The position numbers and the translations under genes are program-made. Below, in pieces: positions 1-64,000 of a DNA stretch of 64,000 nt. How positions within the stretch are numbered: position 1 is the first letter of the stretch; every line of letters starts with the position of its first letter. Source of the DNA: a bacterium (GTDB lineage Bacteria; Campylobacterota; Campylobacteria; Campylobacterales; Sulfurimonadaceae); assembly GCA_018822665.1 (NCBI GenBank), contig JAHJJX010000008.1, positions 1-64,000 on the forward strand. Direction: 5' to 3'. The notes under the pieces were generated by a model. It saw only the letters and a program-made list of their open reading frames with translations. It did no database searches and was not told where the DNA came from.

Positions 1-113
1 ATTCTAAGACCTGAAGAAAGAGAGTTAAGACTTTTATCAAGTCCAACATTATTCATCGAAGCGTTTCTGTGTGCGTTCATTGCACCTATGTTTGTGTTTA
101 TTCTAAATCCCAT
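1..113 (-). CDS. Flagellin, N-terminal fragment (runs off the window)
   Basis: Only the first 37 codons are inside the window, read leftwards from an ATG at 113-111. The translation starts [15 protein letters not shown] and continues with a [10 protein letters not shown] stretch, the conserved N-terminal D0/D1 coiled-coil region of bacterial flagellins, which packs into the filament core and is exported by the flagellar type III apparatus. AGGA lies nine bases before the ATG. A sigma-28 promoter at 185-211 supports the assignment, as flagellin is the usual FliA-dependent gene. Which paralogue (flaA or flaB) cannot be told from this fragment. Confidence 0.93.
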
Positions 114-131
114 AATAAATCCTTTTTGGGT

Positions 132-175
132 AAGAGCCTTTTGCTCTTTTTAATATTAGTTAGCTTCCTTGCTAA
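132..175 (-). promoter_or_regulatory. Two hairpins in the flagellin 5' leader
   Basis: Between the predicted start of transcription and the flagellin ATG there are two inverted repeats: TTAGC/GCTAA around a six-base loop (160-175) and AAGAGC/GCTCTT around a five-base loop (132-148). Both would fold in the leader RNA. They could affect stability or translation of this very abundant message; function is inferred only from position. Confidence 0.4.
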
Positions 176-184
176 TTACAAGCT

Positions 185-211
185 ATATCGGTAACTAAAA
201 TTATTACTTTA
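185..211 (-). promoter_or_regulatory. Sigma-28 (FliA) promoter of flagellin
   Basis: On the minus strand TAAAGTAA (211-204), an 11-base spacer and ACCGATAT (192-185) match the FliA consensus TAAAGTTT-N11-GCCGATAA closely, with the exact spacer length. Transcription should start near 178, giving a leader of about 65 bases before the flagellin ATG. Confidence 0.82.
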
Positions 212-297
212 ATTTATTTGCAAATTTACATTTTTTAAACTTTTTTGATACACTTCCAGACTTAAAACAACTATTCTACTATATATAGGAAAACTAT

Positions 298-2511
298 TTG
301 AACTTAATTATCGTCGAATCACCGGCCAAAGCACGAACAATTAAAAACTTTTTAGGTAAAGGTTATGAGGTTATTGCTTCTAAAGGTCACATCCGAGATC
401 TTCCAAAATCCCGCTTTGGTATTACAGTAGATGAAGACAATCAGCTCGTTCCCACTTACAGCGTGGCAAAAGAAAATGCCGCTACCGTTAAAGAGATAAA
501 AGATTTAGCCAAAAAATGCGATACAGTTTATATCGCAACCGATGAGGACCGCGAGGGTGAGGCCATAGGCTGGCATATTGCACATGCCATCAAACAAGAC
601 CCTCAGGCGCTTCCTCGAATTGTTTTTCATGAGATTACTAAAACAGCCATTCACCATGCACTTGAGAATGCCCGAAAAATCGATATGGACATGGTAAATG
701 CGCAACAAGCCCGCCGTTTGCTTGACCGTGTTGTTGGGTATAAACTCTCTCCTCTTTTAAGCTCAAAAATTCAAAAAGGACTCTCAGCGGGTCGTGTTCA
801 ATCTTCTACTTTAAAACTGGTTGTAGATAGAGAAAGGGAGATACGAGCATTTATTCCCGAAGAATTTTGGACTATCGACACCGTATTTAACAAAGACATA
901 GAAGCAAACCTCGTAGTTCACGAGGGAGTGAAAATCTCTAAACTCTCTATTAAAAATAAAGAGGATGCCCATTCGATAGTTTCAAGCGTTAAAGAAGATG
1001 TATTTGTTATTGCAAACATCGAAACAAAACAGAGAAAAAGCTCAACGCCTCCTCCGTTTATGACTTCAACTCTGCAACAAACTGCTTCTAGCAAATTAGG
1101 TTACACTCCAAAAAAAACGATGATGGTCGCCCAAAATCTTTATGAAGGTGTAAAAACTCCGGAGGGAACTTCAGGTGTTATCACTTATATGAGAACAGAC
1201 TCACTCAACTTGGCGGAAGAAGCCGTAAATGCAGTGAGAGATGTTATCGGTAAAAGATTTGGAGAAAAATATCTTCCAAAAGAGCCTAAAGTGTACACGA
1301 AAAAAGCAAAAGGCGCGCAAGAAGCTCACGAAGCCATCCGCCCTACCATGCTTGAGTTTACTCCAGAAATTGCAGAAAAATTTTTAAAAGCAGATGAGAG
1401 CAAACTTTACCGTTTGATTTATGAAAGATTTATGTCATGTCAAATGGAAGATGCGATTTTCGAACAGCAAAGCATCACTTTTCTCGGTAAAAACAATGAG
1501 TACAGAGCTACCGGCAGAAAACTCATTTTTGATGGTTTTTATGCGCTCACGGGCACGGAAGACAAAGACAAACTGCTTCCGACTCTCAAAGAGGGAGCTG
1601 CCATTGCGCTTCAAAGTATCAAGCCCGAGCAACATTTCACAGAACCGCCTTCTCGCTATTCAGAAGCTTCGCTCATTAAAAAACTCGAATCAGAAGGGAT
1701 TGGCCGTCCTTCCACCTATGCACCGACCGTTGCAACATTAAGCGGGCGCACCTATGTAACCATTGAAAAAAAGCAAATTATCCCTACGGAGATGGCTTTT
1801 ACGGTCACTGATATTTTAGAAAAAAACTTTGCCAACATCGTGGATGTCTCTTTTACTGCCAATATGGAAGAAAAACTGGATGAAGTTGCAGAGGGTCGCA
1901 ACGACTGGCAGAAACTTTTAAGTGATTTTTATTTCCCGTTTTTAGAGCAGATTGAAGAGGGTAAAGAAAAAATTATTTCTCTCAAAGTAGCAAAACCCTT
2001 AGGAAAAAACTGTCCTAAATGTGGAGAAGAGTTACTGCTTCGTTCGGGAAGATTTGGAAACTTTGTAGCTTGCAGCGGTTTTCCAAAGTGTAAATACACC
2101 GAACAGATTGATGAAGAGGGCAAAACCGTAGAGCTAAAAGAAGAACTCAGCGATGAGAAGTGCGACAAATGCGCCAAAGATATGATTGTCAAAAGCGGCC
2201 GCAACGGAAAATTCCTTGCATGCAGCGGATACCCTGATTGCAAAAACACAAAAAGCGTAGAAAGCGAAAGTAAAACATCAGAAGTTCCTTGTCCCGATTG
2301 CGGGGGAAAACTTCTCTGGAAACAATCGCGAAGAGGCGCATTTTGGGGATGTGAAGCCTATCCTCAATGTAAATTTATTTCTAAATTTGAACCAACCGCT
2401 ATAAAATGCAGCGAAAAAGCTTGTAACGGCGTTGTAGCCGAAAGAGTTTATAGAAATAAAGATGTGTATGAATGTATAAAGTGTAAGGTAAGGACTCCAA
2501 GAGAGTCTTAA
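298..2511 (+). CDS. topA: DNA topoisomerase I
   Basis: Type IA topoisomerase that relaxes negative supercoils by cutting one strand through a covalent tyrosine link. The 737-residue protein opens with the Toprim motif (IIVESPAKA, then DEDREGE at 82-88, the magnesium-binding acidic residues). The catalytic tyrosine is Tyr297 in the ITYMRTDS motif. The C-terminus has four Cys4 zinc ribbons beginning at about residues 572, 622, 665 and 704, typical of the proteobacterial enzyme. The start codon is TTG, with AGGA seven bases upstream (287-290); no earlier in-frame start fits the Toprim alignment. The following genes (phosphodiesterase, bioB, antiporter) are closely spaced on the same strand and probably cotranscribed; topA next to bioB is also seen in Campylobacter. 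Confidence 0.98.
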   Translation: MNLIIVESPAKARTIKNFLGKGYEVIASKGHIRDLPKSRFGITVDEDNQLVPTYSVAKENAATVKEIKDLAKKCDTVYIATDEDREGEAIGWHIAHAIKQDPQALPRIVFHEITKTAIHHALENARKIDMDMVNAQQARRLLDRVVGYKLSPLLSSKIQKGLSAGRVQSSTLKLVVDREREIRAFIPEEFWTIDTVFNKDIEANLVVHEGVKISKLSIKNKEDAHSIVSSVKEDVFVIANIETKQRKSSTPPPFMTSTLQQTASSKLGYTPKKTMMVAQNLYEGVKTPEGTSGVITYMRTDSLNLAEEAVNAVRDVIGKRFGEKYLPKEPKVYTKKAKGAQEAHEAIRPTMLEFTPEIAEKFLKADESKLYRLIYERFMSCQMEDAIFEQQSITFLGKNNEYRATGRKLIFDGFYALTGTEDKDKLLPTLKEGAAIALQSIKPEQHFTEPPSRYSEASLIKKLESEGIGRPSTYAPTVATLSGRTYVTIEKKQIIPTEMAFTVTDILEKNFANIVDVSFTANMEEKLDEVAEGRNDWQKLLSDFYFPFLEQIEEGKEKIISLKVAKPLGKNCPKCGEELLLRSGRFGNFVACSGFPKCKYTEQIDEEGKTVELKEELSDEKCDKCAKDMIVKSGRNGKFLACSGYPDCKNTKSVESESKTSEVPCPDCGGKLLWKQSRRGAFWGCEAYPQCKFISKFEPTAIKCSEKACNGVVAERVYRNKDVYECIKCKVRTPRES

Positions 2512-2516
2512 ACCGC

Positions 2517-3041
2517 ATGAAAATAGCAATTATTTCCGATACACACACCAAGGTTAAAAAAGCCAAGGAAGCTATAGAAATGCTCCTCAGCAAAGGGGTG
2601 GAGTGTATCATACATGCAGGCGATATCGTTGAGATTGAGATTTTAGAGTTGTTAAAAAACTCCGGGCTTCGATATATTGCCGTTTACGGAAACAATGATG
2701 CCCATTTGGCCGAGTATCATGGAACGTACAACCTTGTTCAGGAGCCTCACTATTTTAAACTCTCAGACACAAAGTTTAAACTTATGCATCTTCCTTACTA
2801 CATGATACCCGATACTGAAATAGTTATTTATGGACATACTCATGAATTTTCCTGTGAATTTATCAGCGGAACTCTCTTTTTGAATTCCGGCGAAGTTTGT
2901 GCGAGAAACAAATCTATAAGCGAGTGCGTTATGCTTGAGGTAAATAAGAACGACTTTTTGATAACATACTACGCAAAAGAAAAAAATGCCGATGGCTTTA
3001 AAGAAAAACAGTTTAATTACAAGAGAGTAAAAAATGGATAA
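2517..3041 (+). CDS. YfcE/MJ0936-type metallophosphoesterase
   Basis: Small 174-residue calcineurin-like phosphoesterase. The metal-binding motifs are all visible: SDTH (Asp8, His10), HAGD (Asp36), GNND (Asn60), His91, and GHTH (107-109). Family members are two-metal phosphodiesterases active on simple phosphodiesters in vitro; the physiological substrate is usually unknown and cannot be read here. The gene starts five bases after topA and its last codons overlap the bioB start by eight bases, so it is probably translated from a topA-bioB transcript. Confidence 0.9.
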   Translation: MKIAIISDTHTKVKKAKEAIEMLLSKGVECIIHAGDIVEIEILELLKNSGLRYIAVYGNNDAHLAEYHGTYNLVQEPHYFKLSDTKFKLMHLPYYMIPDTEIVIYGHTHEFSCEFISGTLFLNSGEVCARNKSISECVMLEVNKNDFLITYYAKEKNADGFKEKQFNYKRVKNG

Positions 3042-3876
3042 AGAGATTTTTTTATGTTCTATATGCAATATTAATAGCGGCACATGTAATGAAGATTGTA
3101 AATTTTGCTCCCAAAGCGTGCGGTATAAAGCAGATATACAAAGATATAAACATAAACCTCTCGAAGATATTCTCAAAGAAGCCAAAAATGCCAGAGACAA
3201 TGGAGCGCTTGGTTTTTGTCTTGTAACCGCCGACAAAGGTTTAAACGACAAAACCCTAAAGTTTGTTTGTGATGTCGCCAAAGCCGTGCAAGAAGAAGTG
3301 CCGGAACTTAGACTGATAGCATGCAACGGAACAGCTACGCTTGAGCAGCTTTTAATCCTCAAAGAATCGGGAGTGAAGGCTTATAATCATAATCTTGAAA
3401 CTTCCAAAGCTTTTTATCCGCAGATATGCACGACGCACTCCTGGGAGGAAAGATACGAAACATGCCAAAACGTAAACAAAGCGGAGATGGTGCTTATAAC
3501 GGGTGGAATTTTCGGGCTGGGGGAAACGCAAGAAGACAGAATTTCCATGCTCGAAGCGCTCAACTCTTTAAACCCGACTTCCGTGCCTATTAACTTTTAC
3601 CATCACAACGAAGCGCTGGAGCTACAGCCAAATCCGCTCAATGCGGATGAAGCGCTTTCTCTCATAAAACTCACACGAGAAACAATTCCACATGCCCAAA
3701 GAATAATGGTTGCGGGAGGAAGAGATTTGATGTTTGGAGAAAGACAAAATGAGATTTTTGCCCATGGAGCGAACTCCATTGTCATAGGAAACTACCTTAC
3801 GACAAGCGGAAGAATCATGAGTAAAGATTTGCAAATGCTGAAATCTTTGCATCTTAGCGTCGCAAAAAAAGTATAA
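3034..3876 (+). CDS. bioB: Biotin synthase (radical SAM)
   Basis: Inserts sulfur into dethiobiotin in the last step of biotin synthesis. The radical-SAM cluster motif CX3CX2C is Cys18/Cys22/Cys25, preceded by the SICNINSG stretch typical of BioB. At 280 residues it is shorter than the E. coli enzyme (about 346), as usual for epsilonproteobacterial BioB. Start overlaps the preceding phosphodiesterase by eight bases. Biotin is needed by the biotin carboxyl carrier and carboxylases encoded elsewhere in the window (accB, accC, the pycA-type gene). An exact copy of the 11-base repeat lies within it at 3686-3696. Confidence 0.95.
   Translation: MDKEIFLCSICNINSGTCNEDCKFCSQSVRYKADIQRYKHKPLEDILKEAKNARDNGALGFCLVTADKGLNDKTLKFVCDVAKAVQEEVPELRLIACNGTATLEQLLILKESGVKAYNHNLETSKAFYPQICTTHSWEERYETCQNVNKAEMVLITGGIFGLGETQEDRISMLEALNSLNPTSVPINFYHHNEALELQPNPLNADEALSLIKLTRETIPHAQRIMVAGGRDLMFGERQNEIFAHGANSIVIGNYLTTSGRIMSKDLQMLKSLHLSVAKKV
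3686..3696 (-). repeat. 11-mer GGCATGTGGAA, exact copy in bioB
   Basis: Reads as Ile-Pro-His-Ala-Gln in the bioB frame. Confidence 0.8.
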
Positions 3877-3879
3877 ACA

Positions 3880-5049
3880 ATGAATGAAAATGTAATCTTA
3901 ATCACAACCATTTCATTAATTATTATATTTTCACCGTTTTTTGCAAAAATTCTTAAGCTTCCTACCACTCCTATTGAGATTATTTTAGGTTCTATCTTGG
4001 GATACATCGGTTTTTTGCATGATGAGCATCTTTTTAAAATTGTTGCGGAGCTTGGATTTTTATATCTGATGTTTATTGCAGGGACCGAAGTTGACTTAAA
4101 AAAAGTGATAAAAACTCCGGCAAAAATTATGAAAAGGGTCATATTTTACCTCATCATTCTCTACGCTTTTTCTATTAGTTTCTCACTGTATTTTGAACTT
4201 GGAAAAATATTTATGGTGCTCTTGCCTTTGATATCCGTCGGGCTTGTCGCAACGCTCTCTAAAGAGTACGGAAAAACACCGTGGCTTACACTTTCCATGA
4301 CGGCAGGAGGCATCGGAGAGGTTGTTAGTATCGGATTTTTAACGCTTACCTCTGCGGCACTCCAATCAGGTTTCGGCATCGGTTTTGCCAAAACTATCAC
4401 CGCTCTTATACTCTTTTTGGTTTTTATGTTTATCTTATTTCGTGTTATTGAGTTGCTTTTTTGGTGGTTTCCCCAAGCTTCAACCGCCCTTATGCCGCAC
4501 AAAGACAACAAAGAACAAGATATACGGCTCTCTATGGGAATCTTCTTTTTATTAGTCGGAGCGATGCTCTATCTTAAACTCGAACTTGCCTTTGGTGCAT
4601 TTTTAGCAGGAATTTTTATTCCGACATTTTTTGAACATAAACATGAATTGCCCGAAAAATTGGCATCGTATGGTTTTGGATTTTTAATTCCTATCTTTTT
4701 TATCCACATTGGAAGTTCTTTTAACCTTGAAGCACTCTCTATGGATGGACTTATCGGCAAGGCCCTTGTCATCGCACTTGTCATGATAGCCATGCGGGTG
4801 ATTGCTTCGCTTGTTTTTATAAAAGAGCTTGGTGTCATAGACTCTCTGCTCATGGGGCTGAGTCATTCCATGCCGCTTACCCTGCTTATCGCGATGGCAA
4901 CCCTTGCTTACAATGCCAACAGTATAGACATCTTGCATTATTATGCTTTTATTCTCGCTGCTTTGTTTCAAGTCATCTCCGTTATGATAATTATCAAACT
5001 TATCAACAACTATAAGTTAAAAAAAGAAGAGAAGTTAAATTTGGTATAA
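3880..5049 (+). CDS. CPA2-type cation:proton antiporter
   Basis: 389-residue integral membrane protein with about 11 to 12 hydrophobic segments and no cytosolic TrkA-N/RCK domain, so it is the bare membrane unit of the monovalent cation:proton antiporter-2 (KefB/NapA-like) family. Such proteins exchange Na+ or K+ for protons in pH and ion balance; the ion cannot be told from sequence. Starts three bases after bioB ends and is probably last in the topA transcript. The promoter of the next gene overlaps its stop codon. A transporter gene after bioB also occurs in Campylobacter. Confidence 0.87.
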   Translation: MNENVILITTISLIIIFSPFFAKILKLPTTPIEIILGSILGYIGFLHDEHLFKIVAELGFLYLMFIAGTEVDLKKVIKTPAKIMKRVIFYLIILYAFSISFSLYFELGKIFMVLLPLISVGLVATLSKEYGKTPWLTLSMTAGGIGEVVSIGFLTLTSAALQSGFGIGFAKTITALILFLVFMFILFRVIELLFWWFPQASTALMPHKDNKEQDIRLSMGIFFLLVGAMLYLKLELAFGAFLAGIFIPTFFEHKHELPEKLASYGFGFLIPIFFIHIGSSFNLEALSMDGLIGKALVIALVMIAMRVIASLVFIKELGVIDSLLMGLSHSMPLTLLIAMATLAYNANSIDILHYYAFILAALFQVISVMIIIKLINNYKLKKEEKLNLV

Positions 5050-5050
5050 T
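5042..5050 (+). promoter_or_regulatory. Extended -10 promoter of the AMMECR1-like gene
   Basis: TGGTATAAT at 5042-5050 is an extended -10 element overlapping the stop codon of the antiporter gene. Transcription would start near 5057, about 20 bases before the ATG at 5077. Epsilonproteobacterial sigma-70 promoters usually lack a clear -35, as here. Confidence 0.6.
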
Positions 5051-5076
5051 TATGCAGGTTTAAAAAGGGGGTTTGG

Positions 5077-5430
5077 ATGTCTCGTTCTGTTTTATTGCAA
5101 CTCGCCCGTGATTCTATCCAAGAAGTTTTGCAAGCGCAAAGAACCATCGACAAGCTTGCTTTACTCAAAAAACATCCGCTTTTAAATGAAAAAATAGCTA
5201 CTACCGTAAATATTTATATAAATAAAGAACTCAAAGGCTCTGCTTCCTCTTCCTCTGCTACAAAAAGTTTACTCGAAGACATTATATATAACGCAAAAAA
5301 GTCTGCATTTGAAGATGCAAACTTCAAACCTCTTACAACTTCGGAGTACCTTAGTTGCGAAGTGGAACTATTGCTGATAACACCCGATGGCGTTATCAGC
5401 GAAAAAGATTCCTCTATTTTAAAACATTAG
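5077..5430 (+). CDS. Short AMMECR1-like domain protein
   Basis: 117 residues, recognised by a weak but ordered resemblance to the AMMECR1 fold: an N-terminal helix rich in LARDSI-type residues, and a second half in which LLEDIIYNAKKSAFED, NFKPLT and CEVELLLITP follow the family pattern of conserved Ala/Asp-Arg-Phe-Pro-Pro-Leu and a beta strand ending in Leu-Thr-Pro. The usual AMMECR1 domain is about 180 to 200 residues, so this is a shortened version lacking the C-terminal part and the canonical cis-proline motif region. AMMECR1 function in bacteria is unclear (often next to Memo and radical SAM genes, which are absent here). Tail overlaps the convergent oxidoreductase by four bases. Confidence 0.55.
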   Translation: MSRSVLLQLARDSIQEVLQAQRTIDKLALLKKHPLLNEKIATTVNIYINKELKGSASSSSATKSLLEDIIYNAKKSAFEDANFKPLTTSEYLSCEVELLLITPDGVISEKDSSILKH

Positions 5431-6392
5431 TCCTTACTTACCAAACAACCGCCCTGAATAAAACAGGCTATCGCGTAACCGTGATTGAGTCCTAGAGCGA
5501 TACTTCCCCCTGACTCTTGCGTAATATCTCCGGCGACAAACAAGCCTTTGATATTTGTTTCATAATTATCGTCATGTACGGGTTTTCCATCTTCTTCTTG
5601 TATTCCTGAGCCTGATAAAAATGCACTCGGGGTTGTTCCGCCGATAGCATAAATCACCCTGTCATACACTTCGGGCTCCACTTCACTAAAGATGACTTTG
5701 ACTTTGCCCTCTTCATCTTCCAAGGCATGAATATTTATATTTAAAATAGCATTCACTTTTTTGTGCATTATCGCATTTGCGATATTTGTCTGGTTGGTTG
5801 GATTTGCTCTTTCAAAAGATTCTCTTCTGTAACAAATAGATACCTCGTTTTTTTCACTCAAATCCACCGCATACTCCACGGCACTGTCACCGCCGCCCAC
5901 AACTAAAACCCGCTCCCCTTCGCCGCACCCATCAAGCGTATAAGCAATTTTATTTTTTATTCCCGAGGGAATTTTATATGTTGGTTTGTTGGGTTTTCCC
6001 ATTCTGCCGATGGTTACGACGACATGTTTTGCAAAAATGCTTTTTCCTGCTATAAAAACCTCAAAAAAGCCATCTCTTTTTTCGATTTTTTGAACCTCAA
6101 CATGGGTTTGAAGCTCAACTGAATGGTTTGCCAAAATTTCGTCAAAAAAATCTAAAGTCGTTTCTTTTGTTCCATCTACAAAATAGATTCTTCCATCAAG
6201 CTCAACTTTTTGACCTTTCCAGTCCTTATCAACCCGTTTATTGTCTTTATAATATTTTCTTATTGTTGAGTTGTGATTTTGGTCTTTTTCAAGTATAACA
6301 ATATCTCGAATCCCTTGCAGGTAACCCTCTACCGCCGTGGCAATTCCTGCCGGACCTGCTCCAATGATGGCTAATTCATACATGTGGCTCAT
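5427..6392 (-). CDS. FAD/NAD(P)-dependent oxidoreductase (thioredoxin-reductase-like fold, no CXXC)
   Basis: 321 residues with two Rossmann motifs: GAGPAGIA at 11-18 for FAD and VVGGGDSAVEYA near 164-175 for NAD(P)H; a C-terminal GLFVAGD motif binds the FAD end. This is the arrangement of thioredoxin reductase and ferredoxin/bacillithiol-disulfide reductase relatives. There is no active-site CXXC between the two domains, so it is not a thioredoxin reductase; a YpdA-like or ferredoxin/flavodoxin reductase role is more likely. AGGAG stands six bases before the chosen ATG; an ATG three codons later is possible. Confidence 0.85.
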   Translation of the reverse strand: MSHMYELAIIGAGPAGIATAVEGYLQGIRDIVILEKDQNHNSTIRKYYKDNKRVDKDWKGQKVELDGRIYFVDGTKETTLDFFDEILANHSVELQTHVEVQKIEKRDGFFEVFIAGKSIFAKHVVVTIGRMGKPNKPTYKIPSGIKNKIAYTLDGCGEGERVLVVGGGDSAVEYAVDLSEKNEVSICYRRESFERANPTNQTNIANAIMHKKVNAILNINIHALEDEEGKVKVIFSEVEPEVYDRVIYAIGGTTPSAFLSGSGIQEEDGKPVHDDNYETNIKGLFVAGDITQESGGSIALGLNHGYAIACFIQGGCLVSKD

Positions 6393-6448
6393 ATTTTCTC
6401 CTTAAGCTAAAAAAAAATTCTATCATAATTTCACAAGATAAAAAATTA

Positions 6449-6976
6449 TCATCCCAATTTATCAGGAAAATAAATCATGAACTTTTGAAGTTTTGGAGCA
6501 ATTACCGCTTGGCAATATCCTTGATTACTATTTAAATTATAATAATTTTGATGGTAACTCTCAGCAGGATATACCTCTGTTATAAGACTTACCTCCGTAA
6601 CGATTCTATCGCTGAAATCCTCTTGTGCTTTGTGAATCGCTTTTTCAATAATCTCTTTTTCTTCATCATTTGCATAATAAACGACCGAGCGGTACTGTGT
6701 GCCTCTGTCTGCGCCTTGCTGATTAAGCGTAGTGGGGTTGTGAATGGCAAAAAAGATTTCTAAAAGTTCAAAGAGGCTTATCACTTCTGCATCGTATTGT
6801 ATATCCACAACTTCTGCATGCCCCGTTGCACCTGAGCAAACATTATCGTATGTCGGATTTGCTCTTTTGCCTCCCGTGTACCCGCTTATGGCGGATAAAA
6901 CACCTTTGACATTTCTGTACACTGCCTCCGTGCACCAGAAACATCCGCCGCCCAAAACGATTCTTTTCTTTTTCAT
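6449..6976 (-). CDS. msrA: Peptide methionine-(S)-S-oxide reductase A
   Basis: Repairs oxidised methionine in proteins. The catalytic GCFWC motif is at residues 11-15 with nucleophile Cys12, followed by GYTGG, and GTQYRS further in. 175 residues is a normal length for the MsrA domain without an MsrB fusion. It appears monocistronic between the oxidoreductase and panE on the same strand. Confidence 0.97.
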   Translation of the reverse strand: MKKKRIVLGGGCFWCTEAVYRNVKGVLSAISGYTGGKRANPTYDNVCSGATGHAEVVDIQYDAEVISLFELLEIFFAIHNPTTLNQQGADRGTQYRSVVYYANDEEKEIIEKAIHKAQEDFSDRIVTEVSLITEVYPAESYHQNYYNLNSNQGYCQAVIAPKLQKFMIYFPDKLG

Positions 6977-7081
6977 GGAATATCCTTTTTGGGCAATTAT
7001 CTCAAAAGATACTTTTAAAATCTCTCCTATAACTTTTTAGAAACAGAAATTAAGTAAAATTTATAACAATACAAAACATCT

Positions 7082-7963
7082 CTAAGAGCGAAGCTTCTCA
7101 TACATCTTTTTCATCAGAGGGGTTTTTACTCCATATATCTGAGCCTCTTTGAGCACATAAGCGCTCAAGCTCTCTAGCTCCACTCTTTTTTTATTTTGAA
7201 AGTCCAAGCGCATAGAGGTAGATGAATCATACGGAACCTTAGAAGCGGTTTGCAAAGATTTTTCAACCTCGTCAAAAATCTCTACCCCCTTGGCATGTGC
7301 AACATCGGCAATCTCCTCCAAAAGAGTTTTTGCCTCAGCCCGATGATGTTCAATAATATAACCTATACTCTTGTCGTAATAGCTGGTAAGTGTTGCAAAA
7401 GCGGAGATAAAAATATATTTTTTCCAAATATCCGTTTTGATGTCGTTTGAGATTTTTACTCGCAATCCCGCCGCATCAAAAACTCTCTTAAGCGCATGGG
7501 CAGCCTCCTCGTCCGGGCCGATAACAAGCGCAAACACTTCCCCCTTTTTACGGACAACTCCCGCTTCTTGGACGTGTGAAAGTATATATACGCAGGCATC
7601 TAAAACTTTACATCCGCTGAGCTTTTTTAACACATCCCCGTTGGACACGCCGTTGGAGAGGCTCAGCAAAATCGTTTGAGAATCCACATGCCGAGCTATT
7701 TGCTCATAGGAGCTTTGTAAATCGTAACTTTTGACGCAAAACAGCACAACATCAAAAGAGCCCTCCGCCTCTTCAAGAGTTTTTGCCTCTAAAGCCGCGC
7801 TCCATACCTTTGTATCTTCAATGATTTGAAGCCCCTCTTTTTGTATCTTTTTTAAATGTTCACCTCTGGCAAAACCAACTATTTTGTGGGATGTTTGAGC
7901 CAAATTTGCCGCTATATACCCGCCTACTCCGCCAAGACCTACAACTGCTATTCTCATTTTCAT
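7082..7963 (-). CDS. panE: 2-dehydropantoate 2-reductase (ketopantoate reductase)
   Basis: NADPH-dependent reduction of ketopantoate to pantoate in pantothenate/CoA synthesis. N-terminal Rossmann loop GLGGVGGY at 9-16; the C-terminal helical domain shows the family lysine in IWKKYIFI and the usual conserved Ser/Asp region. 293 residues is the usual length. Divergent from the methyltransferase/asnB pair with a 47-base shared promoter region. Two one-mismatch copies of the 11-base repeat lie in the gene (7292-7302, 7682-7692). Related ketopantoate-reductase-like enzymes of other specificity cannot be excluded. Confidence 0.88.
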   Translation of the reverse strand: MKMRIAVVGLGGVGGYIAANLAQTSHKIVGFARGEHLKKIQKEGLQIIEDTKVWSAALEAKTLEEAEGSFDVVLFCVKSYDLQSSYEQIARHVDSQTILLSLSNGVSNGDVLKKLSGCKVLDACVYILSHVQEAGVVRKKGEVFALVIGPDEEAAHALKRVFDAAGLRVKISNDIKTDIWKKYIFISAFATLTSYYDKSIGYIIEHHRAEAKTLLEEIADVAHAKGVEIFDEVEKSLQTASKVPYDSSTSMRLDFQNKKRVELESLSAYVLKEAQIYGVKTPLMKKMYEKLRS

Positions 7964-7982
7964 TCCTTTAATTTTATAATTA

Positions 7983-7988
7983 TATAAT
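7983..7988 (+). promoter_or_regulatory. -10 element for methyltransferase/asnB
   Basis: TATAAT 23 bases before the ATG at 8011, followed by TTTTTAAAAAGGGG; the GGGG serves as the ribosome-binding region. The same TTTAAAAAGGGG leader stretch occurs before the gene at 5077. Confidence 0.55.
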
Positions 7989-8010
7989 ACTGTTTTTAAA
8001 AAGGGGAGTC

Positions 8011-8592
8011 ATGCCACGCATCGACAGCGAAAAATTTTTCACATCGGCCATCAATATGTACGGAACAAGCGCAAAAGGTGTCAACTGGCACTCAAAACAG
8101 TCTCAGGAAATCCGCTATGACATCCTCTTGGAAATACTTCCAAAAAATCTAAGTTCCATTAGCATTGCAGATGCAGGATGCGGGTTTGGGGATTTTTATT
8201 TGTATATAGAAAAAAGAGCCAATCTTCCGAAAAATTACATAGGCATAGACTCTCTTGTAGATATGTACTCCATCGCTTCCGAGCAAACAGGCTGTGAAAT
8301 CATCATCGCAGATATCTGCAAAGACCCGCTTCCACATGCCGACTATTATATCTGCAGCGGTGCGATGAATATACTCAACGAGTTTGAAACTCACCTCTTT
8401 ATCCGCAACTGTTTCTTGGCATGTTCGGAGGGTTTTATATTTAACATACTTCATGGCGATAAACAATCACAAACGTACAACTATCTTTGCACATCCCAGA
8501 TACAAAAGATTGCAAAAGATTTAAATGTGGCAAGGGTAGAGTTCAAAGACGGTTATCTTGAAGATGATATTACGGTGGGATTTTTTAAATAA
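8011..8592 (+). CDS. Class I SAM-dependent methyltransferase
   Basis: 193 residues with the glycine-rich SAM motif I DAGCGFGDF at 54-62 and an acidic motif II (GIDSLVDM). The substrate is not recognisable. Its stop codon overlaps the asnB start codon by one base (TAATG), so the two are translationally coupled and may act on the same pathway. An exact 11-mer copy is at 8330-8340. Confidence 0.85.
   Translation: MPRIDSEKFFTSAINMYGTSAKGVNWHSKQSQEIRYDILLEILPKNLSSISIADAGCGFGDFYLYIEKRANLPKNYIGIDSLVDMYSIASEQTGCEIIIADICKDPLPHADYYICSGAMNILNEFETHLFIRNCFLACSEGFIFNILHGDKQSQTYNYLCTSQIQKIAKDLNVARVEFKDGYLEDDITVGFFK
8330..8340 (-). repeat. 11-mer, exact copy in the methyltransferase gene
   Basis: Reads as Leu-Pro-His-Ala-Asp in the gene frame. 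Confidence 0.8.
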
Positions 8593-10391
8593 TGTGTGCA
8601 GTTTTTGGGATAATAGGTGCGTATGATGAGGCAAAAGCCAAGCATGCGCTCTCGCTTTTAAGCCATCGGGGACCTGATTATTGCGGCATTACGCAAAAAG
8701 AAAACCTTTTTTTTGCCCACCAGCGCCTAAGCATCCTCGATACACACGAACGCTCCCATCAACCTCTTAGATATAAAAATATTTTACTCTCCTTTAATGG
8801 AGAGATTTATAACTTCAAAGAATTAAAAAAGGAGTTGGATTTTGATTTTAAAACGCAAAGCGACAGCGAAGTCATCATCGCCGCGTACCTGAAATGGGGC
8901 GTAGATTTTGTAAACCATCTCCGCGGAATGTTTGCCATTGCCCTGCTTGAGGGTGAAACACTCTATCTTTTTCGTGATAGACTCGGCAAAAAACCGCTCT
9001 TTTATCTTCACGGCAAAAGTTTTTTTTTCAGCTCCGAAATCAAAGGACTCACTCCCTTTTTGAAAAAACACGCGTTAAACGAGGACGCTCTTATGAGCTA
9101 CTTATCATTTTTGGCTCCGACTCCTCCGCACACTTTTTTTAAGGAGATAAAGAAGCTGGCATGTGGAGAATATCTGACTTTTAAAGACGGGCATGTGGAA
9201 GTTAAAAAATATTTTGATTTGCTTGACACTCAACCAAACAGCATCACGAACAAAGATGAAGCAATCCACTTGCTGCAAAACATATTAACAGAGTCCATCA
9301 ACCTGCGTCTTCAGGCAGATGTTCCAATGGCTTCACTTCTCTCGGGCGGAATTGACAGCGCAACACTCAACTATTATGCGAAAAAAAAAGGTGTGAATCT
9401 TCACACCTACACTCTGGGCTACAAAGAGTTTGCAAAGTATGACGAACGCCAAAATGCAAAAGAGAGTGCCAAGTTTTTAGGGCTAGAAAATACAGAAGTT
9501 GAGATAAACCAAGAGGATTTTATCTCGGCATGTGGAAATGTTTTTGATATGCTTGATGAACCGCTCAACGACCCCGCGGCGATTCCGCTTTATCTGCTTT
9601 TTGGGCAAATCAAAAAAGACGGCTACAAAGTGGTAATGAGCGGAGAAGGAAGCGATGAGCTGTTTTTGGGTTACAGACAGTATTTTGAATATCTTGACAT
9701 TGAAAAAGCATCGAATCTAGCCCATAAAAACTGGCTCAAAAAATACTTCCGTGCAAACTTTTCTATGAACCGCGAATGGGAGTGGTACAAACGGATTTTT
9801 GATGAGACTCTGCTTTTTCGCACCTCGGGAGACAAGTTTACAGACCTTCAAAAAAACAACCTTATGCGCAGAAATGTAAAAGACAACGAATCGTTAAAAT
9901 ATCTCCAACCTTATAGAGACAGATTTGAAAGCTCCGCACATTCTGATGAGAGCATCTGGTACAGCTACATTGACTTAAACCTCTTTCAAGCCGAGCATTT
10001 TTTAACAAAACTTGACCGTGTCAGCATGGCGCACTCCATCGAATCACGCACCCCTTTTTTGGACCATAAGCTGGCATGTGGAATATTCTCCATTGCTCCG
10101 CATTTGCGCTATGAAGAGGGGGTGACAAAATCCCTTTTAAAAGAGATTATGAAAGATAAACTCGATGAAAAAATCTTAAAACGCAAGAAAAAAGGGTTCT
10201 CAAACCCCTACATGGAATACCTCATCAACTCCAAGCAAATCGAACTTATCAAAGAGGTGAATGAGCAAACGGGAATGTTCAAAGCAAAAGAGCTCGACGA
10301 ATATATAGCAACAGCCTCAAGAGGAAGTTTCAAACAGCATGTCTGGGGGCTGTATGTTTTAAGTGCTTGGCTGAAGAAGTGGATGTTGTGA
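8592..10391 (+). CDS. asnB: Asparagine synthase (glutamine-hydrolysing)
   Basis: 599-residue two-domain enzyme. Cys2, exposed after removal of Met1, is the N-terminal glutaminase nucleophile (MCAVFGIIG start), with the RGPD and NGEIYN motifs of class II glutamine amidotransferases. The synthetase half has the PP-loop SGGIDS at 251-256 for ATP. The length fits AsnB-type enzymes; many such proteins make asparagine, others amidate surface polysaccharide or other substrates. The coupled upstream methyltransferase hints at a role beyond bulk asparagine synthesis but does not prove it. Three exact copies and one near-copy of the 11-base repeat sit in this gene, the densest cluster in the window. 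Confidence 0.9.
   Translation: MCAVFGIIGAYDEAKAKHALSLLSHRGPDYCGITQKENLFFAHQRLSILDTHERSHQPLRYKNILLSFNGEIYNFKELKKELDFDFKTQSDSEVIIAAYLKWGVDFVNHLRGMFAIALLEGETLYLFRDRLGKKPLFYLHGKSFFFSSEIKGLTPFLKKHALNEDALMSYLSFLAPTPPHTFFKEIKKLACGEYLTFKDGHVEVKKYFDLLDTQPNSITNKDEAIHLLQNILTESINLRLQADVPMASLLSGGIDSATLNYYAKKKGVNLHTYTLGYKEFAKYDERQNAKESAKFLGLENTEVEINQEDFISACGNVFDMLDEPLNDPAAIPLYLLFGQIKKDGYKVVMSGEGSDELFLGYRQYFEYLDIEKASNLAHKNWLKKYFRANFSMNREWEWYKRIFDETLLFRTSGDKFTDLQKNNLMRRNVKDNESLKYLQPYRDRFESSAHSDESIWYSYIDLNLFQAEHFLTKLDRVSMAHSIESRTPFLDHKLACGIFSIAPHLRYEEGVTKSLLKEIMKDKLDEKILKRKKKGFSNPYMEYLINSKQIELIKEVNEQTGMFKAKELDEYIATASRGSFKQHVWGLYVLSAWLKKWML
9190..9200 (+). repeat. 11-mer, exact copy in asnB (1)
   Basis: Reads as Gly-His-Val-Glu. 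A one-mismatch copy is 32 bases upstream at 9158-9168. Confidence 0.8.
9527..9537 (+). repeat. 11-mer, exact copy in asnB (2)
   Basis: Reads as Ser-Ala-Cys-Gly-Asn. Confidence 0.8.
10073..10083 (+). repeat. 11-mer, exact copy in asnB (3)
   Basis: Reads as Leu-Ala-Cys-Gly-Ile. Confidence 0.8.
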
Positions 10392-10392
10392 T

Positions 10393-11268
10393 TTAAAACT
10401 TTATCGAGATATAAAAACTTAGCTCAAAACTATTGTCATCGCAGAGATAACTGTTTTTTTGATAGATTGCATACGATGGTTTTGTCGTTGTTTCGTATTG
10501 GCTTTTTGGCAACCATTGGTGATATACCCAGTGTATAAATTTAAGCAAATCCCCATCTTTTCCCTTTAAATCAAATTTTGCATAAACTCCCTCTGAGATT
10601 TTAAATTTTGGCAATCTTTCACTCGCAATAATATCTTTTTCATCCGTAACTACGCAGGCCACATATTCACATTCGCTTAGCGGTGTGATGGTCGGATTAT
10701 CGTGAAAAAGTGCTATTTGTTTAAAATTTGTCAGATTATTGTTAAAAACCCAGGTTTGAAGTTTTTGCCAAGTCTGCTTTATTCCCGCGTTGTATCCGTG
10801 ATGTCTTATATAATAACTTTTCATTGCAGCCATTTTCACAATCGTCGGTTGCATATTTTCAAATTCTGCCCTTGATTGCATCGCCTTTGGAGATTGTTCC
10901 AGAATTTTCTGTGAATACTCTTTATATCCTCCCCTTCTCCACTCTTTTGGTGTCATGCAAAAACGCTCTTTAAATGCACGGATAAAAGAGGTTTGAGAAC
11001 TGTAACCGCACAAGTTGGCTACTTCGGTGATTGTTGAATATTGATTTGTTAGAAGCAGATTTGAAGCTTTTTGAAGACGAATGGATTTGATGCTTTCGTA
11101 AATATTTCTTCCAAATACATCTTTAAAGATTCTATGCATGTGGAATTTGCTGACATTTAAATCACTGCTGAGTTCGTTTACATCTATATTCGTATCGATA
11201 TGCGTATAAATATAATACATAATATCATTTGCAATTTGTACTCTTTTTTGCAGTGTTTCTCTTTTCAT
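10393..11268 (-). CDS. AraC-family regulator with GyrI-like effector domain
   Basis: 291 residues. The N-terminal third holds two helix-turn-helix units (DVNELSSDLNVSKFHMHRIF, then ITEVANLCGYSSQTSFIRAF) in the AraC arrangement. From about residue 130 follows a GyrI-like small-molecule-binding domain, as in Rob and SAV2435-type proteins, so it probably responds to a hydrophobic or drug-like ligand. Convergent with asnB (one base between stop codons) and divergent from the pycA-type gene. Targets unknown. A one-mismatch 11-mer lies at 11145-11155. Confidence 0.88.
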   Translation of the reverse strand: MKRETLQKRVQIANDIMYYIYTHIDTNIDVNELSSDLNVSKFHMHRIFKDVFGRNIYESIKSIRLQKASNLLLTNQYSTITEVANLCGYSSQTSFIRAFKERFCMTPKEWRRGGYKEYSQKILEQSPKAMQSRAEFENMQPTIVKMAAMKSYYIRHHGYNAGIKQTWQKLQTWVFNNNLTNFKQIALFHDNPTITPLSECEYVACVVTDEKDIIASERLPKFKISEGVYAKFDLKGKDGDLLKFIHWVYHQWLPKSQYETTTKPSYAIYQKNSYLCDDNSFELSFYISIKF

Positions 11269-11397
11269 ACCTGTAAGTTTAGCAAAAATAAATATCTTTT
11301 ATAGCAATATTAGATAGTTTTATTGGCAATAATAGTGAAGAATTAGTTTTAAAAAAAATATAAAATTTCATCTATAAAATCGAGCAGGAGAGACCCC

Positions 11398-12849
11398 GTG
11401 AAAAAAATATCAAAAGTACTTATTGCAAACAGAGGCGAAATCGCTCTCAGGATTATTAGAGCATGTAAAGAGTTGGACATAAAAAGCGTGGCTATCTTTT
11501 CTGAAGTGGATGTAGAAGGTATCTGGGTGCGAAAAGCGGACGAATGCTACCCTATGATGGGAGATGCCCTTGCTGCCTATCTTGATTATGAGCGTATTAT
11601 TGCCCTTGCAAAAAAAGCCAAATGTGATGCCATTCATCCCGGATACGGATTCTTATCTGAAAATGCGGAATTTGCTCAGGCATGTGAAGATAACGGCATC
11701 ATTTTTATTGGCCCAAAGCCTGCGCATATCGCCCTCTTTGGCGATAAGATGGCTTCAAAAGTTGCAATGAAGGCGATTGGCGTTCCCGTATTGGAAGGAA
11801 CAGACGAACCCATTAGGGACAAAAAAGAGGGAAGCCTCATTGCTTCGCAAATCGGTTTTCCCATTATTATTAAAGCCGCTTTTGGCGGTGGCGGCCGTGG
11901 TATGAGGATTGTCAAGAATGCAAAGCTTTTTGATGAGATGTTTGATTCTGCAACCAATGAAGCTAAAAAATATTTCGGCAAAGGGGATGTATTTATTGAA
12001 AAATATGTAGAAAACCCTCGACATATTGAGGTGCAAATAATTGCTGACAAATATGGCAATGTTCTGCATTTGGGAGACAGAGACTGTTCTATTCAAAGAA
12101 GACACCAAAAAGTTATTGAGATTGCGCCTTCTCCCCGACTTAGCGATGCAGTGAGAAAAGAGCTTTACAGAGTTTCAACAAAAGCGATGTTTAAACTCGG
12201 ATACGAAAGTGTCGGCACGGTTGAATATTTAGTAGATGCAGAGGACAATTTCTACTTTATAGAGATGAATACAAGGGTTCAGGTGGAGCATCCCGTTACT
12301 GAGATAATTTCAGGAATTGACATCATCCAAAGAATGATAGAGATTGCAGAAGGCGATAAACTGAAATTTCTTCAAGAAGATATAAAATTCCGCGGATATG
12401 CGATTGAGTTTAGAATCAACGCTGAAAATCCTCAGAAAAATTTTATGCCGTCTGTCGGAAAAATCACAAACTATATGACACCGGGCGGTCCTGGAGTCAG
12501 AATTGATTCTGCTGCCTATGCAGGCTATACGATTCCCTCCAATTATGATTCGATGATAGGAAAACTTATCGTTTGGGCACTTGACTGGGAAGGTGCCGTA
12601 AAAAAAGCAAAACGTGCTTTGGATGAATTTTATATAGAAGGTTTTCCGACAAATATTCCTCTTCACAGAGAGATAGTAAGAGATAAAGATTTTATAGAAG
12701 GAAATTTGGCTACGAATTATCTAGAGAAAAAATTAGATATTTTTAATCTTCATGCAGTCGATGCCTTGGCCCAAGAGGATAAAAAAATTGCAGGCATAAC
12801 AGTTTTGATTCAAACAATCAATGCAAATAAAATAAAAGCCAGACATTAG
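11398..12849 (+). CDS. pycA: Biotin carboxylase subunit of pyruvate (or acyl-CoA/2-oxoglutarate) carboxylase
   Basis: 483-residue ATP-grasp biotin carboxylase: N-terminal KVLIANRGEIALR, glycine loop FGGGGRGM at 162-169, and EMNTRVQVEH from 289. It carboxylates biotin on a partner carrier using bicarbonate and ATP. It differs from the accC-type gene at 24023 by length and a divergent C-terminus (about residues 445-483), and it is not next to accB; in Campylobacter the second such gene encodes pyruvate carboxylase subunit A. The separate transcarboxylase/carrier subunit is not in the window. GTG start preceded by AGGAG. A 2-oxoglutarate carboxylase subunit is an alternative in autotrophs using the reductive TCA cycle. 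Confidence 0.82.
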   Translation: MKKISKVLIANRGEIALRIIRACKELDIKSVAIFSEVDVEGIWVRKADECYPMMGDALAAYLDYERIIALAKKAKCDAIHPGYGFLSENAEFAQACEDNGIIFIGPKPAHIALFGDKMASKVAMKAIGVPVLEGTDEPIRDKKEGSLIASQIGFPIIIKAAFGGGGRGMRIVKNAKLFDEMFDSATNEAKKYFGKGDVFIEKYVENPRHIEVQIIADKYGNVLHLGDRDCSIQRRHQKVIEIAPSPRLSDAVRKELYRVSTKAMFKLGYESVGTVEYLVDAEDNFYFIEMNTRVQVEHPVTEIISGIDIIQRMIEIAEGDKLKFLQEDIKFRGYAIEFRINAENPQKNFMPSVGKITNYMTPGGPGVRIDSAAYAGYTIPSNYDSMIGKLIVWALDWEGAVKKAKRALDEFYIEGFPTNIPLHREIVRDKDFIEGNLATNYLEKKLDIFNLHAVDALAQEDKKIAGITVLIQTINANKIKARH

Positions 12850-12856
12850 TCTGCTT

Positions 12857-13696
12857 TTAAAAAGCTTCCTTTTGTATAGATTCGTAAGCAATTAAAATCT
12901 TCTTTCGTTCAATGCCCCATCTGTAACCGCTCATTGCACCGCTTTTGGCAATGACTCTGTGGCAGGGGATGAGATAGCCTACATGATTTTTTCCTATGGC
13001 ACTTGCAACTGCGCGGACAGCCTTTGGCTTCTCAAGAAAATTTGCAATATCCTGATAGGTGGCAACAATACCGTTGGGGAGATTTAAAAGTGCTTTCCAG
13101 ACATTTATCTGAAGATTTGTACCCTTTACCAAAAGGTTGTATTTTTTATTTTTAATAAAAATGTTTTCCAAATATTCGTTGGCTTTTTGATTATCGTGAA
13201 GTAAATTTGCATTTTCCCATAGCTCTTGAAATCGCTCAAATATCACTTCTTTATTATTGTCGATAAATCCCAAATAGCAGATTCCCTTATGCGTATACGC
13301 AATCAAGGCTTCTCCAAAAGGGGTTTCCCCGTAACCGTAGATAATCAAAACATCCTTCCCCTTTTCTCGCCACTCTTTTGGAGTAACTCCTATGAGGTTT
13401 ACAAAAAGTTCATGAAGCCTGCTGGAGCTTGAGAGCCCGATGTCAAGACTGCTCTCTAAAATGGATTTGGACTCTTTTATATGCTCTTTTGCATAATTGA
13501 GTGTGACGGAGTGTAAGAATTGTTTAGGGGTGACTCCCACATACTCTTTAAAAACACGAATAAAATGAAACTTGCTCATGCCGATGTTTTTTGCAACCTC
13601 ATCAATGGAGGGCTGCTCTTTAAAATTATTGTCTATGTATTTAATAGCTTTTTCTATCAGTGCGTAATTGCTGGATAACTCTGATATCTCTTTCAT
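12857..13696 (-). CDS. Ada-like AraC regulator fused to methylated-DNA--cysteine methyltransferase
   Basis: 279 residues. Residues about 10-110 form an AraC-type double helix-turn-helix (IDEVAKNIGMSKFHFIRVFK). Residues about 115-275 are an Ogt/AGT domain with the acceptor Cys245 in IPCHRV and the preceding NHVGYLIP stretch. This corresponds to Ada without its N-terminal zinc/phosphotriester domain, so it repairs O6-methylguanine and may also regulate transcription. It ends eight bases from the convergent pycA-type gene. Confidence 0.9.
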   Translation of the reverse strand: MKEISELSSNYALIEKAIKYIDNNFKEQPSIDEVAKNIGMSKFHFIRVFKEYVGVTPKQFLHSVTLNYAKEHIKESKSILESSLDIGLSSSSRLHELFVNLIGVTPKEWREKGKDVLIIYGYGETPFGEALIAYTHKGICYLGFIDNNKEVIFERFQELWENANLLHDNQKANEYLENIFIKNKKYNLLVKGTNLQINVWKALLNLPNGIVATYQDIANFLEKPKAVRAVASAIGKNHVGYLIPCHRVIAKSGAMSGYRWGIERKKILIAYESIQKEAF

Positions 13697-13741
13697 CTAT
13701 TTTCCTCTCACGACAATTATTTTCAAGCAAGCGTATTTGAC

Positions 13742-15004
13742 CTAATACGTTGAATCGGTATATACTACAAAACGATTCGCAAGCGCTTTATTTTCCTCTT
13801 TTATTTTGGCATGAAGCTCTGTATCCTCAATATTGTCAAGCACATCACAAATTTTATTTGCAATATATTCAAACTCAGCTTCCTTCATACCTCTGGCTGT
13901 CAGGGCAGGACTTCCTATTCGGATGCCCGAAGTCACAAAAGGACTTCTTGTCTCACCCGGGACGGTGTTTTTATTTACGGTAATACCCGCATTTCCCAAA
14001 GCGATGTCCGCATCTTTTCCGGAGAAAGGCTTATTTAAAAAAGATACCAAAACCAAATGGTTGTCTGTTCCTCCGCTCACAAGCTCATAGCCTCTGCGCA
14101 TAAGGACTTCTGCAAGAACTTTTGCATTTGCTTTTACCTGTTTTGCATACTCTTTCCAAGAAGGTTTTGCATTTTCGCCGAATGCCACCGCCTTTGCCGC
14201 GATAACGTGCATCAAAGGTCCACCTTGAATACCCGGAAAAATAGCAGAATTTAATTTCTTTGCCATCTCTTCATCATTACACATAATAACACCGCCTCTA
14301 GGACCTCTGAGTGTTTTATGTGTCGTTGTGCTAACAACGTCGGCATGTGGAAACGGGCTTATATGCTCACCCGCAACAACCAAACCTGCAACATGCGCTA
14401 TATCGGCAAACAGGTAGGCACCCACAGCATCTGCTATCTCTCTAAATTTTTTAAAGTCTATCTCTCTTGCGTACGCAGAAGCACCGCAAATAATAATCTT
14501 TGGAAGAACCGCTTTTGCTATGTCCATCACTTTGTCATAGTTAATTCTTCCATCGAGTTCCACGCCATAATAAAATGCCTGATAATTTTTACCCGAAAAA
14601 CTTGGTTTTGAGCCGTGTGTGAGGTGACCGCCGTGTGACAAATCCATACCTAAGATTTTATCACCCGCATTTAAAAGCGCCGCATACACAGCTGCATTTG
14701 CCTGAGAACCTGAATGGGGTTGCACGTTTGCATACTTGCAGCCAAAGAGTTCACATGCTCTGTCTATCGCCAACTGCTCCACTTTGTCCGCTTCTTCACA
14801 TCCACCGTAATATCTTTTGTAAGGATAGCCTTCCGCATATTTGTTCGTAAAAACAGAGCCCATAGCTTGCATAACGGCACGACTCGTAAAGTTTTCACTC
14901 GCAATCATCTCTAAATGATTTGTTTGTCTTTTTAACTCATTCTCAATGATTGAAAATACCTCACTGTCGGCTTCTTGTAAATCTGCATTGGATAAAAAAC
15001 TCAT
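13742..15004 (-). CDS. glyA: Serine hydroxymethyltransferase
   Basis: PLP enzyme that interconverts serine and glycine and charges tetrahydrofolate with one-carbon units. The PLP lysine is Lys230 in [12 protein letters not shown], with the family motif YAEGYPGKRYYGG-like near residue 50 (here [13 protein letters not shown]). I start at the ATG at 15004 ([10 protein letters not shown], preceded by AAAGG); an in-frame ATG 18 codons upstream would add a tail with no family match. 420 residues is the usual length. An exact 11-mer copy lies at 14342-14352. Confidence 0.97.
14342..14352 (+). repeat. 11-mer, exact copy in glyA
   Basis: Reads as Phe-Pro-His-Ala-Asp on the glyA strand. Confidence 0.8.
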
Positions 15005-15076
15005 GAACGAACCTTTGTATAATTTTGCAAAAGTATAACCGAAGTACTTCGCAGACACAATCCAAAAATTGCTAAT

Positions 15077-15610
15077 TTATTTCAAATTTTTTAAACTCGG
15101 CGGCACGAGGTGATTCTTTTTATACTCTTCAAGCTTGTTGCTTGCATCCATTTTTACAACCCACTCTTTTAGGGCATTTCGCTCACCTTTATACTCCATA
15201 AAAGGAACCGACTCCCCGCAGCTAGACTCTACCGCATAGATATGAAACACAAATATATCTCTCACCAAATTTTCATTTTCTTTAAAAAGTTCTAGATACT
15301 CATAAAAATTTTCACTTTTATTTTCTATGACTGTTGCCTTGCAAAAAAGTCTGAGTATCTTTGCTTTGCCTTCGTAGGCATTAAAAACCAGAGTAAATTC
15401 ACCCTCGGCCTGTGCATCTGCATAGGAGCGGTTTCCGCTTCCTGGATAATTCAAAAATACCAAAGTATTTTCATCCAGCACCCTTAGCGTGTCATACCCT
15501 TTTGGTGAAAGATTCACCTCTTTGCCTGAACAACTCGCAAGATAAAATAACTTTTGTTTTTTAATAAACTCTCCATCTGCAGATGTCAAACTTTTATACT
15601 GTTTTCCCAT
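15077..15610 (-). CDS. Pyridoxamine-5'-phosphate-oxidase-like flavin protein
   Basis: 177-residue split-barrel protein of the PNPOx-like superfamily; the stretch from KLFYLASCSGKEVNLSPKGYD to FLNYPGSGNR is characteristic of a widespread subfamily annotated as FMN- or F420-type oxidoreductases of unknown substrate. It is not PdxH, which is longer and has other substrate residues. It lies 72 bases upstream-side of glyA on the same strand, so both PLP-linked genes could share a transcript, but this may be coincidence. Confidence 0.8.
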   Translation of the reverse strand: MGKQYKSLTSADGEFIKKQKLFYLASCSGKEVNLSPKGYDTLRVLDENTLVFLNYPGSGNRSYADAQAEGEFTLVFNAYEGKAKILRLFCKATVIENKSENFYEYLELFKENENLVRDIFVFHIYAVESSCGESVPFMEYKGERNALKEWVVKMDASNKLEEYKKNHLVPPSLKNLK

Positions 15611-15655
15611 TTTGATTCCTCACCTTTGTAAAATAATTGCATTTCAAAACCACCC

Positions 15656-16771
15656 TTAACGAGCGCAGCATCTGCCTTTGTCTTTTTTTGCAAACAATGG
15701 CTTCGCCATAAAATAAAAAATAAATCCCCATAAAACGATACTGCTTAAGAGGGAAATCATTCCTGCATGTTCCTCGCTGTGAAGCAAAGACTGCGGATGG
15801 ATGTCTGCTATGTCAAAGAGATAATCCAAGGCTAATCCAAATACTATGCTACCCGCCGTTATACTTCCCAAATAGATATAAAGCGATTTATTTCCAAGCA
15901 TCTTTTTCACGACTCCGATTGTGACCGTATTTGTAGCCGGTCCCGCACTCAAAAATACAAAAGCAGCCCCCGCACTCACTCCCGACATTATAAGCGCTGC
16001 CGCTATGGGTAAAGAAGCGGTGGCACACACATACATCGGTACGGCAATAGCGATAGCGATAATATAGGAAAGCCAAGAGTATTCAATTAAAATATTACTT
16101 AAATTTTGAGGAATTGCGACAGTGATGAGAGCCCCCAGTATCAAACCCCAAAATAAAGGTTTTGCTATATCGCCAAGAAGGGTGACAAAAGCATATTTGA
16201 GCGCATTTTTTGCAGAAAACTTTTTTTGTACTTTTACTTCATTTTTGCTAGGGCGAAATGACAGATGTTCTTGAAGCGGGGTAGGAGCAGTTAAAGAGCA
16301 ACAACTTTTCTTTTCATTTTCTATCCGACTCATTTTTGGTTTTTCCTCTGCCATCGCTTCTTTGTCAAAAATATTTGTTAAAATTCCTGCAATCATGGCG
16401 ATAATCATAGAAGTAAAAACACGATAAAACGTAAAAATCCAGCCAAACATTCCATAGGTTGCCAGAATGGAATCTACTCCCGTTATCGGTGTGGATATTA
16501 AAAAAGAGAGGGTGGCTCCCTTGCTCGCACCACTTTTTTTGATACTTGTCGCTAAAGGGATAACCCCGCATGAACACACAGGAAGAGGAATGCCAAACAA
16601 AGTCGCTTTGACAACAGACGCTATGCTCTCTTTGCCTAAATGTTTTGTAACAATACTCTGAGGAACCAATTCATGTAAAATCCCTGCAAACACAAGACCA
16701 AAAAGTATGTACGGCGCCATTGCGTTGCTTAAATCAAATAATGCACTCACGAAAGGTGTTAAATATTCCAT
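15656..16771 (-). CDS. SO_0444-type Cu/Zn efflux permease (DUF318/ArsP superfamily)
   Basis: 371-residue membrane permease with two halves, each with the repeated GxxLPVCSCGVIPLA / ASLPIAAALIMSG pattern of this superfamily. The first half has the PVCSCG motif. Two cysteine-rich stretches (SCCSLT in the loop between halves and RCCAR at the very C-terminus) are probable metal ligands. Family members export copper, zinc or organoarsenicals; the paired CC motifs favour the Cu/Zn branch. It stands alone, with 100 bases to the next gene upstream. Confidence 0.82.
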   Translation of the reverse strand: MEYLTPFVSALFDLSNAMAPYILFGLVFAGILHELVPQSIVTKHLGKESIASVVKATLFGIPLPVCSCGVIPLATSIKKSGASKGATLSFLISTPITGVDSILATYGMFGWIFTFYRVFTSMIIAMIAGILTNIFDKEAMAEEKPKMSRIENEKKSCCSLTAPTPLQEHLSFRPSKNEVKVQKKFSAKNALKYAFVTLLGDIAKPLFWGLILGALITVAIPQNLSNILIEYSWLSYIIAIAIAVPMYVCATASLPIAAALIMSGVSAGAAFVFLSAGPATNTVTIGVVKKMLGNKSLYIYLGSITAGSIVFGLALDYLFDIADIHPQSLLHSEEHAGMISLLSSIVLWGFIFYFMAKPLFAKKDKGRCCAR

Positions 16772-16873
16772 ATAAAAAACCGTTCAGTACAGGTATTAAA
16801 CTTTAAACTAATTCGCCTTCTTATAAATTTATCACCACTACGTTTTTTAGCTATCACATTCAATTTCAATTTC

Positions 16874-17641
16874 TTATACCTGCTCTTTTGAAGCTGCTTT
16901 AAAAAACTTACTAAACTCTGTAGGAAACGGGAAAATCAATGTGTTTGTTTTATCGCTTGAGATATCACTCATTGTTTGAAGATAACGCAGTTGTATTCCC
17001 AAATCGTTTTGACTTAGTTTTTTTGCCGCCTCAAGCAGGTTTTCACTCGCTTCTAGTTCACCTTTGGCATTGATTACTTTTGCGCGTCTCTCACGTTCTG
17101 CTTCAGCCTGTTTTGCAATGGCACGAACCATACTTTCATCAAGGTCTATGTGCTTAATTTCCACGTTAGATATTTTTATCCCCCATACATCCGTTCGTTT
17201 ATCTAAAATCTCTTGAATATCGTAATTAAGCCTTTCGCGCTCTGAGAGCATCTCATCAAGCTCATGCCCGCCAAGCACTGAACGAAGTGTCGTTTGTGCC
17301 AATTCACTCGTAGCCGAATGGAAATTCTCAACTTGAATAATTGCCTTTTGCGGATCAATAACACGATAATAAACCACGGCATTTACATGTACGGAAACGT
17401 TATCATGCGAAATTACATCCTGAGTCGGAACATCCAAAACAATAATTCTCAAGTCAACCCTGACCATCTGTTGAATAAAAGGAATAAGTAAAATCAATCC
17501 CGGACCTTTCACTCCCGTAAAACGTCCAAGCGTAAAAACAACGCCACGCTCGTACTCTCGCAAAATCCGGATAGACGATGCCAGCAAAGCAATTACAAAT
17601 ACAGCTACATACATTCCCGTCATTGGTAAATCGAAATACAT
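16874..17641 (-). CDS. Slipin / stomatin-like SPFH-domain membrane protein
   Basis: 255 residues: one N-terminal membrane segment (about 5-22), then the SPFH/band-7 domain (REYERGVVFTLGRF through the VRAIAKQAEAERERRAK coiled coil). Stomatin-like proteins oligomerise at the inner membrane and are processed or assisted by NfeD-type proteases. The gene lies three bases after the nfeD gene, the classic stomatin/NfeD operon. Confidence 0.94.
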   Translation of the reverse strand: MYFDLPMTGMYVAVFVIALLASSIRILREYERGVVFTLGRFTGVKGPGLILLIPFIQQMVRVDLRIIVLDVPTQDVISHDNVSVHVNAVVYYRVIDPQKAIIQVENFHSATSELAQTTLRSVLGGHELDEMLSERERLNYDIQEILDKRTDVWGIKISNVEIKHIDLDESMVRAIAKQAEAERERRAKVINAKGELEASENLLEAAKKLSQNDLGIQLRYLQTMSDISSDKTNTLIFPFPTEFSKFFKAASKEQV

Positions 17642-17644
17642 TGT

Positions 17645-18940
17645 TTACTCCTCAATTGGTTTAACTTTTAAAATAAGGTCAGATAATTCAGTAACACGAA
17701 CGCTCTGAGCGACTGATAATTTACTTTGACTTACGGCATTCCATGTTTCTCCATGACACAAAACTTTATATCCGTTTACGCTAATTTCAAGCACTTTTGC
17801 ATCTGCCCCCACCATCTCTTCAGCGCCGCTCACTATCTTCGCAGAACGTGCGTGCAAAAAGAGCCTCATCAGCAAAATAAAAAAGGCAAGACTCACTATG
17901 CTAAAAGCGATAATAAGGGCCATGGAGATACTGCTGCCAAGAGTGTCCGCATCAAAAAGCAAGATGGAGCCAAAAGCAAAAGCAATTGCCCCTCCAATGC
18001 CAAAAATACCAAACCCTGCTATAAAAACTTCCGCAACCATAAAGGCTATGCCTAAAATAATAAGCAATAATCCAGCATAATTAAACGGTATCATATTTAA
18101 AGCATACAGCGCAACGACTCCCGAAACTGCCCCGATAACACCCGGAAATAAAGCACCTGGGTTCATCAACTCAAAAAATATACCGTAAATACCTATAAGC
18201 AAGAAGATGTAAGCTACATTTGGATTGGTGATGATGAATAAAAAATCGGTTTTCCAATCAGCTTCAAAATTGTGTATTACACTCCCCTTTGTTTTTAACA
18301 CAAGGCTTTTACCGGAGATTTGAACCTTTCTTTCATCAAGCTTGACAAGCAGTTCCTCGATATTATCAGCCATCAAATCAATAACTCCATACTTCAAAGC
18401 GTCTTGAGCAGACAAACTTTTTGCATCATGCACTGCATCTATTGCCCAGGTTACATTGCGTTCATTGAGTTGTGCCAAACTTTTTATATAGGCGATAGCA
18501 TCATTCATCGATTTTTTCTCAAGAGCAGAAAGTACACTCGTGTTTGAATCTGCAATCTTGGGTGTCGGCATCATTTGCACAGGAGTTGCGGCACCAAGAT
18601 TCGTTCCCGGCGCCATGGCCGCAACGTGAGAGGCATAAAGAAGATAGGTGCCCGCACTCGCGGCATGTGCACCTTTTGGAGAAACATAGATGACAACAGG
18701 TATGGAACTGTTTGCAATACCCTGCACCATCTCCCGCATCGACGTAGATAAACCTCCGGGAGTGTCGAGTTCAATGAGTATTATCTGTGCATTTTGATGC
18801 AGAGCTGCCGCTAATCCCTCTTTGAGATACTTACTGCTCGCAGGACCGATGACACCTTTTATTTCTAATTTTAAAATTGTTGAGGCACAAGCAAGAAAAG
18901 GTAGAAATGTCAGCAATAACAAAAGGAGTAAGCGTTTCAT
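17645..18940 (-). CDS. NfeD-family membrane serine protease (ClpP-like domain plus OB fold)
   Basis: About 431 residues from the ATG at 18940. Signal peptide (MKRLLLLLLLTFLPFLACAS), a ClpP-like protease domain with the catalytic serine in HAASAGTYLLY and a lysine in EKKSMNDAI, four or five membrane segments in the middle, and a C-terminal OB-fold NfeD domain. The archaeal homologue cleaves the C-terminus of stomatin; the adjacent slipin gene is the likely partner. An in-frame ATG 12 codons upstream exists but would bury the signal peptide. Confidence 0.92.
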   Translation of the reverse strand: MKRLLLLLLLTFLPFLACASTILKLEIKGVIGPASSKYLKEGLAAALHQNAQIILIELDTPGGLSTSMREMVQGIANSSIPVVIYVSPKGAHAASAGTYLLYASHVAAMAPGTNLGAATPVQMMPTPKIADSNTSVLSALEKKSMNDAIAYIKSLAQLNERNVTWAIDAVHDAKSLSAQDALKYGVIDLMADNIEELLVKLDERKVQISGKSLVLKTKGSVIHNFEADWKTDFLFIITNPNVAYIFLLIGIYGIFFELMNPGALFPGVIGAVSGVVALYALNMIPFNYAGLLLIILGIAFMVAEVFIAGFGIFGIGGAIAFAFGSILLFDADTLGSSISMALIIAFSIVSLAFFILLMRLFLHARSAKIVSGAEEMVGADAKVLEISVNGYKVLCHGETWNAVSQSKLSVAQSVRVTELSDLILKVKPIEE

Positions 18941-19041
18941 CTCGTTCACCTTCTCGTCTGAAATAAGAGCACCCATGAAAATAACCGTAAATCATATTAT
19001 CTAAGAAACTAGAAAAAAGTCAAGCGAAGAAAGTTCTTGCT

Positions 19042-19671
19042 CTATGTATAAATCAAAGGAACAAAAGTAAAACCATAATGCTCAAGGGCTTCAAGTTCCC
19101 CATTTTCCTTTTTTGTGATTTCATAAATGGAATTTTTTACCGGAACAACAAGTTTACCTCCGGTTTTCAGCTGTGCGCTCAATTCATAAGGAAATTCTTC
19201 CGCCGCCGCAGACACTAAAATACGGTCAAACTTTTCACCTTCAATTCCAAGCCGATTTGCAGCCTGATTGATTTTGGCATTTTTAAATCCATATTTTTCA
19301 AGATTGGTTTTCCCAAATTCAACAAGCTGGGGAACTCTTTCCATTCCCGTGACAAAACCCTCATCCCCGACTATAAAAGCAAGGAGAGCTGTCGTCCAGC
19401 CCGAACCGCTTCCAATATCTAAAATCTTTTGTCCACTTTTTGGCTCGAGCATCTCCAACATCATAGCCACTGTTGTCGGCTGAGAAATCGTTTGTCCGTA
19501 TCCTATGGGAAGCGGATAATCCTCGTAAACGTCTAATATGGTTGAATTATCAATGAAATCGGCTCTGTCAATATTTCTAAATGCTTCTATAAGGTTGTCC
19601 GAATAAAGAGCTTCTGTATTTATCAAATGGCTAAGCAAATCACTCTTTGAAACCATTTTAATTATTCTCAT
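19042..19671 (-). CDS. pcm: Protein-L-isoaspartate O-methyltransferase
   Basis: SAM-dependent repair of isoaspartyl residues. Motif I ILDIGSGSGWTTALL is in place, with the upstream PLPIGYGQTISQPT substrate motif. 209 residues, normal. The start overlaps the stop of the GAF gene; a start five codons later (MVSKSDLL, 19656) is equally plausible because neither ATG has a strong ribosome-binding site. Probably last in the GAF-GAF-pcm operon. Confidence 0.93.
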   Translation of the reverse strand: MRIIKMVSKSDLLSHLINTEALYSDNLIEAFRNIDRADFIDNSTILDVYEDYPLPIGYGQTISQPTTVAMMLEMLEPKSGQKILDIGSGSGWTTALLAFIVGDEGFVTGMERVPQLVEFGKTNLEKYGFKNAKINQAANRLGIEGEKFDRILVSAAAEEFPYELSAQLKTGGKLVVPVKNSIYEITKKENGELEALEHYGFTFVPLIYT

Positions 19672-20173
19672 TCATTAAAACAAGTTCTAAACTTCCACTT
19701 ATATAATTTGCAAAAAAAGTAAGCGTCTCTAAATCTGCGTCATCGAAATCAAATCTGAATTTATTAAGCAGCTGAATAATTCCCATCACCTCTCTTTTGG
19801 AGTTGAATATAGGAACAGCAATAATATTTTTTGTAACATAGCCGCTCTTTTTGTCTATGGTTTTTAAAAATCTAGGGTCATCGTACGGAGAGTTTACGAT
19901 TTGCGGTTTTGCTTTTTGGTACGTGTCTCCGACAATCCCCGCATCAAGGGCAATCACTATTCTGCCTATGCCGTCACTTAATTTTGTCCACAGCATTTCA
20001 TCTTCTTTATCGACTATAAAGATGGAGCATCTCTCTGCATTTAAAAGTTGTTTAGCTTCTTTTGAGATAAGCTCAAGAGCGTTTTCCATCTCCCCAAGAG
20101 CCATCAGTTTCTTTCCAAACTCTGCTATTTGCTTAAATTTTTTCATTATAATCGACTCTTTTATCTTTTTCAT
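19658..20173 (-). CDS. GAF-domain protein (second of a tandem pair)
   Basis: 171 residues, almost entirely one GAF domain: AERCSIFIVDKEDEMLWTKL, AGIVGDTYQK, NIIAVPIF and MGIIQLLNK are the conserved blocks. No output domain is attached, so it presumably acts on a partner. The real start may be the ATG nine codons later at 20146 (MKKFKQIAEFGKKL), which would cut the overlap with the upstream gene from 41 to 14 bases and gives an N-terminus matching its sister. Confidence 0.85.
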   Translation of the reverse strand: MKKIKESIIMKKFKQIAEFGKKLMALGEMENALELISKEAKQLLNAERCSIFIVDKEDEMLWTKLSDGIGRIVIALDAGIVGDTYQKAKPQIVNSPYDDPRFLKTIDKKSGYVTKNIIAVPIFNSKREVMGIIQLLNKFRFDFDDADLETLTFFANYISGSLELVLMNENN

Positions 20174-20666
20174 CTTCTGCTTTATACAGATTAACCAACT
20201 CTAAAAATCCGCTTACATAGTGTGCGAAAAATATCATAAATTTAACGTCTTCATCATCGAAACCGTCTTCTTTGTTGAGTAACTCCAAAACCCCGATAAT
20301 CTCTCTTTTAGAGTTAAAGATAGGTGCTGCGACCAAATTTTCTGTTTTATACCCTGTTTTTTTATCAACATCTGATAAAAAATTTGGATTGGAATATGCG
20401 TCGTTGGCTATAACGGGCTTTCTAATCTTAAGCGTGTATCCGACGATTCCCTTATCAGAGGGCACAACAATTTTTTCAACCCCATCGGCTATCGTCGTCC
20501 ATAATTCATGTTTTTGCAAATCATATATAAAAATGGAGCACCGCTCTGCCTTTATGACATCTTTTGCATATTTGGATATGTGAGGCAAGCCCTCGGCCAA
20601 AGAGGTTTTATTGAGCAGTTCTCGTCCAAAGTCGGCTAATTTCGAATATGTATCTGCATACTTCAT
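20133..20666 (-). CDS. GAF-domain protein (first of a tandem pair)
   Basis: 177 residues; the same stand-alone GAF layout as the next gene, with matching blocks (AERCSIFIYDLQ, KGIVGYTL, NLVAAPIF, IGVLELLNK). The two are clearly a duplication. GAF domains of this type bind small ligands or haem and usually drive kinases or cyclases; none is adjacent. First gene of the operon that ends with pcm. Confidence 0.85.
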   Translation of the reverse strand: MKYADTYSKLADFGRELLNKTSLAEGLPHISKYAKDVIKAERCSIFIYDLQKHELWTTIADGVEKIVVPSDKGIVGYTLKIRKPVIANDAYSNPNFLSDVDKKTGYKTENLVAAPIFNSKREIIGVLELLNKEDGFDDEDVKFMIFFAHYVSGFLELVNLYKAEDEKDKRVDYNEKI

Positions 20667-20700
20667 TGTAAAAAGCCCCTCCTATTTTTCATTTGAAATA

Positions 20701-20706
20701 ATTATA
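20701..20706 (-). promoter_or_regulatory. -10 element of the GAF-GAF-pcm operon
   Basis: TATAAT on the minus strand at 20706-20701, 35 bases before the ATG; AGGAGGGG follows as a strong ribosome-binding site. Confidence 0.6.
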
Positions 20707-20738
20707 GTGTAAAATTACAAGAAAAAAAAGGAATCTAT

Positions 20739-20952
20739 ATGCATCAAATTACTATCTGGCACAATCCGAGATGTTCTAAATCTCGTGAAGCTTTATAAAG
20801 AATTGCACCTTCAAGAAGAACTCAACGAAGATAAACTTATCGATGCGATGATGCAAAATCCTCAACTTATAGAAAGACCGATACTGATAAAAAACGGCAA
20901 AGCTGTTATTGGCAGACCCACTTCCCTCATAGCCGAATTTATCCAAAATTAA
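20739..20952 (+). pseudogene. arsC: Remnant of an arsenate reductase (ArsC/Spx family) gene
   Basis: The ATG at 20739 opens with TIWHNPRCSKSREAL, the family N-terminus with the catalytic cysteine, and hits a stop at 20796. In the next frame the sequence continues at once with a family C-terminus (LIDAMMQNPQLIERPI, then KNGKAVIGRPT) to a stop at 20950-20952. About 50 middle codons that carry the substrate loop are missing, so an internal deletion joined the two ends out of frame. A promoter-like TATAGTG precedes it. The product cannot be a working arsenate reductase. Confidence 0.8.
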
Positions 20953-20978
20953 CATGTAGTTTATTTTTATAAACTACT

Positions 20979-22910
20979 CTACTCCATAATGATTTTTGGA
21001 GTAACATTCAAAGTGACCTTCTCTTTCATAACGGATTCGATTCTTAGTTTTATCTCTATAAGCTCGTTTTGTTTTAAAACCTCGGCACTATGAACCTCTG
21101 CAACAACATTTGGCTTTTCTTTACTTAAGTCTACCGAAAGAATATGCAATAAAACTTCTTTGCCGCTTATAGATACATGCTTAAGAGACTTGAGCTTGTC
21201 CATGGTATTATTTTGCTCAATAAGCAGCATAAATGAAAAAACAAGCGGTATTGCGACAAGAGCCAAAAATCCACTCGTATAAATAATTCCTTGTTTTGCC
21301 CTATGCACGGGAGCGTATCCAAGAACAACAAAGGTCATGGAGGCGGCTAACGTTATCCCAACAAGATTTGTAATGAAGAGTAAAAAAGAGCCTGATATAA
21401 CATTTAAATCACCAAACCCTATGCCTATACCCGTAACACTCAAGGGTGGCACAAGAGCAACCGCAATAGCAACTCCGGCTAAACTTTTTGCAATTTCCGA
21501 TTTGGCATTTGCATACGCTCCCGCGATACCGGAGATAATCGCAACCATTAAGTCCAAAATATTGGGATTTAATCTGCCGTTCATCTCGCTGGTTAAAGAG
21601 TGCAATGGGGTCAAATAAGCGTAGATGCATGAAAAAGCGAGTGCCGTTAAAATTCCTATAAAAAGAGTAAAAGCACTCTCTTTAATTAAAAACTGCTCTC
21701 CTCTTACTACACCCATAGAGAGTGAAATGATAGGAGACATCAAAGGTGCCAAAATCATTGCTCCGATAATAACCGGAGCAGAATTTTGGAAAAGTCCCGT
21801 TGTGGCCAAAAGAGTGCTGAGTACCATTAAAACAAGAAATGGCGTTGATAACACGGCACTTTGTTTTAAAGCGACAAACAACTCTTTAAAGTCTTCCTCC
21901 AGCGCTTTTTTAAAAAAAGGGATAGGTTCACTGATAAGGAAAAGTTTCTCTTCACCTTTAGGCAAAGAACTTATTCTCATCGTGTCTTTGTCATCCTCAT
22001 TAACACTATTAGTTTGGTCAAAGTTTTTTAAATGTCTGCCGAGTCTCAATGTTATGGCATCGGGCACAACTTCCAAACTTATACTTTTAGAACAAGCTCC
22101 AACTCCGTCGAGCATAAACTCAATCGGTTTAGAACTTGTAATTTCTAGCTTTGAAGTGACAATCAATCCTATGCTTTTTGGAAGTTTATTGATAGAAAAA
22201 CGGTAATAAAAAAAAGTGACAAGCAAATAATACAAATACGAAATAATGCTTGTTGGAGCCAAAATAAGAGCATTGAGTTTACCGTCACGCAGAGACAAAT
22301 TTTCATTAATCAAATTATGGCTCAAGCCTTGAATACTGTGTTCTAAAATCATTATTCCCGTTGCCGCCGTTTGAATATTTTGACCTTTCGCGGTAGTCAA
22401 AGAATAATCTATAAAAGAAAGCTTCGTAAGATTTGAGAAAAAATTTCTTATATTATTAAAGAATTTGTTATGCTGTGTTTGGTTCATTCCATGCATGTCA
22501 CCTACGATGACACTGTTAAAGGTCAATTCACCGTTACAAAAAAGCATATCCACCGGTTCCGTATCAGTGTTTGCAAAAATGTCATCGATTGCTTCAAAAA
22601 TATCGTTTGAAATTCCATAGCTGCGGATTGCTCTTGGACATAATTTATTCGGAATAATTCCGACAACAAGCTTGCTCGAGATGTTTTTTTTAAAAAATGA
22701 TTTAATCTCTTCATCGCTGAGATAAAGAAGGATGGTACCTTTGCTGTCATTCTCCAAAATTTCTTTTGGGCTGACAACAGTTGCTGAGAGTTTATAATGG
22801 GCATGTAAATGCTCTAAGATATTTTCAAGAATGTGAAGTTCTGTCGTCCCGCCGTTTACAAGTATAATATCTTGTTTCATTAGAGGCTCAAGCACTTTTG
22901 GCACCGACAC
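20979..22910 (-). CDS. Lipid-kinase-like domain fused to a DUF389 membrane domain
   Basis: 643 residues in two parts. Residues 1 to about 300 resemble the diacylglycerol-kinase/YegS fold: an N-terminal ILVNGGTTE glycine motif and, near 265-295, a strand block (FMLDGVGACSKSISLEVVP) like the YegS beta sandwich. The canonical GGDGT loop is not obvious, so kinase activity is doubtful. From about residue 340 follow six hydrophobic segments of the DUF389/TIGR00341 family (PVIIGAMILAPLMSPI, GVAIAVALVPPLSVTGIG). Membrane-bound, function unknown. Begins three bases after dcd stops; an alternative start is the ATG at 22880. Confidence 0.7.
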   Translation of the reverse strand: MSVPKVLEPLMKQDIILVNGGTTELHILENILEHLHAHYKLSATVVSPKEILENDSKGTILLYLSDEEIKSFFKKNISSKLVVGIIPNKLCPRAIRSYGISNDIFEAIDDIFANTDTEPVDMLFCNGELTFNSVIVGDMHGMNQTQHNKFFNNIRNFFSNLTKLSFIDYSLTTAKGQNIQTAATGIMILEHSIQGLSHNLINENLSLRDGKLNALILAPTSIISYLYYLLVTFFYYRFSINKLPKSIGLIVTSKLEITSSKPIEFMLDGVGACSKSISLEVVPDAITLRLGRHLKNFDQTNSVNEDDKDTMRISSLPKGEEKLFLISEPIPFFKKALEEDFKELFVALKQSAVLSTPFLVLMVLSTLLATTGLFQNSAPVIIGAMILAPLMSPIISLSMGVVRGEQFLIKESAFTLFIGILTALAFSCIYAYLTPLHSLTSEMNGRLNPNILDLMVAIISGIAGAYANAKSEIAKSLAGVAIAVALVPPLSVTGIGIGFGDLNVISGSFLLFITNLVGITLAASMTFVVLGYAPVHRAKQGIIYTSGFLALVAIPLVFSFMLLIEQNNTMDKLKSLKHVSISGKEVLLHILSVDLSKEKPNVVAEVHSAEVLKQNELIEIKLRIESVMKEKVTLNVTPKIIME

Positions 22911-22915
22911 ATGTA

Positions 22916-23482
22916 TCAGTCTTCGTCTAAAATACGAGGAAGAGTGATGCCCTCTTGCCCTTGATACTTCCCTTTTTTGTCTTTATAACTTACATCACAC
23001 TCTTCATCCCCTTGAAGAAAAAGGACTTGAGCAATTCCCTCATTTGCATATATTTTTGCAGGCAGAGGTGTTGTATTTGAAATTTCTATCGTGATATGCC
23101 CTTCAAACTCTGGTTCAAACGGTGTAACATTTACAATTATTCCGCATCTTGCATACGTTGATTTTCCAAGACAAATTGCCAAAACATTACGAGGTATTTT
23201 AAAATATTCTATTGTTCTTGCCAATGCGAAAGAGTTTGGTGGAACGATGCAAACATCACCGACAAAGTTCACTATGTTTGCGTCATCAAAATGTTTCGGA
23301 TCTACTACTGTTGAGTTTAAATTTGTAAATATTTTAAATTCATTGCTTACTCTAATATCGTATCCATAAGAACTCAATCCGTAACTCACAACACCTTTGC
23401 CAACTTGGTCCTCACAAAACGGGCTAATCATTCCATTTTTTAACGCTTTTTCTCTTATCCAATTATCCGCTTTTAAACCCAT
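22916..23482 (-). CDS. dcd: dCTP deaminase
   Basis: Converts dCTP to dUTP on the way to dTTP. The 188-residue trimeric dUTPase-fold protein shows [14 protein letters not shown], with the catalytic glutamate in [11 protein letters not shown]. Its place next to accB-accC matches Campylobacter. It is divergent from accB, with about 80 bases between. Confidence 0.97.
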
Positions 23483-23519
23483 TTATCATCTCCATTAAAC
23501 TATTTTATAATTATAATTA

Positions 23520-23528
23520 TGGTATTAT
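23520..23528 (+). promoter_or_regulatory. Extended -10 promoter of accB-accC
   Basis: TGGTATTAT at 23520-23528, with GGAG at 23551-23554 as ribosome-binding site before the ATG at 23563. Confidence 0.5.
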
Positions 23529-23562
23529 ATCGCAAAATTTTACATATTTCGGAGTCATACCT

Positions 23563-24018
23563 ATGGATACAAAACAGATAAAAACGTTGATGCGCGAATT
23601 TGACGAAAGTGGTCTTTCTAGAATAAAAATAACCAAAGAAGATTTTTCAATAGAACTAGAAAAGGCTACCGGATTGATGGCTGCACCAGTTCAGATGGCG
23701 GCTCCGATGGCTTCATCTGCTCAATTAGCCGCTCCTGTTGCTGCATTGGCTTCACCTGCTCAAGCAGCTGAAATTCATGGCGATGCTATTCTTTCTCCAA
23801 TGGTAGGAACATTTTATTCTTCTCCATCCCCTGACTCTCCTTTATTTGTAAAAGTTGGCGATGTCGTTAAAAAAGGGCAAGTTCTTGCTATTTTAGAAGC
23901 TATGAAAATCATGAATGAACTTGAAGCTGATTTTGATTGTAAAATACTTGATATGCTCGCTACAAACGGTCAGGCAGTTGAATACGATATGCCGTTATTT
24001 ATAGTAGAAAAGATATAA
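23563..24018 (+). CDS. accB: Biotin carboxyl carrier protein of acetyl-CoA carboxylase
   Basis: 151 residues. Biotin is attached to Lys115 in the EAMKIMNE motif. An N-terminal helical region is joined by an Ala/Pro-rich linker (about 38-72, repeats of AAP) to the C-terminal lipoyl/biotinyl barrel. First gene of the accBC operon; four bases separate it from accC. Confidence 0.98.
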   Translation: MDTKQIKTLMREFDESGLSRIKITKEDFSIELEKATGLMAAPVQMAAPMASSAQLAAPVAALASPAQAAEIHGDAILSPMVGTFYSSPSPDSPLFVKVGDVVKKGQVLAILEAMKIMNELEADFDCKILDMLATNGQAVEYDMPLFIVEKI

Positions 24019-24022
24019 CGCT

Positions 24023-25354
24023 ATGGCTGAAATCAAAAGAATTTTAGTTGCCAATCGCGGGGAGATAGCTCTTCGTGCGATAAGAACTATAAAAGAGATG
24101 GGCAAAGAAGCTGTGGCTGTTTATTCCACGGCGGATAAAGGCAGCGAGTACCTTCAGCTGGCGGATGCCTCCATTTGTATCGGTGCCGGACCAAGTTCAC
24201 AAAGCTATTTAAATATTCCTGCTATTATCTCTGCGGCTGAAATTAGTCATTGTGACGCTATATTTCCGGGCTACGGGTTTTTAAGCGAAAATCAGCATTT
24301 TGTTGAAATTTGTACGCATCACAACATAAAATTTATCGGACCGACTCCGGAAGTTATGGTTTTAATGAGTGATAAGTCCAAAGCAAAAGATGTAATGATT
24401 GCCGCAGGCGTTCCTGTTGTTCCGGGAAGCGATGGCGCAATCCGCGATATTAAAGATGCTAAAAGAAGAGCTTCCGAAGTCGGTTATCCCGTAATTCTTA
24501 AAGCCGCTCAAGGCGGCGGCGGTCGCGGTATGCGTGTTGTTGAAGAGGAAAGTTACCTTGAGAATGCATTTTTGGCAGCGGAGAGCGAAGCCATCACCGC
24601 ATTTGGCGACGGCACGATTTACATGGAAAAATTCATAAAAAATCCTCGCCATATCGAAGTGCAGATTCTATCCGACTCCCACGGCAATGCCATTCACATC
24701 GGTGAGAGAGATTGCTCTATGCAAAGACGTCACCAAAAACTTATCGAAGAGTCGCCTGCTGTTGTTCTCACGCAAGAAGTAAGAGAAAAACTTTGGGAAT
24801 CGGCTATTCGCGCAACAAAGTTCATAAAATACGAAGGTGCAGGTACTTTTGAGTACTTACTCGATGCAAATCTTGATTTTTACTTTATGGAAATGAATAC
24901 AAGACTTCAGGTAGAGCACTGTGTTTCTGAAATGGTAAGCGACTTAGACTTAATCAAGCTGATGATAGAAATAGCTGAGGGCAAAGAGCTTCCGGCGCAA
25001 GAAACGATTGTTCTCAAAGGCCACTCTATCGAATGTCGTATCACCGCGGAAGACCCTGTTAAATTTTTACCGTGTCCTGGAAAAATAAATTCATGGATAA
25101 CTCCGGGCGGAAAAGATGTTCGTATAGACTCTCACGCACATGCAGGTTATATTGTACCAATGATTTACGACTCTATGATTGGAAAGTTGATTGTTTACGG
25201 GAAAGACAGAAAAGAGGCAATCGCCAGAATGCACAGAGCTTTAAGTGAGTTTAAAGTTACAGGTATTAAAACTACGATACCGTTTCATCTAAAAATGATG
25301 GAAAATCCAGATTTTATTTCAAATAATTTTGATACGAAATACTTAGAAAGATAG
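24023..25354 (+). CDS. accC: Acetyl-CoA carboxylase, biotin carboxylase subunit
   Basis: 443 residues, close to the E. coli length of 449. ATP-grasp enzyme with the N-terminal RILVANRGEIALR, the glycine loop AAQGGGGRGMRVV, and EMNTRLQVEHCVSE. Carboxylates the biotin of the AccB encoded just upstream for fatty acid synthesis. Immediately after its stop lies an inverted pair of the 11-base repeat. Confidence 0.97.
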   Translation: MAEIKRILVANRGEIALRAIRTIKEMGKEAVAVYSTADKGSEYLQLADASICIGAGPSSQSYLNIPAIISAAEISHCDAIFPGYGFLSENQHFVEICTHHNIKFIGPTPEVMVLMSDKSKAKDVMIAAGVPVVPGSDGAIRDIKDAKRRASEVGYPVILKAAQGGGGRGMRVVEEESYLENAFLAAESEAITAFGDGTIYMEKFIKNPRHIEVQILSDSHGNAIHIGERDCSMQRRHQKLIEESPAVVLTQEVREKLWESAIRATKFIKYEGAGTFEYLLDANLDFYFMEMNTRLQVEHCVSEMVSDLDLIKLMIEIAEGKELPAQETIVLKGHSIECRITAEDPVKFLPCPGKINSWITPGGKDVRIDSHAHAGYIVPMIYDSMIGKLIVYGKDRKEAIARMHRALSEFKVTGIKTTIPFHLKMMENPDFISNNFDTKYLER

Positions 25355-25361
25355 ATTCTTT

Positions 25362-25385
25362 TTCCACATGCCTCGGCATGTGGAA
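25362..25385. repeat. Inverted pair of the 11-mer between convergent genes
   Basis: TTCCACATGCC (25362-25372), two bases, then GGCATGTGGAA (25375-25385): a perfect inverted repeat that would form a ten-base stem with a CTCG loop. It is eight bases after the accC stop and 33 bases from the end of the convergent SurA-like gene. No T-run follows on either strand, so it is not a canonical intrinsic terminator, though it may stabilise 3' ends. Paired uptake sequences in Neisseria and Haemophilus sit in just such places. Confidence 0.8.
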
Positions 25386-25418
25386 CTCACACGCAACCTA
25401 TAAAAATATTCTTTACAA

Positions 25419-26255
25419 CTACTCCGGCATTCTTATTATTTTTATATCGGCATTATGTCTGAGTCTTGCAAAATAATCACCCAGAACCTGTTCCCTTTTT
25501 TCAGCCATAATCATATTTGAAACTTGATTTCGCATACTCTCCAAGCCGCCTTTTTCAGCAGAACTTATCTCTTTAATATAAAAACTCATATATCCCCCTT
25601 TTCCATCGGGTATGATTGGCGTAAAACTGTTTAACGGAGTTCTCTCAAGCAAGGATGCAAGTTCTGGAGAAATTCTCTCATAAGGCAATACCTGCTCATT
25701 TGTTTGGATATCCGGAGAATAAAACATAGGATTGTCTATTTTTTCTTGGAGTCTCGCGCTCTCTTGTGCATTATAAATAATGGCCGTAAATGAACTCGGA
25801 TGTGAAAAATCATCTTTGTGCAATTCAAAATACTCTTTAATCTCAGCCTCACTCGGCTCTAAAACATGGGAATACGCTATGGATGAGTAAAGCTTTTGGC
25901 TGAGCAATTTTTCTTTAATTTTTTCTTTTAATTCACTTGAGCTGAGCCCGTTTGCATTTCTAACTGCTTCGTAAAAATCACTCACGCTCAGGTTATTTCT
26001 CTCAGCCGTTTGCTTGATGTCTTCATATATTTCAGTTGAACTGACATCTATTTTTTTATCTTTTATCTCTAACTCTTCCAATTTTTTACGAATTAAGATA
26101 TCTGTGGCTTTACTCGCATCTATATTTGCAATCTTCATCTCTTTTTTTACATCATAAAGAGTAATCGCATCGCCTTTAATAACAACAGCCACGCCATCCA
26201 CTATTTCAGCATGAAGAGAAGCAACAAAAATAAGAGTTAATATCATTTTATACAT
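25419..26255 (-). CDS. SurA-like periplasmic chaperone
   Basis: 278 residues: signal peptide (first about 16 residues, ending SLHA), then IVDGVAVVIKGDAITLYDV, the SurA/PpiD N-terminal signature, and a helical chaperone domain. The region after about residue 140 could be a degenerate parvulin domain, but the usual catalytic His and GG motifs are not evident, so isomerase activity is unlikely. The corresponding Campylobacter gene between accC and gltX (Cj1289) encodes a SurA-like outer-membrane-protein chaperone. Confidence 0.82.
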   Translation of the reverse strand: MYKMILTLIFVASLHAEIVDGVAVVIKGDAITLYDVKKEMKIANIDASKATDILIRKKLEELEIKDKKIDVSSTEIYEDIKQTAERNNLSVSDFYEAVRNANGLSSSELKEKIKEKLLSQKLYSSIAYSHVLEPSEAEIKEYFELHKDDFSHPSSFTAIIYNAQESARLQEKIDNPMFYSPDIQTNEQVLPYERISPELASLLERTPLNSFTPIIPDGKGGYMSFYIKEISSAEKGGLESMRNQVSNMIMAEKREQVLGDYFARLRHNADIKIIRMPE

Positions 26256-26350
26256 ATATATTCACTTGCAATAAATTAAGCGCTTATTTTACCCGCTTTT
26301 AACCAATGATTGCCTAAAATCTCATACTTATTTAATACAAGAGGTATCTC

Positions 26351-27739
26351 ATGGTTATCACTCGCTTTGCTCCAAGCCCTACCGGCTATCTTCACATCGG
26401 TGGTCTCAGAACTGCTCTTTTTTCTTACCTTTGGGCTAAAAAAAATAACGGAAAATTTTTTCTTCGCATCGAAGATACCGATAAAGCGAGAAACTCTCTA
26501 GAGGCCGCTGAGGCAATTGTAAAAGCCTTTGAATGGCTTGGTCTGGCACATGATGGAGAAATACTCTACCAATCAAACAGAGATGAGATTTATGCCAAAT
26601 ACATTCAGCAACTTCTTGATGAAGGAAAAGCTTATTATTGCTACATGAGCAAAGAGGAGTTAAGTCAACTCAGAGAAACTCAAATGGCGGCAAAAGAGAG
26701 AACCATGTACAATGGAAAATACCGTGATTTTGACGGTACGCCTCCAGAAGGTATAGAACCTGCCATCCGCATAAAAGCTCCCCAAAGCGGAACAATTACC
26801 GTCAAAGACGGGGTAAAAGGCGATGTAGTTTTTAATGCGCTAGATATACTCGACGACTTTATCATTGCCCGAGCCGATGGAAGTCCGACGTACAATTTTG
26901 TTGTAGCGGTTGATGATGCACTGATGGGTGTCAATGAAGTTATACGCGGGGATGACCATTTGTCCAATACACCAAAGCAGATAATTGTTTATGAAGCGCT
27001 TGGGTTTGAGCTGCCGAAATTTTACCATGTTCCTATGATTCATAACCATGAGGGGAAAAAACTGAGTAAACGCGATGGTGCGACAGATGTAATGGAATAC
27101 AAAGAGATGGGATACACCCCCGAAGCACTTTTAAACTTTTTAGTGCGTTTAGGCTGGAGCCACGGGGACCAAGAGATATTTTCAATGGAGGAGATGATTG
27201 AGCTTTTCAACCCAAAAGATATCAATAAATCTGCCTCCATCTATAATACAGATAAGCTTGACTGGCTCAATGCCCATTATATTAAAAATACGCCCAATGC
27301 CAAACTTGCGGAACTTTTGACACAATATAATCTTATCTTAACTTCTCATGACAAAAAAGAGATACTTCTTGACGTTGTAAAAGAAAGAGCAAAAACTTTA
27401 AAAGAGATGCGCGGACTCATCAATGAAATTCTTATCGCGCCAATTTCTTATGATGAAAATGCTGTAAAAAAAGCCTTTAAGGGTGAGGCTGTTGAAGTTT
27501 TAAAAGCTTTCAAAGAAAAAGTCAATGCTTCTGATGAACTGCATCTTCCAAGTGATTATCATACGGTGATGGAAAATGTTGTAAATGAGATGGGAATTGG
27601 TTTTGGAAAAATCGGACAGCCTCTTCGTATTGCCCTGCTTGGAAAACTAAGCGGTCCGGGGCTTGACAGTGTTATGGCGATTATAGGCAAAGATGAAACG
27701 ATGCTTCGCATCCAAAATGCAATCACTGCACACGCTTAA
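26351..27739 (+). CDS. gltX: Glutamyl-tRNA synthetase
   Basis: 462 residues of the class I GluRS. HIGH-type motif is HIGG at about 17-20 after FAPSPTGYL; the KMSKS-type motif is KLSKRDGA near residue 237. Divergent from the SurA-like gene. Many epsilonproteobacteria have two GluRS paralogues, one of which charges tRNA-Gln for later amidation; the syntenic Campylobacter gene is gltX2, so a tRNA-Gln preference is possible but not readable from sequence. Confidence 0.96.
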   Translation: MVITRFAPSPTGYLHIGGLRTALFSYLWAKKNNGKFFLRIEDTDKARNSLEAAEAIVKAFEWLGLAHDGEILYQSNRDEIYAKYIQQLLDEGKAYYCYMSKEELSQLRETQMAAKERTMYNGKYRDFDGTPPEGIEPAIRIKAPQSGTITVKDGVKGDVVFNALDILDDFIIARADGSPTYNFVVAVDDALMGVNEVIRGDDHLSNTPKQIIVYEALGFELPKFYHVPMIHNHEGKKLSKRDGATDVMEYKEMGYTPEALLNFLVRLGWSHGDQEIFSMEEMIELFNPKDINKSASIYNTDKLDWLNAHYIKNTPNAKLAELLTQYNLILTSHDKKEILLDVVKERAKTLKEMRGLINEILIAPISYDENAVKKAFKGEAVEVLKAFKEKVNASDELHLPSDYHTVMENVVNEMGIGFGKIGQPLRIALLGKLSGPGLDSVMAIIGKDETMLRIQNAITAHA

Positions 27740-27780
27740 TACTGAAGAGCTTTGAAGTACTGCGGGGGTACATGCTTCTG

Positions 27781-27789
27781 TGCTATAAT
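27781..27789 (+). promoter_or_regulatory. Extended -10 promoter of the SDR/AraC pair
   Basis: TGCTATAAT at 27781-27789, about 37 bases before the ATG at 27826. Confidence 0.6.
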
Positions 27790-27825
27790 CATTTTCTTAA
27801 TATGAGGTAATAAAAGGTATTTTAC

Positions 27826-28644
27826 ATGTCAAATATAATTTTAATTACAGGTGCGAGCTCGGGCATGGGAAGAGCAGCCGTAAACTTTTTATCGACAAAA
27901 GATTTTATAGTTTATGCCGGAACAAGGGATGTAGAAAATTTTAAAGATGTAAAAAGTAAAAATATCATTCCGATTGCATTAGATTTAAGAGATCAAAACA
28001 GCATTATAAAAGCGATAGAATTTATAAAACAAAAACATGGAAAAATAGATGTTCTTATAAATAATGCAGGTTATGGACTGGTCTCAACCGTTGAAGACGT
28101 AAGCGAAGATGAGATGTACGCGCAGTTCAATATTAACGTATTTGGAGTTTTGCGTGTGTGCAAGAGCGTAATTCCCCTCATGAGAGAAAACAAAAGCGGA
28201 ATCATCATCAACATCAGCTCTTTTCTTGGAAAAATAGGTCTGCCTCTTTTAACTCTTTACAACTCAAGCAAATATGCAGTTGAGGGCATTACGGACTCTC
28301 TGCGTTATGAGCTAAAAGATTTTAACATTAGAGTTCACTCTATTATGCCCGGTTTTTTTGACACAAAATTTGCAAGAGAAAATCTTGTTACAAACAAAAA
28401 AACATTTGACAAAAATTCCCCCTACTCAAATCTTGTTTCTTCACTTGCGCCTATTATAGTGGAGCAGATAAACAACGGAAACAGTGCAACGGAAGTATCA
28501 CAGATGATTTTAGAGATAATCCAAAATCCAAAATTTCCCGCCCGTGCCACAGTAGGCGACAAAGCAAAAAAATTTATCCCTATGAAAAAAGAGCTAAGCG
28601 ATGAAGATTTTGAAAGACGCGTGATGGAGTATTACAACATCTAA
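27826..28644 (+). CDS. Short-chain dehydrogenase/reductase
   Basis: 272 residues. NAD(P)-binding TGASSGMG at 8-15, NNAG motif, and catalytic Tyr145/Lys149 in YNSSK. Classical SDR of unknown substrate. The start codon of the following AraC regulator overlaps its stop by one base, so the regulator likely controls this gene or its pathway. Confidence 0.92.
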   Translation: MSNIILITGASSGMGRAAVNFLSTKDFIVYAGTRDVENFKDVKSKNIIPIALDLRDQNSIIKAIEFIKQKHGKIDVLINNAGYGLVSTVEDVSEDEMYAQFNINVFGVLRVCKSVIPLMRENKSGIIINISSFLGKIGLPLLTLYNSSKYAVEGITDSLRYELKDFNIRVHSIMPGFFDTKFARENLVTNKKTFDKNSPYSNLVSSLAPIIVEQINNGNSATEVSQMILEIIQNPKFPARATVGDKAKKFIPMKKELSDEDFERRVMEYYNI

Positions 28645-29570
28645 TGGAAAGCCTGTTTTTCAATATTACCGACACCAAATACAAAGTAAAAGAGCTTTTA
28701 AAAAACAAAGACGAGTATATTCAAAGAGTAGATATTTCAAACGGTGTCTTTTTTTTAGATATGCATATAACCTCTGCTCCTATTGAAACTTACTTTAAAA
28801 ATCTTGACAGACTCGCGGCAATCTGCGTTGTTAAAAAAGGGAGCCTGCAAATACATGACAACATTGAGGATAAAGAGTTTAATTTCAACCAAAATTCCAT
28901 CAATATAATTCTCTCATCCAAACAAGATTTAAAAATCAGCAGTAAGGAGAATGAAACAAAAGATATCTTTATACTTTTTATCGCAGACTTTTTTCTCAAA
29001 AGATACCTCAGTACGAATTCAAACGAACCGATAGATTTTTTATATAATCTGCTTCAAGAAAACATAAGCTCTCAACTGATAAACACACAGCCCATAGATG
29101 CACTCAGCCTCTATATAATAGATAAAATTACAAATATCAAAGCAGATTCCATTATGAAAAGCATTACCTGTGAACACTATATCTTGGAGTTCATTATCCA
29201 AAGACTCTCTTTGCTTGATATACTCGAGGATACGATAGAAGAAGATGAGTTTTGCATCTCAAAAAGTGCCAAAGATATTTTGCTGAAGAGTTTTGTGAAT
29301 CCTCCAAGCATAGAATTACTTGCTCACATGTGTGCAACAAACGAGTCTAAAGTAAAAAAAGTTTTTAAAAAAGTTTATAAAACAACCATTTACGGATATA
29401 TCCAAAAACTTCGTCTTGAAAAAGCAAATCTGCTCTTAAAAGAGCAATCGCTTCATATCGGCGAGATTGCAAAAAAGGTGGGTTATAAGCATCAAGGACA
29501 CTTCTCAAAGCTTTTTTTTCAAACGTATGGTGTTTATCCAAAAGATTTGCTTAAAAAGGGCAAATATTGA
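28644..29570 (+). CDS. AraC-family transcriptional regulator
   Basis: 308 residues. The C-terminal 90 residues carry the double helix-turn-helix (IELLAHMCATNESKVKKVFK and IGEIAKKVGYKHQGHFSKLF). The N-terminal part looks like a cupin-type AraC ligand domain but is divergent. Coupled to the SDR gene upstream; ends 46 bases from the convergent DprA-like gene. Confidence 0.88.
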   Translation: MESLFFNITDTKYKVKELLKNKDEYIQRVDISNGVFFLDMHITSAPIETYFKNLDRLAAICVVKKGSLQIHDNIEDKEFNFNQNSINIILSSKQDLKISSKENETKDIFILFIADFFLKRYLSTNSNEPIDFLYNLLQENISSQLINTQPIDALSLYIIDKITNIKADSIMKSITCEHYILEFIIQRLSLLDILEDTIEEDEFCISKSAKDILLKSFVNPPSIELLAHMCATNESKVKKVFKKVYKTTIYGYIQKLRLEKANLLLKEQSLHIGEIAKKVGYKHQGHFSKLFFQTYGVYPKDLLKKGKY

Positions 29571-29616
29571 TTATTTATTCTTCTTGATATTAAAGAGTAC
29601 TTGCTAGATAACTTGC

Positions 29617-30726
29617 CTATGAGTTTGTATCAAATAAGCTTAGTTGTATGTTTTCATTTTTATAAATAAATACATTAGAACTACCTTTTTTCTCTTTTTT
29701 AACGAAAGGTAGTCCACTCAAATATAATGAAAATTTTCTTGTATCAATATCATAATTTATTTTTTCTTTAATTTGTGCAGCTGTTAATGCCACACCTTTA
29801 ATTGCATTCATTATTTTTTCATCAAGAGCTGTTTCACCCTTTTTAAGTTCTGTTAAATTACCATTCATATTAACCGGTATTCCACCTTTTAAAATGAGTA
29901 AATCATTTGCATTGTTTTGAGTATTTTCTGGATTTCTAATATATATTGTTCTTTGGGCTTTCAGTCCTTCTAAAACACCGGACCAAGTACCACCTTTGCT
30001 ATCAGATTGAGCAACATATATCTCTTTTGATAATCCATAAATATATTTATTTCTTCCCATTGCCAACCCAGTACTCCAACCAGCTTTTGGAAAAAATGTA
30101 CTTAATATTAGTAAGTTCCCATCAATGATATCTTTGTAATATTTTTTCATACCACTCGAAAAAGTTAAAATACCTTGAGGCAAAACCAATATACTATGAC
30201 CCTTTGCTTTTACACTCTCTTCTAATGCCGCTTGGTCAACTCCTTTTGCTCCACCGCTAACTACACATTTGTATTCTTTTGTAGCTTTACTTGCAATATT
30301 TTTTGTAAATTCCAACGATTGGTTATCCGCATCTCTTGAACCTACTATTGCTATCGTATCATCATGTAAAAGACTTTTATTACCTTTGATATAAATGAGT
30401 GGTGGGGCAAATTTTAATTTTAAATTATCTTTTAATATTTCTGGATAATCCCTTGAATTAAATGGTATTAATTCATAACCTTGACTTAACATGTCTTCAA
30501 GTAAAAATGAATAATTTGGAAGTTCTTTTTTTGCTAGTTCTAAATCATTTATTTCTGTATTATCTAATTTAAATATTTCTAGCCATTCATTATGAGATAA
30601 ACTAAAAAATTCTTCAAATGTAATTTTTTGATTATGTATTATTCTGACAATCAACTTATTTGTTTTTAAAGTTGTCCATCTAGATAAATGAGCAAACAGC
30701 ATCCAGTAAACTAAATCAGTCTGCAA
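29617..30726 (-). CDS. DprA/Smf-family protein (partner of RecQ-PRTase)
   Basis: 369 residues. Central Rossmann-like DprA fold with IAIVGSRDADNQSL, VVSGGAKGVDQAALE and a GTWSGVLEGLKAQRTIYIR nucleotide-binding end. DprA binds single-stranded DNA and loads RecA in natural transformation, but here the flanks differ: the N-terminal part is unlike the SAM domain of housekeeping DprA, and the C-terminal part looks like a winged helix. The gene overlaps the upstream RecQ fusion by 11 bases, and both are far richer in A and T than their neighbours. Such stand-alone DprA genes linked to phosphoribosyltransferases have been proposed as immune modules; the normal competence dprA is probably elsewhere in the genome. 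Confidence 0.82.
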   Translation of the reverse strand: MQTDLVYWMLFAHLSRWTTLKTNKLIVRIIHNQKITFEEFFSLSHNEWLEIFKLDNTEINDLELAKKELPNYSFLLEDMLSQGYELIPFNSRDYPEILKDNLKLKFAPPLIYIKGNKSLLHDDTIAIVGSRDADNQSLEFTKNIASKATKEYKCVVSGGAKGVDQAALEESVKAKGHSILVLPQGILTFSSGMKKYYKDIIDGNLLILSTFFPKAGWSTGLAMGRNKYIYGLSKEIYVAQSDSKGGTWSGVLEGLKAQRTIYIRNPENTQNNANDLLILKGGIPVNMNGNLTELKKGETALDEKIMNAIKGVALTAAQIKEKINYDIDTRKFSLYLSGLPFVKKEKKGSSNVFIYKNENIQLSLFDTNS

Positions 30727-32725
30727 TATCGCCTCCTACAGTTTTCGCTATTACCAAAGGAGCTATAATTTTTGCACCTTTTTTTGTAAGCATTTTACCT
30801 ATCTCTTTAATAGTGGCACCACTATCAAATATATCATCAATTAGTAAAATTGATTTGTTTATTATATCGACACTTATATCAAAAGCATCTTTGATATTTT
30901 CAGTTTTTAATGCCCCATTTTGAAATATTTTTTGCTCTTTTGTCTCTTTAACTTTTTTCAATGAAGCAACTGGAAGCTTTAAAGTAGATGCTATTTTAGC
31001 GGCAAAATTTTCTACAAGTTTACCTGATTTTGTTGGTGGAACAAACAGCACTAAATCAAAATTTTGTTCTTTAAAAGTTCTTCCATAAGCTCTAAGCGTT
31101 TGTTTTAACAATATCGTTGGATAATCTCCACCATTTTCATATTTACATTTATGAATAATTTCTCCAACATTTGAAAATCCATAATAAGATGAAGCAACAC
31201 CGTTTATCAAATTTGTTCTGCTTGTTTCAACCTTTAAAACAGGAAAAAAATTATTTTGAAAATTTTGAATTTTTTCTCTATCACTTTCACCCATTGAAAA
31301 TTGATTTTTATTATGTAAACAACTATCACATATTTCACAATTGTTTAAGTTGTTGTCCCCTAAATAGTTACACAAATATAGCATCTTACAAAAATCAATA
31401 TTTGTATATTCAACCATTTTTTCAAATTCTTTTAATCTATGATTTCGTAAATTTTCAAATGCCGTAGTGTCGAGTTGTGGTGCATTATATTGATATTCAT
31501 ATTTTTTATTGCTACCATATTTTACTTCTCTTATTATTTTTTGATCTAATAAATCTGCTTTTATTGTTCTAACTTGTGTTTGTTTTAAATTTGTTGCTTT
31601 TGTTAAGTTTTTTTCACCTAATGGTTCTTCTTTTAATGCATTTATTACTTTTTCATATTTCTTTATTGATGGTCTAGCACTGTTTATAAAACTTAGTGGT
31701 AAGTCTACATCTTTTGGATTAAAAAGTAAAAAAATTTGGGCAGTTTTACCATCTCTTCCCGCTCTTCCAATCTCTTGATAATAATGTATAGGAGATTGTG
31801 GTATCTGTGTATGAATTATAAATCTTATATCTGCTTTATCTATACCCATACCTAAAGCATTTGTTGATATTACAGCTTTATATTTATTGTTCATCCACTC
31901 TTTTTCAACCAATTTTCTGCTATCGCTATCAAGTCCTGCATGATAGTAGATTGTATTTAATCGCTCACTTTCGCACCATTTTGAAAATATCTCTGCATTG
32001 CTCCTTGTTCCAGTATAAACAACACCATTACCCTGAATTTCTTGAAGATAGTTAGAAATCCAAGCCATTTTGTCTTCTTCACTCCCTACATGTATTACAT
32101 TGAGTTTTAAATTTTCACGAAGTAAATCACCACGAATAAGTTCAATATCTCCGCCAATCTGGTTTTTAATATCTTCTGCTACTTGTACGGTTGCTGTTGC
32201 AGTTGTTGCAAGAACTGGTATATGTGATGGTAGTAATTGCATTAAGTTTATAATTCTTCTAAACGCTGGTCTAAAATCATGTCCCCAAGATGATATACAG
32301 TGTGCTTCATCTACTACAACAAAAGATATATTCATTTTTGATACAGCCTCTTGCCATACACTATTTTCCTGTCTCTCTGGTGCAATATATAAAATTTTAA
32401 GTTCATTGTTTATAGCATTTTTTATTGTCAAACTATTTTCATCATCTGTTTGTTCACTATTAATTAAACCAACTTTGATACCTTTTTCATTAAGTGATTT
32501 TATTTGGTCTCTCATTAAAGCAATTAAAGGTGAAAAAATTATAGTTAAGCCATCAAATTGAGTAGCAGGAAATTGAAAAGTTAAAGATTTTCCAAATCCA
32601 GTTTTTTCAATTAATAAAACTCTTTTCTTTTGGAGTACTCTATCTATAGTTTCCCATTGGTCATCAAAAAAATTATCAAATCCAAAAATCTGTTTTAATT
32701 TTACTTCTGCTTCTTGTCTGTTCAT
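30716..32725 (-). CDS. RecQ-type helicase fused to a phosphoribosyltransferase domain
   Basis: 669 residues. Residues 1 to about 430 are a RecQ helicase: Walker A KTGFGKS at 41-47, DEAH at 139-142 in VVDEAHCISSWG, and the QEIGRAGRDG motif VI. Near 440-475 come Cys pairs (CKMLYLCNY, CEICDSC) of the RecQ zinc domain. There is no HRDC domain; instead residues about 500-669 are a type I phosphoribosyltransferase with the PRPP loop LLIDDIFDSGATIKEI (Asp630, Asp631, Thr638), as in ComFC. Housekeeping RecQ never has this tail. Very low GC (some 60-base lines near 20%) and flanking position suggest transfer. The 3' end overlaps the DprA-like gene. Confidence 0.87.
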   Translation of the reverse strand: MNRQEAEVKLKQIFGFDNFFDDQWETIDRVLQKKRVLLIEKTGFGKSLTFQFPATQFDGLTIIFSPLIALMRDQIKSLNEKGIKVGLINSEQTDDENSLTIKNAINNELKILYIAPERQENSVWQEAVSKMNISFVVVDEAHCISSWGHDFRPAFRRIINLMQLLPSHIPVLATTATATVQVAEDIKNQIGGDIELIRGDLLRENLKLNVIHVGSEEDKMAWISNYLQEIQGNGVVYTGTRSNAEIFSKWCESERLNTIYYHAGLDSDSRKLVEKEWMNNKYKAVISTNALGMGIDKADIRFIIHTQIPQSPIHYYQEIGRAGRDGKTAQIFLLFNPKDVDLPLSFINSARPSIKKYEKVINALKEEPLGEKNLTKATNLKQTQVRTIKADLLDQKIIREVKYGSNKKYEYQYNAPQLDTTAFENLRNHRLKEFEKMVEYTNIDFCKMLYLCNYLGDNNLNNCEICDSCLHNKNQFSMGESDREKIQNFQNNFFPVLKVETSRTNLINGVASSYYGFSNVGEIIHKCKYENGGDYPTILLKQTLRAYGRTFKEQNFDLVLFVPPTKSGKLVENFAAKIASTLKLPVASLKKVKETKEQKIFQNGALKTENIKDAFDISVDIINKSILLIDDIFDSGATIKEIGKMLTKKGAKIIAPLVIAKTVGGDIAD

Positions 32726-33015
32726 TTTTTACCTTAATGTTGCTGTTGTCATCTATTATATATAAAACAACTTGAAATTTACTAAATAAACACTAAATAT
32801 GTTTATTTAAATGATTATGATTTTGTTTTCCGATGATTATTACAAATTTTTCTATATCTCTATAAAATCCCTCCATTGCTAAAATAAAATTCTTCTACTG
32901 CTAAAAACAGCTTGATTGATACATCTTTTTTTTCATATACTTAAGAGATTCAATTGCAAGAGTTTATGATGTCAAAAAAAGAAACTTTCGGTATTTAATA
33001 CGCCAAGGGGCTCGC

Positions 33016-34260
33016 ATGAAGCTAATCATTAAAATAATTATAGCAGCGCTGTTAGTTTTGCTAGCCTCGTCCTATCTGCTAAGCAAAAAAGAAAAAAAGC
33101 AATATAGTGATGATGAGTTAAGGCAAACGGCACTCTCAAGGGATATGTCAAGTGTTCCAAGCACCTATAAAGAACTTTTAAAAGTGGTTGATAGCCCACA
33201 AAATAGATTAACTCAAGAGAAGATTGACTTAGGGAAAAGGCTGTTTTTTGATAAAGTTTTATCCAAAGACAGAGATATTAGCTGTGATTCCTGTCACATG
33301 ATAGATAGAGATATTAAGAATAAAAAAACATTCTCAAGTATGCTTCTCTCAAAGAATGCTACCCCAAACGATTGCGTTGTATGTCATTTATCTGACCAAA
33401 GCGGTACAGACAGGCTTGAAACTGCCATTGGGCACAGGCAACAAGAAAATCCATTTCACTTAAACACACTCTCCATCTTAAATTCTGCCTTGGCAAAACA
33501 CCAAACATGGAGCGGAGAGATTGACACCGTAGAAGAACAGGCAGGTGCCTCCATCCAAGATCCATATAAGATGAATTTAAATGCAGAAGAAGCACAGCAA
33601 AGACTCTCTTTAGATACATCCTATGTGCTCATGTTTGAAAAAGCGTTTCATGATTCTCAAAATCCGCACATGCCGACACTCACTTTTGAAAATACACAAA
33701 AAGCTATCGGTGCGTATGTAAGGACTCTTTTGACGCGTAGCGATTATGATAAATTTTTAGACGGCGACAATAATGCGATAAGCCAAGAAGCTAAAAAAGG
33801 TTTGGCAAACTTTATAAATTTTGGCTGTAAAGGGTGTCATACAGGCAAAGCCGTAGGGGGACAAAGCATACAGAAATTTCCACTCAGAGACTATAACAGT
33901 TTTCTTGATTTAACAAACACTTTTAATGAAAATGTTAAAGGAAGGTCCGTGAGCCAAGTCAGTTTTAATTTTAATATGTATCATCCCTTTCCCTTTGAAA
34001 ATGTTGGCGGATTTATGGGCAAAAACGGGCAACAGCTTTTTAGAGTTCCTTTGCTGAGAAATGTTACGAAAACATCGCCATACTTTCATAACGGTTCTAT
34101 CGCAAAGCTAAGAGATGCCGTGCAGCTTATGGCTAAACACCAACTAGGGATGAATCTTACCGATACGCAGACAGATGAGATAGTGGAATTTTTAAAAACT
34201 TTAGAAGGCAGTATTGTAGAGTATTCTATTCAAGACACGAGGGAAGCTTATGAAAACTGA
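33016..34260 (+). CDS. Tri-haem cytochrome c peroxidase / MauG-family protein
   Basis: 414 residues with an N-terminal membrane anchor or signal (about 3-22). Three CXXCH haem sites: 90-94, 120-124 and 271-275. Standard bacterial peroxidases have two; the 271 site and the 90 site match those, and the 120 site is extra. The C-terminal RNVTKTSPYFHNG motif is the family signature. It should reduce hydrogen peroxide (or act as a MauG-like oxidase) in the periplasm with electrons from cytochromes. The next gene overlaps it by 11 bases and encodes a multihaem cytochrome, a likely electron partner. Confidence 0.88.
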   Translation: MKLIIKIIIAALLVLLASSYLLSKKEKKQYSDDELRQTALSRDMSSVPSTYKELLKVVDSPQNRLTQEKIDLGKRLFFDKVLSKDRDISCDSCHMIDRDIKNKKTFSSMLLSKNATPNDCVVCHLSDQSGTDRLETAIGHRQQENPFHLNTLSILNSALAKHQTWSGEIDTVEEQAGASIQDPYKMNLNAEEAQQRLSLDTSYVLMFEKAFHDSQNPHMPTLTFENTQKAIGAYVRTLLTRSDYDKFLDGDNNAISQEAKKGLANFINFGCKGCHTGKAVGGQSIQKFPLRDYNSFLDLTNTFNENVKGRSVSQVSFNFNMYHPFPFENVGGFMGKNGQQLFRVPLLRNVTKTSPYFHNGSIAKLRDAVQLMAKHQLGMNLTDTQTDEIVEFLKTLEGSIVEYSIQDTREAYEN

Positions 34261-36079
34261 GCATATAAAAATATATATACTGTTGCTATTTATAACAGGT
34301 ATATTGCAAATGGATATTTTAAAAATTGATTGGGAATATTTTAGATATATACAGGCATTGCATATCTTAGGCTCTGTTGTCATCACTGTTTTTTTATTGG
34401 TGCCGCTGGTCAACAGGCATGTTTATAAACATATAATTGTTCAAAAAGAACGAAGCGTTAATGGTTTGGTATTGGGAGCCGCCCTGCTTTTCATTACACT
34501 AAGCGGATTCTATCTCTTTTTATTTGGAAATCGCGGCGGAGATATATATGGAACTTTTTCTTTTAATATCCACTTGTACGGCTCCTTTTTTTTAATCATC
34601 GCTTTATTGAAGCATGCTAAAAAGAGAATAAATCCAACGATTGTATCTAGTATTGCTGTCATATTTATTATCAGTATTATTTATCCTACTCTCTCTTGGA
34701 GTGATGAGAATAATAAGCTTACCAATATGCAGCTTGAAAAAAATGTAGAGAAATATCATGTGCAAGATTGGACAAATTCTGCCAAATGTAAATCTTGTCA
34801 TAATGAAATATTTAATCAATGGGCAGATTCAAACCATAGACATATAGCAGGAACAAATCCATACTATATGGTTATGGAAAATTTGGCAGGAGAAGACAAG
34901 GGACAGGAATTTAGAAAATGGTGCATGGGATGTCACAATCCAAGTGCCGTTACAACGGGACAAGAGAAGACGACCCACGCAATGAGCGGCAACAATATGC
35001 CTGATATTCTTTTTAGCGGCGGTTCTGCCGACTTGATTGATGCATTGAAAACTCATGGCAACGCAAGGCTAGAACAGGGAGTATCCTGCATTACATGTCA
35101 TAGAATAATGAAAACGGAGTCAAAAGGAAATAGTTCGTATACTTTAGATTTGACAAATAGAAATAAATATGTTTTTGAAGACAGTGATTCAGGAATGAAA
35201 CACTGGCTGAGCGAAAAGTTTATAAATTCAAATCCCCAAGCGCATAAAGAGAGTTACTCCAATCCGATTTACAAAAAAAGTGCCTACTGTGCCTCTTGCC
35301 ATGATGAATTTTTGCCAGAGAGCGGTCTTGGAGTGGTGTCGACTTTTAAAGAGTGGGAAAAGTCACCCTTCAATAATCCTGCCGATTCTAAAAAGCACAA
35401 AGATTGCATAGACTGCCACATGACAAATTTAAAAGATAATAAATTTTCACCTTTAAAAGGCACTTCAACAGAAGGGGGAAAACTAAAAGACGATGTGAAA
35501 GTTCACTATTTTGCAGGTTCAAACCACTTTTTATCAGGACTTAAAAATAAAGTGAATGCGGACCAAACTATTCAATTGCTTAAAACTTCTGCGGAACTTG
35601 ACGTAGATATCCAAGAGGGCATCATTAAAGTTGGGGTAAAAAATATAGGTGCCGGTCATCATCTGCCGACCGGAGTATCTGATTTTAGAGAGTTATGGCT
35701 TGATATAACAATCAAAGACAAAAATAACAAAGTTGTATTTGAGAGCGGAAAATTACAAAAGGACAATAACTTAGGCGAAGACGCAAGACCCTTTATGAAA
35801 GTCTTTGGCGATGAGAACAGTGTTCCCGTTGGATTGCTATTTTGGAGATATAAAAAACTTTTAAGCGACACCAGAATACCGGCAGGGGAAAAAAGAGTTG
35901 AAACTTATGCGATACAAGATTCAAAGAAATTACAATACCCATTAACGGCTACCGTGAAACTTAACTTTAGAATCTATCCGCAGTGGGTTACAGATGCCGT
36001 GAGAAACGCTTTTCCACAGCTTCCGAATCCCCCTGTCGTTGAATTAAACAAAATAGTCAAGGAGTTTACAAAACAATAA
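34250..36079 (+). CDS. Membrane-anchored penta-haem cytochrome c
   Basis: 609 residues. About four membrane segments in the first 155 residues, then a periplasmic part with five CXXCH sites at 180, 225, 280, 347 and 386. The remaining 200 residues are a beta-rich domain with GAGHHLPTG, also found in cytochrome c554-type multihaem proteins. A smaller cousin is encoded at 53366-54532. Together with the overlapping peroxidase gene it suggests a quinol- or cytochrome-to-peroxidase electron path, the N-terminal helices possibly touching the quinone pool. Substrate and partner are inferred only. Confidence 0.85.
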   Translation: MKTEHIKIYILLLFITGILQMDILKIDWEYFRYIQALHILGSVVITVFLLVPLVNRHVYKHIIVQKERSVNGLVLGAALLFITLSGFYLFLFGNRGGDIYGTFSFNIHLYGSFFLIIALLKHAKKRINPTIVSSIAVIFIISIIYPTLSWSDENNKLTNMQLEKNVEKYHVQDWTNSAKCKSCHNEIFNQWADSNHRHIAGTNPYYMVMENLAGEDKGQEFRKWCMGCHNPSAVTTGQEKTTHAMSGNNMPDILFSGGSADLIDALKTHGNARLEQGVSCITCHRIMKTESKGNSSYTLDLTNRNKYVFEDSDSGMKHWLSEKFINSNPQAHKESYSNPIYKKSAYCASCHDEFLPESGLGVVSTFKEWEKSPFNNPADSKKHKDCIDCHMTNLKDNKFSPLKGTSTEGGKLKDDVKVHYFAGSNHFLSGLKNKVNADQTIQLLKTSAELDVDIQEGIIKVGVKNIGAGHHLPTGVSDFRELWLDITIKDKNNKVVFESGKLQKDNNLGEDARPFMKVFGDENSVPVGLLFWRYKKLLSDTRIPAGEKRVETYAIQDSKKLQYPLTATVKLNFRIYPQWVTDAVRNAFPQLPNPPVVELNKIVKEFTKQ

Positions 36080-36104
36080 CAGGCGGTAGAGAAAGGTATT
36101 GGCT

Positions 36105-37514
36105 CTAAATTTCTTGGGATAAATTTCTTATTATAAGAGCATATTCATCGATATTTTCCAATACCACATCAACGATTTTCGGGTCAAAATGTTTCCCTTT
36201 TTCTTCTTTTAGCAGCTCGATTACCTTCTCAAGCGGCCAGATATCTTTGTATACCCGCTGAGAAAGCAAGGCATCGATAACGTCAACAATAGCGACTATG
36301 CGGGCGAAAACAGTTATCTCCTCTGCTTTTAATCCTTGCGGGTATCCCGTACCGTCATACCTTTCATGATGTTCATATGCAATGCTTGCGGCAACTTGCA
36401 ATATTGCCCGCTGTGAATGTCTCAACATCTCGTACCCTAAGCCTGGATGAGTTTTCATAAGAGTAAACTCTTCATCGCTTAAGGGAGCAGGTTTGTTTAA
36501 AACAGCATCTGTAATTCCGATTTTTCCTATATCATGCAAAGGAGATGCAAGCTCAATCAGCTTTATCTTTTGTCTATCCAAGCCATAGTCCTTTGCAATT
36601 AAGGCACTCAGTATCGCAACACGCTGTGTGTGGCGTTTTGTTTCAAGCGAGCGAATCTCTTCCATCTGTCCCATTGCAAACAAGGTCTCTTTGAGTGTTG
36701 ATTCTATCTCTTCATTAAGCATTCGCAGTTCTACATTTTTAGCGAGAAGTTCTTTTTCTTTTTCTATAATATTTTGATTAAATTTATTTATATTTTGTAC
36801 CACATCTTCAAACTCTTGACTCTCATACACATCACTCTGAATATCCTGAGACGATTCATAAGCTTTTTTGCCATCATCAATAATTCTTGAGAGTGGTTTG
36901 CGTATATAACGCTCAATGACATGAAACATATTGAGTATAATGACCAAAGCAAACACAAGCAATACGGTGGCAATAATATAATTATTCCTAAATAAAAAAT
37001 CTTGATATGATTGCGTGTTTATACTGATATCTACAGCACCAAGCACCTCCCCGTCTGCAACATGATGACACTCCAAACAATTCAAAACCCCTTGAGAATT
37101 TGCAATATAAGGGACAATCGCTTCAAGTCTGTTGTTTTTATTATTCCATTGAAAATATGCTTCTTTTTTATCTAAAATCATTCGCAGATTATTGTTTAAC
37201 TTTTTTTCAAATGAAGCAGATGCGCCGAACTGTTCCATTACGGCGTCCGAACGTATGATTTTAATAGATTCAATATCATACACGGAAGATATCTCACGTA
37301 AAAAATAATCACGCTTATCCATAATACCCGCTTTCATGTGGGAGGTAAGACCGGCTTGAACTATTTCTGAAATGGAAATAATTTTATTTTCAACAATAAA
37401 CTCAAAAAACATTCGATAACTTAGTGTACCAATGGAGACAATAACAAGCATTGCAACGACAAATACCTGTAACAAGCGGGTTAAGGTAATCTTTTTTATG
37501 CTTTGTTTTTTCAT
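36105..37514 (-). CDS. HD-GYP protein with haem-binding periplasmic sensor
   Basis: 469 residues. Membrane segment about 14-36, periplasmic domain (about 40-175), second membrane segment about 177-197, a helical linker, then an HD-GYP c-di-GMP phosphodiesterase: His327-Asp328 in LHDIGKIG, HHERYDGTGYPQG with GYP at 390-392. The periplasmic domain ends with CLECHH at 146-151, a CXXCH site as in haem-bearing DUF3365-type sensors. It probably senses redox state, oxygen or NO and lowers c-di-GMP. It is convergent with the cytochrome genes. Confidence 0.88.
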   Translation of the reverse strand: MKKQSIKKITLTRLLQVFVVAMLVIVSIGTLSYRMFFEFIVENKIISISEIVQAGLTSHMKAGIMDKRDYFLREISSVYDIESIKIIRSDAVMEQFGASASFEKKLNNNLRMILDKKEAYFQWNNKNNRLEAIVPYIANSQGVLNCLECHHVADGEVLGAVDISINTQSYQDFLFRNNYIIATVLLVFALVIILNMFHVIERYIRKPLSRIIDDGKKAYESSQDIQSDVYESQEFEDVVQNINKFNQNIIEKEKELLAKNVELRMLNEEIESTLKETLFAMGQMEEIRSLETKRHTQRVAILSALIAKDYGLDRQKIKLIELASPLHDIGKIGITDAVLNKPAPLSDEEFTLMKTHPGLGYEMLRHSQRAILQVAASIAYEHHERYDGTGYPQGLKAEEITVFARIVAIVDVIDALLSQRVYKDIWPLEKVIELLKEEKGKHFDPKIVDVVLENIDEYALIIRNLSQEI

Positions 37515-37517
37515 TTT

Positions 37518-37652
37518 CTATCCGTTATCGTGTTTTATGGATGAGGGAGAATATATTTTACATTCAGGAGACTCTCTTACGAGAGTCGTTTTCACAGATA
37601 AAAACATAGATAATGGAACAATAATAAACAATATTTTATATTTTTGATTCAT
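37518..37652 (-). CDS. Possible small secreted or lipoprotein-like peptide upstream of HD-GYP
   Basis: A 44-codon reading frame from an ATG at 37652, with AGGA eight bases upstream, ends three bases before the HD-GYP start. The N-terminus MNQKYKILFIIVPLSMFLS looks like a signal peptide or anchor. It would be translated just before, and perhaps coupled to, the HD-GYP gene. There is no family match I can recognise, and a chance frame is possible. Confidence 0.4.
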   Translation of the reverse strand: MNQKYKILFIIVPLSMFLSVKTTLVRESPECKIYSPSSIKHDNG

Positions 37653-37709
37653 AAATTATTCCTTTCACGCAGTATATCAAAAATAAAAGTGGTAACACAA
37701 ATTTTTCTT

Positions 37710-37720
37710 GGCATGTGGAA
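37710..37720 (+). repeat. 11-mer, exact intergenic copy after the NUDIX gene
   Basis: Lies six bases past the NUDIX stop codon. Confidence 0.8.
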
Positions 37721-37725
37721 AATAA

Positions 37726-38304
37726 CTACTTGATTTTTATATCAAACACTTCATCAAGTAAAATAAGCAATTCATTTTTAGCAGAACCTGCAAAACTGTT
37801 GTTTAAAAAGTGATTTATCCCTTTGCCGGCATGTTGCACCAAAGGGATAATCTTTATTCCTGTAATTTCAGACATAAAATGGGATTTATCTCCCTCTTCA
37901 TAGGCATGAAGCAAAATAGAGCGTGCAAAATTATTGAGGATATGATAATAAATATGCAAAAATTCCACTTCTAAAACTTCCAATCCATAAAGGTGCGTAG
38001 CAATTTTCCACTCATGCGAAGCAATTGCATGAACCTTATCCGGTTTAACGGAGATGCCGATTTCCTCTTTTACTTCTCGAACCAAAGCATCTAAGAGGTC
38101 TTCTCCCTCATCAACCGTTCCCCCTGGAAAGCCCATCCTCCCATCCCACCTGTCAATCATAATAATAGCCGGACATCGCATACTTTTTATGTCATCATTA
38201 AAATATTTCCAAGGAGATATCTCTTTAACATAAATAACCAAAAAAACAGCATTCTTTTTGTCTCTGTAGTGGTCACCGAACTCTACTCTTTGCATATCGC
38301 TCAC
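37726..38304 (-). CDS. NUDIX hydrolase
   Basis: 192 residues. The Nudix box is complete: Gly62-x5-Glu68-x7-Arg76-Glu77-x2-Glu80-Glu81-x-x-Gly. The flanking sequence resembles nucleotide-capping or diphosphate hydrolases of the U8 snoRNA decapping-like type in its general plan, but substrate is not readable. Divergent from the ABC exporter gene. Confidence 0.87.
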   Translation of the reverse strand: MSDMQRVEFGDHYRDKKNAVFLVIYVKEISPWKYFNDDIKSMRCPAIIMIDRWDGRMGFPGGTVDEGEDLLDALVREVKEEIGISVKPDKVHAIASHEWKIATHLYGLEVLEVEFLHIYYHILNNFARSILLHAYEEGDKSHFMSEITGIKIIPLVQHAGKGINHFLNNSFAGSAKNELLILLDEVFDIKIK

Positions 38305-38369
38305 GGCTACTCTTTATAAAAAATTTTTAAAATTTTACATTAAAGAAACTTACTTTATTCATTGCTAGT

Positions 38370-38375
38370 TATAAT
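38370..38375 (+). promoter_or_regulatory. -10 element close to the ABC exporter start codon
   Basis: TATAAT ends six bases before the ATG at 38382, so transcription would start at or next to the A of the ATG, implying a leaderless message unless a later start is used. Confidence 0.45.
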
Positions 38376-38381
38376 ATCGCT

Positions 38382-40151
38382 ATGAATCCTAAACCAATTA
38401 CTTTAAAATCTATTCTAAGCCTTATATTCAAGAAAAAGTCAACGTTTATGTATGGACAGCTCATCACTTTAATAGCGATACTCGTAAGTATTCCCATCCC
38501 CCTCATGCTTCCTATCATGGTGGATGAAATTCTTTTAAATAAGCCCTCTTATTTTGTAAACACTATTGACGCTCTTTTTGGAGAAACAACTCCGTTTTAT
38601 TATATAGCCCTTGTCACCTTTGCGGTTATTTTTTTAAGATTTATCTACTATGCTCTTGGCGTTGTCATCACAAAGATATTTACAAAAATATCAAAATATG
38701 TAACGTTTATGATACGAAAAAAATTGATAGAGCATTTAAAAATAACCTCCATGAATGCGTATGAAACACTCGGCAGCGGAGCCATTACCGCAAATCTCAT
38801 CACCGACATCAACACCCTTGACGCTTTTATCATCACAAGTGCCAGCCGTTTTGTTTCTTCCGTTTTAACGCTCATCGCAGTGGGAGTCGTCATGATTATG
38901 ATTGACCCTATTTTAGGGATTTTAATCCTTACGATTCAGCCGCTTATCATGCTTGTCAGTAAGAATATGTCAAAAAAAGTGGGCGCTCTCAAAAGAGATG
39001 AAAATGAAGCTGTTGAAAAGTTTCAGGAAAATATCGGGGAAACTCTGGAGCTGTACGGGCAGATAAAAGCTTCCAACAAAGAAAACTACTTTTTTTCAAA
39101 TGCAATTTCTTATGCAAAAAATATTCAAAAAACTTCCAATGCGCATGGATACAAAAGTGTGGCCTATGAAAAACTCTCGTACACCATCTTTTTAATTGTA
39201 TTTGAAATACTCCGTGCTTCAGGACTTTTGCTCGTTGCCTACAGCGACCTGAGCATAGGCATGATGTTTGCAATGTTTGGATACATCTGGTTCATAATGA
39301 CCCCCGTTCAAGACATACTCTCTATGCAGTACAGCTACGCTTCGGCAATGGCAGCACTCAAAAGAGTCAATAAAATTCTTTCTTTAAATACAGAAAAAAG
39401 CGCTCAGAGACAGTTGGATTCACGGCATGTGGATATATCTCTAAAAAATCTGGATTTCTCCTACACACACAACAAAGAAATTCTTAAAGATATCTCTTTA
39501 GAGATAAAAGCCGGTTCAAAAATTGCGCTTATCGGGGCAAGCGGAAGCGGAAAAACAACGCTGGCACAGGTGATTTCAGGGTTCTATGAAAAGCAAAGCG
39601 GCTCGCTTGCCTATAATGCAATAGAGATAGAAGAACTTGATAAAAGCTCCTTAAGAGACAGAATATTTTTAGTGCTGCAAATGCCTATTCTTTTTAACTC
39701 AAGCCTTCGATTTAACATCACCATGGGAGATGAGAAGATTAGCGATGCGCAGATTTATGAGGCGCTCAATATTGCACAGCTGCGCGAAATGATAGATAGA
39801 ATGCACGATGGACTCGATACAATCGTCGGTCGCCACGGAATCAGGCTCTCGGGAGGTCAAAGGCAAAGACTCAGCATCGCTAGAATGATAATAGCCAATC
39901 CAAGCGTTGTTATCTTTGACGAGTCCACCTCCTCTTTAGATGTTCAAACAGAAGCAAAACTGTATGCAAGCATCACTCCCATACTCAAAGATAAAACGGT
40001 AATAACCATTGCGCACAGACTCAGCACTGTGAAGAATGTTGATATTATTTATGTTTTAGAAGATGGAAAAATTGTTCAAAAAGGAACACACAAAGAGTTG
40101 GAAGATGAAGTCGGCCATTATATGGAATTTGTTAAAAATCAGCTGATATAA
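38382..40151 (+). CDS. ABC exporter (fused permease and ATPase)
   Basis: 589 residues. Six membrane helices in the first 320 residues, then the nucleotide-binding domain: Walker A IGASGSGKTT at about 384-393, LSGGQ at 489-493, Walker B VVIFDES, and the switch histidine in TIAHRLS. This is the MsbA/LmrA-type half transporter that works as a homodimer. Substrate (lipid, drug or peptide) unknown. No ribosome-binding site is seen before the ATG. The 3' end overlaps the convergent nuclease gene by 20 bases. One near-copy of the 11-mer at 39424-39434. Confidence 0.9.
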   Translation: MNPKPITLKSILSLIFKKKSTFMYGQLITLIAILVSIPIPLMLPIMVDEILLNKPSYFVNTIDALFGETTPFYYIALVTFAVIFLRFIYYALGVVITKIFTKISKYVTFMIRKKLIEHLKITSMNAYETLGSGAITANLITDINTLDAFIITSASRFVSSVLTLIAVGVVMIMIDPILGILILTIQPLIMLVSKNMSKKVGALKRDENEAVEKFQENIGETLELYGQIKASNKENYFFSNAISYAKNIQKTSNAHGYKSVAYEKLSYTIFLIVFEILRASGLLLVAYSDLSIGMMFAMFGYIWFIMTPVQDILSMQYSYASAMAALKRVNKILSLNTEKSAQRQLDSRHVDISLKNLDFSYTHNKEILKDISLEIKAGSKIALIGASGSGKTTLAQVISGFYEKQSGSLAYNAIEIEELDKSSLRDRIFLVLQMPILFNSSLRFNITMGDEKISDAQIYEALNIAQLREMIDRMHDGLDTIVGRHGIRLSGGQRQRLSIARMIIANPSVVIFDESTSSLDVQTEAKLYASITPILKDKTVITIAHRLSTVKNVDIIYVLEDGKIVQKGTHKELEDEVGHYMEFVKNQLI

Positions 40152-41301
40152 TTCTTTGAACAATCTCCTGATTTTGTTCATCATATCTGTAATGAATTAT
40201 CTCCTCGTTTTCTATTAAAGTTATAACTTTTTTTATAACCTCCAATGGTGTTATAAACCACTCTCTCGGTATGTGAAACTCGCCGTCATTTCCTACAATT
40301 TTTATATTTAAACAACTGTTGCCAAAAAATTTATGGAGCAGTTGCTCTAACTTTTGTGCATTCAGATTGTAACACTTGAAAATAGCCACTTCTTCAACAT
40401 CTGCCATAAGATAAGTCGGCTCATTTTTAGCATTTTTAATTCGCTCATTTACCTTTGTAGTTGAGTATCCTATTTTGTAGAGGTTCTCAATATTTCTGAT
40501 TATCTCATCACTGCTTTTTGATTTTAAAACATAGATGTATCCACTTAAAACATCGTCATCAATTACTTGATTTAGCGACTCTTCTATCTCTTCATTAAGT
40601 TGGCTTATAATCTTTCCGTCTTTGTAAAGTTCGGCAGAAAGTGAGCGAAGCAACATATCAGACTCGGTAGCGTTTTCAAATATACAGTGAAGTCTTGCAT
40701 TTGTTTTGTTGTTTTGTCTTTTTATTTTTCCCACACTTGCAACATAACCGACCACGCCTTTGAGGACAAAAAAGACACCCTGCTTTATAAACCGCTCTCC
40801 TCTAAACTCCTGTAAAGTCCGTGTTTTATTTCTCAAATCCACATGACAAGATTTAAACAGCTCTTCATATTTCTCAAAATCTTTACACACTTTTCTACTC
40901 GCCACATAGTCAGGTTTTTCTATCTCTTTTGTTACATTTTTAAGTACAAAAATACTCTCAGCATCACTCTGTAAAAGTCCAAAGGGGTCATCTTCAAAAC
41001 TCTCAATTTTATCTATATCTATCTCATCGCCAAGCAAATTATATTTATCCAAATCCTTTACCAAATCTCTTTGGTATTTATCCTCTTTGATAGATTGAAG
41101 TATGACAGCCAAAGTTCTCTCAGATCGTTCATTTTGCTTGCTCGGCTCACGCAAATTTTGCTCATAAAAATCAACTATTTGATTGAAATTTTCAATAACC
41201 ATTTTTGGCTCATCTCTATGCGTTAAAACTTTTGGCTTGTAAACCAAAAGTCCAAAGGGGTCATCTTCAAGCACTTTTAAAAGTTCATCTTTTGTACTCA
41301 T
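40132..41301 (-). CDS. GIY-YIG (T5orf172-type) nuclease subunit of the restriction-like operon
   Basis: 389 residues. The C-terminal 140 residues form a GIY-YIG nuclease of the T5orf172/MUG113 type: GYIYVL from residue 254, IGYSTTKVNERIK, and a late FHIPREWF with the metal-binding residues. The N-terminal half is unlike known domains and contains the motif DDPFGLL twice (13-19 and 104-110), perhaps a docking peptide. Last gene of the operon; its ATG overlaps the helicase stop by four bases. It probably provides DNA cleavage for the helicase and methyltransferase upstream. Confidence 0.82.
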   Translation of the reverse strand: MSTKDELLKVLEDDPFGLLVYKPKVLTHRDEPKMVIENFNQIVDFYEQNLREPSKQNERSERTLAVILQSIKEDKYQRDLVKDLDKYNLLGDEIDIDKIESFEDDPFGLLQSDAESIFVLKNVTKEIEKPDYVASRKVCKDFEKYEELFKSCHVDLRNKTRTLQEFRGERFIKQGVFFVLKGVVGYVASVGKIKRQNNKTNARLHCIFENATESDMLLRSLSAELYKDGKIISQLNEEIEESLNQVIDDDVLSGYIYVLKSKSSDEIIRNIENLYKIGYSTTKVNERIKNAKNEPTYLMADVEEVAIFKCYNLNAQKLEQLLHKFFGNSCLNIKIVGNDGEFHIPREWFITPLEVIKKVITLIENEEIIHYRYDEQNQEIVQRIISADF

Positions 41302-43211
41302 TTTTGGTTCTTTCTTTTGAACGCTTTCACAAATAACAAAACATCCGCCAGTTTTCTTTCAAACTCATCATTTGAATTTTTGCTAGGCTCTTTGCCATGC
41401 TCTTTATAAAACTTGTTTACATCCTTCCAATAGTAAGCCGCTTCTGCTTCATTTACTGTCAACTTTGTAGCATCAATGCTCTCTTGAATCAGCTTTAAAA
41501 TCTTTTCATCCACTTTTTTTGACATTATCTCATACGCTCTTTGAAACGGATTTATGCTGTCTATCAAGTCAATACTCAACTCATCTATGTTTATAAATCT
41601 GTTTGAACCTTGGATAAAAACACGATTACCCTCCACTTTTGCACCTGCAAAAACACTATCTACAACTACATGTTGACGAACCTCTTCAAGCTCATCGGCG
41701 CTCAGCTCAGGATAACTCTCTTGTATGATTTTTGGAATGAGCATTTTATTTAAAACTTCGGGTGTTATATCACTCCCTAAAGTTTTTTCAATTGTTGCAT
41801 CTTGTAAAATTTTTGCTTTTAACTCTGCCAAATCTTGTTCAACTATATCTTTTACCCTTTTAGAAGATGGCTCTTTGTAGCCGTTTATCTTAAACTCTCC
41901 CGATACATGTTCGCTCTCATCATGAGGCAGCTTGGTCTTAAACTTAAAATTCGGTGCCAAAACCTGCTCCATCAAAAGTGAAGCCGTTATCGCCTTTAAC
42001 ATGTCGTTTGTTGCATTTGCTACACTCGCACTTGTCGCATCGGGCTGGGCTATGAGGTTTGTAAACTGCGCATGTGATTTGTTTTGGCTGTCTCTTGTAG
42101 CGCGCCCGATAATCTGTATGATTTCAGTGAGGGAAGCACGATAACCAACCGTCAAAGCATGCTCACAATACGGCCAGTCAAAACCCTCTTTTGCCATCCC
42201 AAGCGCTATGATGATATCCATATCTTCAGCGCTTTTTATCTCACGCAGATACTTTTGTATTTTTGGTCTATCCACGGGGTCGTCATTTACCAAATCTGCC
42301 ACTTTTAAAATTTTACCGTCTGCTCTTTTTACGCTGATAACTCCTGTTTCACGCTCTTCTCCCACAAGCTCGCCGATAACATCTAAAATAAATCCAACCT
42401 CTCCATGCTTGTCTTTTGTAGATTCCCTTGAGTTGACATGTGGAATGTGGATGATGGTTTTTTTACTCAAATCCAGCACTTCACTTATAGCCTCGGTAAA
42501 TTTCCCCTGATAAAAGTGATACCCTATCCCCAAAGATTTGAGATGCTCATAGCCGTTGAGCTGCTCATAATAGTTATAGCTCACCTTTGCAAACTTATCT
42601 TCAACTTCGGGCAAAAGTATGGGGTGCGCATCGCCTCGAAAGTACGAACCCGTCATTGCCATGATATGCGCATTTGACTTTGCTATAATCGATTTGAGTA
42701 CATTTCCAAGCACGCTAGCATCGCTGGCGCTGAGATGATGAAACTCATCTATCGCCAAAAGCGTGTTATCAAATCTGCTCTCATTTATGGTCTCAAAAGC
42801 GTTGCGCAAAGTGGAATGTGTGCAGATTAGTATCTTTGCGTCATTCGTTAAAAACTCTTTAAAAATCGCACTTCTGCTTTCATTTGACTCAATAGTACAA
42901 AGATTATATTTCGCTTCCACATGCCAATCACACTCAAACCCATGCGACATCAAATCAGCATTGCCAAACGAACCGCCGATACTTTTTTCAGGAACTGCAA
43001 CGATAACTTTTTTGATATTTTGATGTAAAAGTTTATCAAGTGCAATAAACATCAAGGCGCGTGATTTTCCAGAAGCAGGAGGCGCTTTAAGGAGCAGATA
43101 CTGCTCATTTCTCTTCTCATAAGCCCGCTCTTGCATAGCTCTCATGCCAAGTGCATTTGTGGTTTTGCTTTTGCCAGTTTGGCTGTAGTTTACTTCTATG
43201 AGGTTTGTCAT
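41298..43211 (-). CDS. DEAD/DEAH-type helicase of the restriction-like operon
   Basis: 637 residues, superfamily 2. Walker A APPASGKS at 43-50, DEFHH at 155-159, motif III TGSYFRG, and motif VI IGRATRD. The AKEGFDWPYCEHALTV block is shared with type III restriction and ResIII-like helicases. Without its own nuclease domain it presumably moves along DNA for the GIY-YIG subunit encoded next. One exact 11-mer at 42915-42925 and one near-copy at 42435-42445. Confidence 0.87.
   Translation of the reverse strand: MTNLIEVNYSQTGKSKTTNALGMRAMQERAYEKRNEQYLLLKAPPASGKSRALMFIALDKLLHQNIKKVIVAVPEKSIGGSFGNADLMSHGFECDWHVEAKYNLCTIESNESRSAIFKEFLTNDAKILICTHSTLRNAFETINESRFDNTLLAIDEFHHLSASDASVLGNVLKSIIAKSNAHIMAMTGSYFRGDAHPILLPEVEDKFAKVSYNYYEQLNGYEHLKSLGIGYHFYQGKFTEAISEVLDLSKKTIIHIPHVNSRESTKDKHGEVGFILDVIGELVGEERETGVISVKRADGKILKVADLVNDDPVDRPKIQKYLREIKSAEDMDIIIALGMAKEGFDWPYCEHALTVGYRASLTEIIQIIGRATRDSQNKSHAQFTNLIAQPDATSASVANATNDMLKAITASLLMEQVLAPNFKFKTKLPHDESEHVSGEFKINGYKEPSSKRVKDIVEQDLAELKAKILQDATIEKTLGSDITPEVLNKMLIPKIIQESYPELSADELEEVRQHVVVDSVFAGAKVEGNRVFIQGSNRFINIDELSIDLIDSINPFQRAYEIMSKKVDEKILKLIQESIDATKLTVNEAEAAYYWKDVNKFYKEHGKEPSKNSNDEFERKLADVLLFVKAFKRKNQK
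42915..42925 (-). repeat. 11-mer, exact copy in the helicase gene
   Basis: Reads as Trp-His-Val-Glu on the gene strand. Confidence 0.8.
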
Positions 43212-43312
43212 TTTTATTTTTCCTTTTTTTAATTTAATTGACTTATCTCATAGATTTGAGTACAATGACACTCTAAATTCCTTCGGGACGACCCATCATT
43301 TCTTGGTGGGGT
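43212..43312 (-). other. Structured spacer between the toxin-like and helicase genes
   Basis: The 101-base gap inside the operon holds an imperfect nine-pair hairpin (ACCCATCA with TGGTGGGGT, 43289-43312) directly after the toxin stop codon, and beside it GGG-TCGT-CCC and a CC-TTCG-GG pairing. AAGGA serves as ribosome-binding site for the helicase. The hairpin could terminate, attenuate or process the message; it has no second copy here. Confidence 0.4.
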
Positions 43313-43711
43313 TTAATCAATCAAAACTTTAAATTTATTTTTTAACTCTTGAAAATCTTCTTTACCAATCACACCTATTTTATTTAAAAGCCTTTTTGTA
43401 CTAAAGAGTCTCATTTGAGATAACAAAGCGATATTTGTAATAGTCTCATCTTGTTTTTTAAAAGAAAACTGATAATAAAATTTACCTTCTTTTAGTTTTG
43501 TAGACAATGGTATGCCAAAAAATATATCTTTGTTAAATCCTTTAACAACTACAACAGGACGCACAAAGTTTTCGCCTTTTCCATCTTGCTCGTAACCGAT
43601 ATTTTTGCCCATATTCATATAAAATATATCCCTATTTTTAAATCCTACCAAGATATTTTCATCTTGAACTATTTTTTTAACCTCATTCCATTTGTTAAAC
43701 AACTCATCCAT
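43313..43711 (-). CDS. PemK/MazF-family toxin-like protein inside the restriction operon
   Basis: 132 residues. The FVRPVVVVKGF block, the IPLSTKLKEG strand and ALLSQMRLFSTKRL follow the PemK/MazF fold, whose members cut RNA. No antitoxin gene is adjacent: upstream is the methyltransferase and downstream the helicase, and no small reading frame fits between. AT-rich like the middle of the methyltransferase gene. Either an orphan toxin-like protein used by the defence operon or a domesticated remnant. Confidence 0.78.
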   Translation of the reverse strand: MDELFNKWNEVKKIVQDENILVGFKNRDIFYMNMGKNIGYEQDGKGENFVRPVVVVKGFNKDIFFGIPLSTKLKEGKFYYQFSFKKQDETITNIALLSQMRLFSTKRLLNKIGVIGKEDFQELKNKFKVLID

Positions 43712-43772
43712 TTTTCGCCCCTGATATTTTCAAATATCATACAGTTAGAAATATTTTATGTTAAAAAATATG

Positions 43773-46409
43773 TCATTTTGTAATGTTTTTCTCCTCTTTA
43801 ATCATTTTTTCATAGAGTTTAAAAAGGTGTTCTAACCGCTCTTCATCGCTATCAAATGGCTTCTCTCTGTAGCAATTTTCTATGTACATGTCTAGGTTGT
43901 GGTGGGCGGTTTTTAGTCCGTCTGGCATTTTGTCTGGGTCGTAGAGTTCTGCCATGGTTTTGAGGTAGTTTTTGTCTCTCACTCGTTCGTCTAAAATGAG
44001 ATGCACCATCTCTTCTATGGCTTCTTTTTGTGTTTGGGTTATTTTTGGGAAGGGGAAGGTGTTGTAGCAAAGTACAGATGAATATCTTATTCGTGTTTCT
44101 AAGCTACCGCCAACTGCTTTCACCCATGTCATGTGCATTTGTGAAGTTATGACTCCAAAAATACATAAACTATCATAATAAATTACTTGAGCAGAATTTA
44201 ATATGACTGTAGATTCATTCAAAAAGCCAATAGGAATATATTTTCTTAATTCAGATGAAACGATAGGAATTATAATTGATGGGTTGCTTTTATATGTTAT
44301 AGACGTAAAAGAATGAGGTTTTTCTGAATATTCTTGTGTTGCACTTCTACTACTTGTTAATCTATAATTTTTAACATTTTGAATTCTTCTCTGAATTTCT
44401 GGAATATTTAAACTTAATAATTCATTTCCCCACAAACAGTATCTTTTAATACCATTTATAAACTCATTAGCTCCAGATACTTCTTTGATATTTTGTTCTA
44501 TATCACGATACTGATTGACAAGTTCATTTTTTTCATTTTCTGTCAACATTAAATTACCATTTTCTCTTGGTTCATTTCCATATATCATCAATGGAAAATC
44601 AGAAAGTGGCTTTTGTCTTTTATTAATATAAAAAGTGTTTCCACTTGCTAAATAAGGATTAATACTTAATGTTTCATGCTTTATGGTTTCATTAAAAATA
44701 TATTTTTTATTTTTTAAAATATTTGATAATCCTATAATTACAACTGTTACTCCTGCATTCGCCTTTGCATTATTTGACCATCTAAATGACTGATGGGCAA
44801 AAAATATTTCCAAATCATCGCCTAAAATTTTTTGCCATATTAATGCGACTTGTTCACCTTGGTTTACTGAATTTGTAGTTACAAATGCAAATTTAGAATT
44901 TATTTTTTTGATATAATCAGCACCTTTGTAAAACCAACAAACTATATAATCAACTTTTTTATAACCTTTGATAGCTCCTATAGAATATTCCATATCCTCT
45001 TTTTGCTCTTTGTTTTGGTTTCGAGAACCAACATACGGCGGATTCCCCAAAATATAAATCTCATCCCCTTGCACTTTTGGGCACACCTCTTCCCAGTTTA
45101 GTCTTGTCGCATTTCCTTGGATGATGTTTCCGCCGTTTTTAAGAGGGAGTGTCGGGGTGCAGTCTCCGAACTTCTTTTTGAACTCCATGTTCATTTGATG
45201 CTCTGCAAGCCAAAGCGACAAAATCGCCACTTCATGGGCAAAGTCATCTAGCTCTATGCCGTAAAACTGAGAGAGTTTTATGCTTGGCATGTGGAGCATC
45301 TGTGCACTCTCAAAGATTTTCATCTCTAACTTTCTCAGCTCTTTGTAGGCGATGATGAGAAAGTTTCCGCTTCCACATGCCGGGTCAAATATTTTGAGAT
45401 TTGTGATGCGGGTATGGAGTTGGTTGAGTTTTTTGAAGTTCCCTTTTGCCGCTTCAAACTCCGCATATAACTCTTCTAAAAAAAGAGGATTGATAACTTT
45501 CATGATGTTTGGAACTGAAGTGTAGTGCATTCCCATTCCGCCACGATGCTCTTCACTTACCACCGCTTGAATCATGGAGCCGAAAATGTCGGGATTTATC
45601 TGCGACCAGTTAAGCTCTGCACCGCACTCTATAAGCAGACGGCGAGACTTTGCACTAAACTTTGGAAGCGCTACATTGTCACGAAACAAGCCGCCGTTTA
45701 CATAAGGAAAACTCTTTAAATGGCTTGAAATATTTCGCTCAGTGGAGTTGAGCGTCTCAAAAAGTGTGTTTATGTGAACATCTAAGTCGCTACCGTCAGG
45801 TTTTGAGAGAGCTTTGATGTAGTTTGTAAACTGATTTTCCTCAACAAATATGTCGGTATCTTCCGCAAAGTAGCAAAATAAAAGGCGTGTCAAAAAGAGA
45901 TTGAGTGCATGTATCTCTTCATGAGTATGTGTCGGGTTCTCTTTTTTTAGCTCTTCATACAGCTTCGCCATTTTGATAGAAGCTTTGACATCCGCCTCTT
46001 TTTCATCATAAACCGCCGCACGCTCCACTCCGGCAAGCGGCCAAAAAAAGTCTGAGTTTTTAGGGAGTTCTGTAAGCGGAATGCTCAGTTTTGTTTGCAG
46101 ATTTATATCAATCGCTTTTAAGGTCACATAGTCTGTAACTACGATAAACCTCAAAGCTTTTTTACTTTTTACCAACTCGCCAAACACATTCTCTAACTCT
46201 TGCGTGCTTGCCTCTTTAAAAAATAGCTTTTTATTTTTGATTTGTAACTCGCCGTTTACATGTAAAGTATTTACATCGCTGTTTTTTCTAAGCCTTGCAA
46301 CATTGGCCTTGGGCATCTCATACGCCAAAAGAAAATCAAAGATAAAATCATTTTTGTTAAGATTGTCCACTAAAGTTTGCAGTTTTATTTCAAGTTGTAG
46401 TATGTCCAT
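43773..46409 (-). CDS. Type II-like DNA adenine/cytosine-N4 methyltransferase (YeeA/MmeI-like)
   Basis: 878 residues. SAM motif I FDPACGSGNFL from about residue 341; catalytic NPPY at 456-459, the amino-methyltransferase motif giving N6-adenine or N4-cytosine methylation. The N-terminal 330 residues show no PD-(D/E)XK nuclease motif that I can see, unlike true MmeI-type enzymes, so cleavage is likely assigned to the helicase/GIY-YIG partners. The segment encoding the target-recognition part (about 44.1-45.0 kb) is strikingly AT-rich compared with both flanks. First gene of the operon. Exact 11-mer at 45371-45381 spans motif I; near-copy 45287-45297. Confidence 0.88.
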   Translation of the reverse strand: MDILQLEIKLQTLVDNLNKNDFIFDFLLAYEMPKANVARLRKNSDVNTLHVNGELQIKNKKLFFKEASTQELENVFGELVKSKKALRFIVVTDYVTLKAIDINLQTKLSIPLTELPKNSDFFWPLAGVERAAVYDEKEADVKASIKMAKLYEELKKENPTHTHEEIHALNLFLTRLLFCYFAEDTDIFVEENQFTNYIKALSKPDGSDLDVHINTLFETLNSTERNISSHLKSFPYVNGGLFRDNVALPKFSAKSRRLLIECGAELNWSQINPDIFGSMIQAVVSEEHRGGMGMHYTSVPNIMKVINPLFLEELYAEFEAAKGNFKKLNQLHTRITNLKIFDPACGSGNFLIIAYKELRKLEMKIFESAQMLHMPSIKLSQFYGIELDDFAHEVAILSLWLAEHQMNMEFKKKFGDCTPTLPLKNGGNIIQGNATRLNWEEVCPKVQGDEIYILGNPPYVGSRNQNKEQKEDMEYSIGAIKGYKKVDYIVCWFYKGADYIKKINSKFAFVTTNSVNQGEQVALIWQKILGDDLEIFFAHQSFRWSNNAKANAGVTVVIIGLSNILKNKKYIFNETIKHETLSINPYLASGNTFYINKRQKPLSDFPLMIYGNEPRENGNLMLTENEKNELVNQYRDIEQNIKEVSGANEFINGIKRYCLWGNELLSLNIPEIQRRIQNVKNYRLTSSRSATQEYSEKPHSFTSITYKSNPSIIIPIVSSELRKYIPIGFLNESTVILNSAQVIYYDSLCIFGVITSQMHMTWVKAVGGSLETRIRYSSVLCYNTFPFPKITQTQKEAIEEMVHLILDERVRDKNYLKTMAELYDPDKMPDGLKTAHHNLDMYIENCYREKPFDSDEERLEHLFKLYEKMIKEEKNITK
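45371..45381 (-). repeat. 11-mer, exact copy in the methyltransferase motif I
   Basis: Reads as Pro-Ala-Cys-Gly-Ser, part of the SAM-binding motif I. Confidence 0.8.
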
Positions 46410-46455
46410 AAAAATTCCAACATCAAATTAATTGACACATAGAATGCAAAATATC

Positions 46456-46461
46456 ATTATA
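46456..46461 (-). promoter_or_regulatory. -10 element of the restriction-like operon
   Basis: TATAAT on the minus strand (46461-46456), 47 bases before the methyltransferase ATG. The 195-base region shared with the divergent regulator is otherwise AT-rich with no clear operator. Confidence 0.45.
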
Positions 46462-46607
46462 TATCAAATTATTTTATGCTATCACAATTTAAATTCGAAA
46501 AATACATAATAATCAAATATTTTTATATATTATTTATTATTAGACAGATAAGTAGCAAATTATTAAACAAGTAGAATTTTTAAAACTTAATTTATGGAAA
46601 TAATTTG

Positions 46608-47078
46608 ATGTCATCAATAAAAGAAATTACTGAAAAATTTGAAGTAACAAGAGCAACTTTACATAACTGGAAAACGACAAAACCAAAATTGTATAATTAT
46701 TTGCTAAATTTTGATGAAAAATACGAAAAGTACAGAGAAGTAAACATCTTTTTAGACACTTACATAAAAACAGCGGACACGAAGATTTTTGATTTTAAAG
46801 AGATAGAGTATATTTTTGACTTGGAGTTACATCCAAAAACAGTGCCAGAGATACAAGACATCCAGCTTATTTACATCAACACAAGTGCAAAAACCGCCAA
46901 AGAAAACACAAAATTTACACTGGATATTTATAAGAAATTGGAGAGTTTAAACCTGATAGAAAAGTATATATTTTGCGATATTTTAAGTGTGCTGCCTCCA
47001 AAAGTAAAAGCCAAAAAAGAGGAAAAAAAAGAGTTGCTCACACACTATTTTAAAGAGTTTTTGATAAAAAAAATATAA
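46608..47078 (+). CDS. Putative helix-turn-helix regulator of the restriction-like operon
   Basis: 156 residues from the ATG at 46608 (a TTG one codon earlier is possible; GGAA lies eight bases upstream). The first 30 residues (IKEITEKFEVTRATLHNWK) form a helix-turn-helix that resembles transposase/MerR-type DNA-binding heads. The rest is charged, helical and unrecognised. Divergent from the methyltransferase gene, which suggests a controller-protein role like C proteins of restriction systems, by position only. Confidence 0.6.
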   Translation: MSSIKEITEKFEVTRATLHNWKTTKPKLYNYLLNFDEKYEKYREVNIFLDTYIKTADTKIFDFKEIEYIFDLELHPKTVPEIQDIQLIYINTSAKTAKENTKFTLDIYKKLESLNLIEKYIFCDILSVLPPKVKAKKEEKKELLTHYFKEFLIKKI

Positions 47079-47104
47079 CTGTGAAAGAAGGGCACAAACC
47101 TCCC

Positions 47105-47115
47105 TTCCACATGCC
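47105..47115 (-). repeat. 11-mer, exact intergenic copy between convergent genes
   Basis: Between the 3' ends of the regulator gene (47078) and the RND pump gene (47126). Confidence 0.8.
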
Positions 47116-47125
47116 GGCTTTTCTG

Positions 47126-50100
47126 CTACCCAATTTTATATTTGAACTTCACGTACATCTCATACAAAACAGGGATAACGAGCAAGCTTAAGACGGCAGA
47201 GCTTACCACGCCTCCTATCATCGGTGCGGCTATCCTCTGCATCACTTCGCTCCCCACTCCATCACTAAACATTATAGGCAAAAGTCCGGCGAGTATGGCA
47301 AAAAGGGTCATAAGTTTGGGTCTGACCCTTTGAACCGCACCCTCGTAAATCGCTTCTCTTAAATGCTTTTTATCAAAATCTTCTTTGTACTGTTCCTGAA
47401 AGTTTTCTATGCTCTCCTGTAAATAGATAACCATAATGATGGCGGTTTGTGCAGCAATGCCAAGCAGTGCCAAAAAACCTACGATAACCGCGACACTCAT
47501 GCTAAAATGCAGATACTCTGTATAGATAAGCCCTCCTAAAAAAGCAAAAGGAAGTGTAGAAAACACCATAAGAGTCACTACGATTTCTTTAAGTGCCATA
47601 TAAATTAAAATCAGTATGACAAGAAGCACGACCGGCACTATCCAAATAATTTTAGCCATTGCACTCTCCAGATATTCAGACTGTCCGGCCCATTCTATAT
47701 AGCTTCCCGTTGGCAATTTTAAATCTTCTAAGAGTTTATTTGCTTCAAGTTTATATGTTGTGGGGCTGACTCCCTCTTTTGGCGTGATATACACAAAAAT
47801 AACAGGAGATGCCATTTCGCTTTTTATAACCGAACTGCTTTGTCTGTAAGAAACATTTGCAAAAGTGCTCAAAGGAACATAACCCAAAGATGTTTGAATT
47901 TGGATATTTTTTATATCTTCTATGGATTGTCTCTGCTCTTGTTCAAGTCTCAGACTGATTGGATATCTCTCAATTCCCTTATAAAAAGTACCTACCTTCA
48001 TTCCCCCTATCGCCAAAGAGGTGTACTCCAAAAGTGTATTTTTTGTAAGATTATACCTCGCAAGCTCACTCTCATCTATATCTATATCCAGATAATATCC
48101 GGCACTTGCCTGATCGGCAAATACGCTTTGAGTGAGGTTAAGAGCACGAAGTTTTTGCTCTATGAGTTTTGCATATATTTCGAGATTTTTTACGTCTTTT
48201 GAATAGAGTTTTATCCCAAGAGGTGTTCGTATGCCGCTAAGAAGCATATCTATTCTTCCACGTATAGGATAGGTCCATGAATTCACCAAGCCCGGAATCT
48301 GAAGAGCTTTCTCCATCTCGGCCATCAGTTTTGTGTAGGTCATCCCCTCGCGCCACAGACTCTCATCTTTAAAAGTAATAATCGTTTCTATCATACTCAG
48401 CGGTGCGGGGTCTGTTGCACTTGTGGCACGTCCCCCTTTGCCAAATACTGTCTCAACTTCTGGAAAAGACGCAAGAATTTTATCTGTTTTTTGCGTGAGT
48501 TCTTTACTTAAATCTACACCGATTCCATAAGGGGTTACCGGCATATACATAAAAGTCTGCTCATTTAACATAGGCATAAATTCCCAGTTAAAATTTTTAT
48601 ATAAAGGGTAAATATAAATGAGTGATGATACTGTCAAAACCAAGATAAGATATTTTAATTTTAGAGAGTATTTTAAAACAGGGGTGTAAACCCAGATGAA
48701 AAACCTGTTGAGCAGATTTTTAGATTCCGGAACGATTTTTCCCTTGAGAAAATAAATCATCAAGACCGGAACCAGCGTAATGGAGAGAATCGCACCGACA
48801 CCCATTGCAAAAGTTTTTGTAAAAGCCAAGGGGGTAAAAAGCAAACCCTCTTGCCCCGAGAGAGCAAAGATAGGCAAAAAAGAAACAACCACCAAAACAA
48901 GTGCAAAGAAAATAGGGCGTCCCACTTTTTGTGAGGATTTTAAAATGACTTCTACCCTCTCTTTGTTGGAGACACTTCCTTGTTTGGTGTCCAATTTATG
49001 CAGTTCTTTATGCGCATTCTCAATCATCACTATGGAAGCGTCTATCATCGCGCCTATGGCTATGGCGATACCTCCCAAACTCATAATGTTTGAACCGATT
49101 CCAAATAATTTCATAAGCAAAAAAGTCAAACCGATTGTCAATGGCAAAACGATAAGCACGATAAGCGAAGAGCGAAAATGAAATAAAAATATACCGATTA
49201 CAAAAATAACTATCAGACTCTCTTTAAAAAGAGTGTGTTCGAGATTATCGACAGCTTTTTTGATGAGGCTTGAACGGTCGTACGTCGTGATGACCTCCAC
49301 CCCTTCCATTTTAAGCTCATCCATTTTTTGTTTTATTTTTTCTATGCTTTTATAAACATCCGCACCGTATTGCAGCATCACGATTCCGCCGACAACCTCA
49401 CCTTGCCCGTTAAGTTCGGCTATGCCTCTCCTCATAGAGGTGCTGACTTCAACTCTGGCAATATCACCTAAAGTGACGCCAACTCCTCCGTCCGTCTTTA
49501 CAACCAGATTTCTGATATCATCCAAATCTTTAACATAACCTTGGGCAGAAACCATCCACTCATAACCGTTTTGAAGAACTATTCTTCCGCCCGTGTCATT
49601 GTTGTTTGCTTTAATTACCTTAGCTATATCTGCTATGTTTAAATTGTATTGTATAAGGGAATCGTTATTGACTACAACCTGATAATCAGGAATAAAACCT
49701 CCCACGGAAGCTACTTCACTTACCCCATCCACGCCCAAAAGAGCAAACTTGTAGTAGTAGTCCTGAATGGTTCGAAGCTCTGCCAAATTTTTTGTTTTAG
49801 AAGTTAAAGCATACTCATACACCCATGCAACACCCGAAGCGTCCGGCCCAAGAGAAACACTCATAGAATCAGGCAAGTCCGAACTTATGGTGGAAAGTTG
49901 CTCAAGTACCCTGCTTCTTGCCCAATAAAGGTCTGTTCCCTCTTTAAATATAATATAAACGAGCCCATTGCCATAGGTAGAAAAACCGCGAACAGTTTCA
50001 ATGGAAGAGATAGACAAAAATTTTGATACTAAAGGGTATGTCCCCTGTTCTTCAACTATCTCAGGGCTTTGCCCTGCCCACTCTATCTGAACAATCACCT

Positions 50101-50236
50101 GCGGAGGCGATAAATCAGGAAGCGCATCTATGGGTGTATTTTTTATAGCATAAAGAGAAGCAAATATAAAAAAAAGTGTAAGAGTGAGTACCAAAAATTT
50201 ATTTTTCATACTCACTTCGATTAATTTTTCAATCAT
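47126..50236 (-). CDS. CusA/CzcA-type heavy-metal RND efflux pump
   Basis: 1036 residues with the RND plan of twelve membrane helices and two large periplasmic loops. N-terminal TPIDALPDLSPPQV is the heavy-metal-efflux subfamily signature; GDGVG-like membrane residues and the GGIAIAIGAMIDASIVMIEN helix with acidic residues for proton relay are present. It exports Cu(I)/Ag or Zn/Co/Cd; the Met-rich accessory protein in the same operon favours copper or silver. Last gene of a five-gene set. Confidence 0.95.
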   Translation of the reverse strand: MIEKLIEVSMKNKFLVLTLTLFFIFASLYAIKNTPIDALPDLSPPQVIVQIEWAGQSPEIVEEQGTYPLVSKFLSISSIETVRGFSTYGNGLVYIIFKEGTDLYWARSRVLEQLSTISSDLPDSMSVSLGPDASGVAWVYEYALTSKTKNLAELRTIQDYYYKFALLGVDGVSEVASVGGFIPDYQVVVNNDSLIQYNLNIADIAKVIKANNNDTGGRIVLQNGYEWMVSAQGYVKDLDDIRNLVVKTDGGVGVTLGDIARVEVSTSMRRGIAELNGQGEVVGGIVMLQYGADVYKSIEKIKQKMDELKMEGVEVITTYDRSSLIKKAVDNLEHTLFKESLIVIFVIGIFLFHFRSSLIVLIVLPLTIGLTFLLMKLFGIGSNIMSLGGIAIAIGAMIDASIVMIENAHKELHKLDTKQGSVSNKERVEVILKSSQKVGRPIFFALVLVVVSFLPIFALSGQEGLLFTPLAFTKTFAMGVGAILSITLVPVLMIYFLKGKIVPESKNLLNRFFIWVYTPVLKYSLKLKYLILVLTVSSLIYIYPLYKNFNWEFMPMLNEQTFMYMPVTPYGIGVDLSKELTQKTDKILASFPEVETVFGKGGRATSATDPAPLSMIETIITFKDESLWREGMTYTKLMAEMEKALQIPGLVNSWTYPIRGRIDMLLSGIRTPLGIKLYSKDVKNLEIYAKLIEQKLRALNLTQSVFADQASAGYYLDIDIDESELARYNLTKNTLLEYTSLAIGGMKVGTFYKGIERYPISLRLEQEQRQSIEDIKNIQIQTSLGYVPLSTFANVSYRQSSSVIKSEMASPVIFVYITPKEGVSPTTYKLEANKLLEDLKLPTGSYIEWAGQSEYLESAMAKIIWIVPVVLLVILILIYMALKEIVVTLMVFSTLPFAFLGGLIYTEYLHFSMSVAVIVGFLALLGIAAQTAIIMVIYLQESIENFQEQYKEDFDKKHLREAIYEGAVQRVRPKLMTLFAILAGLLPIMFSDGVGSEVMQRIAAPMIGGVVSSAVLSLLVIPVLYEMYVKFKYKIG

Positions 50237-50248
50237 CTCACACCTCTT

Positions 50249-51244
50249 CTAGTATAAACTGTTTATCTGAGCATCGGAGTCCATCATAAACATTGCATGA
50301 CTGACAACCGCATCACCCTCAACTAAACCATCTTCGATTATGTATGTATTTGCATCTAAAACTTTTACAGAAACTTCTCTAGGCTCATATTCTCCCTCAT
50401 ATTCTCCGGCAACAAAAGCATAAAAAGCCTTATTTTTTCTAATAACAGAGTTCGCAGGAAGCGTTAAATATTCCTCTTTTTTACCGCTTGCTTCTACGCT
50501 GACATACATTCCGGCTTGAAGAGCGTTGTTTTTATTTTGTGCATGCAGTCTAAGTGTTAAAGTGGATTCTTTTGCATTAAGGTTTGGATATAAAATCCCT
50601 TTTTTTGCATAAAAAACTTTCTCTATCCCGATAGCTTTAACTTTAAAACTCTCAAGGGCCTCCAAGTTTTTCAGCTCTTTTTGATGAAGCCTGACTTCAA
50701 TCCAGACAGTATCAAGGTTGACAATTTCAAACAGCTTCTGCTTTGGATTAAACGCATCAAGATTTGAGATACTTTTTGCAAATATGTATCCATCGGCAGG
50801 TGCATAAATATTTGTACTTCTTGAAACTTGCAAACTCTTTTCTATCGCTTGTATCTCACTTTCATCTATATTTAAAAGAAGGAGTTTATCTCTGGAACTC
50901 TTTAACATTTCACTGTTTTTTCTTAGTGCATCATACTTCAAAGTCGCTAGATATTCCTCTTTTGCACTTAAAACTTCGGGAGAATATACCTTCACCAGAA
51001 GCTCCCCTTTTTTCACTTTTTTGTAAATAGTATCTGCATACAATACCTCAACATAGCCGCCAAAACGGGGAACTACATTGTATCTTTGGCTTTCATCCGC
51101 TTTGACATATCCGTAGTTTTTTTGAACCTTTGATGTTGTCATTTTCTTAACTTGGACGGTTTGAACACTAAAAAGCTGCTCCACACTTACTTTCTTATCC
51201 TCTGCCATAAGTAATAATGAAAATAACAGTATTAGATATTTCAT
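50249..51244 (-). CDS. RND periplasmic adaptor subunit (CusB/CzcB-like)
   Basis: 331 residues: signal peptide (about 1-15), then a coiled-coil hairpin flanked by lipoyl halves (YSPEVLSAKEEYLATL; NIYAPADGYIF), and beta-barrel/membrane-proximal domains (LPANSVIRKN). Joins the inner-membrane pump to the TolC-like channel. Its start overlaps the TolC gene stop by four bases and it is 12 bases before the pump gene. Confidence 0.93.
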   Translation of the reverse strand: MKYLILLFSLLLMAEDKKVSVEQLFSVQTVQVKKMTTSKVQKNYGYVKADESQRYNVVPRFGGYVEVLYADTIYKKVKKGELLVKVYSPEVLSAKEEYLATLKYDALRKNSEMLKSSRDKLLLLNIDESEIQAIEKSLQVSRSTNIYAPADGYIFAKSISNLDAFNPKQKLFEIVNLDTVWIEVRLHQKELKNLEALESFKVKAIGIEKVFYAKKGILYPNLNAKESTLTLRLHAQNKNNALQAGMYVSVEASGKKEEYLTLPANSVIRKNKAFYAFVAGEYEGEYEPREVSVKVLDANTYIIEDGLVEGDAVVSHAMFMMDSDAQINSLY

Positions 51245-52449
51245 TGTATCTCTCCTTTGAGTGCTTCTATATTTGCCTCTGCTCTTTTATAAGCGGCCTG
51301 TGCCGCAAATTTCTGTTCATCAAGGCTTAATTTTTTCTCCAAAAGCTTCGTATAGGAAAGAAGATTTTTTCCATTTTTCAGCATACTCTCGGCAACTTCT
51401 ATCATGTGCTCAAGCTCTACGATGCTCCTTTGTGAAATAATCAGATAAACTTCATAATTGCTTAAAAGTTCTGCATGCGCCTCGCCTAAATTCACTTTTA
51501 ATTTTTCATACACGTCAGTTTTGTTTAACTCTGCTTCCAAAACCTCTTTTCTAGCCTTTTGCACATTTAAATCTTCACTGCCATAAAGAGGCAGAGCCGC
51601 TCCGACACTTACGCTTATATAATCCTCAAAGGCTTCACGATAAAAATATCCCACACTTATAAAGGGATCAATGTTAGAGTCCAACTCTTTTACTTTCACA
51701 AGAGAGTTTTTTTCTTGTACTTGCTTGAATTGCTTTGCATACGATTTGTTATTTAGTAAATCTTTAGCATACGTGTCTAAACTTTTGGGTTGCATCACAT
51801 CTGCGTCCACCTGAACCGACTTTATCTCTTTGGCACCAAGATATGAAAGTTTTGCATAGAGAGATTTTAAAGCACTGTTCATGCGGCTGTATTTTATATT
51901 CAGCTCCAAAAGCGAAAGCTGCATCGAAGCTATTTCCACATGCCATGATTCTCCGCTGCTGCCATAGGCATTGCTCAGCTCAATATTGCTCTTGGCAAGC
52001 TTTATGTATTCGTCTATAATAAGAAGTTTTTGTTCAAGTTCCCAAATCGTATATGCAGTTATTTTTATCTCTTTGACCAAAGCAACTTTTGCCTCTTGCA
52101 ATGAGCTAAAAACGATATCTTTTTGGGCATTGACAAGAGAAGCGTTTGCTGCTCTTTTTCCAAAATAGGGAATTTTTTGTTTAATGTTGAGAGACGTGTA
52201 CTGCATCGGTTCTATGGAGCGATTGAGCGGCTCTTTGAATTGTATATCGCCGATGCTCAGCGAAAGTTCCGGATTTTGAAAGTTTTGACTCAGTTCTAGA
52301 GCATCATTAAAAGAGCTAATTTTCTGTTCAATAGAACGAAGTGAATTATGGGATTCTAGAGAATGGGAGATAATCTCATTCAGATTTTGCGCCTGCACTA
52401 TGACTGCAAGTGCAAAACACACAGAGATAATGCGAAGCATAACAATCAC
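51241..52449 (-). CDS. TolC-family outer membrane efflux protein
   Basis: 402 residues with a signal peptide (about 1-20, ending VQAQ) and long alternating helices of the outer membrane efflux protein family. Provides the exit duct for the metal pump. Four bases after the FixH-like gene. An exact 11-mer at 51934-51944. Confidence 0.9.
   Translation of the reverse strand: MIVMLRIISVCFALAVIVQAQNLNEIISHSLESHNSLRSIEQKISSFNDALELSQNFQNPELSLSIGDIQFKEPLNRSIEPMQYTSLNIKQKIPYFGKRAANASLVNAQKDIVFSSLQEAKVALVKEIKITAYTIWELEQKLLIIDEYIKLAKSNIELSNAYGSSGESWHVEIASMQLSLLELNIKYSRMNSALKSLYAKLSYLGAKEIKSVQVDADVMQPKSLDTYAKDLLNNKSYAKQFKQVQEKNSLVKVKELDSNIDPFISVGYFYREAFEDYISVSVGAALPLYGSEDLNVQKARKEVLEAELNKTDVYEKLKVNLGEAHAELLSNYEVYLIISQRSIVELEHMIEVAESMLKNGKNLLSYTKLLEKKLSLDEQKFAAQAAYKRAEANIEALKGEIQ
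51934..51944 (-). repeat. 11-mer, exact copy in the TolC-family gene
   Basis: Reads as Trp-His-Val-Glu on the gene strand. Confidence 0.8.
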
Positions 52450-52452
52450 CTC

Positions 52453-52836
52453 TTAAAGATTTATAGAAGTTTTCACTCTATATTTCTTGCCGTCTTTTGG
52501 TGTCACAAAGATATGTATCTGCCATGTTCCGCCCATTGAAAAATTTACAACCGACTCGTATTTGCCGTTGCCCAATTCTGTTGCCGCTTCTTTGTTTTCC
52601 ATATAAGGCATTCCAGGCATTGCCGGCATAAAAGCTTTGACCGTGACGGTGTCGCCCGTTGTTGCTTTTGCATCTTGTTTTATTTCAAAAACAATAGTGT
52701 TGTTGCCGACAACCAAAGGTTTTTCGGCACTCAGTTTTACAACTGCTGATTTACTTTTAGCTTCTTGCTCAAAAGCTGCCGCATTTAAACCCGTTAACGC
52801 GAAGCTCAATCCTAATAGTATGGACAGTAATTTCAT
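52453..52836 (-). CDS. FixH/YtkA-like periplasmic accessory protein
   Basis: 127 residues: signal peptide (about 1-20), one immunoglobulin-like YtkA/FixH domain with a methionine-rich loop MPAMPGMPYM, a likely soft-metal (copper/silver) contact, and the strand GGTWQIHIFV. First gene of the RND operon, placed like CusF in the E. coli system but not homologous to it. Its ribosome-binding site lies in a perfect hairpin (52842-52866). Confidence 0.8.
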   Translation of the reverse strand: MKLLSILLGLSFALTGLNAAAFEQEAKSKSAVVKLSAEKPLVVGNNTIVFEIKQDAKATTGDTVTVKAFMPAMPGMPYMENKEAATELGNGKYESVVNFSMGGTWQIHIFVTPKDGKKYRVKTSINL

Positions 52837-52841
52837 AATAA

Positions 52842-52866
52842 ACTCCTAAACTCTTAATTTAGGAGT
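52842..52866 (-). promoter_or_regulatory. Hairpin that sequesters the ribosome-binding site of the metal-efflux operon
   Basis: ACTCCTAAA and TTTAGGAGT form a perfect nine-base inverted repeat around seven bases. On the minus strand the 3' arm contains the AGGAG ribosome-binding sequence, which ends just before TTATTATG, the operon start. Folded RNA would hide the site. It might equally be a protein-binding operator, as it is a symmetric site close to the start. Confidence 0.6.
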
Positions 52867-52903
52867 ATTGTATCTGCGGAGTGTGTAGTGTTTGTGTAAA
52901 AAG

Positions 52904-53197
52904 TTATTTCTTTTTTTCTGCTTCATTAAAACTTTTTTTAATACGCAGCATTTCATAGACCGAAATTTCAGGCATAGATTCTTCTATCAGTTTGTCTGTT
53001 TCAAGATATTTGCCTTTTATCTCCTGAATATCTTCATACCCTTTAGGTTTGATTTCACTCAGAGCTATATTTATGGATCCGGCCCAAAGAATAGCAAGCA
53101 TAGTCCAGACAATCTTTTTAGAATTGACATACACACCGATAAAATGAAAACCCAAACTCAAAATAAGAGCAATTATTAGCACTATAGTCAAACTCAT
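52904..53197 (-). CDS. Small membrane protein of the cytochrome operon
   Basis: 97 residues with two hydrophobic segments (about 3-22 and 28-48) and a charged C-terminal helix ending KSFNEAEKKK. Not recognised. Its ATG overlaps the stop codon of the 53-codon gene upstream (ATGA), so it belongs to the operon that begins with the tandem-AsnC gene. Confidence 0.7.
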   Translation of the reverse strand: MSLTIVLIIALILSLGFHFIGVYVNSKKIVWTMLAILWAGSINIALSEIKPKGYEDIQEIKGKYLETDKLIEESMPEISVYEMLRIKKSFNEAEKKK

Positions 53198-53355
53198 TGG
53201 TTAATCCTTTGTCCTCTTGGTTCCATGTTGATTCCGCTGTCTTTAAACATTTTATCTCCAAAACTTTTAACACCCAAGGTACCAATCAGCATCAAGACAA
53301 TAACAATCAACAAAAAAAAGAATGCCATCATATACCGTTTTAATACAGCTAACAT
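53194..53355 (-). CDS. 53-residue single-pass membrane protein
   Basis: Short frame with an ATG at 53355, 11 bases after the multihaem cytochrome gene, and a stop overlapping the next start (ATGA). One strong membrane helix (about 8-28, FFFLLIVIVLMLIG), then a short polar tail. The tight spacing and overlap on both sides make translation very likely. No family recognised; possibly an assembly or anchoring subunit for the cytochrome. Confidence 0.7.
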   Translation of the reverse strand: MLAVLKRYMMAFFFLLIVIVLMLIGTLGVKSFGDKMFKDSGINMEPRGQRINQ

Positions 53356-53365
53356 TTTAAACCTC

Positions 53366-54532
53366 TTACTTAATCATAAAACTTTCTTTTTTAAAGAGAG
53401 TAAATTTTGTTAAATCATTATACTGCTCTAAGCCTAACATTTTAACAGCCTTGGGATTCACACTGTAATGACCAAGTCTCACCTCAACAACATCACCGCT
53501 GTGTAATTTTTCGCTAAATTTTATTTTTCTAGTTTCATTTGCTTTTATATGACTATCTTCAAGAACAGTATCGGCCAACCATGGCATAGTCGGTTTGCCA
53601 TCTTTGCCGATAATGCGCATAAATTTAACCGGAGCCAATGACATTGCTTTTTTATTTCTTATAATGTTCACTTGGAGTTCACCTACTCTCAACGGATGAA
53701 GCAGCAACTGGTGGTTTGCTCCATTCTTGATATTTATTTCAAAACCTTCTGCATTTTTATGAAGAGATAATTTTACATACTGTGCAAGCATTTGTGGTTT
53801 GTGTCCACTTCCGGCAAATCCATGATAACGGTGCGTTTGTGAATCAACTGCCGTTGTAAAACTTCCTTGAACCAATGGCATGTGGCAGCTTATACAATTC
53901 TCTTTATCTGTATTTTTACTTTCTATATCCATTTTACATATATCAAAATCATGCTTATTTTGTTTATGAGAGTGACACCCGATACACATATTTGCGTTAT
54001 AAAAAATTTTATTGCTAAAGTCTATATCATGAAACGGGGAACCGCTTTTCTTGGTCAGCAAACCTAAATAACTGCTCTCAATTTTATACTGAAGGTTACT
54101 GTTACCTTTTTCTTCATCTCTGGCTGAAAAAAGTGTTTTTTCTTTAGTTGTAAGAATATTTGTATTACTTTTTGCATGTTCTTGAACATCTTGAATACTA
54201 TGGCAGTAAATACAGGTAATCGCTTCTGTTGTTTGTATTTTATTGTCTTGCGGCAAAGCAGATTCTCCGGACTCCAAAGCATCCAACAATTTTTTATCGG
54301 TTGGGGTATGGCACTTTGCACATGTATATTTTTCTTCCTTGCTTAAAGGGTGTTTATCCCATACCGCCCTATGGATTGGGTCATTAAATATTGAAGCATT
54401 TCGATGCGATGAGCTTGTAAACTCATCATAGATTATAGGATGACAGGTCTTGCATGTTTGAGAAGATTCAAAAGTAGCGGCGGCAAAAAGATGAAGCATA
54501 CTTATGAATATTGCCAAAAATACTTTTTTCAT
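53366..54532 (-). CDS. Periplasmic penta-haem cytochrome c
   Basis: 388 residues: signal peptide (about 1-19), five CXXCH haem sites at 27, 71, 107, 183 and 213, and a C-terminal beta domain (about 240-388). It shares the plan of the larger membrane-bound cytochrome at 34250-36079, including a histidine-rich FAGSGHKP block after the last haem. No catalytic module is recognised; an electron carrier or a small multihaem reductase are possible. Its start overlaps the upstream membrane gene by four bases. Confidence 0.85.
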   Translation of the reverse strand: MKKVFLAIFISMLHLFAAATFESSQTCKTCHPIIYDEFTSSSHRNASIFNDPIHRAVWDKHPLSKEEKYTCAKCHTPTDKKLLDALESGESALPQDNKIQTTEAITCIYCHSIQDVQEHAKSNTNILTTKEKTLFSARDEEKGNSNLQYKIESSYLGLLTKKSGSPFHDIDFSNKIFYNANMCIGCHSHKQNKHDFDICKMDIESKNTDKENCISCHMPLVQGSFTTAVDSQTHRYHGFAGSGHKPQMLAQYVKLSLHKNAEGFEINIKNGANHQLLLHPLRVGELQVNIIRNKKAMSLAPVKFMRIIGKDGKPTMPWLADTVLEDSHIKANETRKIKFSEKLHSGDVVEVRLGHYSVNPKAVKMLGLEQYNDLTKFTLFKKESFMIK

Positions 54533-54912
54533 TCTGGAGCTTCTCCCGTGTATTCAACACATCTTGAAGTGTGAAAATCTCTCACCACATTATCAGACTT
54601 AAACAAATCTCCAACCAAGCTCCATTCAAGTTTTTTTGAAATCAAAACAGACCTAGAAATAGTACGCTGCATCTTATTTTCGCAAATAATGGTGCCGCCT
54701 TCATTAAAAATCTCTTTTACACCGTCCATGCGTTTGGTTGTTATAAAATAATGCGCCGAAATCATAACAGCCAATATACTACCTACACCTATCATACCGC
54801 GTTTAAAAGCAACTTTAGGCACAAAATCCCTTGTTGTAACAACCGCTGTCACACTCAAAATAAAAATCCCAATTACGATGTAAACTATCTCTAATTCAAA
54901 AAAAAGTTCCAT
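54529..54912 (-). CDS. Small membrane protein in the cytochrome operon
   Basis: 127 residues, two membrane segments (about 7-25 and 39-58), then a soluble part with cysteines at about 76 and 118. Not recognised. Lies 12 bases after the tandem-AsnC gene and overlaps the cytochrome start. Confidence 0.7.
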   Translation of the reverse strand: MELFFELEIVYIVIGIFILSVTAVVTTRDFVPKVAFKRGMIGVGSILAVMISAHYFITTKRMDGVKEIFNEGGTIICENKMQRTISRSVLISKKLEWSLVGDLFKSDNVVRDFHTSRCVEYTGEAPE

Positions 54913-54924
54913 ATCATTCCTTCT

Positions 54925-55926
54925 TTATATAATATTGTATTTATTTTCCCAACTTGCAAAATCAGGTGTAAAATATTCTATGCGCACTTTTTTAAACTCT
55001 CTTGATGAATAAAGGGGCATATAAGACGCAGAATCTATTTCTTTTGCCATTTCCGCAATTATACCGTTTGTTTCTTCTGTTGTTTTACCGTGAACCATAG
55101 TAAAAAGGTTATAAGGCCAATTTGCATATTTTGGACGAAGGTAGCAGTGGCTTACGGCACTAAAAGTAGCTGCATTTTCTCCTATTTTCTCACCATTTTT
55201 TTCATCAATGTCCCAGACAACCATAGCATTCGCACTAAAACCGGCTTTTCTATGGTTTAATATAGATGCAAATCTGCGCATAACTCCTGCTTCTTGTAGC
55301 TCTGTCAATATGGAAAAAAATGTACCATAATCAATACCTAGCTCTTCTACTATCTTTTTAAACGGTTCACTCTCTATCTCAATGTCGTATTGCGCTTTAT
55401 TTATCACTTTATGGTGAAGCGGTGTCAATTCGATGTCTGAATGCTTCACCTTTTTTACTTTCTCTTTTTTATCGTCGTTTCCCGTAGTATTGAGTTTAAC
55501 CGATATTTTAAAAAGCTTCAGTGTCGGAAGCATAATATAATCCTCTGCTTCTGTAACCTTGGACAAAATTTCTATTGTTTTTTCAAGACCGAGAATCGAG
55601 TCCGGAGCCACGGCAAGTGTAAACCATATATTAAAATCATGATTACGTTCATAGTTATGCGATATGCCCGGATGAGAATTAATTATTTTAACGGCCTTGT
55701 TTATCTTGGCATGTGGAATTTTAAATGCAACCAAAGAAGATTCATATCCTAATCTTTTTGTGTCAAAAATTGCGGAAGTTTGACGAATAATTTTGTCACT
55801 TTTTTCTTTTTTAAGAATGTCAAGAACCTCGTCTTCACTAATACCCAACTCATTTGCTACTTGTTCAAACGGCTTGGCAACCAAAGGAAATTGTTTTTGT
55901 ATTCTTGATAAAATTTCTTCTCGCAT
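54925..55926 (-). CDS. Tandem AsnC/Lrp-type protein, probable siroheme decarboxylase (NirDL/AhbAB-like)
   Basis: 333 residues made of two AsnC/Lrp-like units (about 1-155 and 165-333), each with a winged-helix-like start and a RAM-type ferredoxin fold; the blocks RQTSAIFDTKRLGYESSLVAFK and RRFASILNHRKAGFSANAMVVW are matched repeats. Fused pairs of this kind are NirD-NirL / AhbA-AhbB enzymes that decarboxylate siroheme to didecarboxysiroheme for haem d1 or haem b, rather than regulators. The divergent neighbour makes the siroheme precursor, which fits. An FNR-type box lies 41.5 bases upstream of the predicted start of transcription. Exact 11-mer at 55708-55718. Confidence 0.83.
   Translation of the reverse strand: MREEILSRIQKQFPLVAKPFEQVANELGISEDEVLDILKKEKSDKIIRQTSAIFDTKRLGYESSLVAFKIPHAKINKAVKIINSHPGISHNYERNHDFNIWFTLAVAPDSILGLEKTIEILSKVTEAEDYIMLPTLKLFKISVKLNTTGNDDKKEKVKKVKHSDIELTPLHHKVINKAQYDIEIESEPFKKIVEELGIDYGTFFSILTELQEAGVMRRFASILNHRKAGFSANAMVVWDIDEKNGEKIGENAATFSAVSHCYLRPKYANWPYNLFTMVHGKTTEETNGIIAEMAKEIDSASYMPLYSSREFKKVRIEYFTPDFASWENKYNII
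55708..55718 (+). repeat. 11-mer, exact copy in the tandem-AsnC gene
   Basis: Reads as Ile-Pro-His-Ala-Lys on the gene strand. Confidence 0.8.
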
Positions 55927-55965
55927 GAATAATATTCCTCATCTTTTTAAAATTTATATTGAGTG

Positions 55966-55971
55966 ATTGTA
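55966..55971 (-). promoter_or_regulatory. -10 element of the siroheme-decarboxylase/cytochrome operon
   Basis: TACAAT on the minus strand (55971-55966); predicted start of transcription at 55959, giving a 33-base leader with AGGA before the ATG. Confidence 0.6.
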
Positions 55972-55993
55972 ATCTAATTTAAGCTAAATTCAA

Positions 55994-56007
55994 TTGATGT
56001 AAGTCAA
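55994..56007. promoter_or_regulatory. FNR-type box
   Basis: TTGAT-GTAA-GTCAA matches TTGAT-N4-ATCAA in nine of ten positions. Its centre (56000.5) is at -41.5 from the predicted start of the minus-strand operon, the class II activator position. The same site could also serve the divergent precorrin-2 dehydrogenase gene. The Crp/Fnr protein encoded at 59376 has the matching recognition helix. Confidence 0.72.
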
Positions 56008-56084
56008 TAACGAAGCACATACTTTCGGGTACTCTACTGTTTATAATATGTTATTATGTTAAGCAAAAGATAGGAAGGATTTTT

Positions 56085-56654
56085 ATGGCTTATTTTCCCG
56101 CTTTTTTAAAACTGGATAATAAAAAAATTTTGATAGTCGGGGGCGGAAATATCGCCTATGAAAAATTAGATCATCTTCTTGATTTCACCAATGATATCAC
56201 GGTAATTGCACCGGAATTATCACAGCAGATGATGCAAACAATCGATGAAAAAAATTTACAACTCAAAAAACGAATTTACAATACAGGGGATATTAAAGAT
56301 TTTGCTATTGTTGTAGTGGCAGTAGACAACATCCCTTTGCAAGCAGAAATATTTGACGAGTCAAAACAATACAACTGTTTATGTAATAGCGTTGATTCGG
56401 TGGATTACTGTGATTTTATTTTTCCATCCTATGTTAAAAAAGATGATTTAACCATTGCCATTTCAACTTCAGGTGCTTCGCCTGCATTGGCAAAACATCT
56501 AAGAAGATATTTACAAAATCTTATTCCTAATGGAATATCTCAGTTTTTGGATGAAATGAAACAGTTGCGTACAACGCTCCCAAAAGGGAAAGAAAGAATG
56601 AAAATGCTTGATAAAAAAGCAGAAGATTATATTAAAACTTGGAGTAAAGAATGA
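56085..56654 (+). CDS. Precorrin-2 dehydrogenase / sirohydrochlorin ferrochelatase (Met8/CysG N-terminal type)
   Basis: 189 residues. NAD-binding VGGGNIAYEKL near 17-27 and the SVDYCDFIFPSYVKKDDLTIAIST block with the conserved ASPALAKHLR. Oxidises precorrin-2 to sirohydrochlorin and may insert iron to make siroheme, the substrate of the divergent NirDL-like enzyme. It overlaps the next gene by four bases. Has no uroporphyrinogen methyltransferase domain, so CobA must be separate. Confidence 0.9.
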   Translation: MAYFPAFLKLDNKKILIVGGGNIAYEKLDHLLDFTNDITVIAPELSQQMMQTIDEKNLQLKKRIYNTGDIKDFAIVVVAVDNIPLQAEIFDESKQYNCLCNSVDSVDYCDFIFPSYVKKDDLTIAISTSGASPALAKHLRRYLQNLIPNGISQFLDEMKQLRTTLPKGKERMKMLDKKAEDYIKTWSKE

Positions 56655-57028
56655 ATGTTAAAAAAGGATTAATATTTGGGTTGTTGTTTGCCTTTTTAGT
56701 GATGGGAATACTTTCTATGCAGCGTGCAGTGCCGGAGGATAAAGAAAAGCGGATTTACCAAGCTATAAAAGTTTACAGTCCCTACAAATTGGAAAAAAGA
56801 ATGGGCGGATTATCCATTGTTGACAATCAAACTGGTGAAAAAGAGAAGCCTAGTGCGGCAGAAGTTTTATTCCGTTTAGATGAGTTGGATCAAGCATGGG
56901 GAAAATCACATCTCAGAGTTGAAAATAATGAAGTGCTTATACTTGGAGACAATAATCAAACTATTGTTAAAATTTTTATTGAAACACCAAAAGAACGCGA
57001 ATTTCTAAAAAGTTTTTTCGGAATTTAA
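56651..57028 (+). CDS. Small secreted or anchored protein of unknown function
   Basis: 125 residues with one N-terminal hydrophobic segment (about 6-22) and a mixed alpha/beta remainder. Not recognised. Translationally coupled to the precorrin-2 dehydrogenase gene, so perhaps part of the same haem or cytochrome pathway. Ends one base before the convergent transporter gene. Confidence 0.7.
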   Translation: MNVKKGLIFGLLFAFLVMGILSMQRAVPEDKEKRIYQAIKVYSPYKLEKRMGGLSIVDNQTGEKEKPSAAEVLFRLDELDQAWGKSHLRVENNEVLILGDNNQTIVKIFIETPKEREFLKSFFGI

Positions 57029-57029
57029 A

Positions 57030-58238
57030 CTATTTGTCCTTTAATTTAAAAGAAAAAAGCAGTGCCATACATAGTATCGCAAGCGTGATGCTATACAGTA
57101 GAGTATAGTTATAAAAATGTAAAATCACTCCGCCAAATATAGAAAAAAACATTCCAAATGAAATGACATTGATTTGTATTGCAATATACACAGGTCGTTT
57201 CTCGGCGGGAGCCAGCGCTAAAATAAGATTTCCCGAAGCTATACGATTTCCGTCAATTGCAGCACCGACAAGAAAAAAGACAATCATGTATTCAAATAAA
57301 GATGTGCTCAAAAATGCTATTACAATAGCAATAATATAAAGAAAAATTGCAATATTTGCGGTTCGTTTATTATGCCCTCTTCCGCTAAGACTTCCCCATA
57401 AAAAATTACTAAGCATCGCTCCTATCATCTGCACGGTGATTAAACTGCCTATCGCAATACCATCAAGATTGATTTTTACCTGCGCATCCAGAATTATAAA
57501 AGGCAAAGCAATCAAATATCCGTAGGCCAAAAAAAATGTAACAAGCTGTATTTGTAAATCTTTGTCTGCTCTAAGAAGCATCCATGAATTATTCAAAAAT
57601 TTCTTAAATGAATTTTCCCTTTGTGCTATTTCTTCTTTAATTGGCTCATCAACCGTAGCAAAGGCCAAATAACCAAAGCCCATAAGAAAAGAACTGATAA
57701 TAAACAGATAAGCGAAACTGTAAGGTGCTTCAAAAGATTCTAAAATCACAGCAGCCAACGCACCGCTGATAAGCCCGCCAAAAGCACTGAAAAACTGTCG
57801 ATATGCCATTGTTTTTCCACGAAATTTATGAGAAAATATCTTTGCTAAAATATCTTTAAAATAGATTGCACCAAAACCGGCACTAAATGAAAAAATAAAA
57901 AGCCCTATTCCAATAGATAAGAGAGTCAAATTTGGATAATTTTCTCCAAATAACATAATGGCAATACCGATAAAAAACCATGCTAAAAATCTAATAAGAA
58001 AAATACGACGAAGATAAGGAAGCATTCGCTGATAGCTTTGCGCCTGAAATGCAGCAAACAACTGTACAATAATAGCTCCCCCGCGCAAAAGAGCTGCAAA
58101 AAAACCAACTAACATCGAACTACCGCCAAAATAGCTTACAATCAGCGGCAATATTGTTGAAGGCTCAGCGATTGTTGTACCGACCGCTAAGAAAAAACCA
58201 TGTAAAATATTTTTTATATGATTGGAAAATTTATCCAT
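57030..58238 (-). CDS. Major facilitator superfamily transporter
   Basis: 402 residues, about twelve membrane helices. The loop between helices 2 and 3 lacks the usual charged motif A in perfect form, and the FRGKTMAYRQFFSAFGG block stands out. Substrate unknown; the company suggests a nitrogen oxide, metal or tetrapyrrole-related compound, which is inference. Its start overlaps the TrpD-like gene by eight bases. Confidence 0.82.
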   Translation of the reverse strand: MDKFSNHIKNILHGFFLAVGTTIAEPSTILPLIVSYFGGSSMLVGFFAALLRGGAIIVQLFAAFQAQSYQRMLPYLRRIFLIRFLAWFFIGIAIMLFGENYPNLTLLSIGIGLFIFSFSAGFGAIYFKDILAKIFSHKFRGKTMAYRQFFSAFGGLISGALAAVILESFEAPYSFAYLFIISSFLMGFGYLAFATVDEPIKEEIAQRENSFKKFLNNSWMLLRADKDLQIQLVTFFLAYGYLIALPFIILDAQVKINLDGIAIGSLITVQMIGAMLSNFLWGSLSGRGHNKRTANIAIFLYIIAIVIAFLSTSLFEYMIVFFLVGAAIDGNRIASGNLILALAPAEKRPVYIAIQINVISFGMFFSIFGGVILHFYNYTLLYSITLAILCMALLFSFKLKDK

Positions 58239-59133
58239 TTAACATTTCATATGCTTCACCGATACTTTTTGCTCTGTTTGTTACAAAAAGAAAAATTGCG
58301 GCATTCAATGTTGCAAGTTTCAAATACTCGTTTGAGGGATTGTTTAACTGATCTAATGATTCTTCTACGCTTATCTCATCCCATGATTTTTGATAATTAA
58401 TTCCATAATATTCCGGATCCACGATAAATTCTTCAATATCATCCTTATTATTCGCTATCCATAAACGACCTTTGCTAAACAACTCCGGTGTTCCTTCATT
58501 TCCTTGTAGAAGTGCAAAACGCTTATAACGCTCAGAAAAAACTTCCACATATTTTTTAACATAAGGCTTATGAAATACACCCGTAATTGCATATTCACTG
58601 CTTGCGATTCGCGGTAATTTTTCAATTGTATTAAGCCCTGTACGCAGACCTAAGCGCATACGGATTTCGGTGAGGTCATGCAACTCTTTGAAAAAATCCT
58701 TTCTGTCAAAAAAATGAACATTTGAACCAAGCTGTATATTTGTACAAATATCTTTTGTTGTAATTCCATTTTTTGCAGGTTGCATATCATCTCCGATGAC
58801 AACCAAGTTCAGTCTTGAATCTTCAAGAACTTTTGCAACCAATGGAAAAATATAAGGATTGTTTGCTTTTCCGTCAAATGGATATCCAAGTTCAATAGAA
58901 TTTTCAATTTTTACCGGTGTGATATACGAATCACATGCACTAAGCGCTCCTCTAAACTCTTGTGTTGTTTCAGGCTTAAGTCTCCATCCGAGCAAGAAAG
59001 CAGCAATTTGTTCATTATGGATTCCCCTGTCTAGGATTTGATGCATCATATCCTGACTTTCTTCAAAACTTAAGTCTCTGTTACCCTTTGGACCCGTGCC
59101 TACAGCATGCATATACTTGTGAAAATTCATTTT
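58231..59133 (-). CDS. TrpD-like glycosyltransferase family 3 protein
   Basis: About 300 residues from the ATG at 59133 (MNFHKYMHAVGTG); an in-frame upstream ATG would add 42 residues without family similarity. The N-terminal helical bundle (FLLGWRLKPETTQEF) and the DGKANNPYIF region match the anthranilate phosphoribosyltransferase fold, but the PRPP loop GTGGD of real TrpD is absent (DGKANNP instead). Hence this belongs to the YbiB/TrpD2 group, one member of which binds DNA. Not a tryptophan gene. Confidence 0.78.
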   Translation of the reverse strand, partial: KMNFHKYMHAVGTGPKGNRDLSFEESQDMMHQILDRGIHNEQIAAFLLGWRLKPETTQEFRGALSACDSYITPVKIENSIELGYPFDGKANNPYIFPLVAKVLEDSRLNLVVIGDDMQPAKNGITTKDICTNIQLGSNVHFFDRKDFFKELHDLTEIRMRLGLRTGLNTIEKLPRIASSEYAITGVFHKPYVKKYVEVFSERYKRFALLQGNEGTPELFSKGRLWIANNKDDIEEFIVDPEYYGINYQKSWDEISVEESLDQLNNPSNEYLKLATLNAAIFLFVTNRAKSIGEAYEMLNG

Positions 59134-59375
59134 TTTCTCTTTGATTTTAGATGTTTCAGTGTAGCAAAATTCAATTAAATATAGCCTGTTTTTTACTAAA
59201 AATAATTCCCATTTTATTATCCTATAACTTTTTAGTATCAGTATTGCATCCTCCCCCAAAATATTATAATATCTAATAACTTTTATCTATTTATTGTATC
59301 TATTTTTGATGGCTGTTAATACTATTTTAAGTTTTAGGCAGATATATTTCCTAGTTAATATAATGAAGGATAAAA

Positions 59376-60014
59376 GTGGAAGATTTAAAAAATTTTAATT
59401 TTTTTGAAAACTTAGATGAGGAACAGTTTAAACTTCTCAGTTCCTTCGCGAAAAAGAAAGATTACAATAAGGGTTCGGTTTTATTTTACGAAAAAGAGCA
59501 ACCGACTTCTTTAACCTTACTCGTGAAAGGTATATTAAGAGTATATAAAACCGATCCCAAAAATAATGAGATTATTATGCATAGATTTCAGCCTATGTCC
59601 ATGGTTGCGGAAATGGCTGTTCTAGAAGGGATAGCTTATCCTGCTTCTGCGGCTTTTGAAACAGACGGTACGGTCATTGAAATTGATTTTGAACAATTTA
59701 AAAAAGAATTTTTTCATAATCCTGAAATTGCTTTAATATTTTTTAAATCTTTATCTAAAAAAATTAAATATCTTGAAGACGTCATTGCACTTAATATTGT
59801 CTTAGATTCAACCGCACGTTTAGCTAAGTTTTTATATACAAATGATGATGCATTAACTACTTTAAAATATTATCAACTCGCAGAACATCTGCATATGACT
59901 CCTGAGACGCTCTCGAGAACATTTAAAAAGCTCCTCGTATTAAACTTATTGGAAAAAGATTCTAATGGGTATAAAATTAAAAATAAAGAAGGACTGCATG
60001 TACTTTTTGAATAA
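59376..60014 (+). CDS. Crp/Fnr-family regulator without cysteines
   Basis: 212 residues: cyclic-nucleotide-like sensor barrel (about 10-120), dimer helix, and helix-turn-helix (LAEHLHMTPETLSRTFKKL). In the recognition helix Glu177, Ser180 and Arg181 form the E-x-x-S-R motif that in FNR reads TTGAT. There are no cysteines at all, so it has no iron-sulfur cluster; a DNR/NssR-like NO or haem-dependent role is likely. GTG start, AGGA seven bases upstream. It is divergent from the TrpD-like and MFS genes and probably acts on the FNR box at 55994. Confidence 0.9.
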   Translation: MEDLKNFNFFENLDEEQFKLLSSFAKKKDYNKGSVLFYEKEQPTSLTLLVKGILRVYKTDPKNNEIIMHRFQPMSMVAEMAVLEGIAYPASAAFETDGTVIEIDFEQFKKEFFHNPEIALIFFKSLSKKIKYLEDVIALNIVLDSTARLAKFLYTNDDALTTLKYYQLAEHLHMTPETLSRTFKKLLVLNLLEKDSNGYKIKNKEGLHVLFE

Positions 60015-60097
60015 TTTTTTCTAAATATTTACTCTAGAAAATATTACTTTAATTAATAATAGGTCGTATTACACCTAAAAAAATCGGGGGTATCGCT

Positions 60098-60493
60098 ATG
60101 AAGTATATTTTATATTTTTTTATTCTACTGGGTCTATCACTCAGAGCTGATACTATTGCTTGGTATGGAAATTATGATAAAGCGCATCAAGAGGCAATAA
60201 AGAATAAAAAAATGATTATGGTCCTGCTCGTAGAAGAGAACTGCATGCAATGTCATAAAATTTTACAAACGACCTTTATGAGTCAAGCTTATATCCGCAT
60301 TATTAATAGTCTATTTGTCGCGGTGTTGATTACGAAGGGACAAAAAGAAAGTTATCCGATAGAGATGCTTTACACCATGGTCTACCCATCGGTCTTCTTT
60401 TTAAATACTCAAGAACTCTTTGTTGGAAAAAATATTTTTGGGTATGTAAATCCAGAAGATTTTCACAAGTATCTGGACTTACATCATAAATAA
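60098..60493 (+). CDS. Secreted thioredoxin-fold protein
   Basis: 131 residues with a signal peptide (about 1-17). Cys49-Met-Gln-Cys52-His is the active-site-like CXXC of DUF255/thioredoxin_7 proteins; it also reads as CXXCH, but the fold context (TIAWYGNYDKAHQEA before and FLNTQELFVG after) favours a disulfide or thiol role such as SoxW-like or cytochrome c assembly protection. Ends two bases from the convergent lipoprotein gene. Confidence 0.78.
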   Translation: MKYILYFFILLGLSLRADTIAWYGNYDKAHQEAIKNKKMIMVLLVEENCMQCHKILQTTFMSQAYIRIINSLFVAVLITKGQKESYPIEMLYTMVYPSVFFLNTQELFVGKNIFGYVNPEDFHKYLDLHHK

Positions 60494-60494
60494 T

Positions 60495-60839
60495 TTACTT
60501 ATTTAACTCTTCAGAAATAGCTTTTGCTAAATCGTCCGATTGAGGTGAAACAAAAAAAGAAGACGTGTCAAAATTAATGGTAACCGCTGTAGTAGTATCA
60601 CCGTTAATTTTCTCGGCAAGCAATGAATTAGTTTTATATTCAGTCATAATCCATCCCTCTTTTTCACCAACATTCTTAATAATCTCATGAATATCTTTTT
60701 GTGTCAAACTTTTATTTATAGATATTCTCTCAGTAGCACCCTTTTCTTGTAAAACTGCAGCTGAATTTCCCGCACTACAACCAACAAAGAGTAACATACT
60801 CAACAAAGAAGCCGAACCCATTTTTATGATGTTTTTCAT
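60495..60839 (-). CDS. Putative lipoprotein
   Basis: 114 residues. Signal peptide with lipobox LLFVGCS (Cys about 21), so membrane-anchored. The rest is a small alpha/beta domain; not recognised. Own promoter region of about 100 bases shared with the divergent small membrane gene. Confidence 0.8.
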   Translation of the reverse strand: MKNIIKMGSASLLSMLLFVGCSAGNSAAVLQEKGATERISINKSLTQKDIHEIIKNVGEKEGWIMTEYKTNSLLAEKINGDTTTAVTINFDTSSFFVSPQSDDLAKAISEELNK

Positions 60840-60938
60840 GTAAATCCTTTATTTATTCTTCCCAAAAATACTTAAAGAAAAATATTAATATATGATATAA
60901 TAATTAGTATAAAAAGATTTTGAATTGAAGGAATATAA

Positions 60939-61133
60939 GTGAGTTCGCACGATATTATCATAATTTTAGTCATGACGTTTCCAATGTTTATTTTTACGGT
61001 CTATCCTGGTATCAAGGTAGCCGATTATTTGGACAAGAGTTATCAGATACAAGAAAAAACAAAAAGAGGGGTGATGGTTTGCGTTACATTTTTAGGAGCC
61101 CTATTTTTATCATCGCTACTATATTATATATGA
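60939..61133 (+). CDS. Small membrane protein
   Basis: 64 residues from a GTG at 60939 with GAAGGA seven bases upstream. Two hydrophobic segments (about 5-24 and 44-62). Function unknown. Its stop overlaps the ATG of the Sel1 gene (ATGA), supporting translation. Confidence 0.7.
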   Translation: MSSHDIIIILVMTFPMFIFTVYPGIKVADYLDKSYQIQEKTKRGVMVCVTFLGALFLSSLLYYI

Positions 61134-61843
61134 GAAAAAATATGTTTAAATTTATTTTTTTTATTTTTTTTATTTTCACCTACAATCTAAATGCGGCGCA
61201 GTCTGCTTTAGACGCTTTTAAAAAAAAGGATTATATCACTGCCTTTAAGCTCTACTCCTCTCAAGCGCAACAAGAGAACTCATCCGCACAAAATGCTCTT
61301 AGTTATCTTTACTTCAATGGATTAGGAACGCCAAGAGATATCCACAAAGGGCTTTATTGGTTAAATAGAGCCGCGGACGCGAATGACTCTGTAGCTCAAT
61401 ATGACTTGGGAATGATGTACCTTCATGGTTATGATGTAGATAAAAACTCCTCCAAAGCTTTTTTTTGGTTAAACAAATCTTCTGATTTAAATAATAGTGA
61501 TGCAAAATATAATTTAGCACTGATGTATTATAAAGGGGATGCTACAGATCAAAATGTAACAAAAACAGCAGAACTTCTTGAGTATGCCGCATCAAAGGGT
61601 CATCTCGGTGCACAACAAAATATAGGTCGCATTTATATGCAACTCTTAAAATTTGATGAAGCGGCTGTTTGGCTTGAAAAAAATGCTATGAAAAACGATG
61701 TAGCTTCTTATTATCTGCTTGCGGAAATTTATTGTTCACAAAATAAGTTTGTTGAGGCAAAAAAATGGGCAAAAAAATCAATAGACAGCAAAAATCTGCA
61801 AGCAAAAGAATTGTGGGATAGATACAATTTGGAAAAATATTGA
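61130..61843 (+). CDS. Sel1-repeat protein (secreted)
   Basis: About 237 residues from the ATG at 61130, overlapping the previous stop by four bases. Signal peptide (about 1-22, ending NLNA). At least four Sel1/TPR-like repeats (for example ALSYLYFNGLGTPRD, YDLGMMYLHGYDVDKN, YNLALMYYKGDATDQN). Such secreted repeat proteins scaffold protein interactions and resemble the HcpA-type cysteine-free proteins of Helicobacter. A longer reading frame starting upstream is possible but would hide the signal peptide. Confidence 0.83.
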   Translation: MRKNMFKFIFFIFFIFTYNLNAAQSALDAFKKKDYITAFKLYSSQAQQENSSAQNALSYLYFNGLGTPRDIHKGLYWLNRAADANDSVAQYDLGMMYLHGYDVDKNSSKAFFWLNKSSDLNNSDAKYNLALMYYKGDATDQNVTKTAELLEYAASKGHLGAQQNIGRIYMQLLKFDEAAVWLEKNAMKNDVASYYLLAEIYCSQNKFVEAKKWAKKSIDSKNLQAKELWDRYNLEKY

Positions 61844-61870
61844 TTTAAGGAAGATGTCTCATTTCATTTA

Positions 61871-61904
61871 TTAAAATCAGAACTTCTGGGTATTCTGATT
61901 TTAA
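61871..61904. terminator. Likely bidirectional terminator
   Basis: TTAAAATCAGAA and TTCTGATTTTAA form a perfect 12-base inverted repeat around ten bases, flanked by A and T runs on each side. It lies between the convergent Sel1 gene and response regulator gene, so it can serve both. Confidence 0.75.
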
Positions 61905-61983
61905 TTTGCTTTGAATCTAAAGAGAACATTAGGAAGTCTCGTAATAGTATTTTAATGCGAGAGTTTGTCAAAAATTGTCAAAA

Positions 61984-62676
61984 TTAAAAATTTTGATTTT
62001 TTGGTACTATTTTATAACCGGAGCCATATTCATTATGAATTATGTCTTTTGGAAGTTTGCTTCGAATTCGTTTCACTAGAGATGTTATAGCATCCTGTGA
62101 AAATTCTTTTTCACTTTGGTTGGCATAAAGTTTATAAAAAATACTCTCGCTTGAAAAGGCATGATTTACTTTTGAACATAGAATCTGCATTAGCATCGAC
62201 TCTCGCTCTTTTAATATTATTTTCTCTTGGTTATTCCATAATACACAATTTTTTTTATCCCAGAAAATATCAGCACTAAGATAGATACGATTAGATTTGG
62301 CTCTAATAAGAGCAACCGTATCAAATAATACTTTTTTTAAAGTTTCATTTTTTATAGGCTTAATCAAATATGTTACCAATTGAAGCTCAACTGCCTGAAG
62401 AAGTTTATCCTGCTCAGAATGTGCACTCATTACAATAATCTTTGTTTCACTGTCTCGTTCTCTAATTCTAGATATTATGCTAAGCCCATCAAGATTTGGC
62501 ATATTGATATCTGTTAAAATAATATCAGGCCGCTTATCTAAATAATGGACGAATGCATCATGTCCGCATTTTGCCACATAAACATGCTTAAAAAATATTT
62601 GAAGATACTCATCCAAATAGAATCTTAACTCTGCTTCATCCTCAGCGATTAGTATACTAATATCTTTAATCTGCAT
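61984..62676 (-). CDS. OmpR-type response regulator
   Basis: 230 residues. Receiver domain with Asp13 and phosphoacceptor Asp56 (LTDINMP), the lysine in TYLIKPI, and a C-terminal winged helix (about 150-228). It overlaps the upstream kinase gene by 11 bases, a cognate pair. Output genes not evident. Confidence 0.9.
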   Translation of the reverse strand: MQIKDISILIAEDEAELRFYLDEYLQIFFKHVYVAKCGHDAFVHYLDKRPDIILTDINMPNLDGLSIISRIRERDSETKIIVMSAHSEQDKLLQAVELQLVTYLIKPIKNETLKKVLFDTVALIRAKSNRIYLSADIFWDKKNCVLWNNQEKIILKERESMLMQILCSKVNHAFSSESIFYKLYANQSEKEFSQDAITSLVKRIRSKLPKDIIHNEYGSGYKIVPKNQNF

Positions 62677-64000
62677 ACGGTACCCTTATAGTAAATAATG
62701 CCCCTTCCTTGCTATTTTGTGCAATAAGCGAGCCTTGCATATTATCTTCAATAATCATTTTAGCTATATATAGCCCTAGTCCTGTTCCCATAGATTGATG
62801 TTTCGTTGTGAAATAGGGAGTGAATATTTTAGGTAATACCTCCTCTTGTATTCCCCCTGCATTATCTCCAATGGATAACACAACTTCATTGTTCTCCTTT
62901 TTTAATAAAATATCAATCTGAATATTAATAAGGTTTCTTTGAATTTTTATATCATGAATATTTGAAAGTATAGATACAATAACCTGTACATATTCATTCA
63001 TCAAGCCATAAATCTTTATTGTTTTGTCTGCTGAAACATTAAGCAATAATGTTTCATTTTCAGTTGTAAAATTAACAATTTCAAGTGCTTTGCTGAGTGC
63101 ATCAAAGAGGCTAAAAATAGATTTTTCTTTATCCGGCCTATAATAATTCATAAAATCCTCAATGGTTTCAGACATATAGACTATGCGCTTTTCCATTTTT
63201 TCAAGTTTATCTGAGAGTTCTGTTTGTGTTAAAATATTTATCTCATTTTTCTCTTTTAAGATTGCTACAATCGCATTAATTATCGCTAATGGCTGACGCC
63301 ACTGATGTGCAATATTACCAATCATTTCACCTATTTCAGCTCTTTTTGATTGCTCAAACAGCTGTCTGTCACGCTCCTTGATTGTTCTTTCTTTTCCTTG
63401 AAGCTCTTTAATAGTATCTATAAGTTCTTGATTGTATTTATCTTCTATATAAAGTCCGCAATCGAGATTTTTCATTTTTCCAATAAGGTCAGGAATGTAT
63501 TTTTTTTCTATAATAGAGCCATGCTGAGGAGCGATGAGATTTATATCCAGTTTTTCGATTTTAGATAATGCGTAATTAAATATATCTTTACTTGGCATGT
63601 ATTCTTGATGGAATTGCTTCGCTTTTTCAAAATAACTCTCATCCGCATAAAATTCCCAAGACTCTTCAATACCGCCAAAAATATCTCCGGAAAAAAGTGT
63701 TTTTGTTTTTGCATCATAACTAACAAAGGCTCCGGGTGAGTGGCAATATGGAGTAGTAAGAAAATCAAGTCTAAAATGATTATCCGTTATAAGGGTATTG
63801 TTATGCTTATCAATTTCATAGTATTTAGAGGTGACAAGATAATGCTTTATTAAAACAGACATTCTTGAATGAGTGACAATAAGCAAGTCCTCTCTATCTA
63901 TTAATTTTTCTATTTCCGGTACCGCTGCTGCTAAATCAGGGTCTTGATGATGCAAGATTATATATTTAATAGATTTAATATCACAGATTGTTTTAATCTT
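62666..64000 (-). CDS. Histidine kinase with di-iron metallo-beta-lactamase-fold sensor (5' end outside window)
   Basis: 444 residues are visible and the frame is still open at the edge. The N-terminal part is a metallo-beta-lactamase fold of the flavodiiron/ODP type: HHQDPD near the edge, then YCHSPGAF, LFSGDIFGG and APQHGS supply the His and Asp iron ligands. After a coiled coil comes the kinase: H-box IAHQWRQPL (phosphohistidine codon at 63307-63305), N-box and GTGLGL ATP site. ODP-type domains bind oxygen on a di-iron centre, so this is probably an oxygen or redox sensor in the cytoplasm. Cognate regulator follows. Confidence 0.85.
   Translation of the reverse strand, partial: KIKTICDIKSIKYIILHHQDPDLAAAVPEIEKLIDREDLLIVTHSRMSVLIKHYLVTSKYYEIDKHNNTLITDNHFRLDFLTTPYCHSPGAFVSYDAKTKTLFSGDIFGGIEESWEFYADESYFEKAKQFHQEYMPSKDIFNYALSKIEKLDINLIAPQHGSIIEKKYIPDLIGKMKNLDCGLYIEDKYNQELIDTIKELQGKERTIKERDRQLFEQSKRAEIGEMIGNIAHQWRQPLAIINAIVAILKEKNEINILTQTELSDKLEKMEKRIVYMSETIEDFMNYYRPDKEKSIFSLFDALSKALEIVNFTTENETLLLNVSADKTIKIYGLMNEYVQVIVSILSNIHDIKIQRNLINIQIDILLKKENNEVVLSIGDNAGGIQEEVLPKIFTPYFTTKHQSMGTGLGLYIAKMIIEDNMQGSLIAQNSKEGALFTIRVPYAD

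What the first reader, a model, noticed from the sequence alone, without database searches (positions are those of the whole stretch)
29617..32725. RecQ-phosphoribosyltransferase fusion with a DprA-like partner: candidate defence or DNA-capture module
Seen: a RecQ helicase whose HRDC region is replaced by a PRPP-loop domain (Asp630, Asp631, Thr638), overlapping a DprA-like gene by 11 bases; both are clearly more AT-rich than flanking genes. Known: DprA and the ComFC phosphoribosyltransferase are competence proteins, and DprA/phosphoribosyltransferase gene pairs have been proposed as prokaryotic immune modules. Inference: a transferred two-gene system that senses or processes foreign single-stranded DNA and uses a PRPP or nucleotide signal. 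It could oppose, or exploit, the uptake suggested by the 11-mer.
Basis: partly seen in the sequence, partly recalled or inferred. Interest (0 to 1): 0.75.

Follow-up and report, generated by a model that had tools for sequence, protein, structure and literature searches.

The report
PsyrTA-type toxin–antitoxin pair, recently inserted
Two genes in a Sulfurimonas-like bacterium form a known kind of toxin–antitoxin and candidate virus-defence pair (a DNA helicase fused to a nucleotide-handling enzyme, plus a DprA-like partner), dropped as a unit into an otherwise conserved gene cluster; it is an ordinary new member of a described family.

Summary
A RecQ helicase (669 aa) whose C-terminus is a type I phosphoribosyltransferase (PRTase) with an intact PRPP loop (LLIDDIFDSGAT) overlaps by 11 bases a DprA-fold protein (369 aa). 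Both are far more AT-rich (29% GC) than their neighbours (37%). The pair is not an unknown module: it is PsyrTA (= RqlHI), a described toxin–antitoxin system listed among anti-phage systems. PADLOC PsyrT matches the whole protein (E 8e-254) and PsyrA the partner (4e-83); gene order is the diagnostic toxin-first one. All 80 best relatives in the genome collection keep the PRPP loop and a PsyrA, 79 of them directly downstream. The pair moves as a unit: 2 of 135 genomes of the genus carry this lineage; in 17 others the flanking genes lie close together without it; DNA homology to other families and to a Gammaproteobacterium stops at the two gene borders. Likely mechanism: PsyrA restrains PsyrT, and release lets the PRTase poison nucleotide and DNA metabolism. 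Phage defence is plausible by family but unproven (one E. coli PsyrTA showed none). The 'DNA-capture/uptake' reading has no support. Verdict: ordinary, new member of a known kind.

The parts
30716..32725 (-). psyrT (rqlH-like): RecQ helicase core (residues 1 to about 475) fused to C-terminal type I phosphoribosyltransferase (about 500-662); toxin
   Evidence: PADLOC PsyrT E 7.6e-254 over 1-666 of 669; Pfam DEAD, Helicase_C, Pribosyltran; AlphaFold model pLDDT 86.8, helicase half matches BLM/RecQ cores Z 27-29
32582..32605 (-). Walker A of psyrT (KTGFGKSL, residues 41-48)
   Evidence: T42, G43, G45, K46, S47 invariant in 33 sequences; conserved in the 80 loci
30812..30847 (-). PRPP loop of psyrT (LLIDDIFDSGAT, residues 627-638)
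   Evidence: D630, D631, D634, S635, T638 invariant in 33 sequences; loop present in the 80 loci; matches the D-I-x-D motif whose mutation (D663A) removes toxicity of E. coli RqlH (PMC4670107)
31319..31390 (-). RecQ-type zinc cysteines of psyrT C446, C463, C466, C469
   Evidence: Present in the window protein and genus relatives; C466 in all 80 loci, the other three in 15-35
29617..30726 (-). psyrA (rqlI-like): DprA-fold antitoxin with N-terminal helical domain and C-terminal winged-helix-like tail
   Evidence: PADLOC PsyrA E 4.1e-83; Pfam DNA_processg_A E 3.4e-39; AlphaFold pLDDT 89.4, matches DprA 3maj Z 27.6, 3uqz Z 26.8 and ShosA 8zva Z 25.3
30716..30726 (-). 11-base overlap of psyrT end and psyrA TTG start (likely translational coupling)
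   Evidence: same -11 spacing in L017-L021
28644..29570 (+). left flank, not part of the system: AraC-type regulator of a conserved SDR-AraC-(SDR2)-CCP-multihaem cytochrome block
33016..34260 (+). right flank, not part of the system: cytochrome c peroxidase-like gene of the same block; the pair sits between the two in opposite orientation
29625..32738 (.). unit of transfer: DNA homology (82-83%) to Arcobacteraceae MAGs and another Sulfurimonas begins about 13 b before psyrT and ends within 8 b of the psyrA stop
   Evidence: blastn of cassette plus flanks

Best explanation
A complete PsyrTA (RqlHI) toxin-antitoxin pair, acquired as a bare two-gene cassette and inserted between an AraC regulator and a cytochrome c peroxidase gene. 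PsyrT is a RecQ-core helicase carrying a C-terminal PRTase that is the toxic activity; PsyrA, a DprA-fold protein translated by coupling right after it, binds and restrains PsyrT. When an invader or DNA damage upsets the complex, the PRTase acts on PRPP and nucleotides, damages the nucleotide pool and DNA, and stops the cell (abortive defence). Shown here: identity, intact motifs, fixed gene pair, co-divergence, transfer as a unit. Known from relatives: PRTase-dependent genotoxicity, rescue by the DprA-like partner, physical interaction. Inferred: the trigger, the chemistry, and that the outcome here is phage defence.
For: PADLOC PsyrT 7.6e-254 full length and PsyrA 4.1e-83. The C-terminus alone still best matches PsyrT (8e-54), then DpdF, ShosT and a retron PRTase. 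Toxin-first order and overlapping genes as in rqlHI. 80/80 relatives keep the PRPP loop, Walker A and a PsyrA, 79 adjacent downstream. PsyrT and PsyrA distances correlate, r 0.83, Mantel p 0.001. Transfer: 2/135 genomes of the genus carry this lineage (79%/85% identity), 17 have the flanks close together without it; DNA homology stops at the gene borders and GC3 is about 0.15 against 0.33-0.41; nearest proteins are in another family (Arcobacteraceae, 87%) and a Gammaproteobacterium MAG (74%). A diverged sister pair lies inside a type I restriction locus in two congeners. Experiments on relatives: PMC4670107, ShosTA as summarised in PMC12593503, DprA+PRTase protection in PMC9122126.
Against: No experiment on this pair. 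An E. coli PsyrTA gave no detectable phage protection (PMC12409345). Neighbours of related pairs are mostly metabolic; the excess of defence genes near the pair over distant genes is slight. rqlH occurs without rqlI in many Gram-positives, so toxicity may not be universal. Substrate and product of the PsyrT PRTase are unknown.
Confidence: 0.82

Rival explanations
1. Selfish addiction module: the same toxin-antitoxin pair persists because loss of the antitoxin kills the cell, without benefit against phages.
For: It moves as a bare cassette between families and phyla and here lies among metabolic genes rather than in a defence island; an E. coli PsyrTA gave no phage protection; no fitness loss of a rqlHI double deletion was seen (PMC4670107).
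Against: A related DprA+PRTase pair protects against T7 and lambda (PMC9122126); sister pairs sit inside a type I restriction locus.
Confidence: 0.3
2. DNA repair module: PsyrT is mainly a helicase for damaged forks, tuned by PRTase and PsyrA.
For: All helicase motifs intact; helicase half superposes on RecQ cores over about 400 residues; M. smegmatis RqlH is an active helicase (cited in PMC4670107).
Against: Patchy presence; the genome already has a separate RecQ (40% identical over the helicase core); strict linkage to PsyrA; helicase-dead RqlH is still toxic.
Confidence: 0.08
3. Competence or DNA-capture module tied to the 11-mer.
For: DprA fold; the genome carries 859 copies of GGCATGTGGA, suggestive of an uptake signal.
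Against: The 10-mer is confined to this species (0-7 copies in 30 relatives) whereas the pair is spread over many phyla; a separate DprA exists at C4; no copy inside the pair, though about one is expected, so its absence says little.
Confidence: 0.03

Closest known systems
PsyrTA / RqlHI (P. syringae; E. coli F11)
   Same: RecQ helicase + C-terminal PRTase followed by close or overlapping DprA-like gene; same motifs; full-length profile matches
   Different: Only about 31-36% identical to full-length plasmid-borne and diverged congeneric copies; lies alone in a Sulfurimonas-like chromosome contig; shorter PRTase linker than the restriction-locus sister lineage
ShosTA
   Same: PRTase toxin with DprA-fold antitoxin; PsyrA model aligns with ShosA structure 8zva (Z 25.3, 275 residues, 3.8 A); PRTase part weakly matches ShosT (1.6e-5)
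   Different: ShosT profile is 237 aa long without a helicase; ShosA profile matches far less well than PsyrA
DprA + PRTase system of P2-like phages (Rousset et al. 2022, PMC9122126)
   Same: DprA with PRTase; shown to protect from T7 and lambda
   Different: Described as a PRTase, no helicase fusion mentioned
Housekeeping RecQ and DprA
   Same: Helicase core and DprA fold
   Different: No HRDC, added PRTase; NCBIfam recQ and dprA equivalog cut-offs not reached (374 of 640; 105 of 191 bits); the genome has its own RecQ and DprA elsewhere

Membership tests
PsyrTA (RqlHI) | Toxin = RecQ helicase + C-terminal PRTase, full length | tested here: met
   PADLOC PsyrT 1-666 vs 1-688/689, E 7.6e-254; Pfam domains
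PsyrTA (RqlHI) | DprA-like antitoxin gene directly downstream, often overlapping | tested here: met
   PsyrA E 4.1e-83, 11-base overlap
PsyrTA (RqlHI) | PRPP loop and Walker A intact | tested here: met
PsyrTA (RqlHI) | Toxicity neutralised by the partner | not testable with these tools
   needs an expression experiment; shown for RqlHI (PMC4670107)
PsyrTA (RqlHI) | Anti-phage activity | not testable with these tools
   family listed as defence; one E. coli member inactive in tests (PMC12409345)
ShosTA | Stand-alone PRTase toxin plus ShosA | tested here: not met
   PRTase is fused to a RecQ helicase; ShosA profile scores far below PsyrA (2.1e-31 vs 4.1e-83)
DpdF (Dpd system helicase) | DpdF equivalog score and dpd gene neighbours | tested here: not met
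   174 bits of 550 needed; no other dpd gene among 33 window proteins
Competence DprA | dprA equivalog score; chromosomal core gene | tested here: not met
   105 of 191 bits; separate DprA at C4; psyrA absent from nearly all congeners

The most novel reading that the evidence does not exclude
In a species whose genome appears to carry its own DNA-uptake signal, the pair polices incoming single-stranded DNA from transformation: PsyrA's DprA fold senses imported ssDNA and releases the PRTase toxin, making PsyrTA an uptake checkpoint.
Probability: 0.03. Interest if true: 0.6.

Novelty: new member of a known kind. Interest (0 to 1): 0.2.

Why it matters
It places an intact PsyrTA in a Sulfurimonas-like bacterium and gives a clean case of a bare two-gene toxin–antitoxin cassette moving between families and phyla without a visible mobile element. 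The empty site in congeners and the sharp unit borders make it a tidy natural example for asking how such cassettes insert. The family's open questions, what PsyrT's PRTase makes and what triggers it, are unsolved but can be studied as well in existing E. coli members.

Tried and rejected
(1) An apparent lead that four relatives lack both the PRPP motif and the DprA gene was an artefact of my regular expression and ORF rule; alignment and tblastn show all 80 have both. (2) Defence-island enrichment: 120 genes within 1.8 kb of related pairs against 120 genes more than 6 kb away; a few more defence hits near (SoFic, AriA, PtuA, AbiEii, restriction genes) than far (JetA/B, methylases), but the lists are truncated and the excess small, so inconclusive. 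(3) Insertion-site repeats: nothing beyond chance-level matches brackets the pair, and no integrase or transposase lies in the gap. (4) The fold search of PsyrT tests only the helicase half; the PRTase half was judged by sequence profiles. (5) Phage records hold only partial, helicase-core matches, no full PsyrT; seven plasmid records hold a near full-length relative.

Full report
Observation. psyrT runs from 32725 to 30716 on the minus strand (669 aa) and psyrA from 30726 to 29617 (369 aa), sharing 11 bases. Pfam finds DEAD, Helicase_C and Pribosyltran domains in the first and DNA_processg_A in the second, and no HRDC. The PRPP loop LLIDDIFDSGAT contains the named Asp630, Asp631 and Thr638. 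The pair has 28.9% GC against 37.0% for the rest of the window, third-position GC of 0.15-0.16 against 0.33-0.41 for eight neighbouring genes, and is the most AT-rich 3.1 kb of the window.

Identity. PADLOC matches PsyrT over its whole length (E 7.6e-254) and PsyrA (4.1e-83); the next families match only the helicase core or the DprA fold. PsyrTA is a validated toxin-antitoxin family from Pseudomonas syringae (Sberro et al. 2013, as cited in PMC9122126 and PMC8790059). Its orthologue RqlHI was dissected in E. coli F11 (PMC4670107): RqlH is genotoxic through its PRTase, D663 in the PRPP loop is needed, RqlI (DprA-like) counters and binds it, and rqlH always precedes rqlI. All sequence hallmarks are met here. 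The housekeeping RecQ and DprA families are excluded by curated scores, and the genome has separate copies of both.

Structure. AlphaFold models are confident (pLDDT 86.8 for PsyrT, 89.4 for PsyrA). The helicase half of PsyrT aligns with RecQ/BLM cores (Z 27-29 over about 400 residues). PsyrA aligns with DprA of R. palustris and S. pneumoniae (Z 27.6, 26.8) and with ShosA of E. coli (Z 25.3). The C-terminal 190 residues alone match PsyrT (8e-54), ShosT (1.6e-5), a retron PRTase (0.0017), and weakly hypoxanthine PRTases and PRPP synthetases of known structure.

Conservation of the unit. A scan of one genome per species gave 80 best loci in Campylobacterota, Bacteroidota, Ignavibacteriota, Cloacimonadota, Pseudomonadota, the archaeon Altarchaeum and others. 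All 80 have the PRPP loop and Walker A, and all 80 have a PsyrA, 79 of them immediately downstream. In the exception, L047, an extra 554-aa protein with a PRTase domain lies between the two. PsyrT and PsyrA diverge together (r 0.83, Mantel p 0.001), as expected of partners inherited as a unit.

Transfer. Of 135 genomes of the genus only the window's own and G045 (the same contig as Sulfurimonas sp. OB8, L020) carry this lineage; G036 and G134 carry a sister lineage (about 31-36% identical) between hsdR-like and hsdM-like genes, and G005 has it too with a different downstream gene. In 17 congeners, G045 among them, the AraC regulator and the cytochrome c peroxidase that flank the pair lie 0.1-1.1 kb apart without it, in a conserved SDR-AraC-(SDR)-CCP-multihaem cytochrome block. 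In two more (G009, G059) other genes fill the gap, so the spot tolerates insertions. In G045 the pair lies elsewhere, near recR. DNA identity of 82-83% to Arcobacteraceae MAGs and G045, and 78-81% to a Gammaproteobacterium MAG, starts about 13 bases before psyrT and stops at the end of psyrA. The protein tree puts the window nearest to Arcobacteraceae, with a gammaproteobacterial sequence inside the same fully supported group. MAG binning errors could explain single cases, but not the empty sites.

Mechanism. The best reading is a toxin-antitoxin pair in which PsyrA restrains PsyrT and release lets the PRTase attack nucleotide metabolism, with DNA damage and arrest. For ShosTA a review reports PRTase and pyrophosphatase activity that disturbs purine pools, an antitoxin that binds DNA, and phage T7 Gp0.7 as trigger (PMC12593503). 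A DprA+PRTase pair from P2-like phages protects E. coli from T7 and lambda (PMC9122126). Against an automatic defence label, PsyrTA of E. coli NILS69 had no detectable protective effect (PMC12409345), and deletion of rqlHI had no fitness effect in the tests used. The neighbour survey was inconclusive; in this window the only other defence hit is a type IIG restriction enzyme about 11 kb away.

Uptake idea. None lies in the pair, where about one copy would be expected, so the absence is uninformative.

Verdict. A well-preserved PsyrTA acquired by transfer. New member of a known kind; low interest by itself.

Noticed in passing
whole genome G000; window copies at 3686, 8330, 9190, 9527, 10073, 14342, 25362, 25375, 37710, 42915, 45371, 47105, 51934, 55708: GGCATGTGGA occurs 859 times in 2.5 Mb (422 forward, 437 reverse; reversed control 2) but 0-7 times in 30 relatives including congeners: looks like a species-specific DNA-uptake-type sequence, sometimes as close inverted pairs (25362/25375). 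To my knowledge none is described in Campylobacterota.
   Followed up: partly
L047:2362-7183 (Flavobacterium sp. UBA8409): A 554-aa protein whose C-terminus matches PsyrT/ShosT PRTase domains lies between psyrT and psyrA with overlapping start: a possible three-gene variant with two PRTases.
   Followed up: no
window 43773-46409: Type IIG restriction enzyme-methyltransferase (PADLOC E 8e-292) in another AT-rich patch, about 11 kb from the pair.
   Followed up: no
L011, L012, L016: Sister PsyrTA lineage in three congeners; in L011 and L012 it is embedded between hsdR-like and hsdM-like genes of a type I restriction locus.
   Followed up: partly
L010/L160:145-2154: PsyrT of G045 reads IIFFFFFALMRDQ where relatives have a motif like IIFSPLIALMRDQ (helicase motif Ia region): assembly error or a lesion in the helicase.
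   Followed up: no
L019, L021, L061, L066, L072, L085 and others: PsyrA comes in two lengths, about 370-400 aa with and about 310-325 aa without the C-terminal winged-helix-like tail, in line with the report that this domain of RqlI is dispensable (PMC4670107).
   Followed up: no
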